From the NCBI GenBank assembly GCA_018655015.1, contig JABIKK010000013.1, forward strand, positions 1 to 44,070: DNA of 44,070 nucleotides, written 5' to 3'. A program made the translations under genes and the position numbers. This DNA comes from Candidatus Woesearchaeota archaeon. GTDB lineage: Archaea; Nanobdellota; Nanobdellia; SCGC-AAA011-G17; UBA489. Shown one piece after another: positions 1 to 44,070 of the stretch; within the stretch, counting starts at the first letter, position 1; every line of letters starts with the position of its first letter. A model generated the notes under the pieces. That model did no database searches. It saw only the letters and a list, made by a program, of their open reading frames with translations, and was not told where the DNA came from.

Positions 1-1
1 A

Positions 2-478
2 AGAAAAGGACAAGCAGCAATGGAGTTCCTGATGACATACGGATGGGCTTTATTGGTAGTACTTGTAGCGATTGGAGCATTAGCTTTCTTTGGAGTTCTA
101 AACCCTGGACAGTTCTTGCCTTCATCATGTACAATAACACCTGGAATAGCATGTACTGATTTTAAAGTAACTGCAGAAACAGAAGCAGGAACTGCCGATG
201 GAACAATAATCGTTAATCTACAAAATGGTATGGGTGAAGGCCTTACTGGAGTTTTAGTAAAGTGGGGAGCCGAATGTTATTCTGATCCAGTCGTAGACTT
301 TCCCGATGGAGCATCACTACAATTTACACTTGAGGATCAGTCAGGTATTGTTGGAAGCCCTGGATGTGAAACAGGAGCCGTAGGAAGTAAGATAAAAGCA
401 GATTTAACTGTGACATATATTTCAGCTGCAGAACTTACACACAACCCAGTAGGTCAACTAGTAACACAAGTTGAATAA
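2..478 (+). CDS. Pilin-like protein with class III (archaeal prepilin) signal, 5' end cut off by window
   Basis: The reading frame is open from base 2. The first residues (RKGQAAMEFLMTYGWA) match the archaeal class III signal: basic residues, then G-Q as the expected prepilin-peptidase (PibD/FlaK type) cut, then a hydrophobic helix of about 20 residues ending near FFGVLNP. The Met at base 20 lies inside this motif, so the true start is upstream of the window. The rest (about 125 residues) is a beta-rich extracellular domain with four Cys. By family knowledge such proteins assemble into type IV pilus-like surface filaments; the exact role is unknown. A hairpin and T-tract follow the stop. Confidence is high for the signal type and low for the function. 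Confidence 0.8.
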   Translation, partial: RKGQAAMEFLMTYGWALLVVLVAIGALAFFGVLNPGQFLPSSCTITPGIACTDFKVTAETEAGTADGTIIVNLQNGMGEGLTGVLVKWGAECYSDPVVDFPDGASLQFTLEDQSGIVGSPGCETGAVGSKIKADLTVTYISAAELTHNPVGQLVTQVE

Positions 479-487
479 TTATAGATT

Positions 488-518
488 AAGGGGAAACCCT
501 TTTTCTTTCTTTTTTTTT
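488..518 (+). terminator. Hairpin plus T-tract terminator after the pilin-like gene
   Basis: AAGGG (488-492) pairs with CCCTT (497-501) around a GAAA loop. This is followed by a run that is almost all T from 500 to 518. It resembles a bacterial-style intrinsic terminator and lies 10 nt after the stop codon. Confidence 0.6.
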
Positions 519-576
519 AAAACAATATAACTAAAGCACCCTAAAGTTTTTATACCTTCTAAAGAGAATTCAAACC

Positions 577-1374
577 ATGAATAGAAAGCCAATTGCCTGT
601 CCAAAATACTATCCAAACACTTTTGAAAAATTAGACAGATCTATAAGAGAATCGTTCAAACATAAAAAAGGGCCGGGCACATTACAAGCCCAAAGAAGGA
701 ATGTAAAAAACGATTTATTTCTAGTCCCTTCAGAAACAATGGAAAAAGCAGGCCCTTGCACGGCTTGGGGATACATGGAAATTGCAGAAGCAAAGTTTCC
801 AAAGACATATTTGATCCTTGGAACAAACCACCATTCAGAAACAAAATATTCAACATACTTATTCGCAAATTGGGAAACCCCTTTAGGAATAGTAAAAATA
901 AATGAAGATCTTGGAAAAACACTCCAAGACCAATTGCCTCAATTAGTCAATGAACACACTGCACATGAAAATGAACATTCGGTAGAAATTCAACTACCTT
1001 GGTTACAGTTTTCAGCTAGAGATAAACTACAAGATCTCTCATTCATACCATTAACAATCAACACAAAAGATATCAAAGAGATAAAAAAACTAGCAGAAGT
1101 TCTAAACAAATTCACAGAAGAAAATAACATACCAGTAATAGCATCCTACAACGTTGAAGACACAGCCACAATTAAATACATAGAATCTGGTAATTCAGAA
1201 GCACTTCTAAACTATAAACAAAGAAGAAGAAAAGACATAAAGGAACTAGCACCCTTACTGACTCTAATAGAAATTGCTAATCTAAGAGATAAAAAAGGAG
1301 AAGTTATAAACTTTCAAACATCAGTTTCAGAAGAAAATAAGAGAGAACATTATGCATGCATAAATTTCAAATGA
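577..1374 (+). CDS. MEMO-family (AmmeMemoRadiSam protein B) protein, degenerate active site
   Basis: Family marks in order are AGPCTAWGY (58-66), LILGTNHH (79-86), ETPLG (100-104) and EHSVEIQLP (133-141). All are typical of the MEMO1/AMMECR-linked class III dioxygenase-like fold. Key positions are lost. The usual PHAGYxYSG loop, whose His is a metal ligand, is replaced by PSETMEKAG at 51-59. The usual SSDxSHY segment is replaced by SYNVED near 190. At 265 residues the length is close to normal, but the C-terminal Cys motif is not recognisable. A TATA-like element (TTTTTATA, about 546-553) lies about 25 nt upstream, suggesting a leaderless transcript. The gene overlaps the following DUF192 gene by ATGA. 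Probably a non-catalytic or diverged family member. Confidence 0.7.
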   Translation: MNRKPIACPKYYPNTFEKLDRSIRESFKHKKGPGTLQAQRRNVKNDLFLVPSETMEKAGPCTAWGYMEIAEAKFPKTYLILGTNHHSETKYSTYLFANWETPLGIVKINEDLGKTLQDQLPQLVNEHTAHENEHSVEIQLPWLQFSARDKLQDLSFIPLTINTKDIKEIKKLAEVLNKFTEENNIPVIASYNVEDTATIKYIESGNSEALLNYKQRRRKDIKELAPLLTLIEIANLRDKKGEVINFQTSVSEENKREHYACINFK

Positions 1375-1718
1375 TTCTAAGAAACAAAAAGAGAAATTTC
1401 AAAACAAAGTCAAGAATATGTTACACCCCACAATCCCAAGCAAAAGGATTAATGTTCTCAAAGAAACTAGAACAAAATAAATCAATCTTAATAAAATTCT
1501 CAAAAGAAAAAAACATTCCAATACATATGTTCTTCGTATTTTTTCCAATCGATGCAGTATGGATTAACAAAGACTACAAGATAGTTCATATTGAAAGAAA
1601 CATTAAACCATTCAGACCATTAATTAATCCAAACAAACCTTCAATAGCAGTTCTTGAAACACAAAAAAATGCAACTAAGAACTTAAAAATTGGAGATAAG
1701 CTAACCAATAATTTATAA
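1371..1718 (+). CDS. DUF192 family protein
   Basis: About 115 residues. The pattern matches DUF192 (COG1430): AKGLMFS near the start, the hydrophobic IPIHMFFVFFPIDAVWIN strand where the family has a FWMKNTxxPLDxxFID-like motif, a central P-rich turn, then IAVLETQKNA and LKIGDKL at the end. The function of this small beta-barrel family is not established. I chose the ATG at 1371 because it overlaps the MEMO-like stop as ATGA; an in-frame ATG at 1356 would give five extra residues and a longer overlap. The stop codon TAA lies inside the TATA box of the next operon. Confidence 0.65.
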   Translation: MILRNKKRNFKTKSRICYTPQSQAKGLMFSKKLEQNKSILIKFSKEKNIPIHMFFVFFPIDAVWINKDYKIVHIERNIKPFRPLINPNKPSIAVLETQKNATKNLKIGDKLTNNL

Positions 1719-1720
1719 AT
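1711..1720 (+). promoter_or_regulatory. TATA box of the ABC exporter operon
   Basis: ATTTATAAAT lies about 22-30 nt before the ATG at 1742, which fits a leaderless or very short leader. It overlaps the stop codon of the DUF192 gene (1716-1718). Confidence 0.6.
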
Positions 1721-1741
1721 AACCTTACATCCTTTAAAAAC

Positions 1742-2692
1742 ATGGGCATTTTCGAGCTAAAGGGTGTGACAAAGAGTTTCAAAGACAATCTAGTTCTTGA
1801 AAATCTCAGTTTAGACATTCCACAAGGAAGCATCTTTGGAATATTAGGAATTAATGGATCGGGGAAAACAACAATTCTAAGACTTTTGGTAGGATATTAC
1901 AAACCATCAAAAGGAGAAATACTATACCTCAATAAAAAGTTAAAAAAAATAAATACTAAGCTCAGATCCGAAATAGGATTCACGACACAAGACAGCGCAT
2001 TCTATCCAAAACTAACTGTAGAAGAAAACATAAGATACTTCGGAGCATTATATGGGCTCCCAAGAAAAACAATAGACAGTAACCTGGACAGAATTCTAAA
2101 ATTAGTTGAGTTAGATCATGTGAGGAATAGAATCTCAGAACAACTATCTGGCGGAATGCAGAGAAGATTAGATATGGCCTGCTCATTAATCCATGTACCC
2201 AAGGTAGTAATCCTAGACGAACCAACTGAAGATCTAGACCCATTATTAAGAAAAGACATCCTTCACTTAATCAAAAAAATTGCAGATATAGGAACAACTG
2301 TCATAATTACATCCCATAGATTAGAAGACATTGAAATTATATGCGACAAGGTTGCAATTTTACACAATAAAACAATCATAAGGTGTGGAACACTGGACGA
2401 ACTAAAAGATGAATATAGTTCCTCAGAAGAAATACATGTTCAAACCAAAAACCAAGACTATGGAACAATTATAAAAAATATAAGCCAATATGACACCTAT
2501 TATATTGATAACAGTAGATTGGTAATTAGAGCTAAAAATGCAGAAAGAATACTTCATGAAATACTCCATATAATAGAAAACACAAAAGACAAATTGCTTT
2601 ACGTAGATGTACAAAAACCAACTTTAGAAGAAGTATTCCAATCGCTAACAAAAGATGTAGGAGCACAAAAGGATTTCCTTAGAAGAACATGA
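1742..2692 (+). CDS. ABC transporter ATP-binding protein (ABC-2/DrrA-like)
   Basis: Walker A GINGSGKT is at 36-43, the Q-loop Gln near 83, signature LSGGMQ at 135-140, Walker B VVILDEP at 155-161 and the switch His at 192. The roughly 100-residue C-terminal extension (about 215-316) is typical of DrrA/NatA-like exporter ATPases. It powers transport by the membrane partner encoded next, whose ATG overlaps this stop as ATGA (2689-2692), indicating translational coupling. The substrate cannot be told from sequence. The gene starts about 22 nt after its TATA box. Confidence 0.9.
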   Translation: MGIFELKGVTKSFKDNLVLENLSLDIPQGSIFGILGINGSGKTTILRLLVGYYKPSKGEILYLNKKLKKINTKLRSEIGFTTQDSAFYPKLTVEENIRYFGALYGLPRKTIDSNLDRILKLVELDHVRNRISEQLSGGMQRRLDMACSLIHVPKVVILDEPTEDLDPLLRKDILHLIKKIADIGTTVIITSHRLEDIEIICDKVAILHNKTIIRCGTLDELKDEYSSSEEIHVQTKNQDYGTIIKNISQYDTYYIDNSRLVIRAKNAERILHEILHIIENTKDKLLYVDVQKPTLEEVFQSLTKDVGAQKDFLRRT

Positions 2693-4200
2693 AAAGATTA
2701 TTTACTTTAGTAAAAAAGAATTTTAGATTAGTAATCCGTTCAAAGGCTTCGGCCCTAATGGTTATTCTAGGCCCATTACTATTAATTATTCTAGTTGGAG
2801 CAGCATTTAATACCGCAAATATTTACGGAATCCGTGTTGGAGTTTATTCAGAAGAATATAGTCCTTTAGCAGAAGCAGTAATACACGAACTAAACAAAGG
2901 AGATTACGCAACACAGAAAGTAGATACGGAACAGGCCTGTATAGAAGGAGTAAAAAATAGTATTTTCCATGTATGCGCGGTCTTCCCAAGAGAATTAAAA
3001 GTTGATTTAGGTGGAAATATAGTATTCTATGTAGATAACACCAAAACTAACATAGTTTATCTAATCAGTGAAACAATTTCATCCCACATTGGCAAAAAAT
3101 CCCAAGACTTGTCATTCCAACTAACAAAAGGGATAGTTGACACACTAGAAGATATCAGTGAAGAAATAGATGATAGAGAATTCTTACTAGGCGAAATAAC
3201 ATCCCTAAACGAAGAAGAAACAATTCTTCTTGGAACAATAACAAATGATCTTTCAAGCATGACTTTGAACTATGAAAAAACAGATATCCCTTTAGGATCC
3301 CTACGATCCGAACTAGCAAAAATAAACTCATCCTCGGCAGGTACAGCATTTAACGCAGTTGAAAATAAAATAGAAATCATATTAGAGGATACATCAAAAG
3401 CAGACTCAAAAAAAGAAAAATCATTAGAAAAAGTACAGACTCTGTCTCAGAATACGGAAAGCAGTAGATTCTCCATCCTTCAAATACAAAAGACATTCAA
3501 TTCCATAAAAGAAGATATTTCAAGCATACAGGAAACGGGAGTAAATAAAATAGTAAACCCAATAACCTCAGACATTAAGCCAATAACAACGCAAAAAACG
3601 CACATCAACTTCATTTTCCCAACATTACTAATAATGATTATTATGTTTGTATCGATGTTACTAACATCAACATTAGAAATAAGAGAGAAAACTTCCAAAG
3701 TTTACTTCAAAAACTTCATTACACCAACCTCATCGACATTATTCACATTAAGTAATTACATAACTAACCTAATCATCATAGGGATACAGACAACAATTCT
3801 ATTGGGTGCTGCCGCTTACTTCTTCTATGATGGGATCCTAGCATCAATACCACTTTTAATCCCTGCAATATTCTTAATTACCTCATTCTTCCTCTTCCTG
3901 GGAATATTCTTGGGCAGTCTATTCAGAACTGAAGAAACTAACACAATCACTAACATTTCATTAGGATTCATCATGATATTCTTCTCGTCTGCAATACTTC
4001 CAATAGAAACTCTACCAGCAGTAATCAAAGGAATTGCATCATTTAATCCATTCTACATTAGCGAAACATTATTAAACAAAATAATTCTATTTCAAACTCC
4101 ACTAAAGAATGTACTTGATCATTTCTTGATACTTTCTGGATACCTTGTCGGTATAATTATAATAACATTAGTAAGTAAAAAAATAACAAAAAGGAGATAG
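2689..4200 (+). CDS. ABC-2 type permease with large extracellular coiled-coil region
   Basis: 503 residues. One membrane helix lies near the N terminus (about 20-42). A long soluble region (about 43-305) rich in Glu, Ser and Lys follows and is probably extracellular and partly coiled coil. About five or six membrane helices occupy residues 307-495. This layout is that of ABC-2 permeases of the YhgE/Pip or NatB type. It forms the channel for the ATPase encoded just upstream. The ribosome binding sequence for the following RNase J gene (AAGGAG) lies in its last codons. The substrate is unknown. Confidence 0.8.
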   Translation: MKRLFTLVKKNFRLVIRSKASALMVILGPLLLIILVGAAFNTANIYGIRVGVYSEEYSPLAEAVIHELNKGDYATQKVDTEQACIEGVKNSIFHVCAVFPRELKVDLGGNIVFYVDNTKTNIVYLISETISSHIGKKSQDLSFQLTKGIVDTLEDISEEIDDREFLLGEITSLNEEETILLGTITNDLSSMTLNYEKTDIPLGSLRSELAKINSSSAGTAFNAVENKIEIILEDTSKADSKKEKSLEKVQTLSQNTESSRFSILQIQKTFNSIKEDISSIQETGVNKIVNPITSDIKPITTQKTHINFIFPTLLIMIIMFVSMLLTSTLEIREKTSKVYFKNFITPTSSTLFTLSNYITNLIIIGIQTTILLGAAAYFFYDGILASIPLLIPAIFLITSFFLFLGIFLGSLFRTEETNTITNISLGFIMIFFSSAILPIETLPAVIKGIASFNPFYISETLLNKIILFQTPLKNVLDHFLILSGYLVGIIIITLVSKKITKRR

Positions 4201-4204
4201 TAAC

Positions 4205-5548
4205 TTGAAAAACACTGAAATTTGCACAGTAGGAGGCTACAACGAAGTAGGTAGAAATATGACTGCAATTAATGTTGCAGGTGAAACAGTAGTCTGCGAT
4301 ATAGGATTCAACGTACAGAAGGTTGTTGAATATCAAGAAGAAACACCTACTCAAGAAGCACATACTAAAGAAATTCTAACAAGAATAGATGCAATACCAA
4401 ACCACAATAAAATAAAATCATGGATTCCAAACACAAAAGCAATATTTGCAACACACTGCCATTTAGATCACATTGGTGGAATCCAATATGTTGCTCCAGA
4501 CTTCAAAGCACCAATAGTTGCAACGCCTTTCACATTACAAGTTATTAAAAATCAAGCAAGGGACGATTCATTAAAACTACCAAACCCATATATCCCTGTT
4601 AAAATAAATAGTTTTTACAAAGCTTCAAAAAACATTAAGGTTGAGTTTTTAGAAATTCCACATTCTACACCAGAAACTTCCGCACTAGCAATACATACTA
4701 AAAAAGGAGTTTACATTTATGCAACAGATTGGAAATTTGATAATACACCTGTAATAGGAAACAAACCCAACTACAAGAGATTAAAAGAGCTAGGGAAAAA
4801 AGGAGTAAAAGCCTTAATTATGGACTCATTATATTCAAAAGATAATATTAAAACACCCTCCGAAAAAATTGCAAAAGAACTTCTAAAAGATGTCTTACTC
4901 GGAACAGAAAATTCAGAGTCAGCAATAATCACAACCTGTTTTGCATCACATGTTGCAAGATTAAAAAGCATAATTGAATTTGGAAAAAGAATAAACAGAA
5001 AAGTTGTAATCTTAGGAAGAAGTTTTGGTAAGTATATTGACGCAGCAGAAGCTGCAAGAGTAACTAAGCTCTCAGATAAAGCAGAGATTGTATCTTACAG
5101 AAAAGCAATAGATAGAAAGTTAGCAGAAATAGGTAAGAGGGGAGCTGAAAAATATATCATAGTATGTACCGGCGGACAAGGAGAAACAAACTCGGTCATG
5201 GCAAGAATGGTAAGAGGAGAAACAAAATTCAAATTCTACTCAGAAGACCATGTAATATTCTCAAATAAACTAATCCCTGTTGAGCCAAACTTAACAAACA
5301 GAGAAGTAATGGAAAATAGTCTAAAAGAACAGGGTGTTAGAATATTTAGAGACGTCCACGTTTCAGGACACCCAGCAAAAGAAGACCTAAGAGAGATGAT
5401 TAAGCTAACAAATCCAGAAAATATAATTCCTTGTCATGGTTTTGATAAACTTCTACAACCGGCATGTGGACTAGCAGAAGAAATGGGTTACAAGCTAAAC
5501 AGAGATATTCACTTAATGAGAAATGGTGAAAAAATAATCGTAGATTAA
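4205..5548 (+). CDS. rnj: Archaeal ribonuclease J (metallo-beta-lactamase/beta-CASP)
   Basis: 447 residues. The N-terminal GGYNEVGRNM is characteristic of the RNase J group. The metal motif HCHLDH is at 84-89. Further ligands are His153 (IPHSTPETSA) and Asp175 (ATDW). The beta-CASP motifs include TGGQGE, SGH (His389) and PCHG (His411). By family knowledge this is a 5'-3' exoribonuclease in RNA decay. The start is TTG at 4205, supported by AAGGAG eight nt before it, inside the end of the upstream permease gene. It may therefore be co-transcribed with the transporter, although the functions look unrelated. Confidence 0.88.
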   Translation: MKNTEICTVGGYNEVGRNMTAINVAGETVVCDIGFNVQKVVEYQEETPTQEAHTKEILTRIDAIPNHNKIKSWIPNTKAIFATHCHLDHIGGIQYVAPDFKAPIVATPFTLQVIKNQARDDSLKLPNPYIPVKINSFYKASKNIKVEFLEIPHSTPETSALAIHTKKGVYIYATDWKFDNTPVIGNKPNYKRLKELGKKGVKALIMDSLYSKDNIKTPSEKIAKELLKDVLLGTENSESAIITTCFASHVARLKSIIEFGKRINRKVVILGRSFGKYIDAAEAARVTKLSDKAEIVSYRKAIDRKLAEIGKRGAEKYIIVCTGGQGETNSVMARMVRGETKFKFYSEDHVIFSNKLIPVEPNLTNREVMENSLKEQGVRIFRDVHVSGHPAKEDLREMIKLTNPENIIPCHGFDKLLQPACGLAEEMGYKLNRDIHLMRNGEKIIVD

Positions 5549-5580
5549 TTCTTTTTAAAGAACAGCACCTCTACTAAACA

Positions 5581-5592
5581 AATCTATATAAA
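5581..5592 (+). promoter_or_regulatory. TATA box before mre11
   Basis: The stretch ATCTATATAAAA lies about 60 nt upstream of the mre11 ATG. The leader then carries AGGAG (5634-5638) as ribosome binding site. Confidence 0.5.
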
Positions 5593-5647
5593 ATAAGTTC
5601 TCTAAATCTAAGAAGCACCCCAATTTTATCATTAGGAGCCAATCTAA

Positions 5648-6922
5648 ATGGATAATCAATCAGAAAATTTCAAATTTGCACACATAGCAGATTGTCATAT
5701 CGGTGGTTGGAAAGAAGAGGAGCTAAAAAAACTTTCAATAGAAAGTTTCAAAGAAACAACAACAAAAATAATAGAATCTAAAGTTGACTTCTTAATCATT
5801 GCAGGAGATTTATTCAACACATCCATACCTTCTATTGATGCAATCAAAGAAGTTGCTCTCTGTATGAAAAAAATAAAAGATAATAACATAAAAATCTACA
5901 TAATTCCCGGAAGTCACGATTATTCTCCTTCTGGAAAAACAATGCTAGATGTTTTAGAAAATGCAGGATTATGCACCAATGTTTTCAAATATAATGAAGA
6001 AACAAAAAGATTAGAAATTACATATCATCAACTATCTTCTGGGAAAAGAATAGCAATAACTGGTATTTGTGGTCTAGCAGGAGGATTAGAAAAACTAAAA
6101 TATGAAACTCTGTCAAATAAATCTGAAATAGAAAACCTACAAGATTACAAAATATTTCTCTTCCACACATTACTAAATGAATTAAAACCGACAACAAAAG
6201 ATTGGGAAAAGGTTCCTTCAGAACCCCTTTCATTATTACCAAAAAACTTCAACTATTACCCTGGTGGACACCCCCATTTTATACAACAAAAAAGTACTCC
6301 GGAACACCCACTAATAGCTTATCCTGGGCCCCTATTCCCTAATAACTTCAAGGAACTTGAAGAACTAAAACAAGGAGGATTTTACATTGTTGATGTAAAT
6401 CAAGATAACACAAACTTAACACATCACCCAATCAAACTAAAGGAAACCATCTCTTTGAAGATAGATGCAGAAAATAAAACCCCTGAAGAGTTAAACCTAG
6501 AATTAAGGGAAAAACTATCCCACCTTAATATCGTTAATGCAATCTTAACAATCAGAATTGCCGGAACACTGAAATCTGGTAAACCTTCAGAAATTGAATT
6601 TAAAGAAATAATCAAAGAAAACAATGAAGCATACATAATTCTAAAAAATACTTCAAAACTAAAAACGAAAGAATTTTCAGAAATTGAAATAAAAACTGGC
6701 AGTATTGAAGAAGTTGAGGACTCAATAATAAAAGATCATATTGGTCAAATTGAACTTCCAGATTTACAATTAAATGAGAATCAAGAGCTTCTCACAAATC
6801 AGTTAATGACAACCTTAAACAAAGAAAAAATTGAAGGAGAAAAAAATATTGACTTTGAAACAAGAATCATTAAGGACGCAATAGAAATTTTCAATCTAGG
6901 AGAAATTTTCAATGTTAATTAA
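5648..6922 (+). CDS. mre11: DNA double-strand break repair nuclease Mre11
   Basis: Calcineurin-like phosphoesterase motifs occur in order: AHIADCHIG with Asp15/His17, GDLF (Asp54), GSHD (88-91), LFHTLL, and GGHPH corresponding to the family GHxH. The usual GNHD is GSHD here, an Asn-to-Ser change at a metal-binding position. At 424 residues it is of normal archaeal length. It is the nuclease partner of Rad50, encoded immediately downstream with an 11-nt overlap. The complex resects and processes DNA ends. The HerA and NurA genes that often accompany this pair in archaea are not in the window. Confidence 0.9.
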   Translation: MDNQSENFKFAHIADCHIGGWKEEELKKLSIESFKETTTKIIESKVDFLIIAGDLFNTSIPSIDAIKEVALCMKKIKDNNIKIYIIPGSHDYSPSGKTMLDVLENAGLCTNVFKYNEETKRLEITYHQLSSGKRIAITGICGLAGGLEKLKYETLSNKSEIENLQDYKIFLFHTLLNELKPTTKDWEKVPSEPLSLLPKNFNYYPGGHPHFIQQKSTPEHPLIAYPGPLFPNNFKELEELKQGGFYIVDVNQDNTNLTHHPIKLKETISLKIDAENKTPEELNLELREKLSHLNIVNAILTIRIAGTLKSGKPSEIEFKEIIKENNEAYIILKNTSKLKTKEFSEIEIKTGSIEEVEDSIIKDHIGQIELPDLQLNENQELLTNQLMTTLNKEKIEGEKNIDFETRIIKDAIEIFNLGEIFNVN

Positions 6923-8972
6923 AAAAATAAAATTAAATAACATAAGGTCCTACAAAGATCAAGAAGTAATATTCCCAGAAGGATCAATTCTTCTATCTGG
7001 GAATATAGGATCTGGAAAAAGCACAATTCTCCTAGCAATGGATTTCGCACTATTTGGAATTAGTAGAGACCTTCCAGGAACAGCTCTCCTAAGAAACGGG
7101 GAAAAAGAAGGCTCAGTAGAACTTGAATTTGAAGTAAATGATCAAAACTTTTCAATAAAACGTGGATTAAAGAGGGGTCCAACCTCAGTAACCCAAGATA
7201 CAGGGCATCTAATCATTAATGGGGAACTAACCGAGATGACTGCAATGGAGTTAAAACAGAAGATAATTGAAACCCTAAATTACCCTCAGGAACTTCTCAC
7301 AAAATCAAAGTCAATGATCTACCATTACACCGTTTATTCTCCTCAAGAAAAAATGAAAGAAATCCTTCTAAATAAAAAAGAAGACCGTCTTGGAATCTTA
7401 AGGAAAGTTTTTGGAATAGATAAGTACCAAAGAGTTAGGAAAAACACAGAAATATTCATTACATCCCTTAAACAAAAAAGCAAGGAGATAGCTGTAAAGA
7501 TCGCAGATTTGGAACAAAAATCAGAAGAGCTAGCAGAAAGAAAAGAAAGACAAAGTGAGATAACCATCAACATTGAAGGTCTTAATCCGCAAATAATAAA
7601 ATTTGAAGAGTTAATCAAAGAAAAAAAGGTCTTAACAACTAGCTTAGAAGAACAATTAAAAGAAATCTTAAATTCAAAACACGAAGCAGAGAAAAAAAGA
7701 ATTTCATTAGAACATAAAAAAACAGATATTAATCAAACAACATTAGAATTACAAAGAACAAATCAAGAAATAGAATTACTAGAAAAAGAATTAAGTGAAC
7801 TCCCAATTTTTGACCCTTCACTACAAGAAAAACTAAACATAATAAAACAGGATTTAATAAAATATGAAGAACAAACAATACATTTAGAAAAAAAGAAATC
7901 AGAATTAGAAACGAAAAAAAGTTCACACCAAAAGCTCTCAGATGATATCAATCAGATGGACCACTGTCCTGTCTGTGATCAAAATGTAGATGAAAATCAC
8001 AAACATTCAGTCTCAGCAAAGGAATCCAAAGAAATTGGAAGGTTAGACGAAGAACTAAGAGCGATAAAAAAGGGTCTAGTAGACAATCAAAGCTACCTAG
8101 AAGAAAAAACTAAAGAAAAAGCCAAAATAGAACAAGACATACAAAAACAAAGCATTGTTCACTTAAAACAAAAAGATTTTGAAAATAAAAAACTATCTCT
8201 CTCAAACTTTAGCCAAAAGGTACAAAACACCAAATTAGAAATATCAAAAATAAGTCAAGAAATTATAGAAATAGAAGAAAAAACTAAAGATAATCCTCAC
8301 TTAGAAGAAAAGATAAAATCACAAAGAACAGAATTAGAAAATTTATCTCAAAATATGAAAGAACTAGAAATAAAGAAAGCATCTTTAACTTCTGAAAGAA
8401 ATACAATATCTTCACTAATAATAAAAATAGAGGAAGAAATAAAATCAAAAATAACAGCTAAGGAAAACATAACAAAATTAATGCAATTAAAGGAATGGTT
8501 AGAAAAACAATTCACCAACATGACTTTGTTGATGGAAAAAAGTATTATGTTAAGGGTTCATTCCGAATTAGAAGGATTAATACAAAAATGGTTTGCTATG
8601 TTGGTTGATGCTGAAACTGTAAAGATTAGGATTGATGAAGAGTTTACACCAATCATCGAACAAAATGGACATGAAATAGAGTATATCCATCTTTCAGGTG
8701 GAGAAAAAACGGCAGCAGCATTATCCTACAGACTAGCACTTAACCAAGTAATAAACACATTGATGAGCACTATAAATACAAGAGACATTCTAATGCTAGA
8801 TGAACCAACAGATGGATTCTCTCAAGAACAGCTAAGCAGAATGAGGAACATATTAGAAGATCTGAACACTAAACAGACTATAATAGTCTCCCATGATCCA
8901 ATGGTTGAAAGCTTCGTAGATAGAGTAATAAGATTAGAAAAAACTGAACATTCAACTAAGATAACAGGGTAA
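6912..8972 (+). CDS. rad50: DNA repair ATPase Rad50, short coiled-coil form
   Basis: The N-terminal Walker A GNIGSGKST is at 30-38. Long Lys/Glu-rich coiled coils flank a zinc hook CPVC (Cys352 and Cys355). The C-terminal lobe has LSGGEK at 594-599 and Walker B DILMLDEP at 625-632 followed by a D-loop. At 686 residues it is well below the 850-900 usual for archaeal Rad50, so the coiled-coil arms are short. It overlaps the mre11 end, indicating one operon. It is an ATP-driven DNA tether and clamp for Mre11. Confidence 0.92.
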   Translation: MLIKKIKLNNIRSYKDQEVIFPEGSILLSGNIGSGKSTILLAMDFALFGISRDLPGTALLRNGEKEGSVELEFEVNDQNFSIKRGLKRGPTSVTQDTGHLIINGELTEMTAMELKQKIIETLNYPQELLTKSKSMIYHYTVYSPQEKMKEILLNKKEDRLGILRKVFGIDKYQRVRKNTEIFITSLKQKSKEIAVKIADLEQKSEELAERKERQSEITINIEGLNPQIIKFEELIKEKKVLTTSLEEQLKEILNSKHEAEKKRISLEHKKTDINQTTLELQRTNQEIELLEKELSELPIFDPSLQEKLNIIKQDLIKYEEQTIHLEKKKSELETKKSSHQKLSDDINQMDHCPVCDQNVDENHKHSVSAKESKEIGRLDEELRAIKKGLVDNQSYLEEKTKEKAKIEQDIQKQSIVHLKQKDFENKKLSLSNFSQKVQNTKLEISKISQEIIEIEEKTKDNPHLEEKIKSQRTELENLSQNMKELEIKKASLTSERNTISSLIIKIEEEIKSKITAKENITKLMQLKEWLEKQFTNMTLLMEKSIMLRVHSELEGLIQKWFAMLVDAETVKIRIDEEFTPIIEQNGHEIEYIHLSGGEKTAAALSYRLALNQVINTLMSTINTRDILMLDEPTDGFSQEQLSRMRNILEDLNTKQTIIVSHDPMVESFVDRVIRLEKTEHSTKITG

Positions 8973-8980
8973 TTTCAGTA

Positions 8981-9033
8981 GTTTATAAATAACCTACCAT
9001 ATCCCTTAAAAACCTAGGAGAAGATTTATAAAT
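8981..9033 (+). promoter_or_regulatory. Two tandem TATA boxes upstream of the membrane protein gene
   Basis: GTTTATAAAT (8981-8990) and ATTTATAAAT (9024-9033) lie 43 nt apart. The second is about 31-40 nt before the ATG at 9064 and is the likelier promoter. The first would give a longer leader. Confidence 0.5.
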
Positions 9034-9063
9034 TTTCCAACAAAGGACCTCTCTAGAAACAAG

Positions 9064-10512
9064 ATGAAAAAGACAATAATAATCACAACATTAATTCTAC
9101 TAATATTCACAAGTATGGTTCATGCAGAAAATGAGATCATAAGTGAATTAACAGATGTTTCAAAAGATGTAGAGGCTGGAGGAGCAGCAGAATACTTACT
9201 TAACATAACTAACCACAGAGATTCGAGAGATGTTTACAGAATAACCTACAACGAACTAGATTTATATCCTTTTTCAGAATTTGCAAGAAACTTGGTATTT
9301 GAACCATCCCAACTAAAGTTAGATGTTGGAGAAAGTGGTGTAATGAAGATTCTATTAAAAACTGTAGACACTTCCCCTCAAGACAAAGGCTATGAATTAC
9401 CTCTAACTGTTTCATCGTTAACAAATCCAGAAATAGCTGAAGAATTTATTTTAAAAACATACATCGTATCTCCCGAAGATGTAATTCTTATTTTCCCAGA
9501 AATTCCAGATGAAATGGTTCCTGGAGAAGAATACAAAATAAAAATAAGATTCAAAAATCGTGGAAATATAGAACTTGACAACTATGAAATCTTAATCACA
9601 AGCGACCTTCCACAATTTCAAAAAAACTTCATAACCAACTTTGAACCAAAAGAAGAAATAATTGAAACTCTCACACTAAAAGCAGGAGAAAACCTAAAAC
9701 CTGGAGACTACGTAGTAAACGTAAAGGTGTATGACAGCAGAAGTAAAACAAAGGGCTCCTACTCCTCGGCATTCACAATTACAAAAAATGAGAATATAGA
9801 AGAATTAAAAGACAAGGAAGGCAGATTTCTAAAAAAGACATATACTGTCACAAGGAACAATAAAGGAAATGTAAAAACAGATATGGAAATTATTGCAAAT
9901 GTTAACTTCTTTTCAAGAATATTTTCCAAAGCAGATCCAGAGCCAATTGTAAGAAAGGGAGACTATGTATGGCAATTCACCCTTGAGCCAGGTGACGAGT
10001 TTGTTGCAGAATACACAACAAACTACAGACCAATTTTTTATGGATTAGTTTTAATCGCCCTAGCAACACTGGGAATGATGTACATGCTTGACAAATCAGT
10101 AATAATCAGAAAAAGAATGTATAAGATTAGAAGAACTCCAGAAGGATTATCTGAATTAAAAATATTAATACATCTAAAGAATGGAAATTCAAAGCCGATT
10201 AAGAATGTAACTATTTTGGATGTTCTTCCAAACACAATGGCGGCAACAGAAGAGTTCGGAACATTAAAACCTAGTAGAGTTCAGCAAGGAACAAGAGGAA
10301 GAAGATTTATCTGGGAGATTGGAGAGTTAGCCCCACAAGAAGAAAGAATATTATCTTACAAAATTACATCTAAAGTAAAGTTAATTGGGGAAACAAGATT
10401 ACCTCCTGCAGTTGTTCAGTTTACATCTTCGAATGGAAAAATTATTTCAGAACATTCCGCAAGCATAGTTCTAGAACATGGCCCTAAGGCCCAACAAGAC
10501 AAAAGTTTATAG
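9064..10512 (+). CDS. Secreted/membrane-anchored beta-sandwich repeat protein
   Basis: 482 residues. An N-terminal signal peptide (about 1-21, ending MVHA) is followed by two or three immunoglobulin-like beta-sandwich modules. These show the pattern of CARDB/NPCBM-associated domains (for example VEAGGAAEYLLNITNH and MVPGEEYKIKIRFKNRGN). A membrane helix lies near 325-343 (FYGLVLIALATLGMMYML). A basic stretch (IIRKRMYKIRR) follows, then a further beta-domain of about 130 residues. The family is common in archaeal cell envelopes; no specific role can be assigned. The last domain would be on the opposite side of the membrane from the first ones, which is unusual for this fold. Confidence 0.7.
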   Translation: MKKTIIITTLILLIFTSMVHAENEIISELTDVSKDVEAGGAAEYLLNITNHRDSRDVYRITYNELDLYPFSEFARNLVFEPSQLKLDVGESGVMKILLKTVDTSPQDKGYELPLTVSSLTNPEIAEEFILKTYIVSPEDVILIFPEIPDEMVPGEEYKIKIRFKNRGNIELDNYEILITSDLPQFQKNFITNFEPKEEIIETLTLKAGENLKPGDYVVNVKVYDSRSKTKGSYSSAFTITKNENIEELKDKEGRFLKKTYTVTRNNKGNVKTDMEIIANVNFFSRIFSKADPEPIVRKGDYVWQFTLEPGDEFVAEYTTNYRPIFYGLVLIALATLGMMYMLDKSVIIRKRMYKIRRTPEGLSELKILIHLKNGNSKPIKNVTILDVLPNTMAATEEFGTLKPSRVQQGTRGRRFIWEIGELAPQEERILSYKITSKVKLIGETRLPPAVVQFTSSNGKIISEHSASIVLEHGPKAQQDKSL

Positions 10513-10578
10513 AATTTACGTACCTCACTTACCGTTAACCCTACAATAATCCTTAAATGAATTCGTATTTCCCAGTAT

Positions 10579-11427
10579 ATGCTCAATATTAAACAAAAAG
10601 AGACTCTAAAAAGTTTAAGCAAACTAAAAACATCACTAGCGAGAAGACCAACAAAAAGAGACTCTAGTCAATTATATTCTCTCAGCCAAAAATATTTTGG
10701 ATCATGGAATAACCTAATGAACGCAGGAGGATTTGAAGTAAGTCATAATCAATATCCAGAAATTCCACAGATTTTAAGTCCAGAACTAGCTTACTTTTTA
10801 GGACTAGTAATAACGGATGGACATGTACAACATACATCTTTCAAACAAAAAGAAAGATCAACATGCTATATTTACACAAGTTATGAGTCTGAAGTTGAAA
10901 TAATAACTCCCCTAATACAAGAAATATTTAATTACACTCCTAAAATTTATCCAAAGAAGAAGAAAGGGTTTAACAAGAGAGTAAATTATCAAATATCAAT
11001 AAACTCAAAACCACTAGCTTGTTTTCTAAATAAAAAATTTAGTATCCCCTTCGGTGCTAAGTCCCATTTTTTAAAAGTCCCGTCAGCCATTTTGAACTCA
11101 ACAAAAATCAATAAAGCTAGTTTTCTAAGAGGAGTAATTGATGGGGACGGTTCAATAAAGAAGAATAAAGTATTGAGTATTTGTTCTGCATCTAGAATTT
11201 TTTTGAGAGGAATTAATAAAATATTAAATAGTTTAGATATTCAAACAAAAAATATATTAATCTCTGGGAGCATATTTCTAATTTACATTTCAAATAAAAG
11301 GGATTTAAATCGAATTTATTTTAACTGTTATAAAAATCAAAAGTATTGTTACCTAAGGAAGATAATCTCCCTTGAAAAGATAATCTTTAAAAGTGGAGAA
11401 TTAGAACAAAATAAGGTCCTTGCTTAG
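10579..11427 (+). CDS. LAGLIDADG homing endonuclease with N-terminal HNH-associated repeat
   Basis: 282 residues with two LAGLIDADG-type helices: AYFLGLVITDGHV (71-83, Asp80) and FLRGVIDGDG (182-191, Asp188/Asp190). The N-terminal segment RRPTKRDSSQLYSLSQKYFG...W fits the short DNA-binding repeat often linked to homing endonucleases. The protein is Lys/Ile/Asn-rich and the DNA is very AT-rich, as expected of a selfish gene. The 3' end enters the tRNA-Tyr gene. The last codons and the stop TAG (11425-11427) lie in tRNA sequence, the stop being tRNA bases 8-10. It is a single-chain, two-motif enzyme; its target is not known, but the tRNA-Tyr locus is the obvious candidate. Confidence 0.85.
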   Translation: MLNIKQKETLKSLSKLKTSLARRPTKRDSSQLYSLSQKYFGSWNNLMNAGGFEVSHNQYPEIPQILSPELAYFLGLVITDGHVQHTSFKQKERSTCYIYTSYESEVEIITPLIQEIFNYTPKIYPKKKKGFNKRVNYQISINSKPLACFLNKKFSIPFGAKSHFLKVPSAILNSTKINKASFLRGVIDGDGSIKKNKVLSICSASRIFLRGINKILNSLDIQTKNILISGSIFLIYISNKRDLNRIYFNCYKNQKYCYLRKIISLEKIIFKSGELEQNKVLA

Positions 11428-11539
11428 CTCAATGGTAGAGCGTTCGGCTGTAGATACTATTCGACGTTGCAATGTTGCAGAGAATGAAAAATAGTCAGCT
11501 GAAACCGAAAGGTTCCAGGTTCAAGTCCCGGAGCAAGGA
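11418..11539 (+). tRNA. tRNA-Tyr (GTA) with a 50-nt intron
   Basis: Acceptor stem CCTTGCT (11418-11424) pairs with AGCAAGG (11532-11538); C1-G72 and discriminator A fit archaeal tRNA-Tyr. The D-stem is GCTC/GAGC. The anticodon stem TTCGG/CCGAA frames the loop C-T-GTA-G^A. The exon joint between positions 37 and 38 places the intron at 11454-11503. The intron can pair ACTATT (11456-11461) with AATAGT (11490-11495) and CTG with CAG, but I do not see a textbook 4-bp/3-nt bulge-helix-bulge, so it may be relaxed. The T-stem has one A-C mismatch. A T-run follows at 11542-11548. Confidence 0.88.
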
Positions 11540-11695
11540 TATTTTTTTATCTCACTAGCAAGTAATATCACAAAATACATCCCAACAATATTTATAAATA
11601 AGTTCTACCTCTAAATAAAGAAGAGGAAGACAAATTCTAGCGTGTGCTATCTAACAGAAAGGCTTATATATTGATTTCAAAGACAAATTCCCATA

Positions 11696-11770
11696 ATGGG
11701 GCGGTCTTTAAAAAAAGCAACAGTGATGGCAGCAATTTTCCAATTTTTAATAGAGAAAAACGATTACTAG
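11696..11770 (+). CDS. Possible 24-residue small protein between tRNA genes
   Basis: The 256 bases between tRNA-Tyr and tRNA-Asp contain two TATA-like boxes (TTTATAAAT near 11590 and TTATATATT at 11664-11672). The second is about 25-30 nt before an ATG at 11696 that opens a frame of 24 codons (MGRSLKKATVMAAIFQFLIE plus KNDY) ending at a TAG. It has a basic start and a hydrophobic middle. The spacing suits a leaderless mRNA. Without homologues this could equally be a non-coding transcript or chance; no other gene is visible here. Confidence 0.25.
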   Translation: MGRSLKKATVMAAIFQFLIEKNDY

Positions 11771-11795
11771 ACTGCTTTATAGTCGAAAACCACCT

Positions 11796-11867
11796 GCTCT
11801 AGTAGTGTAGTGGTTATCATACGGCCCTGTCGAGGCCGTGACGCGGGTTCGATTCCCGCCTAGGGCG
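11796..11867 (+). tRNA. tRNA-Asp (GTC)
   Basis: Acceptor GCTCTAG pairs with CTAGGGC, including one G-T pair. Anticodon stem CGGCC/GGCCG carries the loop CTGTCGA, and the T-loop is GTTCGATTC. 72 nt, discriminator G. A TATA-like CTTTATAG lies about 20 nt upstream. Confidence 0.95.
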
Positions 11868-11880
11868 CTTCAACGGCAAT

Positions 11881-11956
11881 GGGCCGGTAGCTCAGCCTGG
11901 CTTAGAGCACTTGGCTTTTAACCAAGGGGTCGAGGGGTCAAATCCCTTCCGGTCCG
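11881..11956 (+). tRNA. tRNA-Lys (TTT)
   Basis: Acceptor GGGCCGG pairs with CCGGTCC. Anticodon stem CTTGG/CCAAG carries the loop CTTTTAA, and the T-arm is AGGGG...CCCTT with loop TCAAATC. 76 nt, discriminator G. It is 13 nt after tRNA-Asp and 15 nt before rpoH, so it may be co-transcribed with the RNA polymerase operon. Confidence 0.95.
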
Positions 11957-11971
11957 CTGATTTTAAAAAAA

Positions 11972-12208
11972 ATGGCAGAAGAAAAAACCTCAATCAAACA
12001 CAACTTAATACCTAAACAAGAGGTATGTACAGAAGAAGAAGTAAAAGAAATTCTGTCAAAGTACAATATTAAAATTGAACAACTGCCCTTGATCAGTTTT
12101 AAGGATCCATCCATTGCATTTTTAGATCTAGAACCTGGTGCAGTAATAAAAATCCATAGAAGTAGTAAAACAGAACCAAGTTCATTGTTCTACAGGTTGG
12201 TAATATAA
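11972..12208 (+). CDS. rpoH: DNA-directed RNA polymerase subunit H
   Basis: 78 residues. It has the archaeal RpoH/eukaryal Rpb5 C-terminal domain pattern: HNLIPKQEV, EEEVKEILSKYNI, QLPLISFKDP, PGAVIKIHRSS and FYRLVI at the end. The subunit sits at the downstream DNA jaw of the polymerase. It opens the canonical archaeal rpo operon; its TAA is directly followed by the ATG of rpoB2. The gene begins 15 nt after tRNA-Lys with no TATA box of its own that I can see, so transcription may come from the tRNA region. Confidence 0.93.
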   Translation: MAEEKTSIKHNLIPKQEVCTEEEVKEILSKYNIKIEQLPLISFKDPSIAFLDLEPGAVIKIHRSSKTEPSSLFYRLVI

Positions 12209-13693
12209 ATGGAAAATAGGAAGGATATTATTCAAAAGTACTATGAAACAAATAGTCTAATTTCTGCAGATGTTGCTTCTTTTAATAATTTCATAGAAAA
12301 CGAAATGCAAAAAATAATTGAAGACGTTGGGGACATAATCCCTACAGTTATACCTGCAGATATGGACGACTTCAGAATTAAGTTCGATAAAATATGGATA
12401 GAGAAACCAGAAGTAATTGAAGCTGATGGAAGTAGACGTGATATTTACCCTACAGAAGCTAGATTAAGAAAATTAACATACTCTGGGCCAATAAAGTTAG
12501 AAGTTTCAGCTCACATTGATGGAGTTCAAAGAGAATCCTTCACAACCCAAGTAGGAAAAATTCCAATTATGATTCACAGTAAATTCTGTCACTTGAACAA
12601 ATTATCAGGAGAAGAATTAATCAAAAAAGGTGAAGACCCAGACGACATTGGCGGATATTTCATTTTGAATGGAAATGAGAGAGTTCTAATCACTGTAGAA
12701 GACCTAGTATCTAATAGAATGTTTGTTGAAAAAGTTAAAACTGGTCCAATTAAATTCTCAGCTAGAATATTTTCAGAAAAAGGATCTTATAGAGTTCCAC
12801 ATCTAATTGAACAAACAAAAGATGGGGTAATTAATATTTCATTAACGAGATTAAAGAAAGTTCCAATTATGGCTGTAATAAAAGCATTGGGATTATTAAA
12901 AGATTCAGAAATTATGCAACAAATTGACTTAGAAGAAATGCATGATGACATCTTTGTAAATCTTTACAATACTATTGATCTAAAAAACCATGATGAATCC
13001 TTAGAATATTTGGGTAAGAAAATGGGAATTAATCAGCCTCCAGAAATAAGGGCAGAAAAAACTTTGGAAAACTTAGACAAATACTTACTACCTCACTTGG
13101 GACTAACCCCTGAAGATAGACATAAAAAAGCAGTAAATTTATGTAAAATTTTAAAGAGATTTTTAATAATTACAAAGAAAGATTTACAAAACCAAGATAT
13201 AGACCATTACATGCATAAACGTCTTAAACTACCAGGAGACCTTATGGCAGACCTATTTAGAGTACACTTAAGATCATTAATTAACGACATTATGTATAAT
13301 TTCCAAAGACTTGTGAAACGTACTAAATTCACATCATTAAACATTATCATTCGTGATAAACTACTAACTTCAAGAATCAACAGTGCAATGGCAACTGGTG
13401 TTTGGGTTGGAGGAAGAAAAGGATTATCACAAAACCTAGATCGAACAAACTACCTTTCTTCATTATCACATCTTCAAAGAGTTAATTCACTGTTATCTGC
13501 AACTCAAGAAAACTTTGATGCACGTGCATTGCACTCCACACACTGGGGCAGATTATGTGCAATTGAAACTCCAGAAGGAACATCAATTGGATTAAGGAAA
13601 AACCTTGCATTAATGGCAAAGATCACTCCAGAAGATATTAACGATACAAAAGTAATCAAATCACTAAAAGGATTAGGACTATTATCAGAATGA
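12209..13693 (+). CDS. rpoB2: DNA-directed RNA polymerase subunit B'' (N-terminal half of B)
   Basis: 494 residues covering the protrusion, lobe and fork of Rpb2-like B. Typical segments are PTEARLRKLTYSGP, GKIPIMIHSKFCHL, GGYFILNGNERVLIT, and the conserved end THWGRLCAIETPEGTSIGLRKNL. The B subunit is split into two genes here, as in many Euryarchaeota and some DPANN. The start directly abuts the rpoH stop (TAA-ATG). The end overlaps rpoB1 as ATGA, so the two halves are probably translated in a coupled way. Confidence 0.95.
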   Translation: MENRKDIIQKYYETNSLISADVASFNNFIENEMQKIIEDVGDIIPTVIPADMDDFRIKFDKIWIEKPEVIEADGSRRDIYPTEARLRKLTYSGPIKLEVSAHIDGVQRESFTTQVGKIPIMIHSKFCHLNKLSGEELIKKGEDPDDIGGYFILNGNERVLITVEDLVSNRMFVEKVKTGPIKFSARIFSEKGSYRVPHLIEQTKDGVINISLTRLKKVPIMAVIKALGLLKDSEIMQQIDLEEMHDDIFVNLYNTIDLKNHDESLEYLGKKMGINQPPEIRAEKTLENLDKYLLPHLGLTPEDRHKKAVNLCKILKRFLIITKKDLQNQDIDHYMHKRLKLPGDLMADLFRVHLRSLINDIMYNFQRLVKRTKFTSLNIIIRDKLLTSRINSAMATGVWVGGRKGLSQNLDRTNYLSSLSHLQRVNSLLSATQENFDARALHSTHWGRLCAIETPEGTSIGLRKNLALMAKITPEDINDTKVIKSLKGLGLLSE

Positions 13694-15507
13694 ATAGTAA
13701 TAATAAAACGGACGTGTACTTAAGAGATGTATTCATTGGACAGATAGAATCTCCAAAAGATTTCATAAAGAAAGTGAAAGAAGAGAGAAGAGAAGGAAGA
13801 CTACCTGATTCAGTTAATGTTGGATATAATAAAGATCTTAACGAAGTTGTGATTGAAACATCAAAGGGTCGTGCAAGAAGACCATTAATAGTTATTGAAA
13901 AAGAAAAAGCAAAATTAACTGAAGATCATGTTAAGAAACTTCTAAATAATGAAACAAAATGGAAGGAATTAGTAACTGAGGGAATAATCGAATACATCGA
14001 TGCTGCAGAAGAAGAAAATTCATTAGTAGCTCTAAGTGAAGATGAAATAACCCCTGAACACACACATCTAGAGATAAGTCCTATTGTAATCATGGGCCTA
14101 ACAACATCTTTAGTACCATTCTCAAACTTCGGACAATCCGCACGTCTTAATAGAGGATCCAAAGCACAAAAGCAATCACTAGGAATTTATGCTGCTAATT
14201 ATTTAATCAGAATGGATACAGATTCAAACGTTCTACATTATCCATCAAATCCAATTGTTAAAACATGTAATGCCCAACTTGCAGGTCAAGAAAACCACCC
14301 GGCAGGACAAAACATTGTTGTTGCCCTTATGAGTTATGAAGGTTATAACATGCAGGACGCATTGATTCTTAACAAAGGATCTCTTGCACGTGGACTTGCA
14401 CGTTCAACATATTTCAAACCATACACTGTAGAAGAACTAAGATACTCCGGTGGATTAACAGACCAAATTTGTGTACCTGACAAAGAAGTAAAAGGTTACA
14501 AGGCTGAAGAAGATTACAAACTTTTAGAAGATGATGGAATTACATACCCTGAAGCAACAATCACAGAAGAAGATGTAATTATTGGTAGAACCTCACCTCC
14601 AAGATTCCTTGGAGAAATGGATGAATTCAGTATAGCAGCTAACAAACTAAGGGATAGTTCAGTTACAATCAAACCAGGTGAAATTGGAAAAGTTGACATG
14701 ATCGCAGTTACAGAAAATGAAGAAGGTAACAAACTTGTTCAAATAAGAGTAAGACATCAAAGAATTCCAGAAATTGGAGATAAATTCGCATCACGTCATG
14801 GACAAAAAGGTGTTGTTGGATTAATTGTTCCGCAACAAGATATGCCTTTCACAGTTTCAGGAATAACCCCTGACGTAATGTTCTCACCACATTCTATTCC
14901 GTCCAGAATGACAGTTTCACACTTAATTGAAGCACTGGCTGGAAAAGTTGGAGCTCTAGATGGGAAAAGCATTGATGCTACTGCATTCACAGGGCAAACT
15001 GAAGCAGACCTTAGAGTTCAATTACAAGAATTAGGTTTCAGAGAAGATGGATCAGAAAGAATGGTTAATGGTATTACTGGAGAAGAATTCGAAGCAAAAA
15101 TATTCATAGGTAACATGTACTATCTAAGACTTAAGCACATGGTAGGTAACAAACTACACGCACGTGCTGCAGGTAGAATCCAACTTCTAACACGTCAACC
15201 AATCGAAGGACGTGCAAAGGGTGGAGGACTTAGACTTGGAGAAATGGAGAAAGATTGTTTCGTAGCACATGGTGCATCATTATTACTTAAAGAAAGATTC
15301 GATTCAGATAGAACAGTAGTTCCAATCTGTAGCGCATGTGGATTAATCGGAGTTAACGATGTATTCAGAAAGAAAAAATTCTGTCATAGATGTGGTGGAA
15401 ATGTAGAAATTAACTCAATAGAGTTATCCTACGCATTCAAATTACTAATGGATGAAATAAGAGCAATGGGTGTACTCCCAAACATCAAACTAAAAAACAA
15501 ATACTAA
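13690..15507 (+). CDS. rpoB1: DNA-directed RNA polymerase subunit B' (C-terminal half of B)
   Basis: 605 residues. Seen: RLNRGSKAQKQSLG, the hybrid-binding region VVALMSYEGYNMQDALILNK, GDKFASRHGQKGVVG near the catalytic centre, and the C-terminal zinc site Cys547, Cys550, Cys565, Cys568. It completes subunit B with rpoB2 and forms half of the active-site cleft. No intein or insertion is visible at the usual insertion points. It ends one base before the rpoA1 ATG. Confidence 0.96.
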   Translation: MNSNNKTDVYLRDVFIGQIESPKDFIKKVKEERREGRLPDSVNVGYNKDLNEVVIETSKGRARRPLIVIEKEKAKLTEDHVKKLLNNETKWKELVTEGIIEYIDAAEEENSLVALSEDEITPEHTHLEISPIVIMGLTTSLVPFSNFGQSARLNRGSKAQKQSLGIYAANYLIRMDTDSNVLHYPSNPIVKTCNAQLAGQENHPAGQNIVVALMSYEGYNMQDALILNKGSLARGLARSTYFKPYTVEELRYSGGLTDQICVPDKEVKGYKAEEDYKLLEDDGITYPEATITEEDVIIGRTSPPRFLGEMDEFSIAANKLRDSSVTIKPGEIGKVDMIAVTENEEGNKLVQIRVRHQRIPEIGDKFASRHGQKGVVGLIVPQQDMPFTVSGITPDVMFSPHSIPSRMTVSHLIEALAGKVGALDGKSIDATAFTGQTEADLRVQLQELGFREDGSERMVNGITGEEFEAKIFIGNMYYLRLKHMVGNKLHARAAGRIQLLTRQPIEGRAKGGGLRLGEMEKDCFVAHGASLLLKERFDSDRTVVPICSACGLIGVNDVFRKKKFCHRCGGNVEINSIELSYAFKLLMDEIRAMGVLPNIKLKNKY

Positions 15508-15508
15508 A

Positions 15509-18082
15509 ATGACTGAAAAAATATACAAGAAAATAAGTGAAATCGGCTTTGGAATGCAGAGTCCTGAATTCATAGAAGAAACTTCCGCTGCAAAAATAGT
15601 TACAGCAGAACTCTATGAAAAAGAAGGATATCCTGTAGATGGAGGCCTAATGGATGTTCACTTAGGTGTTATCGACCCTGGACTAAGATGTAAAACCTGT
15701 GGTGGAAAACTAAAGGAATGTATGGGTCACTTCGGTCACATTGAATTAGCAAGACCTATTATTCATATCAATTACGCAACTCATGTTTACAACGCACTAA
15801 GAAGTACATGTAATGAATGTCACAGAATACTTCTTGATGACAAAAAATTAACTCTAATCAGGGAAAAGATGGAAGAAGGAAAAAGAATAGATGATAGCGA
15901 TAAGAGAAGAAAAGCTACAAAAGAAGCAATCATTAAATCAAGATTAATCAAAAAATGTCCCTATTGTAAGGCTAAACAAGAAACTGTTAAGATTGAAAAG
16001 CCAACAACATATATGCAAGGCGACAAAAGGATCAGTCCAATTGAAGCTAGAGCAAGATTAGAAAAAATAACTACGGAGGATGCAGAAATCCTAGGATACA
16101 ACTCAGAAACATCCAAACCAGAATGGACAGTTCTTAAAATTCTTTCAATTCCACCAGTTACAATGAGACCATCAATTACTCTTGAAACAGGTGAACGTTC
16201 AGAAGATGACTTAACACACAAGTTAGGAGACATTGTAAGAATCAATCAAAGGCTATTCGAAAACATAAATGCTGGAGCCCCTGAAATGATCATTGAAGAT
16301 CTATGGGACTTATTACAATATCACATTACAACCTATTTTGATAACACTGTATCAAGTGTTCCACCTGCAAGACATAGATCAGGTCAAGAACTAAAAACCC
16401 TTACAGAAAGAATCAAAAGTAAAGAAGGAAGATTTAGGCATAATCTTGCAGGTAAACGTGTAAACTTCGCAGCACGTACTGTTATCTCTCCTGATCCATG
16501 TATTAATTTTAATGATGTAGGAATTCCTAAATCAGTAGCAATGGAACTAACTATTCCTGAAAGAGTTACAGAGTGGAATAAAGAATGGCTAATTCAAGCA
16601 ATAAAAAATGGTCCAAAGAAATATCCTGGTGCTAACTATGTTATCTGGCCAGATGGTAAGAAAAAGAAAATAACAGAAGAAACCATGGAACAAATCATGG
16701 AAGAGTTAGGCCATGGATTCCAAGTAGAACGTCACTTAGTTGACGGAGATCAATCATTATTCAACAGACAACCAAGTCTTCACAGAATGAGTTTAATGTG
16801 TCACAGAGTAAGAGTTTTACCTGGAAGGTCATTCAGAATGAATCCCTCAGTATGTAATCCTTACAACGCTGACTTCGATGGAGACGAGATGAATCTTCAC
16901 GTCCCTCAAACAGAAGAAGCTAGAGCTGAAGCTGAAGTATTGATGGAAGTTCAGACACAAATAATTACTCCTAAGAATGGATACAATATAATTGGTTGTG
17001 TAGAAGACTCAATCACTGGTTGTTACTTACTTACAAGATCCGATGACATTTCAAAAGAAGAGGCAGTTGACTTACTAACTTCAATTGGAATGGATAATGT
17101 AAAATTCACAAAAGACAAACTAACTGGATCAGAAATATTTAGTACTCTTTTCCCAAAAGACTTCAACTTCATTAGAAAAAACAAACATGGAGAAGTAACT
17201 GTTAGGGTAAAAGAAGGGCACCTAGAAAAAGGAATTATTGATAAAAACACCATTGGAGAAAACAATGGAGAACTAATCAGAGAGTTCTACAGAAAATATG
17301 GGCAAAAAAGAACAATAGAGCTTCTTGGAAACATCTTCCAGCTTGGAATTAAAACATTACTAAAAAAAGGATTCACAACAGGTGTAGCAGATACAGACAT
17401 TCCAGAGGAAGCAGGGAAAAAGGTAGATGCACTAATTAAGAAATCTTATTCAAAGGTAGATGAACACATTGAAGAGTTCAAGAAAGGGAAGACCGAAGCA
17501 TTACCTGGTAAGTCTAAGTTAGAAACTCTTGAAATAAAAGCTATGGAAGTTCTAAACAAAACAAGAACTGAAATTGGAGACTTCGTAAAAAGTTATGCTA
17601 AAGAAGGAAACCCAACATTAGTAATGGCACAATCAGGTGCAAGGGGAAACATCCTTAATTTTACACAAATGACAGGTTGTATTGGACAACAAGCTCTCGG
17701 TGGTAAAAGAATCACAAGAGGATATAGAAAAAGGACACTATCTACTTTCAAGGAAGGTGACCTAAAACCTGAAGCAAGAGGATTTGTAAAAAATACATTC
17801 AAGAAGGGAATCACCCCAACAGAATTTTTCTTTCACGCAATGACTGGAAGAGATTCACTGATGGATACTGCACTTAGAACACCTAAGTCAGGTTACCTAT
17901 ACAGAAGGCTTGCAAATGCATTACAAGACTTAAAGGTAGAATATGATAGAACTGTAAGAAATGCAACTAAAGAAATTATTCAATTCAAATATGGGGAAGA
18001 CTCCATTGACGTTTCAAAATCAGAAGGTGGAACAATCAGCGTTGTAAACGCTATCCATGATGTACTAGGAGAAAAGGTATAA
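15509..18082 (+). CDS. rpoA1: DNA-directed RNA polymerase subunit A'
   Basis: 857 residues. The N-terminal zinc ligands are Cys61, Cys64, Cys71 and a His in CMGHFGH, with a second Cys pair set (CNECH...CPYC) in the clamp. The catalytic Mg motif NADFDGDEM has Asp455, Asp457 and Asp459. The trigger/bridge region contains GARGNILNFTQMTGCIGQQ and FFFHAMTGRDSLMDTALRT. The largest subunit is split from A'' as in all archaea. The operon is tight, with 1-nt gaps on both sides. Confidence 0.97.
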   Translation: MTEKIYKKISEIGFGMQSPEFIEETSAAKIVTAELYEKEGYPVDGGLMDVHLGVIDPGLRCKTCGGKLKECMGHFGHIELARPIIHINYATHVYNALRSTCNECHRILLDDKKLTLIREKMEEGKRIDDSDKRRKATKEAIIKSRLIKKCPYCKAKQETVKIEKPTTYMQGDKRISPIEARARLEKITTEDAEILGYNSETSKPEWTVLKILSIPPVTMRPSITLETGERSEDDLTHKLGDIVRINQRLFENINAGAPEMIIEDLWDLLQYHITTYFDNTVSSVPPARHRSGQELKTLTERIKSKEGRFRHNLAGKRVNFAARTVISPDPCINFNDVGIPKSVAMELTIPERVTEWNKEWLIQAIKNGPKKYPGANYVIWPDGKKKKITEETMEQIMEELGHGFQVERHLVDGDQSLFNRQPSLHRMSLMCHRVRVLPGRSFRMNPSVCNPYNADFDGDEMNLHVPQTEEARAEAEVLMEVQTQIITPKNGYNIIGCVEDSITGCYLLTRSDDISKEEAVDLLTSIGMDNVKFTKDKLTGSEIFSTLFPKDFNFIRKNKHGEVTVRVKEGHLEKGIIDKNTIGENNGELIREFYRKYGQKRTIELLGNIFQLGIKTLLKKGFTTGVADTDIPEEAGKKVDALIKKSYSKVDEHIEEFKKGKTEALPGKSKLETLEIKAMEVLNKTRTEIGDFVKSYAKEGNPTLVMAQSGARGNILNFTQMTGCIGQQALGGKRITRGYRKRTLSTFKEGDLKPEARGFVKNTFKKGITPTEFFFHAMTGRDSLMDTALRTPKSGYLYRRLANALQDLKVEYDRTVRNATKEIIQFKYGEDSIDVSKSEGGTISVVNAIHDVLGEKV

Positions 18083-18083
18083 T

Positions 18084-19268
18084 ATGACAGTATACGAAGA
18101 ATACAAAGGCAGACTTCCTGGAAGAATTATAAACGATATGAAGAGCGAAGCTGAAAAAAGAAACCTTAATGATAATCAGATAAAAAAAGTTATGGAATAC
18201 TTAGTTACTCAATATGACGCTGCAAAGATTGACCCAGGAGAGGCAATCGGAATAATTACAGCAGAATCATTTGGAGAACCAGGTACCCAGATGACACTTA
18301 ACGTGTTCCACTTCGCAGGTGTAGCTGAAGTGTCCGTAACCCAAGGTCTACCACGTCTTATTGAAATTTTAGACGCAAGAAAAAAAATCAAAACTCCTTC
18401 AATGGAAATCCATTTGAAAAAAGAACACGGCAAAGAAACAAATGAAGTAAGAAAGATTGCAGCACAAATAAAAGAAACTGTTCTAAGAGAGATTTCAGAA
18501 GAATTTAATATTAATCTATCAAAAATGCAATTAGAAGTTACAATCAACAAAGCTAAGATGAGGGAAATAAAAGCAAAGCCCGAAGAAATAATTGAAAAAT
18601 TAAAAGAATCACACAAAAACATCATAGCGAAGGAAACACCTGAAGGATTAAGCATCAAACCAGAAGCAACAGAAAATGAATTAATGGAAATGTACAAGCT
18701 AAAGGAAAAATTAAAAGAAACCTATATCCGAGGGGTAAAGGGCGTTACACATGTTCTTCCAGTAAAAAACGGAAATGAATTTATCATAATCACTGCAGGT
18801 TCAAACCTAGCAGATGTAATCAATATACCTGAAGTAGATTCAGCTAAAACAACAACAAATGACATTCATGAAACTGCTAAAGTCCTAGGGATCGAAGCAG
18901 CGAGACAAATAATAATCAACGAAGCTGAAAAAGTTATTGAAGACCAAGGATTAGATGTGGATATCAGACATATTTTATGTATTGCTGACACAATGAGTAG
19001 AACTGGACTAGTAAAAGGAATTACAAGATCAGGGATCACTGGAGAAAAGAAATCAGTTCTAGCTAAGGCATCCTTCGAGACACCTTTGACACACCTTGTA
19101 AACGCTTCTTTAATAGGAGAAGTAGATCAACTAAACTCAGTAATTGAAAATGTAATGCTCAATCAACCAGTTCCACTAGGTACAGGTCTTCCAGACCTTG
19201 TAGCAAAAATGGGACCAAAAGACATTAAAACGCAAAAAAAGGAAGACAAGAAAGAGGATAAAGAATGA
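18084..19268 (+). CDS. rpoA2: DNA-directed RNA polymerase subunit A''
   Basis: 394 residues, the C-terminal part of the largest subunit. GEAIGIITAESFGEPGTQMT and LPRLIEILDARK mark the trigger-loop and cleft region. FETPLTHLVNASLIGEVDQL and PVPLGTGLPDL mark the C-terminal clamp. The tail is highly charged (Lys/Asp/Glu). The stop overlaps the eL30 start as ATGA. Confidence 0.96.
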   Translation: MTVYEEYKGRLPGRIINDMKSEAEKRNLNDNQIKKVMEYLVTQYDAAKIDPGEAIGIITAESFGEPGTQMTLNVFHFAGVAEVSVTQGLPRLIEILDARKKIKTPSMEIHLKKEHGKETNEVRKIAAQIKETVLREISEEFNINLSKMQLEVTINKAKMREIKAKPEEIIEKLKESHKNIIAKETPEGLSIKPEATENELMEMYKLKEKLKETYIRGVKGVTHVLPVKNGNEFIIITAGSNLADVINIPEVDSAKTTTNDIHETAKVLGIEAARQIIINEAEKVIEDQGLDVDIRHILCIADTMSRTGLVKGITRSGITGEKKSVLAKASFETPLTHLVNASLIGEVDQLNSVIENVMLNQPVPLGTGLPDLVAKMGPKDIKTQKKEDKKEDKE

Positions 19269-19519
19269 GCCTACAAGATTTAAAAGACGCAATGAAAAGC
19301 AAGAAGCTAGTGTTTGGAGCTAGGCAGGCCATTAAGAATTTAAAAAATGGTAAAACAAAAGTCATATTTCTCGCAAGCAATTGTAGTAATGATATAGAAG
19401 AAAGCATCAACCATTATGCAAAACTAAGCAAGGCCAAAATAATTAAGTTAGACAAACCAAGGTCTGAGATCTCAATTTTCTGTAAGAAAAATTTCTCAGT
19501 TAGTGTTATCAGTTATTAA
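19265..19519 (+). CDS. rpl30e: Ribosomal protein eL30
   Basis: 84 residues. The L30e/L7Ae fold pattern KLVFGARQAIKNLKNGKTKVIFLASN, NHYAKLSKAKI and a Cys near the end identify it. Its position between rpoA2 and nusA is the conserved archaeal location. It overlaps rpoA2 by 4 nt (ATGA). It binds kink-turn RNA in the large subunit. Confidence 0.92.
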   Translation: MSLQDLKDAMKSKKLVFGARQAIKNLKNGKTKVIFLASNCSNDIEESINHYAKLSKAKIIKLDKPRSEISIFCKKNFSVSVISY

Positions 19520-19520
19520 T

Positions 19521-19940
19521 ATGAGATCTGTACAAAAATTAGATATGCGAACAATGGGGTATATCACCATGTTCGAAAAATTAACAAGAACAGAGGCAGT
19601 AGATTTCTTAGAAAATAAAGGTCAACTAATATTCTTCACAAAAGAAGGTGAATTAAGAAAAACTCTTGGAAAGAATGGGGCCAACATCAAAAGATTATCC
19701 AACCTTCTAAAGAAAAAAGTGAGAATTATTGAACTTTCAGAAGATCCAAAAAAATTCATTCTAAGTATAATTCATCCGTTAGAACCATCTTCAATTGAGA
19801 TAAAAGAAAAAGAAATAGTTCTAAAATTCAACACAACTGAAGAAAGAGCGAGAATAATTGGAAGAAATGGCTCTAATTTGGAATTCCTAAGCAAACTGGT
19901 CGAGAATCACCATCAAATAAAACTAAAGGTTGTCTCATAG
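19521..19940 (+). CDS. nusA: NusA-like KH-domain transcription factor
   Basis: About 139 residues. Two KH domains are visible: GELRKTLGKNGANIKRLSNLL and ERARIIGRNGSNLEFLSKLV, each with a GxxG-type loop (GKNG, GRNG). The archaeal protein lacks the N-terminal and S1 parts of bacterial NusA. I chose the ATG at 19521, one base after the eL30 stop; an in-frame ATG at 19503 would add six residues and overlap eL30. The last 68 nt overlap, in the opposite direction, the 3' end of the gene at 19873-20745. Confidence 0.9.
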   Translation: MRSVQKLDMRTMGYITMFEKLTRTEAVDFLENKGQLIFFTKEGELRKTLGKNGANIKRLSNLLKKKVRIIELSEDPKKFILSIIHPLEPSSIEIKEKEIVLKFNTTEERARIIGRNGSNLEFLSKLVENHHQIKLKVVS

Positions 19941-20745
19941 GACCAATTTCAATATCCATATAGCGACATTTAATTTCTTGTACAACTCTTCCACGATCGT
20001 TATCTCTCTCAGGAAGAAGCGTTGAATGTGCTAATTCGATAGAAAGTCTATACCATTCATTTCCATTTGAAAGATCCCTTTCTTCAACCCTAACAAACGA
20101 AGCAGGATCTATACTAACTCCTTGGAAAATAGAACCTAAAAATTGACTGCTACCTCTGGAATTCAAAGCTTCGAAAGTTGCAGGCCCAGATTCAAAATTT
20201 TGATAAGCGCGATTCCAGCCAGAAACTGATCCCATCCCAAAATCTTCAGGATCAACATTTAGTTCCATATCAAAATTAGGATCATAACCTGAAGTGACTT
20301 CATGAACTCTCCAAGAGCAGAACTTCCCATCTTCTGAATTTTTAAGTCTCCCTATGAGACCATAACCATTGCCATTGTCAAGCGCTTTTCCAAATTGCAA
20401 AGTGCCAACGCCTCGAAATTTACTTCCAAATAAATGTGAAAGAGAAAAAGCTCTAAACATTTCCTCAAAAGAACGAGTAGAACCATAATCAGTCCGATTA
20501 TTGACCCTAATATCAAAAGCTCTAAGTGGCAACCTAAAGGATTTAGCTCGGAGAGATGTTTCTTCTAAAGTTCCATCCAATGAAAGCATTAAATCATCCC
20601 TACACTGTGGACCCCCAATTGCTGAGAATGAACCAGATTTCTGATAGGCATCCCTTACGCCTTCAAAAAATTCTTTTCTTTCAACTGCAAGCTCCCTAAC
20701 TAAATCAGGAGTAGCCCTCATATCATTAACTCTTGTAATCTTCAT
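19873..20745 (-). CDS. Unrecognised 290-residue protein, Arg-rich, convergent overlap with nusA
   Basis: I do not recognise a family. There is no signal peptide or membrane segment. It reads as a globular alpha/beta protein with many Gly, Ser, Phe and Asp and aromatic strands such as NEWYRLSIEL. By my count it has 27 Arg but only 9 Lys, opposite to its Lys-rich neighbours, suggesting different ancestry or transfer. Its final 68 nt are antisense to the nusA end, so its last residues (PMRQPLVLFDGDSRPVCLGI) are constrained by the second KH domain. A TATA-like stretch for the minus strand lies around 20770-20785. Reading-frame length and the plausible promoter support a real gene. Confidence 0.65.
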   Translation of the reverse strand: MKITRVNDMRATPDLVRELAVERKEFFEGVRDAYQKSGSFSAIGGPQCRDDLMLSLDGTLEETSLRAKSFRLPLRAFDIRVNNRTDYGSTRSFEEMFRAFSLSHLFGSKFRGVGTLQFGKALDNGNGYGLIGRLKNSEDGKFCSWRVHEVTSGYDPNFDMELNVDPEDFGMGSVSGWNRAYQNFESGPATFEALNSRGSSQFLGSIFQGVSIDPASFVRVEERDLSNGNEWYRLSIELAHSTLLPERDNDRGRVVQEIKCRYMDIEIGPMRQPLVLFDGDSRPVCLGIPN

Positions 20746-20879
20746 CTTGTGTCAAGTCTAAATTAAACCAATATACTAATTATTTAAGCTTTTCTCAGAT
20801 TAACACTTCAAGAGCATATAAAACAAAACTATCAAAAACAAGGAGAATAAGCCCTATAAAGTCAATCCACAACCAAAAT

Positions 20880-20890
20880 GTTTATAAAAG
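20880..20890 (+). promoter_or_regulatory. TATA box of rps12-rps7
   Basis: GTTTATAAAAG lies about 22-32 nt before the rps12 ATG, suggesting a leaderless or nearly leaderless transcript that separates rps12-rps7 from the rpo operon. Confidence 0.6.
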
Positions 20891-20911
20891 GAAATTAGTG
20901 AAATCATTACA

Positions 20912-21349
20912 ATGCCAAAGAAATCACGAGGATTGGGTGCTGAAAAGAAACTTGCTGCTAGAAGGAACAAGTTCAAATGGTCCCAACCATTGTATAAAAG
21001 AAAGAAAAGAGGACTATGGCATAAATCAAATCCTCTTGGTAAATCTTCACAAGCAAAAGGAATCGTTCTTGAAAAAAGACAAGTTGAAGCTAAACAACCT
21101 AACTCGGCTATGAGAAAGTGTGTTGTTGTACAACTAACAAAGAATGGTAAAAAGATAACAGCTTTTGCACCGGGAAATGAAGCAATAAAAAGAATAGATG
21201 AACACGATGAAGTTATTATTGAATGTATTGGTGGTTCCAGAGGAAAATCCAAAGGAGACCTTCCAGGAATTAAATGGCAAGTTATCAAAGTTAATGATCA
21301 ATCACTTAACGCATTAGTACGTGGTAAGATAGAGAAAGGAAGAAGATGA
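20912..21349 (+). CDS. rps12: Ribosomal protein uS12
   Basis: 145 residues, the archaeal/eukaryal length. Family marks are [32 protein letters not shown] (the decoding-centre loop), [16 protein letters not shown] and [22 protein letters not shown]. It sits in the small-subunit decoding site. It overlaps rps7 as ATGA. Confidence 0.96.
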
Positions 21350-21936
21350 AGTTATTCAATTTATGGGACACTCAAGGAATTATTCTTACAGATATGTCCC
21401 TTAAGAATGTAATTACAACAACTCCTCAACTAGTTGCAAAATCTCAAGGAAGAAATGCAGCACAAAGATTTTACAGGAACAGAAATAACATTGTAGAAAG
21501 ATTAATCACAAGATTAATGGTTCCAGGACACAAAGGTAAAAAACACTTCAAGTCCTCAGGAAGCTGCTCAGGTAAATACCTAACAACTGCAAAAATCGCA
21601 ATCAAAACATTAAAAATTCTAGAAGAAAGAACAAAAGAAAATCCTGTTCAAGTATTGGTAACAGCTGTTGAAAACGCAGCACCAAGAGAAGAAATCACCA
21701 CAGTTGAATATGGTGGAGCTAGATACCCACAAGCTGTCGATTGTTCACCATTGAGAAGAATTGATATTGCTCTTAGAATCATGATTCAAGGTTCATACCA
21801 AAAATCATTCGGTAAAAAGGTTAAAATGGAATCCGCATTAGCAGATGAAATCTTAGCAGCATACAACTTTGATCAAAAAAGCGCAGCTATTTCCAAAAAA
21901 TTAGAAATGGAAAGAATGGCAGACGCCGCAAGATAG
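21346..21936 (+). CDS. rps7: Ribosomal protein uS7
   Basis: 196 residues. It shows the archaeal uS7 pattern: [60 protein letters not shown], and a basic, Ala-rich C terminus. It nucleates assembly of the small-subunit head. Translation is coupled to rps12 by a 4-nt overlap. The stop directly abuts the convergent membrane protein gene. Confidence 0.95.
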
Positions 21937-22488
21937 TTATTTTTTATCCATTTTTTTCTTAGCAATCCACAACAAGAGTACTAATTCTATGAATACTACA
22001 AAGACCCTCATAAATTTGGACATATCTGAGAAATACCTTCCAGTACTATAGATCAATAATAAAACTCCACCAAACATAAATCCACTAGCAGCAACTTCAA
22101 AAGAATAAAACAATCCAATTAATATTAAAGCAATTGCAATTGGAGAGATAATAAAGAACAAGTTTCTATTATATTCTTCGTTAGCAGCACTAAATTCACT
22201 TGAACAGTAATTACAATCTGAATACACTTGGCAACCTTCTTCATCATAATCAAATCTAGGACTTCCTTCTGCTAGATTACATTGGGATATCTCTTCTTCA
22301 TAAACAAAATAAACATTTTCGCATGTTTCAGGAGGCACTTCAAACCTATCTTTAAAAGCTCTTGGACCATCTAATCCACAAAAGTCTTCATACTCTGGGG
22401 CAGAATAAATAGCATCGAAAAATAATCCAATAAATAAGGCAGCCATTACAGCTATTGCCAAAGACATCAATAATTCTTTCACCTTCAT
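21937..22488 (-). CDS. Unrecognised four-helix membrane protein with Cys-rich loop
   Basis: 183 residues. The first membrane helix (about 7-28) is followed by a roughly 80-residue acidic loop with seven Cys (CGLDGP, CENVYF, CNLAEG, CQVYSDCNYC), likely exported and disulfide-bonded. Three more helices lie at about 110-182, ending in KKKMDKK. No family is recognised. It is oriented against rps7 and EF-2 and its stop abuts rps7. A minus-strand TATA (within 22503-22512) sits just upstream of the ATG, back to back with the EF-2 promoter. Confidence 0.7.
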   Translation of the reverse strand: MKVKELLMSLAIAVMAALFIGLFFDAIYSAPEYEDFCGLDGPRAFKDRFEVPPETCENVYFVYEEEISQCNLAEGSPRFDYDEEGCQVYSDCNYCSSEFSAANEEYNRNLFFIISPIAIALILIGLFYSFEVAASGFMFGGVLLLIYSTGRYFSDMSKFMRVFVVFIELVLLLWIAKKKMDKK

Positions 22489-22502
22489 AAGTTGCCCACT
22501 AA

Positions 22503-22552
22503 TTATAAACTTTATATGCCTTCCTAAACGCTTTTCAGAAAACCTTATAAAC
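22503..22552. promoter_or_regulatory. Divergent promoters: membrane protein (-) and EF-2 (+)
   Basis: CCTTATAAAC at 22543-22552 is a TATA box about 21-30 nt before the EF-2 ATG. On the other strand, the TTATAAACTTTATA stretch at 22503-22516 lies about 15-28 nt before the start of the 22488 gene. Confidence 0.5.
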
Positions 22553-22572
22553 AGTTTTTACAAAAAATCCTC

Positions 22573-24774
22573 ATGGCCAAAGACATGGGTGAAAGAGTTA
22601 CAGAATTAATGAGAAAACCTGAGCAAATCAGGAATATCGCTATTTGTGCCCATATTGACCATGGTAAAACTACATTCTCAGACAATTTACTTGCAGGAGC
22701 AGGAATGCTTTCAGAAGAACACGCAGGTAAACAATTAGCTCTAGATTTTCACGAAGATGAACAAGCTAGAGGGATTACAATCGACTCATCAAGTGTATCT
22801 ATGGTACATGAAGTTAATGGTCAAGAACACTTAATCAATTTAATTGACACTCCTGGCCACGTTGACTTTGGTGGTGACGTAACAAGAGCAATGAGGGCAG
22901 TTGATGGTTGCATCGTTCTATGTGATGCAGTTGAAGGTATCATGCCTCAAACAGAAACAGTTCTAAGACAAGCATTAAGAGAACATGTAAAACCAATTTT
23001 ATTCATTAACAAAGTTGATAGATTAATTAGAGAAGTTAAATTAACACCTGAAGCAATGCAGGAAAGATTCCTAAAAATTATTGCATCAGTTAACGCCTTC
23101 ATGGACAAAATAATTCCAGAAGAGCATAAGGGAAAATGGAATGTATCCGTACAAGACGGTTCAGTTGCATTCGGTTCAGCATTCCACAATTGGGCAATGT
23201 CCGTAGACTATATGCAGAAGAAAAACATTTCTTTCAAAGATGTTATTGAACATTATTCAGATCCAAACGATGATAACAAATACAAGGAGCTTGCAAAATT
23301 AGCACCATTACACGAAGTAGTTCTTGGTTCCGTTGTAAAACACTTACCTAACCCAGTTGTTGCCCAAAAATACAGAATTCCTAACATCTGGCATGGAGAC
23401 GTAGAATCCCCGGAAGGAAAAGCAATCTTAAGCTGTGATCCTGAAGGAGAACCTGCTTTTGTTTGTGTTAAGATAGTTATTGATCCACATATGGGCGAAG
23501 TAGCAGCAGGTAGAATGTTCTCAGGATCAATTAAACAAGGACAAGAAGTTTACCTAAACGGATCAAAAAAATCTGTTAGAGTCCAACAAGTTAGCATTTA
23601 CAAAGGTGCACAAAGACTACAAATGGATGAAGTTGTAGCAGGAAATATAGTTGGAATTTCAGGATTAAAAGGAATCTTTTCAGGAGAAACAGTTTCCGCT
23701 AAACCAATAGAGCCTTTCGAGGCAATAAGTCACATATTCGAACCAGTTGTTACAAAAAGCATTGAAGCAGAAAAATCAGCAGACCTTCCAAAACTAATCG
23801 AAGTATTAAGAAAGGTTTCAAAGGAAGATCCTTCAATTAAAATTGAAATCAATGAAGAAACTGGTGAAAACCTAATGCATGGTATGGGTGAACTACACTT
23901 AGAAGTTATTGAAAACAGAATTAAAACTGAAAAAAATGTTAATGTAAAAACTTCACCGCCAATTGTTATTTTTAGAGAATCAATTGAAAAAATATCTCCT
24001 CAAATGGAAGGTAAATCTCCAAATAAACACAATAAATTTTATGTAATTGTAGAACCCTTAGATGAAAACATTGCTAAAGCAATTAAAGATGGAACACTTC
24101 CAGAAGGAAGAGTTAAGAAAAATGATAAGGTTCTATATGAAAAATTAGATGTTCTTGGAATTCCAGTTAAAGAAGGTAAAAAAATTAGGGATATTTGTAA
24201 AGGTAACTTACTAGTTGATGGTACAAGAGGTATTGTACATATTGGAGAAGTTCAAGAATTAATCAATGAAGGATTCGAACAAGTTATGAAACAGGGACCC
24301 TTAGCAAAAGAACCCGGAATTAATATGAAAGTTACAGTAATGGATACTAAATTACACGAAGATGCAATTCACAGAGGTCCTGCACAAGTACTTCCAGCAG
24401 TTAGAATGGCCGTTAAGGAAGCAATGGAAAAGGCAAACCCAGTAATATTCGAGCCAATGCAAATTGTTCAGATTGATGCACCTCATGAAAACATGGGAGA
24501 CATGTCCGGCCTCATTTCCAATAAACGTGGACAACTATTAGAAATGAACCAAGATGGTGACCAAATTGTTCTAAAAGCAAAGCTTCCAGTAGCAGAAATG
24601 TTTGGATTAAGTAACGAAATTAGATCTATGACTTCTGGTCGTGGAAACTTCTTCTTAATTGATCAGAAATACGAAAGGCTACCTAGAGAGCTTCAAGAGA
24701 AGATTATCATCAGTATTAGACAAAGAAAAGGTCTAAAGGCTGAAGATCTTAAGGAAGAAGGAACAGACGAATAA
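22573..24774 (+). CDS. fusA: Translation elongation factor EF-2
   Basis: 733 residues. The G1 motif AHIDHGKT is at 26-33, and DTPGHVDF, FINKVDR and the effector-region RGITIDSS are present. The C-terminal domain IV loop LHEDAIHRGPAQ has His600 as the diphthamide site. It is a GTPase that moves tRNA and mRNA on the ribosome. It lies in the conserved archaeal order after rps7, but the usual neighbour EF-1alpha is displaced by about 5.8 kb of accessory genes. Confidence 0.97.
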   Translation: MAKDMGERVTELMRKPEQIRNIAICAHIDHGKTTFSDNLLAGAGMLSEEHAGKQLALDFHEDEQARGITIDSSSVSMVHEVNGQEHLINLIDTPGHVDFGGDVTRAMRAVDGCIVLCDAVEGIMPQTETVLRQALREHVKPILFINKVDRLIREVKLTPEAMQERFLKIIASVNAFMDKIIPEEHKGKWNVSVQDGSVAFGSAFHNWAMSVDYMQKKNISFKDVIEHYSDPNDDNKYKELAKLAPLHEVVLGSVVKHLPNPVVAQKYRIPNIWHGDVESPEGKAILSCDPEGEPAFVCVKIVIDPHMGEVAAGRMFSGSIKQGQEVYLNGSKKSVRVQQVSIYKGAQRLQMDEVVAGNIVGISGLKGIFSGETVSAKPIEPFEAISHIFEPVVTKSIEAEKSADLPKLIEVLRKVSKEDPSIKIEINEETGENLMHGMGELHLEVIENRIKTEKNVNVKTSPPIVIFRESIEKISPQMEGKSPNKHNKFYVIVEPLDENIAKAIKDGTLPEGRVKKNDKVLYEKLDVLGIPVKEGKKIRDICKGNLLVDGTRGIVHIGEVQELINEGFEQVMKQGPLAKEPGINMKVTVMDTKLHEDAIHRGPAQVLPAVRMAVKEAMEKANPVIFEPMQIVQIDAPHENMGDMSGLISNKRGQLLEMNQDGDQIVLKAKLPVAEMFGLSNEIRSMTSGRGNFFLIDQKYERLPRELQEKIIISIRQRKGLKAEDLKEEGTDE

Positions 24775-24877
24775 ATTTAGACTGAAATTCTTAGAATTTA
24801 AGCTATTAAACCGTGTTCTACAGCCAAACATCTATAATGTATATAGAGCATATATTATATATTTCTTAACCTGTCCA

Positions 24878-24904
24878 TTTATAAATACCGAAACCAATAT
24901 ATAT
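24878..24904 (+). promoter_or_regulatory. TATA elements upstream of the HEXXH protein gene
   Basis: TTTATAAATA (24878-24887) and AATATATATC (24895-24904) precede the ATG at 24927. The intergenic stretch 24775-24926 is very AT-rich and has no ORF. It contains a 15-nt sequence (24831-24845) that recurs at 33173-33187. Confidence 0.45.
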
Positions 24905-24926
24905 CCTCTAGCATATACTTTAGTCC

Positions 24927-26312
24927 ATGTTATCTCGTTTAGCTAAAAGTGTAAGTGTAGGATTACTTTCTTTAGTAGCATCAGCTCCAACAGTAGCCAC
25001 ATCCTACAAAACTCAAGAACCCACAACCTATGAAGCGTCAGCTCCACTTGAATCAAGATTGTCAGTGGACGTGGAAATGGCAAGAGCACAACCACTTGAA
25101 TTTATTACTGGTCTTAATGAAAGATATTCTCCAGAAAATTTGAAAACACTTGAAGAACAAGGAAAACTAGGAGCAGAAAGTAACTATTCTGCAAGAATGG
25201 TTTCAAATATGTTAAGTCCCGGAGTAAGATATATGGTGCTTCACCATTTAGATGAAAATCTTGACCACTCTAAATTTCTTCAAAGCACAATAGATCTAGC
25301 TAGCGATGAAGGTGCAAGTTTTTTAGAAAGAAGAAATGCAATTGATGCACTAGGATATTTATTTGAAAGAGGAAAGACTAACAAAAACAAAGGAGAAGTC
25401 GATACAATTGCAGAAACGCTTTATAATATTTTACACAGTGACTTAGAAAGAGTTTCATCAAGCGAAGTTACATCTGAAACACTTCCAGATTACTTAACAA
25501 TACAAACTCTAAAAACGACTCAAAGATTCTTGCAAGTTCATCGTAAAAGTGAAGGTTGTTCAAGATTAGCCGTTGAAGTTTACCTATTATCAGTTAACCC
25601 CTCAACAAACCCTCATGTAGCACAGCATGGCATTTGGGCACTAGATTCCGTATTCAAACCAGCGTCTCCTGCAAAATTAAGAAAAAGTGTAAGCACTGCT
25701 TCAAAGAAGTTAACTAAAGAAGAAAAAGATGAAGCTAAAATCCCAATTAAAGATCCAGAAAAAGTTGTAGATAGTCTTTTCAGATTTCTTGAAGGACATC
25801 CACAAACAGGTTATGTTGAACCAAGATTTACCTACAAATCCGACGATCACCTTGGAAATCTAGCAAAAAGATTTGAAAAAAGATTCAGTAAAGGATATCC
25901 AACTGTTAAAGTTTCATCTGCGGAAAAAGATTTCACTAAAATATACGAATCTTTTTTAGAAGAATTCAAAAGAGATAAACCTGATGATTACTTTACATTT
26001 GCATTAGTTGCAGATGGAATAGACCTTGGTAAGAGAAGAAGGACGGGCCAATCTAGTATAGCTGATCAGGAGAACCATATAATTTGTGTAACGGAACACA
26101 GTTGTGATGCTGAGTCTATCAAAGGATTAATCGCGCATGAAGGAACTCATTTGTTGACATTTGACTTAGGGTTAAAACTAGACCGTAATAGTCACCTTGA
26201 AGAAGAAATCCCTCTTGAAAGACATAATATTTCTATTGATCCTTCGAGTTGGAACCTAGCTGAAGGTGGAGACATGTTCCACAAACTAGCAAAACATTGG
26301 CACACAAAATAA
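24927..26312 (+). CDS. Secreted HEXXH metalloprotease-like protein with helical repeats
   Basis: 461 residues. An N-terminal hydrophobic signal (MLSRLAKSVSVGLLSLVASA, about 1-25) is followed by an alpha-helical region (about 40-260) with HEAT-like periodicity (for example FLERRNAIDALGYLFERG). The C-terminal part has AHEGTHLLTFD with His404-Glu405-x-x-His408, the zincin signature. Acidic residues in HLEEEIPLE follow and may supply a third ligand. Probably an exported zinc protease, but no known family was recognised. It lies inside the EF-2/EF-1alpha gap and ends 3 nt from the convergent Hint-domain gene, whose product is also exported. Confidence 0.65.
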   Translation: MLSRLAKSVSVGLLSLVASAPTVATSYKTQEPTTYEASAPLESRLSVDVEMARAQPLEFITGLNERYSPENLKTLEEQGKLGAESNYSARMVSNMLSPGVRYMVLHHLDENLDHSKFLQSTIDLASDEGASFLERRNAIDALGYLFERGKTNKNKGEVDTIAETLYNILHSDLERVSSSEVTSETLPDYLTIQTLKTTQRFLQVHRKSEGCSRLAVEVYLLSVNPSTNPHVAQHGIWALDSVFKPASPAKLRKSVSTASKKLTKEEKDEAKIPIKDPEKVVDSLFRFLEGHPQTGYVEPRFTYKSDDHLGNLAKRFEKRFSKGYPTVKVSSAEKDFTKIYESFLEEFKRDKPDDYFTFALVADGIDLGKRRRTGQSSIADQENHIICVTEHSCDAESIKGLIAHEGTHLLTFDLGLKLDRNSHLEEEIPLERHNISIDPSSWNLAEGGDMFHKLAKHWHTK

Positions 26313-26315
26313 TTT

Positions 26316-29300
26316 CTAACTACAGGGAGGCTCTGGTGCACAATTACTCGTTGTCAAACAAGATGGTGGGACTCCGGGCGTTTTAAAGTTACATTGGCAA
26401 TCAGCATCACATCTTACATAAACATCCCTACACCTAACGTGGGCCGTTTTGCCCTCTGGGCAAAAGTCAGGAAATAACCCAGTTACATCATCCATAGGTC
26501 CAGGGTCACAGAATAGTGTTGAACAAATCCCACCTACATTTGCCGATTTGCATTTAAGATCTGCTTTTGGATTTTGATCGCAAGCCATTGGACTTTTATT
26601 GTGGAATAGTATATTCTCGGCAAAGTAATTATGGTCTCCTTCAACTTCAATGTTATAAACTTCAACCTCTTCATCAAACTCTTCGATTAGATTAACACGA
26701 ACTTCTAAACCTTCAATTGAAAGAGCCATGTCGCCAACAACAACATCTTTAATTTTAGTCCAACCTTGACCAACAATATGAATCGGATGTTCCCCAGTAA
26801 CACTAATGATTTTATCACCTAACGTTACATTAAAATAACCATCAGCTATTCTCTTGAATGTTGTCCTCACTTGAGATACATTATTAACAACTTCACTATC
26901 AAGATCATAACTATTCACAGTATCTCCTACAACCAAATCTTCAATAGCTACTTCACCTTCGGGAGTTTCAATTGATGTTCCAGCTAAGAAACAAACCCAG
27001 TCCCCATTCCCACCAGGCTCATCATCACAAGCATAATAAGGATAAGCCCATCCATCACATTGTGAGGTACAAACTCCATAAACTGGATATGTACTCTCGA
27101 AGCAAGATACGAATATTGGGTCTCCTAGGGATCCAGGAGGATCACAAACTTCACCATTAAATAAATCAACATAACCATCCCCACAATCAACCGGAGGATC
27201 GCCATCACAAACATCAGCATCCACCCACTCATCACAATTTGGAGAGCAAGTGCTTGGAATATTGTCCAAAGTGTAAGTCCCACAATTTACATCCTTGTAA
27301 TTTCCAGTAGAACCAGGAGGATCACAAACTTCTCCACCTTCAACAACACCATCTCCACAATAAACTCCTCCACCAGTAATCTCTTTACAATCATTTAATG
27401 ATCCGCCTACCAATGTTCCAGGCAAACTGCAAGCAAGATTTCCAAAACTTAACTCAGAGTCACATTGTTCAGAAACACCAAGTGAGTTGAACCCATTAAT
27501 AGATGAGTCTCCACAAGTCTTTTTGCCACATAAAGAAGAACCTTCGCCTCTCGCAACAGTGTGCATCCTATAAGTATAAAATTCTCCGTCATCTAATAAT
27601 CTTCTTGAGTAAATTGCAAATTCATCAATAAACCCAATAAAACTGCCAGTTGAACTAACAGGCCCATCTCCAAGAGTTAAGTCTCCCATAACAGTAAATG
27701 GATTGTTTATTGTAACTGAGTTATAAAGTGGTCCAACATTGGGCCTATGAGCATAAACATAAAATGTATTCTGGTCCCATCCAACCGAAACAACATACCA
27801 AGTTACATTAAGGTCTAACTGATCTATCTCAAGAATTTGTCTATTTCTAGGATCTGAACCAAATTCAACATGTAAAGTTTTCTGATCATAAACAGGTGCA
27901 CCGGATGGAATAAGGTCTACAGTAAACATATCATTTGTAATCACTCTTTCACCAATATTACTAATTGGAAATGGTAAAACTTGGAAAACTAAAGATCCTG
28001 CACTAAGTCCTTGGCTTGGTAATGGTAATGTAGCAGTATCTGTGCTTTCATCAAACGAGATAAATTCAGATTCAATAATACTCTTTGCCCTTGTAGCTGT
28101 CCCTAAAGATCCATGATTAAAACTTTCTAGATCATAAAGAACACTATTAACTTCTTCTTCGAATCTCCAATAACTTGTAAGATCTAAACAACTTAGTTCT
28201 TCATAGGTACAATCATTTTTACAAATTAAAGTAACACCATTCTCAGGTCCAAGGTCACATTCTTCAATCCCTTCAACAACCCCATTTCCACAGGACTCTT
28301 CAATCATACAAACTTCATCACAACCATCTCCAGGAATAACATTCCCATCATCACATTGTTCATTACCTTCAACAATCCAATTACCACAAACCTGCACATT
28401 CTCACTCTTACAACTAGCATCGCATCCATCTCCACTCATAGGAGCGCAAGTTTGTCCTTCACCACAATCAGCAGCAGTAACACAAGAATTTAGATCAATA
28501 CTACAATGCATTCCATCATCACATTCTTCAGGCCATTTAGTAACACCATCACCACATTGTGCACCAGACCCACATAAAAATCCATCAAACTCAGAACCAG
28601 TCACAGCAGTATAAACACCAAAGTTACTATCTGCTAAAGCTGCATCATAGAATGCAAATTGATGAATATTACCAATAAAAGAATCAACGCCTTCGCCCAA
28701 TGCAAATATATATGGACTTCTAAAAACATCTTTATGTCCAGCATTCAAAGAGGTAGAACTAGTAATTGCAGAATTGCCGTTTATATAAATTTTCAAAGGT
28801 TGACCAATTTCCCAAGTAACCAAAACATAACATAAATAAGTAGAACCATTACAGAGCCCGGCATCATCCACAGTTACACTATCGGCCCCATTTCTAGCCC
28901 TTACTTGTATCCAACCGTTAGTATCAAATTCTATACTAAAACCATTGTTGTTATTACATTGTGCAACAGTATTACATGATCTAAATATTTCCCTTCCATC
29001 AACTCCATCACCTTTTACTCCATCCATTACAAACTCTATACTTCCTGCATCTTTGGCAGCCCAATCAAAATTAGGATCATCAAACCTCAATGCATCATCA
29101 TCATTATTACCAGAAGTTTCATCAAATCTTATTGCCCATTGATTCAAGATTGCATTTCCGCCTTGAGTATAAGCATTCCAATGATGCTCACTTGGAGGAT
29201 TAGGACGAGTGATTAGTGTAGCATCAACACCATTATCCGAAACGGTTGTCACGGCGCCAGTTCCTTCTTCAACTCTCCAATAATCTAAAAGGTCCGCAGG

Positions 29301-30416
29301 ACAACATTTACCACAATCAACTTCACAACTTCCACAAGTTTCACCAACTTCACAAACTCCATTAGGATTGCAACTTCCAGTATTACAATGGGGTTCACCA
29401 GAACAAGCTAACTCTTCGCAATCTATATCTCCATTACAATTATTATCTAATCCATCATTACAAGTTATACCAACTCCAGGATCTTCTGAACCATCTGGAT
29501 TAACATCAGGATTTGCGTCATCACAATCCAAATTACCGCAAGCAGAATTCCAAGGATACTCGTATCCATCTTCATCCTTATCACAATCAAGACAACTTCC
29601 TAAACTACAATACTCTCCACTATCACAATCATCATTATTTTCACAACCACTACAAACATCATTATTTACATTACAACTTCCACTATTACAGTCTTCATCA
29701 TCCACACATTCACAATAACAACCAAATCCATTCGGGTCATTAGCTTGTCTACAAAGATTAGGATCTACACATCCGCCTTCACCACCATAAGTACAATAAC
29801 CCCATTTCTGGCCACCGCCAGTTCCACCACCAACTGCTCCTCCGGAAGCTTGTCCAAGACCTCCACCTTGCCCGGGTAATTTACATCTGCCGTCAGTACC
29901 ACTACAATCCGAATTAGTTTGACAAGCTTCACACTGCTCGCCACCAGTAACTAAACCATCACCACATTCTTGGAAAACAATTTGTTGATTGTCTCCATCA
30001 TTAACCATAGTAACATAATGTGTTCCAGGAATAAAGAAAAATCCTAAAGATCCCCAAACAGGATAATTCATTTCAAACAAATGAGTTTCTTGATTACTAA
30101 AAATAATTTCAATAGATTTACATCTCAAGTCTTCCCCCTGAACAACATCACAATCACCCAACTCAGCAGTCTCAATACCTTTCGGCGTTCTCACAACAAT
30201 CGTATCGGCACTACCATCTCCTAAATTACTCAAAGATTCAACAGTATTCTCAACAGTCTTAACAGTATCACTCAAATAGATCGCATTAGTATTAGAAGTC
30301 TCAGAAGCATAATAAAACACAGCTACAGCCACAAGTAAGATAAGACCCAATAAGGCCAACGTATCAAAAGCTTGTGCTTTTTTCTTTTTAACCATCCTCT
30401 TTTTCCTAAGCACCAA
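26316..30416 (-). CDS. Giant Cys-rich surface protein with LamG-like, DUF4215 and Hint domains
   Basis: 1366 residues. A basic N terminus and one membrane helix (about 17-38, preceded by KKKKAQA, resembling a class III signal) are followed by a beta region. A Cys-rich segment comes next. A MopE-like metal-binding stretch occurs around 275-345 (DCDDANPDVNPDGS, DGLDNNCNGDIDC). A LamG-like jellyroll begins with LLDYWRVEEGTG (about 373-620). DUF4215-type Cys repeats (GNEQCDDGNVIPGDGCDEVC and similar) cover about 619-725. A second LamG-like domain (SYWRFEEE) covers about 745-960, and more CGDG...GEVCDPPG repeats run to about 1130. A Hint domain (1142-1273) and a Cys-rich tail end the protein. It is a probable cell-surface adhesin or binding protein, autoprocessed through Hint. 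Confidence 0.8.
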   Translation of the reverse strand: MVLRKKRMVKKKKAQAFDTLALLGLILLVAVAVFYYASETSNTNAIYLSDTVKTVENTVESLSNLGDGSADTIVVRTPKGIETAELGDCDVVQGEDLRCKSIEIIFSNQETHLFEMNYPVWGSLGFFFIPGTHYVTMVNDGDNQQIVFQECGDGLVTGGEQCEACQTNSDCSGTDGRCKLPGQGGGLGQASGGAVGGGTGGGQKWGYCTYGGEGGCVDPNLCRQANDPNGFGCYCECVDDEDCNSGSCNVNNDVCSGCENNDDCDSGEYCSLGSCLDCDKDEDGYEYPWNSACGNLDCDDANPDVNPDGSEDPGVGITCNDGLDNNCNGDIDCEELACSGEPHCNTGSCNPNGVCEVGETCGSCEVDCGKCCPADLLDYWRVEEGTGAVTTVSDNGVDATLITRPNPPSEHHWNAYTQGGNAILNQWAIRFDETSGNNDDDALRFDDPNFDWAAKDAGSIEFVMDGVKGDGVDGREIFRSCNTVAQCNNNNGFSIEFDTNGWIQVRARNGADSVTVDDAGLCNGSTYLCYVLVTWEIGQPLKIYINGNSAITSSTSLNAGHKDVFRSPYIFALGEGVDSFIGNIHQFAFYDAALADSNFGVYTAVTGSEFDGFLCGSGAQCGDGVTKWPEECDDGMHCSIDLNSCVTAADCGEGQTCAPMSGDGCDASCKSENVQVCGNWIVEGNEQCDDGNVIPGDGCDEVCMIEESCGNGVVEGIEECDLGPENGVTLICKNDCTYEELSCLDLTSYWRFEEEVNSVLYDLESFNHGSLGTATRAKSIIESEFISFDESTDTATLPLPSQGLSAGSLVFQVLPFPISNIGERVITNDMFTVDLIPSGAPVYDQKTLHVEFGSDPRNRQILEIDQLDLNVTWYVVSVGWDQNTFYVYAHRPNVGPLYNSVTINNPFTVMGDLTLGDGPVSSTGSFIGFIDEFAIYSRRLLDDGEFYTYRMHTVARGEGSSLCGKKTCGDSSINGFNSLGVSEQCDSELSFGNLACSLPGTLVGGSLNDCKEITGGGVYCGDGVVEGGEVCDPPGSTGNYKDVNCGTYTLDNIPSTCSPNCDEWVDADVCDGDPPVDCGDGYVDLFNGEVCDPPGSLGDPIFVSCFESTYPVYGVCTSQCDGWAYPYYACDDEPGGNGDWVCFLAGTSIETPEGEVAIEDLVVGDTVNSYDLDSEVVNNVSQVRTTFKRIADGYFNVTLGDKIISVTGEHPIHIVGQGWTKIKDVVVGDMALSIEGLEVRVNLIEEFDEEVEVYNIEVEGDHNYFAENILFHNKSPMACDQNPKADLKCKSANVGGICSTLFCDPGPMDDVTGLFPDFCPEGKTAHVRCRDVYVRCDADCQCNFKTPGVPPSCLTTSNCAPEPPCS
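26598..26993 (-). other. Hint (intein/hedgehog-type) autoprocessing domain within the surface protein
   Basis: Residues 1142-1273. Block A is CFLAGTSIETPEGEVAIEDL with Cys1142 as nucleophile. Block B is VTGEHPIHI with the TxxH pair Thr1207/His1210. The terminal block is YNIEVEGDHNYFAENILFHN with His1272-Asn1273. The next residue is Lys, then Ser, not the Cys/Ser/Thr needed for ordinary splicing. At about 132 residues it is a mini-Hint with no endonuclease. This suggests cleavage rather than ligation, as in bacterial intein-like or hedgehog-type domains. Confidence 0.82.
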
Positions 30417-30506
30417 TATTCAACAGCAATATTGATTTAAAAAGGTTCTTAAACCATTTATTATAGATCATTAATAGCCCATTCTGCAAATAGCACCCAC
30501 CAAAAT

Positions 30507-30516
30507 CTTTATAAAC
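30507..30516 (+). promoter_or_regulatory. TATA box of EF-1alpha
   Basis: CTTTATAAAC lies about 59-68 nt before the ATG, giving a predicted leader of roughly 35 nt. The leader carries GGAGAG (30558-30563) as a possible ribosome binding site, unlike the leaderless neighbours. Confidence 0.55.
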
Positions 30517-30574
30517 CACATTTTAGTTATATTCCTACTCATTATAATACATTAATCGGAGAGTATAATCAAAA

Positions 30575-31858
30575 ATGGCAAAGGAAAAACCGCATTTAAA
30601 CGTAATTTTCGTAGGTCACGTTGACCACGGAAAATCTACCTCTGTAGGTAGACTCATGTTTGACTCAGGAAACGTAGATGAGCAAGCTATGAGAAAACTA
30701 AAAGACAAGGCTCAAGAGCTTGGAAAAGCTGGTTTCGAGTTCGCTTTCGTTATGGACAACTTGAAAGAAGAGCAAGAAAGAGGGGTTACAATTGATCTCT
30801 CTTACAAGAAGTACGTGTCTCAAAAATATGAAGCAACAATTATTGACGCTCCAGGACACAAGGACTTCGTTAAAAACATGATTACAGGTTCTTCACAGGC
30901 TGATGTAGCATTCTTAGTTGTAGCAGCAACTGAAGGAGCTATGGCTCAGACTAAAGAACACTTGTGGCTTCTAAAAACACTTGGTGTTAACCAATTATGT
31001 GTTCTAGTTAACAAGATGGACACAGTAAAATACGATGAAGCTAAATACAAGGAAGTTAAAGAAGGACTAACAAAGTTAGTTCAAACTGCAGGTTACGACC
31101 CGGCAAAAGTTAGCTTCATACCAGCAAGTGCATTTGAAGGAGATAACATCTTTAACAAAAGTACTAACATGGCTTGGTACACTGGACCAACTGTTTCTGA
31201 ACAAATCGATTTATTCGAAGAGCCAGAAAAGCCAGTTGAGCTTCCACTAAGACTACCTATCCAGGATGTTTACAACATCTCAGGTATTGGTGTTGTTCCT
31301 GTTGGAAGAGTTGAAACTGGAAAAATCAAGGTTGGACAAAAAATTGTTTTCGTACCTGGAAGAGAAGGTAAAGGAGTTCCTGGTGAAGTAAAATCTATCG
31401 AGATGCATCACGAACAAGTTCAAGAAGCAATTCCAGGAGATAACATTGGATTCAATGTACGTGGTATTGGTAAGAAAGATATCGCACGTGGAGACGTACT
31501 TGGTGACGCAGCAAACCCGCCGTTTGTTGTAAGTGAATTTACAGGAAGGATTATGATTCTAAATCACCCAACTGTTGTTACACAAGGATACACTCCAGTA
31601 TTCCACATACACACATCGCAGGTAGCTTGTCAATTCACAGAATTGAAACAACAACTAGACCCTGCAACAGGTGCTGTTCTAAAAGAGAAACCAGACACAT
31701 TAAAGACTGGTGACGCAGCAGTTGTACAACTGAAACCTACTAAACCAGTAGTAATTGAGAAATTCAGCGAAATTCCTCACATGTCTAAGTTCGCTATTAG
31801 AGATGCTGGTGCTACAGTAGCAGCAGGTATGTGTATTGACTTAGTTAAGAAGGAATAA
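30575..31858 (+). CDS. tuf: Translation elongation factor EF-1alpha
   Basis: 427 residues. G1 is [26 protein letters not shown] and NKMD follow, and the C-terminal beta-barrels ([22 protein letters not shown]) are intact. It delivers aminoacyl-tRNA to the ribosome. Upstream on the other strand is the giant surface protein gene. rps10 follows after a hairpin terminator and its own TATA box. Confidence 0.97.
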
Positions 31859-31888
31859 GGGTAAAACCCTTATCCACATTCTTTTTTT
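31855..31888 (+). terminator. Hairpin plus T-tract after EF-1alpha
   Basis: ATAAGGGT (31855-31862) pairs perfectly with ACCCTTAT (31866-31873) around AAA. TTTTTTT follows at 31882-31888. The stem includes the stop codon. Confidence 0.65.
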
Positions 31889-31896
31889 ATCAAAAA

Positions 31897-31907
31897 CCTT
31901 ATATATT
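31897..31907 (+). promoter_or_regulatory. TATA box of rps10
   Basis: CCTTATATATT lies about 25-35 nt before the rps10 ATG and directly after the EF-1alpha terminator. Confidence 0.55.
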
Positions 31908-31931
31908 CAATTTTAAGAAATAAATCTACAA

Positions 31932-32240
31932 ATGGCAAAAGCAAGAATAAATATCACAAGTACAAGTATCCCAGAATTAAATCAAATCTGTGGAGATATT
32001 AAAGATATTGCTAAGTCCACAAAAACAAAGATATCTGGACCAATTCCATTGCCAACTCAAATTCTAAAACACACTACAAGAAAAAGTCCTTGTGGTGATG
32101 GTAAAGCTTCTTTTGATAAGTTCGAAATGAGAATTCACAAAAGGCTTATCGACCTAGCAGATAATGAACGTGCACTAAGAATGGTTATGCGTGTTCCGAT
32201 TCCTAAAGACGTCGATATTGAGATTGAATTAATTGAATAA
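31932..32240 (+). CDS. rps10: Ribosomal protein uS10
   Basis: 102 residues. It shows the archaeal uS10 pattern: ARINITSTSIPELNQICGDI, GPIPLPTQ, SPCGDGKASFDKFEMRIHKRLIDL and DVDIEIELIE. It follows EF-1alpha as in most archaea but with a separate promoter. Its stop is followed immediately by the convergent RelE-like toxin gene. Confidence 0.95.
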   Translation: MAKARINITSTSIPELNQICGDIKDIAKSTKTKISGPIPLPTQILKHTTRKSPCGDGKASFDKFEMRIHKRLIDLADNERALRMVMRVPIPKDVDIEIELIE

Positions 32241-32501
32241 TTATTTATACACTCTTTTTCTATGATCAAATTTCAACAAGATTATTTCATTTTTATTCCC
32301 AACATACGAATAAACTATTCTAAATGGTTTTAAGTAAAGAACTCTTTCTCCCCTAAGATATTTCAAAGGTTTTCCAACTTGAGGATTTTCAATTATTTTG
32401 AGAATTTGTTTCTTAAGTAAAACTTTAAGTTTATGATCTAAACGTTTAACCTGTTTGTAAAAAGTTGAAGAAAGTGTTATTTTTCTTTCCACTAAAATCA
32501 C
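32241..32501 (-). CDS. RelE/ParE-superfamily toxin
   Basis: About 86 residues. The pattern SSTFYKQVKRLDHKLKVLLKKQI, IIENPQVGKPLKYLRGERVLYLKPFRIVYSY and LLKFDHRKRVY is that of the RelE/ParE fold: helix pair, then beta-sheet with basic C-terminal residues. By family knowledge, RelE members cut mRNA on ribosomes. There is no ATG. I chose GTG at 32501 because it overlaps the antitoxin stop as GTGA; TTG at 32504 and a GTG at 32492 are alternatives. It pairs with the upstream AbrB-type antitoxin. Confidence 0.8.
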   Translation of the reverse strand: MILVERKITLSSTFYKQVKRLDHKLKVLLKKQILKIIENPQVGKPLKYLRGERVLYLKPFRIVYSYVGNKNEIILLKFDHRKRVYK

Positions 32502-32749
32502 CAAGATTCCATTTCTTTAATAAACTCGTCTTTTGTAGATGTTTTGCAATTCCCTTCATCAATTTCGTTCCATATCTTTTGCAATTCTTCTAATTCTTGA
32601 ATTTCAATTTTACTTAAACCCTCTATCTTTCTTAAAACAAGAAGATTCTCTTTCTTTATAACTACAAAAGCTTCTCCAACTGCTAAATCACTACGTAATT
32701 TTTCAGGGATTACAATCTGTCCTTTAGTACTTAATTTAGTTATTTCCAT
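32498..32749 (-). CDS. AbrB/MazE-type antitoxin
   Basis: 83 residues. The N-terminal swapped-hairpin DNA-binding pattern KLSTKGQIVIPEKLRSDLAV with VVIKKENLLVLRKI is typical of AbrB/MazE proteins. The C-terminal acidic part (EIQELEELQKIWNEIDEG) would bind and block the toxin. It is first in the operon, with a TATA box and an inverted repeat just upstream that suggest autoregulation. Confidence 0.82.
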   Translation of the reverse strand: MEITKLSTKGQIVIPEKLRSDLAVGEAFVVIKKENLLVLRKIEGLSKIEIQELEELQKIWNEIDEGNCKTSTKDEFIKEMESW

Positions 32750-32750
32750 A

Positions 32751-32778
32751 AAGTAAGAATATCTTACTTATTTATAAA
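32751..32778 (-). promoter_or_regulatory. Promoter and inverted-repeat operator of the toxin-antitoxin operon
   Basis: AAGTAAGA (32751-32758) and TCTTACTT (32762-32769) form a perfect 8-bp inverted repeat with a 3-nt spacer. On the minus strand it lies between the TATA box (32769-32778, TTTATAAATA) and the antitoxin ATG at 32749. The position is ideal for repression by the AbrB-type antitoxin. Confidence 0.65.
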
Positions 32779-32885
32779 ACTTATGTTATACTTTGCGAAA
32801 AGTCTACTGTAATCAAACCCATACATATTTTATAAAAAACATTACAGATAGAACTCTATAGAATAAACTAGGCCTCTTTCTTTAC

Positions 32886-33110
32886 TCATACCCGTAGGCT
32901 GTATCTCTCAATGAAACTCCAAAACACCGTAAAGTAGCTGTCCACATCATATCCATTTTTTCTTAGTTCCTTAAGCTCATTTGCTGCCTCAACAGCATAA
33001 ACTTTCTTCCTCTTTTCTCCTACCCTAAGAATCTTCGCCAGGACCGAGTCCCTTTGACACTCATTCAAAGGTTTCATTGCAAGATTACAGCACTTATTTT
33101 TGTGCCCCAT
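32886..33110 (-). CDS. Small unrecognised protein, 74 residues
   Basis: Starts at the ATG at 33110 (a TTG at 33119 would add three residues). It has an N-terminal KCCNLAMKPLNEC cluster of three Cys, a basic stretch (LRVGEKRKKVYAVEAANELKEL) and an aromatic C terminus (YFTVFWSFIERYSLRV). It is a soluble, possibly nucleic-acid-binding small protein; no family is recognised. It has TATA-like sequence about 35-45 nt upstream on the minus strand. It lies between the toxin-antitoxin pair and tRNA-Ser. Confidence 0.5.
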   Translation of the reverse strand: MGHKNKCCNLAMKPLNECQRDSVLAKILRVGEKRKKVYAVEAANELKELRKNGYDVDSYFTVFWSFIERYSLRV

Positions 33111-33222
33111 CTTTATCAAGTATTATAACCCTAAATTTCTATTTAAAGATTGTTGATATATTTAGTAAACATTCTATAATGTATATATCAGTTGCAAAAA
33201 TTGACTAATTATTGAGTTACAA

Positions 33223-33242
33223 CTTTCAGTTATAACTGAAAG
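33223..33242. repeat. Perfect 20-bp palindrome upstream of tRNA-Ser
   Basis: CTTTCAGTTATAACTGAAAG reads identically on both strands. It ends 39 nt before the tRNA-Ser gene and centres on TTATAA. It could be an operator or a dyad bound by a dimeric regulator, or a DNA cruciform site. Confidence 0.7.
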
Positions 33243-33281
33243 AAAGTCTTAAAAATTAAAGTAAATCCACCAAGATAGCTT

Positions 33282-33363
33282 GCCGTGATCGCGTAATCTG
33301 GTATCGCACTAGCCTGGAAAGTTAGGCCCTTTGGGCATCCCGGTTCAAATCCGGGTCGCGGCG
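33282..33363 (+). tRNA. tRNA-Ser (GGA)
   Basis: Acceptor GCCGTGA pairs with TCGCGGC (one G-T pair). The anticodon stem CTAGC/GTTAG holds the loop CTGGAAA. The class II variable arm is GCCC-TTT-GGGC, and the T-arm is CCCGG-TTCAAAT-CCGGG. 82 nt, discriminator G. Confidence 0.95.
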
Positions 33364-33383
33364 CTTCTTTTTCCAGTAAAATT

Positions 33384-33464
33384 CTAATAAAAAGCAACAA
33401 TACATTCACATTGTTCAGATCTATCAATTGCATATTCTTCCGTTAAAAAAACTTCAAATACCAT
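33384..33464 (-). CDS. Possible small ORF (26 residues) with strong ribosome binding site, or gene remnant
   Basis: The 307 bases between tRNA-Ser and the next gene contain one candidate. On the minus strand a full GGAGG sits 5-6 nt before an ATG at 33464, opening MVFEVFLTEEYAIDRSEQCE plus CIVAFY. The same frame is open upstream for about 40 more codons without a start (for example RILIKKWGIPLELFGQSFTS), so it may instead be the 3' remnant of a decayed gene. No family is recognised. The rest of the gap holds only AT-rich promoter-like sequence (CTTTTAAAC near 33620) for the next gene. Confidence 0.25.
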   Translation of the reverse strand: MVFEVFLTEEYAIDRSEQCECIVAFY

Positions 33465-33670
33465 ACTACCTCCTACAAAAAGAAGGGGCATTGAGGTAAA
33501 CGATTGTCCAAAAAGTTCCAAAGGAATCCCCCACTTTTTGATTAATATCCTATAATTCGCAAAAAATATAGAAACTACCTTTAAGAATTAAATTTAATTT
33601 TAAGAATATTAAGAAAAACCTTTTAAACTCACGTAGCTCCTAGAAAAGAGTGGTTAGAGTATATATAAAA

Positions 33671-35977
33671 ATGAAAAAAACCTTAATATTTTCGTGTATA
33701 GCAATAATCTTAATTCTTTCAGTAAGTGCAATGGCAAAGAATCCATTTGAAGATCTCCTTGAAGAAATAGGAGAAAAAACAATTACAAAAGTAGGAACAA
33801 TTGATGATTCAAATGCAATACATCATTTCCCACATTTTAACAGAATAAATAACATTCAAATAGAAATAAACTCAAAAGAAGACTTCGTTCAAACAGAAAC
33901 ATCAAATGTAAACAAAATAATAACAAACTATCATTCTAAATCATTAAACATTCAGTCAATTTATGAAAAAATTGATTCTGGAAGATTCACAACAAACAAA
34001 CCCCCGATAAAACAAGCATACGTACTAACAAATAACCTAAACAAAAAACAAAAAGTAACCTTCACAATTAACCATGAGATTAATGCAGAAAAAGTAACAT
34101 GGGATAGCAAGGAATACCAAATAAAAAAGAAACAGAAATACTTCGAAGCTTACTCAATTGAACACAGACTTTCCCCAGAGAAAACAGATTTGGCAGGACA
34201 TGTCCTTTATTTCGAAGACGTCTATTATGACTTCGAAGATATCACAAATCTAAATTATAAAGTCTACACACATTCAAAAGACAATAAAAACTACATTTCA
34301 ATAGAAATAAAGAAAACTCTAAAACCTAATGAGGAATTCTTAATTGATCCAACAATTGGTTGGGGTTCAAACAATATTGCTGAAGACCCAGTAATATGGG
34401 GGCCAACATCGGCCCATTCAGCTGATTTAGATGGTGATGGTGATTTGGATTTAGTTACAACAGCATGGAACGGAATCAACGATAGAGTAATTTGGTTTGA
34501 GAATGATGGAAATTATCCAATTAACTGGACCGACCATGTAATCTCAACAAATGTAGACAAACCAACTTCAATTCATTCAGCAGACTTAGATGGTGACGGT
34601 GATTTAGATTTAGTGAGTGCACTTGAAGGCGACGGTAGAGTTGAATGGTATGAGAACGATGGAAATTATCCAATTAACTGGTTCACAAGAACAATTACAG
34701 ACAGTGCTTATGGAGCAGAATACGTACATTCTACTGACTTAGATCAAGATGGAGATATGGATGTAATAGCTGCAATATCTGGAGAAGACAGAGTTGCATG
34801 GTATGAGAACGATGGGAACTCAACACCTTCGTGGACTAAAAGAAACATCACTACTAACGCATTTGGACCATGGGCCCTTCATGCAGGTGATATTGACAAT
34901 GACAATGATATTGATATCGTTGTTGCAGCAAGATTTGCTGATGAAATAATCTGGTTTGAGAATGATGGAACTTCACGTTCATGGATACGAAGGGTAGTTG
35001 CACAAAACATTAATGGACCTTGGTCAATCTACACGGAAGACTTAGATAAAGATGGGGATTTGGATATTATTGGCGCATTCGATTTAGATGATAGTGTAAT
35101 TTGGTTTGAAAATGATGGAAACATAGTTCCTTCATGGATCAGAAATGATATCTCAACAACAATGGATGCGGCAACATCCGCAAGACCTGCAGATATAGAT
35201 GATGATGGGGATTTGGACATCGTAAGTGGGTCACATGACGATAAGAAGATCTCTTGGTTTGAAAACACTAATGGAAGAGGAACATCATGGGCAGAACAAT
35301 TCGTTGCATCAACAAGTGGAAGTGGTGGTCCGATTTGGACAGAACCCGCTGACTTTGACAATGACAATGATATTGACATCCTTGGAGCAAGCGGATATTA
35401 TACTGGGAGTTTAGTCGCATGGTACGAATCCAACTTTACACAAACACCTACAAACTGTGGTCCAATATACGAAGACTTAGTACTAAGAAACAATGTATCT
35501 TCGGCTTCAACCTGCTTCAGTATTAAGAAACACCAGATTACATTAGATTGTAATGGTTATACTATAAGTGGAAGTGGAATTAACTATGGTGTTGCAATTC
35601 AGGGGAAGAAAGAAGTAACCATAAGAAACTGTAATATTGAAAATTATAGGATTGGCATAGCAGCAAAAAGAACAAGATATGCAGCAATAATGGATAACAC
35701 AATCACAGATAACAGAGCAGGAATATACATAGAAGAATCAGAAAATGATACAATACTCGACAACGTAGTAGAAGACAACATTGTGTTCGGTATGTTCTTT
35801 AGGCCCAATACTCAATTCCATGGAGCCGTAACTAATAGGTTCTGCTACAACGGCCTATACGATGTAGCTCAAGTGGCAGCAATTCCATCCAACACGGGAA
35901 CAGGAAACACATGCACCAGTCCATATCAATGGACAGATATTGGGATGAGTAATTCATGTACTTTCCAATGTGTTTGA
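33671..35977 (+). CDS. Secreted FG-GAP/VCBS seven-repeat propeller with C-terminal beta-helix
   Basis: 768 residues from the ATG at 33671, which gives a clean signal peptide (MKKTLIFSCIAIILILSVSA); an in-frame GTG at 33650 would add seven residues. A roughly 220-residue N-terminal region is of unknown fold. Seven repeats of about 50 residues follow (around 250-590), each with a calcium-loop motif such as DLDGDGDLDLV, DIDNDNDIDIV or DFDNDNDIDIL and usually a WFENDG or WYENDG strand. This count fits a seven-bladed beta-propeller. Residues from about 610 (ITLDCNGYTISGSGI) to 720 look like a NosD-type right-handed beta-helix. It is a likely extracellular adhesion or glycan-binding protein. Confidence 0.85.
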   Translation: MKKTLIFSCIAIILILSVSAMAKNPFEDLLEEIGEKTITKVGTIDDSNAIHHFPHFNRINNIQIEINSKEDFVQTETSNVNKIITNYHSKSLNIQSIYEKIDSGRFTTNKPPIKQAYVLTNNLNKKQKVTFTINHEINAEKVTWDSKEYQIKKKQKYFEAYSIEHRLSPEKTDLAGHVLYFEDVYYDFEDITNLNYKVYTHSKDNKNYISIEIKKTLKPNEEFLIDPTIGWGSNNIAEDPVIWGPTSAHSADLDGDGDLDLVTTAWNGINDRVIWFENDGNYPINWTDHVISTNVDKPTSIHSADLDGDGDLDLVSALEGDGRVEWYENDGNYPINWFTRTITDSAYGAEYVHSTDLDQDGDMDVIAAISGEDRVAWYENDGNSTPSWTKRNITTNAFGPWALHAGDIDNDNDIDIVVAARFADEIIWFENDGTSRSWIRRVVAQNINGPWSIYTEDLDKDGDLDIIGAFDLDDSVIWFENDGNIVPSWIRNDISTTMDAATSARPADIDDDGDLDIVSGSHDDKKISWFENTNGRGTSWAEQFVASTSGSGGPIWTEPADFDNDNDIDILGASGYYTGSLVAWYESNFTQTPTNCGPIYEDLVLRNNVSSASTCFSIKKHQITLDCNGYTISGSGINYGVAIQGKKEVTIRNCNIENYRIGIAAKRTRYAAIMDNTITDNRAGIYIEESENDTILDNVVEDNIVFGMFFRPNTQFHGAVTNRFCYNGLYDVAQVAAIPSNTGTGNTCTSPYQWTDIGMSNSCTFQCV

Positions 35978-36111
35978 TTAAAATCCCATTTCTAGTATAA
36001 AATAAGGAAAAGAGTTCAAAATAACCTTCTTTCTAAATTCCAAAGAAAATAAAACCTAGTTAAAGAGAAATAAAGTAAAATGAACTACTAATTAAAGAAA
36101 GTAGCAAGTTT

Positions 36112-36120
36112 ATTTATAAA
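36112..36120 (+). promoter_or_regulatory. TATA box of the secreted helical protein gene
   Basis: ATTTATAAA lies about 91-99 nt before the chosen ATG, predicting a leader of about 65 nt. The stretch 35978-36210 is otherwise gene-free. Just before the ribosome binding site the leader can form TCGAA...TTCGA (within about 36178-36194). Confidence 0.45.
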
Positions 36121-36210
36121 CAAATTCTAACAATCAATAATCAAGTCACAACAAGATGTGGCATAATGATCAGAACCTCGAACGGGGGTTTCGAAAACGG
36201 AGAAAAACAA

Positions 36211-37056
36211 ATGAAAAACACAATGAAAAAACTAAGTGCTTTGCTAGTGCTTTCACTTTTCGTGGTATCAATGGTTCCAGCTGTATTTGCAGGTCCTGCT
36301 GATGACGCAAAAGCATTGAATGCAAACTTTTTAGCTAAAGCTGAAAAGGCAAAGAACCAGATAGGCAAGACTAGTAATCATGTGAAGACTCTAGCCCAAG
36401 ACGTTAGAAAAACACTAGATCTAGTAAGAAGTAGAAACAAAATTACAAGAGACGACGCTGAACAAGTTCAAAACAAATTAGTGAACTTACTTGACGGAAT
36501 CCAAGATGAAATGGAAAACCTAAAGACTGGCGTGGGTAACACTTGTATAGATAACGACAAAGGTAACGACTATCTTGACATGGTTATCGCTAAAGCTGAA
36601 AACTTAAAGGCTGATGTTCAAGCATTAGATCCTCAAACAGCAACAAGAGAAGACCTTAATTCAGTATTAAGTAAAATGAGAAATTTTTACAATGATGAAT
36701 TTAGAGGTTCAATGTATGTTGCTTTGGGTAGAGCAGGTAACTGTAAAGCTCAATGGATTCTTGGAAACGTAGATGGACTTATCCTTAGAACAACTGAAAT
36801 CGTAGATGATGTTGAAGCTAGAGGTAACAAAGATACTGCTGGTGCAAGAACACTAATCAGTAACATGGAAATTGATCAAGCTAAGTTAGAAGCTGAATAC
36901 GAACAGCTACAAAACGCATGGTCAAACGTTAATAGCCATCAGGATGCATACGCTCTTTCACAGAACGTAAATAGTTTTATTAAAAATAAAGCTGCGCCTG
37001 AAACAAGAAGAATACATGCAAGTGCTGTTGAAGAATACAGAGCACTAACTGCATAA
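36211..37056 (+). CDS. Secreted all-helical protein, unrecognised
   Basis: About 281 residues. The signal peptide is MKNTMKKLSALLVLSLFVVS...VFA. The mature part is almost entirely helical, with heptad-like stretches (AKAEKAKNQIGKTSNHVKTLAQDVRK in pieces) and two Cys (in NTCIDND and GNCKAQW) that could bridge. I chose ATG 36211 because GGAG lies 8-11 nt upstream; the ATG at 36166 lacks this and would bury the signal. Its signal peptide resembles that of the 39878 gene, suggesting the same export route. A strong hairpin terminator follows. No function is assigned. Confidence 0.65.
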   Translation: MKNTMKKLSALLVLSLFVVSMVPAVFAGPADDAKALNANFLAKAEKAKNQIGKTSNHVKTLAQDVRKTLDLVRSRNKITRDDAEQVQNKLVNLLDGIQDEMENLKTGVGNTCIDNDKGNDYLDMVIAKAENLKADVQALDPQTATREDLNSVLSKMRNFYNDEFRGSMYVALGRAGNCKAQWILGNVDGLILRTTEIVDDVEARGNKDTAGARTLISNMEIDQAKLEAEYEQLQNAWSNVNSHQDAYALSQNVNSFIKNKAAPETRRIHASAVEEYRALTA

Positions 37057-37067
37057 TTTGAGAAACT

Positions 37068-37100
37068 GCGTGATTAAATTCACGCCCTTTCTTTTTTTTT
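37068..37100 (+). terminator. Hairpin plus T-tract terminator
   Basis: GCGTGA (37068-37073) pairs with TCACGC (37080-37085) over a 6-nt loop. CCTTTC and a run of nine T follow to 37100. Confidence 0.7.
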
Positions 37101-37150
37101 CTTAACAAATTTAATTTTATGTAAAAGTTTACAAAAAAACAAAAACAAAA

Positions 37151-37160
37151 GGTTTAAATA
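37151..37160 (+). promoter_or_regulatory. TATA box of the basic protein gene
   Basis: GGTTTAAATA lies about 100 nt before the ATG, predicting a leader of about 75 nt. The leader contains the inverted repeat at 37230-37249. Confidence 0.5.
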
Positions 37161-37229
37161 CCAACATATAGGTTACAACATAGTAATTACACAATACAAT
37201 TACAGTATTTTGTAGTTGCAATAAACTAA

Positions 37230-37254
37230 GTTCACATTAATTTGTGAACGGAGG
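37230..37254 (+). promoter_or_regulatory. Leader hairpin adjoining the GGAGG of the basic protein gene
   Basis: GTTCACA (37230-37236) and TGTGAAC (37243-37249) form a perfect 7-bp stem with loop TTAATT. It directly abuts the ribosome binding site GGAGG (37250-37254), which is 5 nt from the ATG. It could control access of ribosomes, or serve as a DNA operator. Confidence 0.55.
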
Positions 37255-37259
37255 AACAA

Positions 37260-37595
37260 ATGAAACGAAAAGCAAAAAGAACTGTAAGGAAAGCAGTAAG
37301 AAAAGTTGCAAGAAAATCCGCAAGGAAAAGAGCAACTAGAAAAGTTGTAAGGAAGACCGCAAGGAAATCCACAGCTAGAAAAACTGCAAGAAAGACAGCT
37401 AAGAGAGCTACAAGAAAAAGAACTGTAAGGAAGACCGCAAGGAAATCCACTAGAAAGGCAGCTAGAAAGGTTGTTAGAAAAACTGCAAGGAAGAGAACAG
37501 CTAGAAAAACTGCAAGGAAGACCGCAAGGAAATCCACTAGAAAGACAGTTAAGAGAGCTACAAGAAAAAGAACAGTTAGAAGAAAACGAAAGTAA
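37260..37595 (+). CDS. Very basic histone H1-like repeat protein
   Basis: 111 residues composed only of Met (start), Lys, Arg, Ala, Thr, Val and Ser. The sequence is an irregular repeat of units such as RKTARKS, RKVVRKTA and KRATRKRTVR, resembling the tails of eukaryotic histone H1 and bacterial H1-like or AlgP-type proteins. It is expected to be disordered in solution and to coat DNA or RNA. The matching DNA contains repeated blocks (for example AGGAAGACCGCAAGGAAATC at several sites), so it probably grew by internal duplication. It has its own TATA box, ribosome binding site and terminator, which support a real, well-expressed gene despite low complexity. Confidence 0.75.
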   Translation: MKRKAKRTVRKAVRKVARKSARKRATRKVVRKTARKSTARKTARKTAKRATRKRTVRKTARKSTRKAARKVVRKTARKRTARKTARKTARKSTRKTVKRATRKRTVRRKRK

Positions 37596-37610
37596 GATTC
37601 TAACTAAAAG

Positions 37611-37639
37611 GGGTCTGCAATACAGGCCCAAATTTTTTT
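37611..37639 (+). terminator. Hairpin plus T-tract after the basic protein gene
   Basis: GGGTCTG (37611-37617) pairs with CAGGCCC (37623-37629, one G-T pair) around CAATA. AAA and seven T follow (37633-37639). Confidence 0.65.
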
Positions 37640-37725
37640 AATTATTTCTTCAGAAAGAATTACTTTATCTTAAAAAAAATATACGCATTAATTCAAATTA
37701 TAGATCTTAACGAAAATAGCATAAG

Positions 37726-38529
37726 TTACTTCAAAGAACTACCTTTAGTCCACATAGCATCAAACATTGTGCTAAAGGACTCTGAAAAGTACGGAGCATC
37801 TACCCATACTGCAGAATCATAAGTTTCATGAACACTTTTGTCATCTGAAACCATAAATAATACTTGTTTCCTATCAACTACACAAAATCTAGCATCCAAA
37901 CCTTCAACTTTCTTAAAAGCTACAGATTCTCTAACATCTTTAGAAATTCCATCCAAACTTTCAACAGGTGCAGCTACTTTAACACTTACGCCCTTGTCTT
38001 TTAATTTTGCGATTACACTCTTAAATTTCTTCATTTTTCTAAAAGCGCCTTCTCCAGTAGTTGCAATTACAACTTCTTTTTTAGCAGATTCCAACATTCC
38101 CTTTAATTGAGAATAAATTGCATCTCTTCCTTGAACAGATCCAGATAAATTAGTAGAATCTACTTTTTCAACACCCTGGCCGTATAACAAATTAAGATCA
38201 GTAAACAAAGACTCGTCTTTAATATTACTTAATTCTTCAATTCTAGCCTTGCTTTTCTCTTTAACTTGGTCTTTAATTCTTCTTATGATTTCTGTAGGCT
38301 CAATTGCAATGTATTTGATAGGCTTACCCAATTTCATCATTACAAAACCTTTCTTTTCTAAAGAATCTAAAACATCATAGCTTCTGCTTCTTGGAATTTG
38401 AGAAATATCACTTAGTTCCCCAGCAGTGGCCACGCCTCTACAGAGTAAGCTAGTCCAAATTTTTACTTCATAGATATTAAGGTCAAATGAAGCCCTTAAT
38501 TTTTTCAGTAATTCTTCTTTCACTATCAT
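37726..38529 (-). CDS. TrmB-family transcriptional regulator
   Basis: 267 residues. The N-terminal winged helix covers about 1-80, with LNIYEVKIWTSLLCRGVATA, ELSDISQIPRSRSYDVLDSL as recognition region and KKGFVMMKLGKPIKYIAIEP as wing. A short coiled coil (RRIKDQVKEKSKARIEEL) follows. A C-terminal regulatory domain with KKEVVIATTGEGAFRKM and LKDKGVSVKVAAPVE is like the phospholipase-D-fold effector part of TrmB proteins. TrmB proteins sense sugars or other ligands; the target here is unknown. It sits alone between the basic protein gene and the acidic lipoprotein gene. Confidence 0.82.
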   Translation of the reverse strand: MIVKEELLKKLRASFDLNIYEVKIWTSLLCRGVATAGELSDISQIPRSRSYDVLDSLEKKGFVMMKLGKPIKYIAIEPTEIIRRIKDQVKEKSKARIEELSNIKDESLFTDLNLLYGQGVEKVDSTNLSGSVQGRDAIYSQLKGMLESAKKEVVIATTGEGAFRKMKKFKSVIAKLKDKGVSVKVAAPVESLDGISKDVRESVAFKKVEGLDARFCVVDRKQVLFMVSDDKSVHETYDSAVWVDAPYFSESFSTMFDAMWTKGSSLK

Positions 38530-38609
38530 CTGTATATCCCCAGTTATGTAGATATTAATAGAAAATCATCCTTTAAAAATCTTTGGGTTATTCATCATCC
38601 TATAGTGGT

Positions 38610-38639
38610 AAAAAAATAAAAAAATGGTCTGAAAAGACC
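38610..38639 (-). terminator. Hairpin plus T-tract after the lipoprotein gene (minus strand)
   Basis: GGTCT (38626-38630) and AGACC (38635-38639) form a stem with a 4-nt loop. On the minus strand it is followed by T-runs, read as A-runs at 38610-38624. It lies 17 nt after the lipoprotein stop. Confidence 0.65.
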
Positions 38640-38655
38640 AAGAAATTTATGATGA

Positions 38656-38886
38656 TTATAGGCTAAATTCTTCGCCTAAATCTTCTAAATCATCAAGTCC
38701 TAGATCACCTTCTAGATCATCAAGACCTTCTAAATCACCTTCTAAGCCACCCAAATCTCCTGTGTCTGAGTCCCTTTCCGGTGCGGGCGCCTCTGGTGCT
38801 CCAGTGTCCTTAGGTCCTCCAGAAGAGCAACCTACAAGGAATATTAAGAGTACCAAGGAAGCAATAATTAATCCCATTTTCTTCAT
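38656..38886 (-). CDS. Small acidic lipoprotein
   Basis: About 76 residues from the ATG at 38886 (a GTG at 38895 would add three). The signal MKKMGLIIASLVLLIFLVGC ends in a lipobox with the Cys to be lipidated. A short SSGGPKDTG linker and a Pro/Ala stretch follow, then a highly acidic tail repeating GDL/EGL/DDLE units. No fold is expected for the tail. It is anchored outside the membrane. It may bind cations or basic partners; the function is unknown. Confidence 0.7.
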   Translation of the reverse strand: MKKMGLIIASLVLLIFLVGCSSGGPKDTGAPEAPAPERDSDTGDLGGLEGDLEGLDDLEGDLGLDDLEDLGEEFSL

Positions 38887-38987
38887 TGACAACACCTACC
38901 TTATTTAATATGTCATTTTAGTTCATCATCTTATTTAAGCATTTCTAAATAAGGATGAGAGGGATTAACCCCTCATTATGTCTTTAA

Positions 38988-39878
38988 CTAAACTGCAACA
39001 GCAGTATCTTCAGCAAGTTCAACACTTACCCTATCACTAGATACTTCAATAACGGAAGTTCTAACTTCTTCCATTGCTTCTTCTCTTTCTTTAGAGCTTC
39101 CTGCGTTTTCAAGTCTTTCAATACTTGCCCTTACGCCAGGCCTGTTAGCATGTTTAGCTTTTAATCTTTCAATAATTTTTTGTTTATTGTTTTTTACAAA
39201 ATCTCTAACATCTTGATTTCTTGAAAGATCTCTTATGCTAAGTCCTAGTTCCTTTAATTCTGGAACTATTGCTCTATACTCCTCTTCAGTCATTAGATCT
39301 TCGCCATCTAACGCTTCATAGAAAATAGCATAAGAACTATCTAACTCCATTTGAAGATTAGAAATTTTTTCGATTGCATTAGGATGAGCTTCTAAAAACT
39401 TTGAATCAGGATTGTTTTCCAACCTTTCAACCATTCTTGAGGCAACATCGCTTCCCCTTCCACTAAGATGAGCTGCAAATCTAACTAATTTATCTGCCTT
39501 TTCGGGATTCCATTCTCCCTCAAGTTCTCTAAAAGTTTTCTTTGCGTTACCCTTCATTCTCTTAAAGAGATTATTAACCTTTCTTTCTCTTCTTTCCTTC
39601 TCAACATTGTTTTCTTTTCTTTCAATGCCAACAGAATCTGTATCAACAGTACCAATTGTAGTTGTAGGTCCACCTGCAACATTTCTACTAATCGGTCTTA
39701 ATACAATAGGTCCTTCAACTTCACCTGGCATAGGAGCCGCTTGAATTCCTGTAGAATCTATTGCTTGAACATTCACTCTATCTGATACATCAATGATTTC
39801 TTGGGCAAAAACTGCGGGCAGCATCCCAATTATGAACATTGATATTACCATTATCGAATATAACTTTTTCATTTTCAT
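38988..39878 (-). CDS. Secreted helical protein, unrecognised
   Basis: 296 residues. Signal peptide about 1-25 (ends PAVFA), then a roughly 70-residue linker-like region with IVLRPIS and GGPTTTIGTVD. An all-helical charged domain (about 90-290) contains FKRMKGNAKKTFRELEGEWN and LERLENAG-like helices. The start is supported by GGAGG 6 nt upstream of the first ATG. A minus-strand TATA box (TTTATAAATA around 39920) precedes it. Its signal resembles the 36211 gene but the rest does not obviously align. Confidence 0.65.
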   Translation of the reverse strand: MKMKKLYSIMVISMFIIGMLPAVFAQEIIDVSDRVNVQAIDSTGIQAAPMPGEVEGPIVLRPISRNVAGGPTTTIGTVDTDSVGIERKENNVEKERRERKVNNLFKRMKGNAKKTFRELEGEWNPEKADKLVRFAAHLSGRGSDVASRMVERLENNPDSKFLEAHPNAIEKISNLQMELDSSYAIFYEALDGEDLMTEEEYRAIVPELKELGLSIRDLSRNQDVRDFVKNNKQKIIERLKAKHANRPGVRASIERLENAGSSKEREEAMEEVRTSVIEVSSDRVSVELAEDTAVAV

Positions 39879-40010
39879 TTGAATCCTCCATTAAATGAAT
39901 AAATCAAGTCTGGAGACATTATTTATAAAGATACTTTAGAGACGCTTTAAGAAACTTTAATCAACATCTTACAGGAAAAGCTTTTATATCTGCCCACAAG
40001 GAGTCTAAAC

Positions 40011-40733
40011 ATGGAAAATAAAAAGGGTGTACCTATTTTCATTCTTACAGTAGTTTTCATAGGAATACTTGCACCAATAGCTAGTGCTGCAATGGTTCAT
40101 GGGTCAGTATATGATATTTTCTTAGAAGAACTAGACAAGGCAGTAATTACAATAGATACAATTCCCCAACAAACCTCAGTATCAAAAAATGGAGAATACT
40201 CTTTTGAACTATCTCCGGGAAAGTACACAATCACGGCCACATTTTATGGGTTAGATGCAACTTATGAATCTGAAGAAGAAATAGAAATAAACAAAGAAGG
40301 AAACTTCAAAATAGACTTAATTTTAACACCCTCACTCGATCCAGGAATTCTAGATGAGGATATAAATGAATTTGAAGACTTAGACAGTGGATTCTCATTA
40401 GAAAAAGAAAGCAGCAATGTTGGACTGATAATAACAATAATCGCAATAATATTAATCATTCTTTACTTTCATTTCTCAAAAGGACATTTCATAAAAGAAG
40501 TTGACGAATCAGAAATAAAAAGTGAAAATGAAGAGGAATTAGAAAAGGTTCTAAAATTCATAAAAGAATTAGGTGGAAGGGTTACACAAAAAGACATTAG
40601 AAAAAGATTCCCTTCAAGTGAAGCCAAGGTTTCTCTAATGATCACAGAATTAGAATCAAAAGGTTTAGTTAAAAAAATAAAGAAAGGAAGAGGGAACGTA
40701 ATAATTCTTACAAAAGAAGGTAGTAAAAAATAA
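40011..40733 (+). CDS. Membrane-anchored winged-helix protein with extracellular beta-domain
   Basis: 240 residues. The signal peptide (about 1-27, ending IASAA) is followed by a carboxypeptidase-regulatory/PEGA-like beta-domain (about 28-105, with VHGSVYDIF, KNGEYSFELSPGKYTITATF). An acidic linker and a membrane helix (about 137-156, GLIITIIAIILIILYFHF) follow. A cytoplasmic winged-helix domain covers about 175-240 (KVLKFIKELGGRVTQKDIRK, KVSLMITELESKGLVKKIKK, GRGNVIILT). This is a known archaeal layout of membrane-tethered regulators that could sense outside signals and bind DNA. It is first in an operon with two paralogous unknown genes, with 1-nt gaps. Confidence 0.75.
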   Translation: MENKKGVPIFILTVVFIGILAPIASAAMVHGSVYDIFLEELDKAVITIDTIPQQTSVSKNGEYSFELSPGKYTITATFYGLDATYESEEEIEINKEGNFKIDLILTPSLDPGILDEDINEFEDLDSGFSLEKESSNVGLIITIIAIILIILYFHFSKGHFIKEVDESEIKSENEEELEKVLKFIKELGGRVTQKDIRKRFPSSEAKVSLMITELESKGLVKKIKKGRGNVIILTKEGSKK

Positions 40734-40734
40734 A

Positions 40735-41250
40735 ATGGGGAAAGAATCCAAATCACAATTATACCAGCATGGAAGCAAAAGAGGCTTTAGCCTAATTAGA
40801 TATGCGGGACTATACGACTTAAAGGCAATTATAGATGATACTAAAGCCCATCTTAGAAAATTAAGATATGATATTGATGACAAACAACACGATGAAAAAA
40901 TAAGTTCTAGTGGAAAAGAAATGAAAATTGTTTTTAGGTGTTTCAAAGAGATAACTGAATATGTTAAGTTTTACATGGAAGTTACAATAATAGTAGTTGG
41001 GCAAATTGACGTAATTGTAGACAAAAGAAAAGTAAAGAAAGGAAACTTTGATTATAGGTTAATGACAAGAGTTGAAAAGAATTACTCTGGAAGTAACAGA
41101 ACACCCACATTTAAAAAATCAAAATTGGGAGAACTCCAAAGACATCTTTACGAAAAGTTTATTATTAAGCAAGAACTCAGTGATAGGGAGGATGAGCTAC
41201 TTGACCAAGGTCAAGAACTATTAAACATGGTAAGAAAGCACTTATTATAA
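40735..41250 (+). CDS. Unrecognised protein, paralogue of the next gene (copy 1)
   Basis: 171 residues, soluble and Lys-rich. The segment GLYDLKAIIDDTKAHLRKLRYDIDDKQHDEK aligns by eye with GLFQLNDVYKEICNWAKKNRYDLDEKQYRCD of the next protein. Both continue with beta-strands (MKIVFRCFKEITEYVKFYMEV, DVIVDKRKVKKGNFDYRL) and end in a helical region. Start ATG lies one base after the upstream stop. No family name can be given. Confidence 0.7.
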   Translation: MGKESKSQLYQHGSKRGFSLIRYAGLYDLKAIIDDTKAHLRKLRYDIDDKQHDEKISSSGKEMKIVFRCFKEITEYVKFYMEVTIIVVGQIDVIVDKRKVKKGNFDYRLMTRVEKNYSGSNRTPTFKKSKLGELQRHLYEKFIIKQELSDREDELLDQGQELLNMVRKHLL

Positions 41251-41251
41251 C

Positions 41252-41746
41252 ATGGCATACTCAGATTTCATAGAAAGAGGGAACACAACATCCTTCAAAG
41301 GACTATTTCAACTAAACGATGTTTACAAAGAGATTTGTAATTGGGCAAAGAAAAATAGATACGATTTAGATGAAAAACAATACAGGTGTGATAGAGACCA
41401 TGGAGAAGAAACCCTTACAATTGTGTTAGAACTTAAGAAAAAAGTTAATGATTATGCAAAATTAGGCCTGGACATAACTATAAATGCTACAGGAATAAAG
41501 AACATAAAAGCAAAAAATAAAGTAATGCAGGAAGGAGAAGTTTCAATTTCAATCGATTCCTACATATTGAGAGATTATGATGATGTATGGAGCAGAAAAT
41601 TCTTAAACAGATTCCTCAGAGAATGCTTTGATAAATTCATAGCCCCTGGAAGGTTTGATGCAGATTGTAATGAGTGTAAAAAAGACCTAAAAGACCTTAA
41701 AAACATGTTAAAAGACTTCTTTAACGCACCTAAGCTTAAAAAGTAA
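41252..41746 (+). CDS. Unrecognised protein, paralogue of the previous gene (copy 2)
   Basis: 164 residues. It shares with copy 1 the N-terminal helix plus RYDLDEKQ motif, the central strands (LTIVLELKKKVNDYAKLGLDITI, VMQEGEVSISIDSYILRDY) and a C-terminal helix. Unlike copy 1 it has a CNECKK pair in the tail. It ends the three-gene operon; a TATA box for the next transcript follows 3 nt after the stop. Confidence 0.7.
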   Translation: MAYSDFIERGNTTSFKGLFQLNDVYKEICNWAKKNRYDLDEKQYRCDRDHGEETLTIVLELKKKVNDYAKLGLDITINATGIKNIKAKNKVMQEGEVSISIDSYILRDYDDVWSRKFLNRFLRECFDKFIAPGRFDADCNECKKDLKDLKNMLKDFFNAPKLKK

Positions 41747-41748
41747 AG

Positions 41749-41757
41749 TATATAAGG
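41749..41757 (+). promoter_or_regulatory. TATA box of the structured RNA / dnaG leader
   Basis: GTATATAAG lies just after the stop of the upstream gene. The expected start of transcription, about 25-30 nt on, falls at or just before the first stem (41781). Confidence 0.55.
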
Positions 41758-41780
41758 GGTTAAACATATATTTTTCTACT

Positions 41781-41991
41781 GCCCACTTCGGAATCACTCA
41801 ATTGAGCACGAAGAGGTCAAGCAATGAACTTGGGAGTTAGTTGTGGGCTAAATCATATATCATATTCAAAAATCAATAAAATCAAGAGATAAGATTATTG
41901 CCTAAGGGCACATCATAATCATTGTGGTCAATTGACCCATAGTTGCTAAGTAGTTAAAAACTACGAAGTTAGAAAGAAACAAGAGTGTTTC
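41781..41991 (+). ncRNA. Candidate structured RNA or long dnaG leader
   Basis: The 307 bases between the upstream operon and dnaG contain no convincing ORF but many stems. GCCCAC (41781-41786) pairs with GTGGGC (41843-41848), enclosing two hairpins: TTCG/CGAA (41787-41790 with 41809-41812) and CAAG/CTTG (41818-41821 with 41829-41832, loop CAATGAA). This makes a three-way junction. Downstream are TGCC/GGCA (41899-41910), the 12-nt palindrome GGTCAATTGACC (41926-41937), GTAGTT/AACTAC (41950-41964) and GAAACA/TGTTTC (41976-41991). I see no RNase P, SRP or 5S signature and no clear C/D boxes. It may be a stand-alone RNA or a cis-regulatory leader of dnaG. Confidence 0.5.
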
Positions 41992-42053
41992 AAACTATTT
42001 CTTGGTAATTTGATATGAAGTAATAGAAAGCGCAATATATGGAGGTGCGCATA

Positions 42054-43376
42054 ATGGGAAAAATAAGTTTAGTATCAGCAAAATATATAGTACATGCTTC
42101 AATTGCGGTTGAAGGCATGGTAGACAGACCGGATGTTATTGGTTCAGTTTTTGGACAAACAGAAGGCCTGTTAGGTTCAGACCTAGAACTCCGTGAACTA
42201 CAAAGTTCTGGAAGAATAGGTAGAATCGAAGTAGAATTATCAAGTAAAGACGGTAAAACTAGTGGAACGATTAGTATTCCAAGTTCATTAGATAAAACAG
42301 AAACAGCACTTATCGCTGCAGCAATAGAAACAATTGAGAGAATTGGGCCTTGTAACGCAAAAGTTAAGGTAACAATGCTTGAAGATGTTAGAGCTGCAAA
42401 GAGAGGAGTAGTTATTGATAGGGCAAAGGCACTATTAAGTAATTTAACTCATGGAACTCTTCCAGATTCAAAAGATATCAAGGAGAAAGTTTCCACCGCA
42501 GTAAGAGTTGCAGATATTGTTTCATATGGTAAAGACAAATTACCTGCAGGACCAGAAGTAAAGGATTCAGAATCAGTAATTCTTGTTGAAGGAAGAGCAG
42601 ATGTAATAAATTTACTAAGATATGATATCAAAAACGCAGTTGCAATGAACGGAACTTCAGTTCCAGAAACAGTTATCAGTCTTTCAAAGGTAAAAGAAGT
42701 CATAGTTTTCCTCGATGGAGATCGTGGAGGAGATTTAATCCTTAGAGAACTTAAAGCAGTTGCAGAAATTGAGTTTGTAGCTAGAGCACCGGATGGAAAA
42801 GAAGTTGAAGAAATAACTCACAAAGAGATCCACCAAGCTCTTAGAAACAAGATAAAGTTTGAAACTGCAATTGACAATCTAGGAACACCAAATCAAAAAT
42901 TCTCTGAAAGATCTAGAAGAACAGACACAAGAGCTAGACCTCAAACAAGAGAGAGAACTAGCAGATTTTCAAGAGATAGGAAAGAATTCAAACCTAGAGA
43001 AAGGAGAGAATTCAAACCTAGAGAAAGGAGAGATTTTCAACCAAGAGAACGAAGTTTTGACAGACCTCTAAGAATTCCAGTAGCTCAAAGAGAAAAATTC
43101 ACAAAACTAATGGATGAACTTAAGGGTTCTAAAGAAGCATACCTTCTTGACGGGAAATCCAATGTACTTGGAAAAGTTCCAACCAAAGAGATTGGTTCAA
43201 CAATTAAAGATATAGGGAGATCCGCAAATACAATATTAATTGATGGGTCTCTTACAAAAGACATCCTTGAATCTGCAGAAGTTGCAAGAATCAAATATCT
43301 AATAGGTACAAAATCCTATTTGAAGGATGTGCGTTCAAGAGTGAAGGTTCTAACAAGAAAGGACCTTCAGCAATGA
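42054..43376 (+). CDS. dnaG: Archaeal DnaG (Toprim primase-like, exosome-associated)
   Basis: 440 residues. The N-terminal archaeal DnaG region (SAKYIVHASIAVEGMVDRPD, FGQTEGLLGSDLELRELQ) is followed by a Toprim domain with Glu179 in VEGRADV and the acidic motif Asp221-G-Asp223. In archaea this protein is reported both as a primase and as an RNA-exosome subunit. Residues about 290-345 form an Arg-rich low-complexity linker including three copies of an EFKPRERR-like unit. I chose ATG 42054 because GGAGGT lies 7 nt before it; an ATG at 42039 overlaps that signal. Its leader may include the structured RNA upstream. Confidence 0.93.
   Translation: MGKISLVSAKYIVHASIAVEGMVDRPDVIGSVFGQTEGLLGSDLELRELQSSGRIGRIEVELSSKDGKTSGTISIPSSLDKTETALIAAAIETIERIGPCNAKVKVTMLEDVRAAKRGVVIDRAKALLSNLTHGTLPDSKDIKEKVSTAVRVADIVSYGKDKLPAGPEVKDSESVILVEGRADVINLLRYDIKNAVAMNGTSVPETVISLSKVKEVIVFLDGDRGGDLILRELKAVAEIEFVARAPDGKEVEEITHKEIHQALRNKIKFETAIDNLGTPNQKFSERSRRTDTRARPQTRERTSRFSRDRKEFKPRERREFKPRERRDFQPRERSFDRPLRIPVAQREKFTKLMDELKGSKEAYLLDGKSNVLGKVPTKEIGSTIKDIGRSANTILIDGSLTKDILESAEVARIKYLIGTKSYLKDVRSRVKVLTRKDLQQ
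42984..43055 (+). repeat. 24-nt tandem repeat inside dnaG
   Basis: Two exact copies (42984-43007 and 43008-43031) and one diverged copy (43032-43055) encode EFKPRERR, EFKPRERR and DFQPRERS in the Arg-rich linker. The unit stays in frame. Confidence 0.85.
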
Positions 43377-43428
43377 ACAAAACTTATTTAAGCGTGATTA
43401 ATTAAACTAATCAAGAGGTGGGCATACA

Positions 43429-43929
43429 TTGGAATATGCTAAAGGTAAGAAATACAAAAATTGGTCGCGCTTTATTATTCTTTTACTTGTTCTTAGTACA
43501 ATATTCTTAGGTGCGTATTATTCTGGATTCACAAGGGAGTATTGTGGAACGGATCAAACTTGTTTCTCAGAAAAAGCATATAATTGTAGACCTGCAGAAG
43601 TTTACACTTCAAGAAACAACAATATCTACTACTACAAAATAAATCCAACAATAAGTAATAAATGTGAATTATTCATCAAATTTGACAGGGCTCAAGAAGG
43701 AACTCCTTCAGAACACGTAACACTTCTAGAAGGAAAATCAATGACTTGTACAATGTCAAAGTCTGAAATGAGAAAACAAGATGTATTAGACATGGAAGGC
43801 ATTATGCCTTTTTGCACAGGCCCATTAAAAGAATCACTATATGAATTAATTGTAAAAAGAATGTATGAACTAATAATACTCAACCTAAAAGAAATTTCTA
43901 CTGAAGCTAACACTCTTATGGAAATATAA
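43429..43929 (+). CDS. Small single-pass membrane protein, unrecognised
   Basis: 166 residues. It begins at TTG 43429, supported by AGGTGGG 8-14 nt upstream and the absence of an in-frame ATG nearby. A membrane helix lies at about 14-31 (FIILLLVLSTIFLGAYYSGF). The outside part has a Cys cluster (YCGTDQTCFSEKAYNCRP, later CELF, CTMS, CTGP), likely disulfides, and a helical C terminus. A TATA-like CTTATTTAAG (about 43382-43391) precedes it. It lies back-to-tail with the SRP RNA gene. Confidence 0.65.
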   Translation: MEYAKGKKYKNWSRFIILLLVLSTIFLGAYYSGFTREYCGTDQTCFSEKAYNCRPAEVYTSRNNNIYYYKINPTISNKCELFIKFDRAQEGTPSEHVTLLEGKSMTCTMSKSEMRKQDVLDMEGIMPFCTGPLKESLYELIVKRMYELIILNLKEISTEANTLMEI

Positions 43930-43932
43930 ATA

Positions 43933-44070
43933 CAGGCCGCAGAAGATGGAATCAAACACCAATACTGGCTAACCCCAAACTTTCCTCCACTTCGTTACCC
44001 TAAAAGCACCGATAACAATGATTAAGGCTGCTCCCGTCAGGGTCTGACCTGGTTCTCAAGACTACCAACC
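43933..44070 (-). ncRNA. Signal recognition particle RNA, 3' part (cut by window edge)
   Basis: Read on the minus strand, GAACCAGGTCAGACCC, TGAC, GGGAGCAGCC is the conserved helix 8 of SRP RNA (44026-44049 holds the core GGTCAG...GAGCAGCC). It is followed by a TTATCGGTGC segment resembling the 3' strand of helix 5. This RNA binds SRP54 and targets membrane proteins to the translocon. The 5' part is beyond the window. The 3' boundary is uncertain; I place it near the end of the upstream convergent gene. The apical tetraloop reads TGAC instead of the common GGAA/GNAR. Confidence 0.8.

Follow-up and report, generated by a model that had tools for sequence, protein, structure and literature searches.

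Three parts define an archaeal box H/ACA guide RNA: a hairpin with a pocket, a K-turn and an ANA box (PMC4652768). Such a hairpin has a lower stem of 7–9 bp, an internal loop and an upper stem, and it pairs with an rRNA on either side of an unpaired U-N. The K-turn with a three-base bulge is defined in PMC7991803, which also gives the archaeal rule that the ANA box lies 14–16 nt from the target position, and productive guides of Pyrococcus have a GA stem of 10 layers (PMC4652768). In helix 69 of 23S rRNA, Psi1915 and Psi1917 were reported in Haloarcula and termed universally conserved (PMC2584109), and in other archaea the RNAs Pf7/Pab40 and Afu4 guide modification of the 1915 equivalent (PMC2584109; PMC4652768). 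The literature that we searched contained nothing on an RNA linked to dnaG, nor on guide RNAs in Woesearchaeota.

The window analyzed here is a stretch of 44,070 nt from a Candidatus Woesearchaeota archaeon, and its DnaG has metagenome-assembled genomes of Ca. Woesearchaeota and Nanoarchaeota as closest named relatives. Directly upstream of dnaG, positions 41749-42053 contain no open reading frame of at least 60 aa except the start of dnaG itself, as the initial annotation had stated, and Rfam 15 yielded no credible match at strict or relaxed settings. No tRNA or tmRNA was present at that place, and the family models for RNase P RNA and SRP RNA matched elsewhere in the genome and not before dnaG. 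The initial annotation had proposed a single structured RNA without a known signature. The RNA is real and lacks a matching Rfam family, but it consists of two elements, 41781-41852 and 41881-42006, and the first carries the signature of an H/ACA guide with a defined rRNA target. We consider 41781-41852 to be very probably the gene of a box H/ACA guide RNA for pseudouridylation, directed at U1915 in helix 69. This reading is based on the fold, its conservation, the complementarity and co-variation with rRNA, the spacing from the TATA box and the cbf5 gene. The features of the promoter, the guide and the downstream gene are as follows.

41749..41755 (+): TATA box TATATAA, identified by sequence, 32 nt upstream of the first hairpin base
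41781..41852 (+): very probable box H/ACA guide RNA, whole (match of model R1 at 41781-41854; structure and feature counts)
41781..41786 (+): lower stem, 5' strand GCCCAC, partner GUGGGC at 41843-41848; two-sided changes in 8 of 9 lower-stem pairs
41790..41796 (+): 5' guide strand GGAAUCA, complementary to 23S 1917-1923 UGAUUCU of congeners with one G-U pair
41797..41801 (+): upper stem, 5' strand CUCAA, partner UUGGG at 41830-41834; two-sided changes in 4 of 5 pairs
41804..41805 (+): K-turn, GA of the non-bulged strand; GA in 82 of 86 rows
41806..41807 (+): two-pair stem past the K-turn, GC, partner GC at 41821-41822; GC/GC and GU/AC covary
41808..41820 (+): apical hairpin region, weakly formed in the window; homologues show covarying pairs at the same columns
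41823..41827 (+): K-turn, bulged strand AAU-GA; NA(U/G)GA in 84 of 86 rows
41836..41839 (+): 3' guide strand GUUA, complementary to 23S 1911-1914 UAAC, 14 nt from the ANA box
41850..41852 (+): ANA box (AAA), one base past the lower stem; N-ANA there in 83 of 86 rows
42054..43376 (+): dnaG, encoding an archaeal DnaG of the exosome type (Toprim)

When 60 relatives were searched at the DNA level, segments of the first ~80 nt were recovered from many, and all 21 aligned loci were located upstream of dnaG. Ten of these loci were used to build the covariance model R1, to which an alignment of 85 distinct homologues was fitted. In this alignment, the RNA forms one extended hairpin with two-sided changes in 16 of 19 pairs, compared to 7.7 ± 1.2 in shuffles; here and below, counts over related genomes or homologues are not independent of one another. 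Pairing was possible in 95.7% of the alignment cells and dropped to 34–44% when the partners were slid by 1–3 columns. The lower stem comprises 6 + 3 pairs around a small bulge and is followed by an internal loop and an upper stem of 5 pairs, and both stems covary, although in the window sequence itself only the 6 outer pairs of the lower stem are clear. Compensatory combinations in the upper stem include CUCAA/UUGGG, CCUUG/CAGGG, CGCGA/UCGUG and CCAAA/UUUGG. The structure of R1, to which the alignment was fitted, included the lower stem and apical pairs only, and the covariation of the upper stem is therefore not circular. Thereby, the GCCCAC/GTGGGC stem of the initial annotation was confirmed as a covarying structure, and compensatory changes in relatives were indeed found. 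In contrast, the three-way junction with two hairpins that this stem was thought to enclose did not hold up: it was drawn by energy folding, yet its z-score was only -0.88, its CUC/GAG core hairpin had 0 covarying pairs in the 85 homologues, and the bases of the other hairpin pair elsewhere in the covarying structure. A hand-made fold with an AAGC/GCUU hairpin was likewise dropped, since the upper stem (columns 25-29/72-78) offers the bases of this hairpin better pairing. A register shift with the pairs C25-G81, U26-A79 and C27-G78 showed covariation at one pair only and may represent an alternative state.

At the end of the upper stem, GA faces NAU-GA; next come a stem of two pairs (GC/GC or GU/AC) and the apical hairpin. 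In 80 of 86 rows, 9 layers were counted on the 5' strand of the GA stem, a number inside a loose range of 8–11 and below the value of 10 in Pyrococcus. The 3' guide is 5 nt long in 83 of 86 rows, and its distance to the ANA box, 14 nt in the window and thus inside the archaeal range, was counted as 14–16 nt in other rows. From the pocket-closing pair to the ANA box, most rows have 15 or 17 nt, the longer value resulting from the bulge in the lower stem. A search for H/ACA proteins, which covered Cbf5, detected cbf5 above the cut-off in the genome of the window.

On the 5' side, the strand in the pocket reads GAGAAUA, GAGAAUUA, GAGAAUCA or GAGAGUA, and GGAAUCA in the window, while the 3' side reads GUUA. 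Each of the two strands is complementary to a part of helix 69 of 23S rRNA, 5'-UAAC-U1915-A1916-U[A/G]A[U/C]UCUC-3' in E. coli numbering. As the 23S gene of the window was not found in its assembly, the target was taken from congeners, two of which have the rRNA sequence UAACUAUGAUUCUC together with the guide GAGAAUCA, so that pairing reaches both free bases, U1915-A1916. Judged from these complementarities, the predicted target is Psi1915 of helix 69 (E. coli numbering). In most homologues, the 5' guide has 7 nt and has to bulge one target base.

Guide and target also vary together. Among the 56 genomes that have both sequences, U1920 was accompanied by GAGAA in 27 of 28 cases and C1920 by GAGAG in 26 of 28; since this contrast mostly falls between the order and the other members of the class, and since kinship inflates the counts, the numbers are to be read as support and not as a probability. 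The mean best guide-target pairing was 6.54, compared to 6.00 ± 0.07 for shuffled targets, and was unmatched in 10,000 shuffles. Inside the order, the family f9 carries GAGAG in 7 of 7 guides and C1920 in the single f9 rRNA seen (G054). Guides ending with UCA go together with G1918 in the genus of the window, in G077 and in G024, and G024, a member of a family other than f9, has the guide UAGAAUCA and the rRNA UGAUUCUC. In G256, the guide matches its altered rRNA only in part.

Transcription would start ~30 nt past the TATA box, so that the hairpin would come first on a transcript heading to dnaG. The K-turn would be bound by L7Ae, and Cbf5 with Nop10 and Gar1 would assemble on the lower stem and the ANA box. 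The pocket strands would pair with UAAC and U[A/G]A[U/C]UCUC, which flank the loop of helix 69 on its two sides, and would leave U1915 (E. coli numbering) unpaired for isomerization by Cbf5. Presumably, 1915 rather than 1917 would be the main site. The guide is presumably co-transcribed with dnaG and could subsequently be released from the dnaG mRNA or retained on it.

The initial annotation had noted a TATA box at start-site distance, and a TATA-like element beginning 26–40 nt upstream of the hairpin was present in 77 of 85 homologues, compared to 19 of 85 for a control stretch closer to the hairpin. This common spacing indicates that the hairpin probably forms the extreme 5' end of its transcript. 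Model R1 matched 85 of 103 genomes of the order, with a single copy in 84 of those 85, and 45 of the 47 more complete genomes. In the class, 141 of 281 genomes had a match, 73 of the 141 belonging to other orders; the class genomes without a match, about half of the sample, may lack the guide, contain diverged copies or be incomplete. The N-terminus of DnaG was found downstream, at a distance of 85–524 nt, in 82 of 85, 37 of 40 and 20 of 21 of the loci inspected (139 of 146 overall). The suggestion of an archaeal non-coding RNA outside the known families was borne out, and this RNA is tied to dnaG.

In other orders, 15 loci (among them L155, L157, L160 and L165) carry a second H/ACA-like hairpin ~80 nt upstream, directly before the guide, with conserved AAAUGGGUCC... 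and GACACUCUUG...ACA. A target was sought for this extra hairpin and not found, and in the order of the window no such hairpin was seen. Two adjoining weak guide matches in L114 (G091), positions 1413-1561, perhaps represent a degraded or rearranged guide copy. On the opposite strand just 3' of dnaG, the window contains an SRP RNA gene (43930-44070, minus strand) that runs beyond the window end to 44200, and in G014, G038 and G012 no more than a few kb likewise separate the SRP RNA from the dnaG locus. Upstream of the TATA box, 40735-41250 and 41252-41746 (+) encode neighboring proteins without Pfam match that look similar to each other (RYDIDDKQ / RYDLDEKQ) and possibly arose from a tandem duplication. 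Farther away, an ORF of 111 aa at 37260-37595 (+) consists nearly entirely of Lys/Arg/Thr/Ala repeats (RKTARKTARK) and resembles a DNA-binding repeat protein, and a 122-nt Rfam tRNA match at 11418-11539 (+), missed by ARAGORN, is probably an intron-containing tRNA.

The further stems reported downstream of the first hairpin were substantiated as a second element. Relative to shuffled sequences, the whole 305 nt of 41749-42053 had a folding z-score of -3.22, and for 41878-42020 it was -5.21, with 0 of 200 shuffles folding as well. This part of the locus comprises the following features.

41881..42006 (+): second element, putative folded dnaG leader with a closing helix (41881-41891/41996-42006) and four inner hairpins; z = -5.21, helix class-wide, covarying flanks
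41852-41856, 41859-41863, 41912-41916, 41918-41922 (+): four AUCAU motifs of a UCAY cluster, identified by sequence; enrichment in 149 leaders
42041..42045 (+): GGAGG, ribosome-binding site of dnaG, identified by sequence

The closing helix is positioned in front of the dnaG ribosome-binding site. At many loci of the class, a similar helix, typically AGRRCAAG/CUUGUUCU, encloses a variable segment ahead of dnaG. Picking the best helix at each locus is biased towards finding helices, and anchoring on the arm sequence with evaluation of the flanking pairs only is the fairer test; the flanking pairs of the AGRRCAAG-type helix covary, most notably the first pair inward and the first two pairs outward. 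Across the order, 12 of the 16 genomes with a match to the closing-helix pattern had it at the dnaG locus. Such helices were also seen in loci of the distant families f23 and f37, in which the region ahead of dnaG yielded no guide hairpin. The motif (A/U)UCA(C/U) occurred 3.49 times per leader, compared to 1.32 expected from dinucleotide shuffles, and at least once in 148 of 149 leaders. In 128 of 154 loci, the joint densest 60-nt segment for this motif was located inside the leader. The motifs are found mainly in the 5' 40% of the leader, and the unpaired state is slightly more frequent among them than among composition-matched controls (0.53 versus 0.46). UCAY is a recognition motif of KH domains. 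Rrp4 and DnaG are the RNA-binding subunits of the archaeal exosome according to PMC7667871, so that a KH-mediated feedback is conceivable. We read 41881-42006 best as a putative cis-acting leader of dnaG, and feedback between dnaG and the exosome through it is a guess. An extended version, which we regard as speculative and unlikely to hold as a whole, would make the element a new class of archaeal leaders with a long helix just before the dnaG ribosome-binding site and a UCAY cluster presented to a KH protein, e.g. the exosome subunit Rrp4, a partner of DnaG, whose binding could exert feedback control on the exosome. With the guide at its 5' end, one transcript would then link rRNA modification and RNA decay.

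Several other explanations have to be weighed against a guide for U1915. Through shifted pairing, the guide might act chiefly on U1917, or on U1915 together with U1917, which is possible, if rather unlikely. Haloarcula has pseudouridine at both positions and a single hairpin was proposed for both (PMC2584109), and the common 7-nt guide GAGAAUA can leave three or four target bases unpaired. However, the guide in the genus of the window pairs through U1917 and frees exactly U1915-A1916, the 14 nt between the 3' guide and the ANA box in the window argue in the same direction, and the Pf7 and Afu4 guides modified only the 1915 equivalent in vitro (PMC2584109). The hairpin could instead be a cis-regulatory K-turn in the leader of the dnaG mRNA, by which L7Ae tunes dnaG and to which the rRNA match is secondary. 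Control of translation by L7Ae via K-turns in archaeal mRNA leaders is described in PMC5539422, and dnaG follows at 139 of 146 loci. We nevertheless judge this explanation improbable, because it leaves the invariant pocket strands, the co-variation with helix 69 and the ANA box unexplained and because ~230 nt separate the K-turn from the start codon. A regulatory role of the K-turn could coexist with the guide role.

The initial annotation had also considered a riboswitch-like leader controlling dnaG. A conserved structured RNA before one gene, with a second folded element ahead of the ribosome-binding site, would suit a ligand-sensing riboswitch formed by the whole stretch, but the conserved bases in the first element are explained by the H/ACA features, dnaG does not belong to the metabolic genes, and a non-systematic look revealed no alternative pairing that masks the ribosome-binding site. 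A small-molecule riboswitch is thus without positive support and hardly credible, whereas the idea of a leader may fit 41881-42006, as this element persists before dnaG in families without a detected guide.

With the guide reading, an anonymous stretch is turned into a specific prediction, a guide for a conserved pseudouridine of helix 69 in a large DPANN group for which we found no guide RNA in the literature searched, and the covariance model allows the guide to be detected elsewhere. The guide is a further H/ACA RNA of a known kind, and the leader at 41881-42006 is the novel part. The guide has a fixed position before dnaG, the gene of an exosome subunit, and the class-wide UCAY leader separates the two, so one may ask whether rRNA modification and RNA decay share their expression or their regulation. 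Should the leader prove regulatory, it would be a new cis-acting RNA of archaea.

Among the described systems, the hairpins Pf7.3, Pa40.3 and Af4.3 of Pyrococcus and Archaeoglobus, with a related motif in M. jannaschii, are also K-turn H/ACA guides to the 1915 equivalent, but they are parts of RNAs with several hairpins, whereas the RNA in the window has one hairpin only and opens the dnaG leader. It is unmatched by Rfam 15 models. It is likened to them by its predicted function, and by this analogy it should work like the Pf7/Pab40/Afu4 guides. The HP2 hairpin of Haloferax and Haloarcula, proposed for Psi1956/1958, is likewise a proposed guide for the 1915/1917 equivalents (PMC2584109), but it is joined to a second hairpin over a long spacer, and no second hairpin was seen in the order of the window. 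An H/ACA sRNA of Nanoarchaeum equitans is likewise a guide RNA from a reduced archaeon and has K-turn bulges, ACA and a box A promoter of its own; in contrast, it has two hairpins in 159 nt and is located between the gene for tyrosyl-tRNA synthetase and a hypothetical gene and not at dnaG. The leader of the Sulfolobus l7ae mRNA also contains a K-turn in an archaeal 5' leader but is a translational autoregulator, for which the consulted passages of PMC5539422 describe no guide pocket or ANA box.
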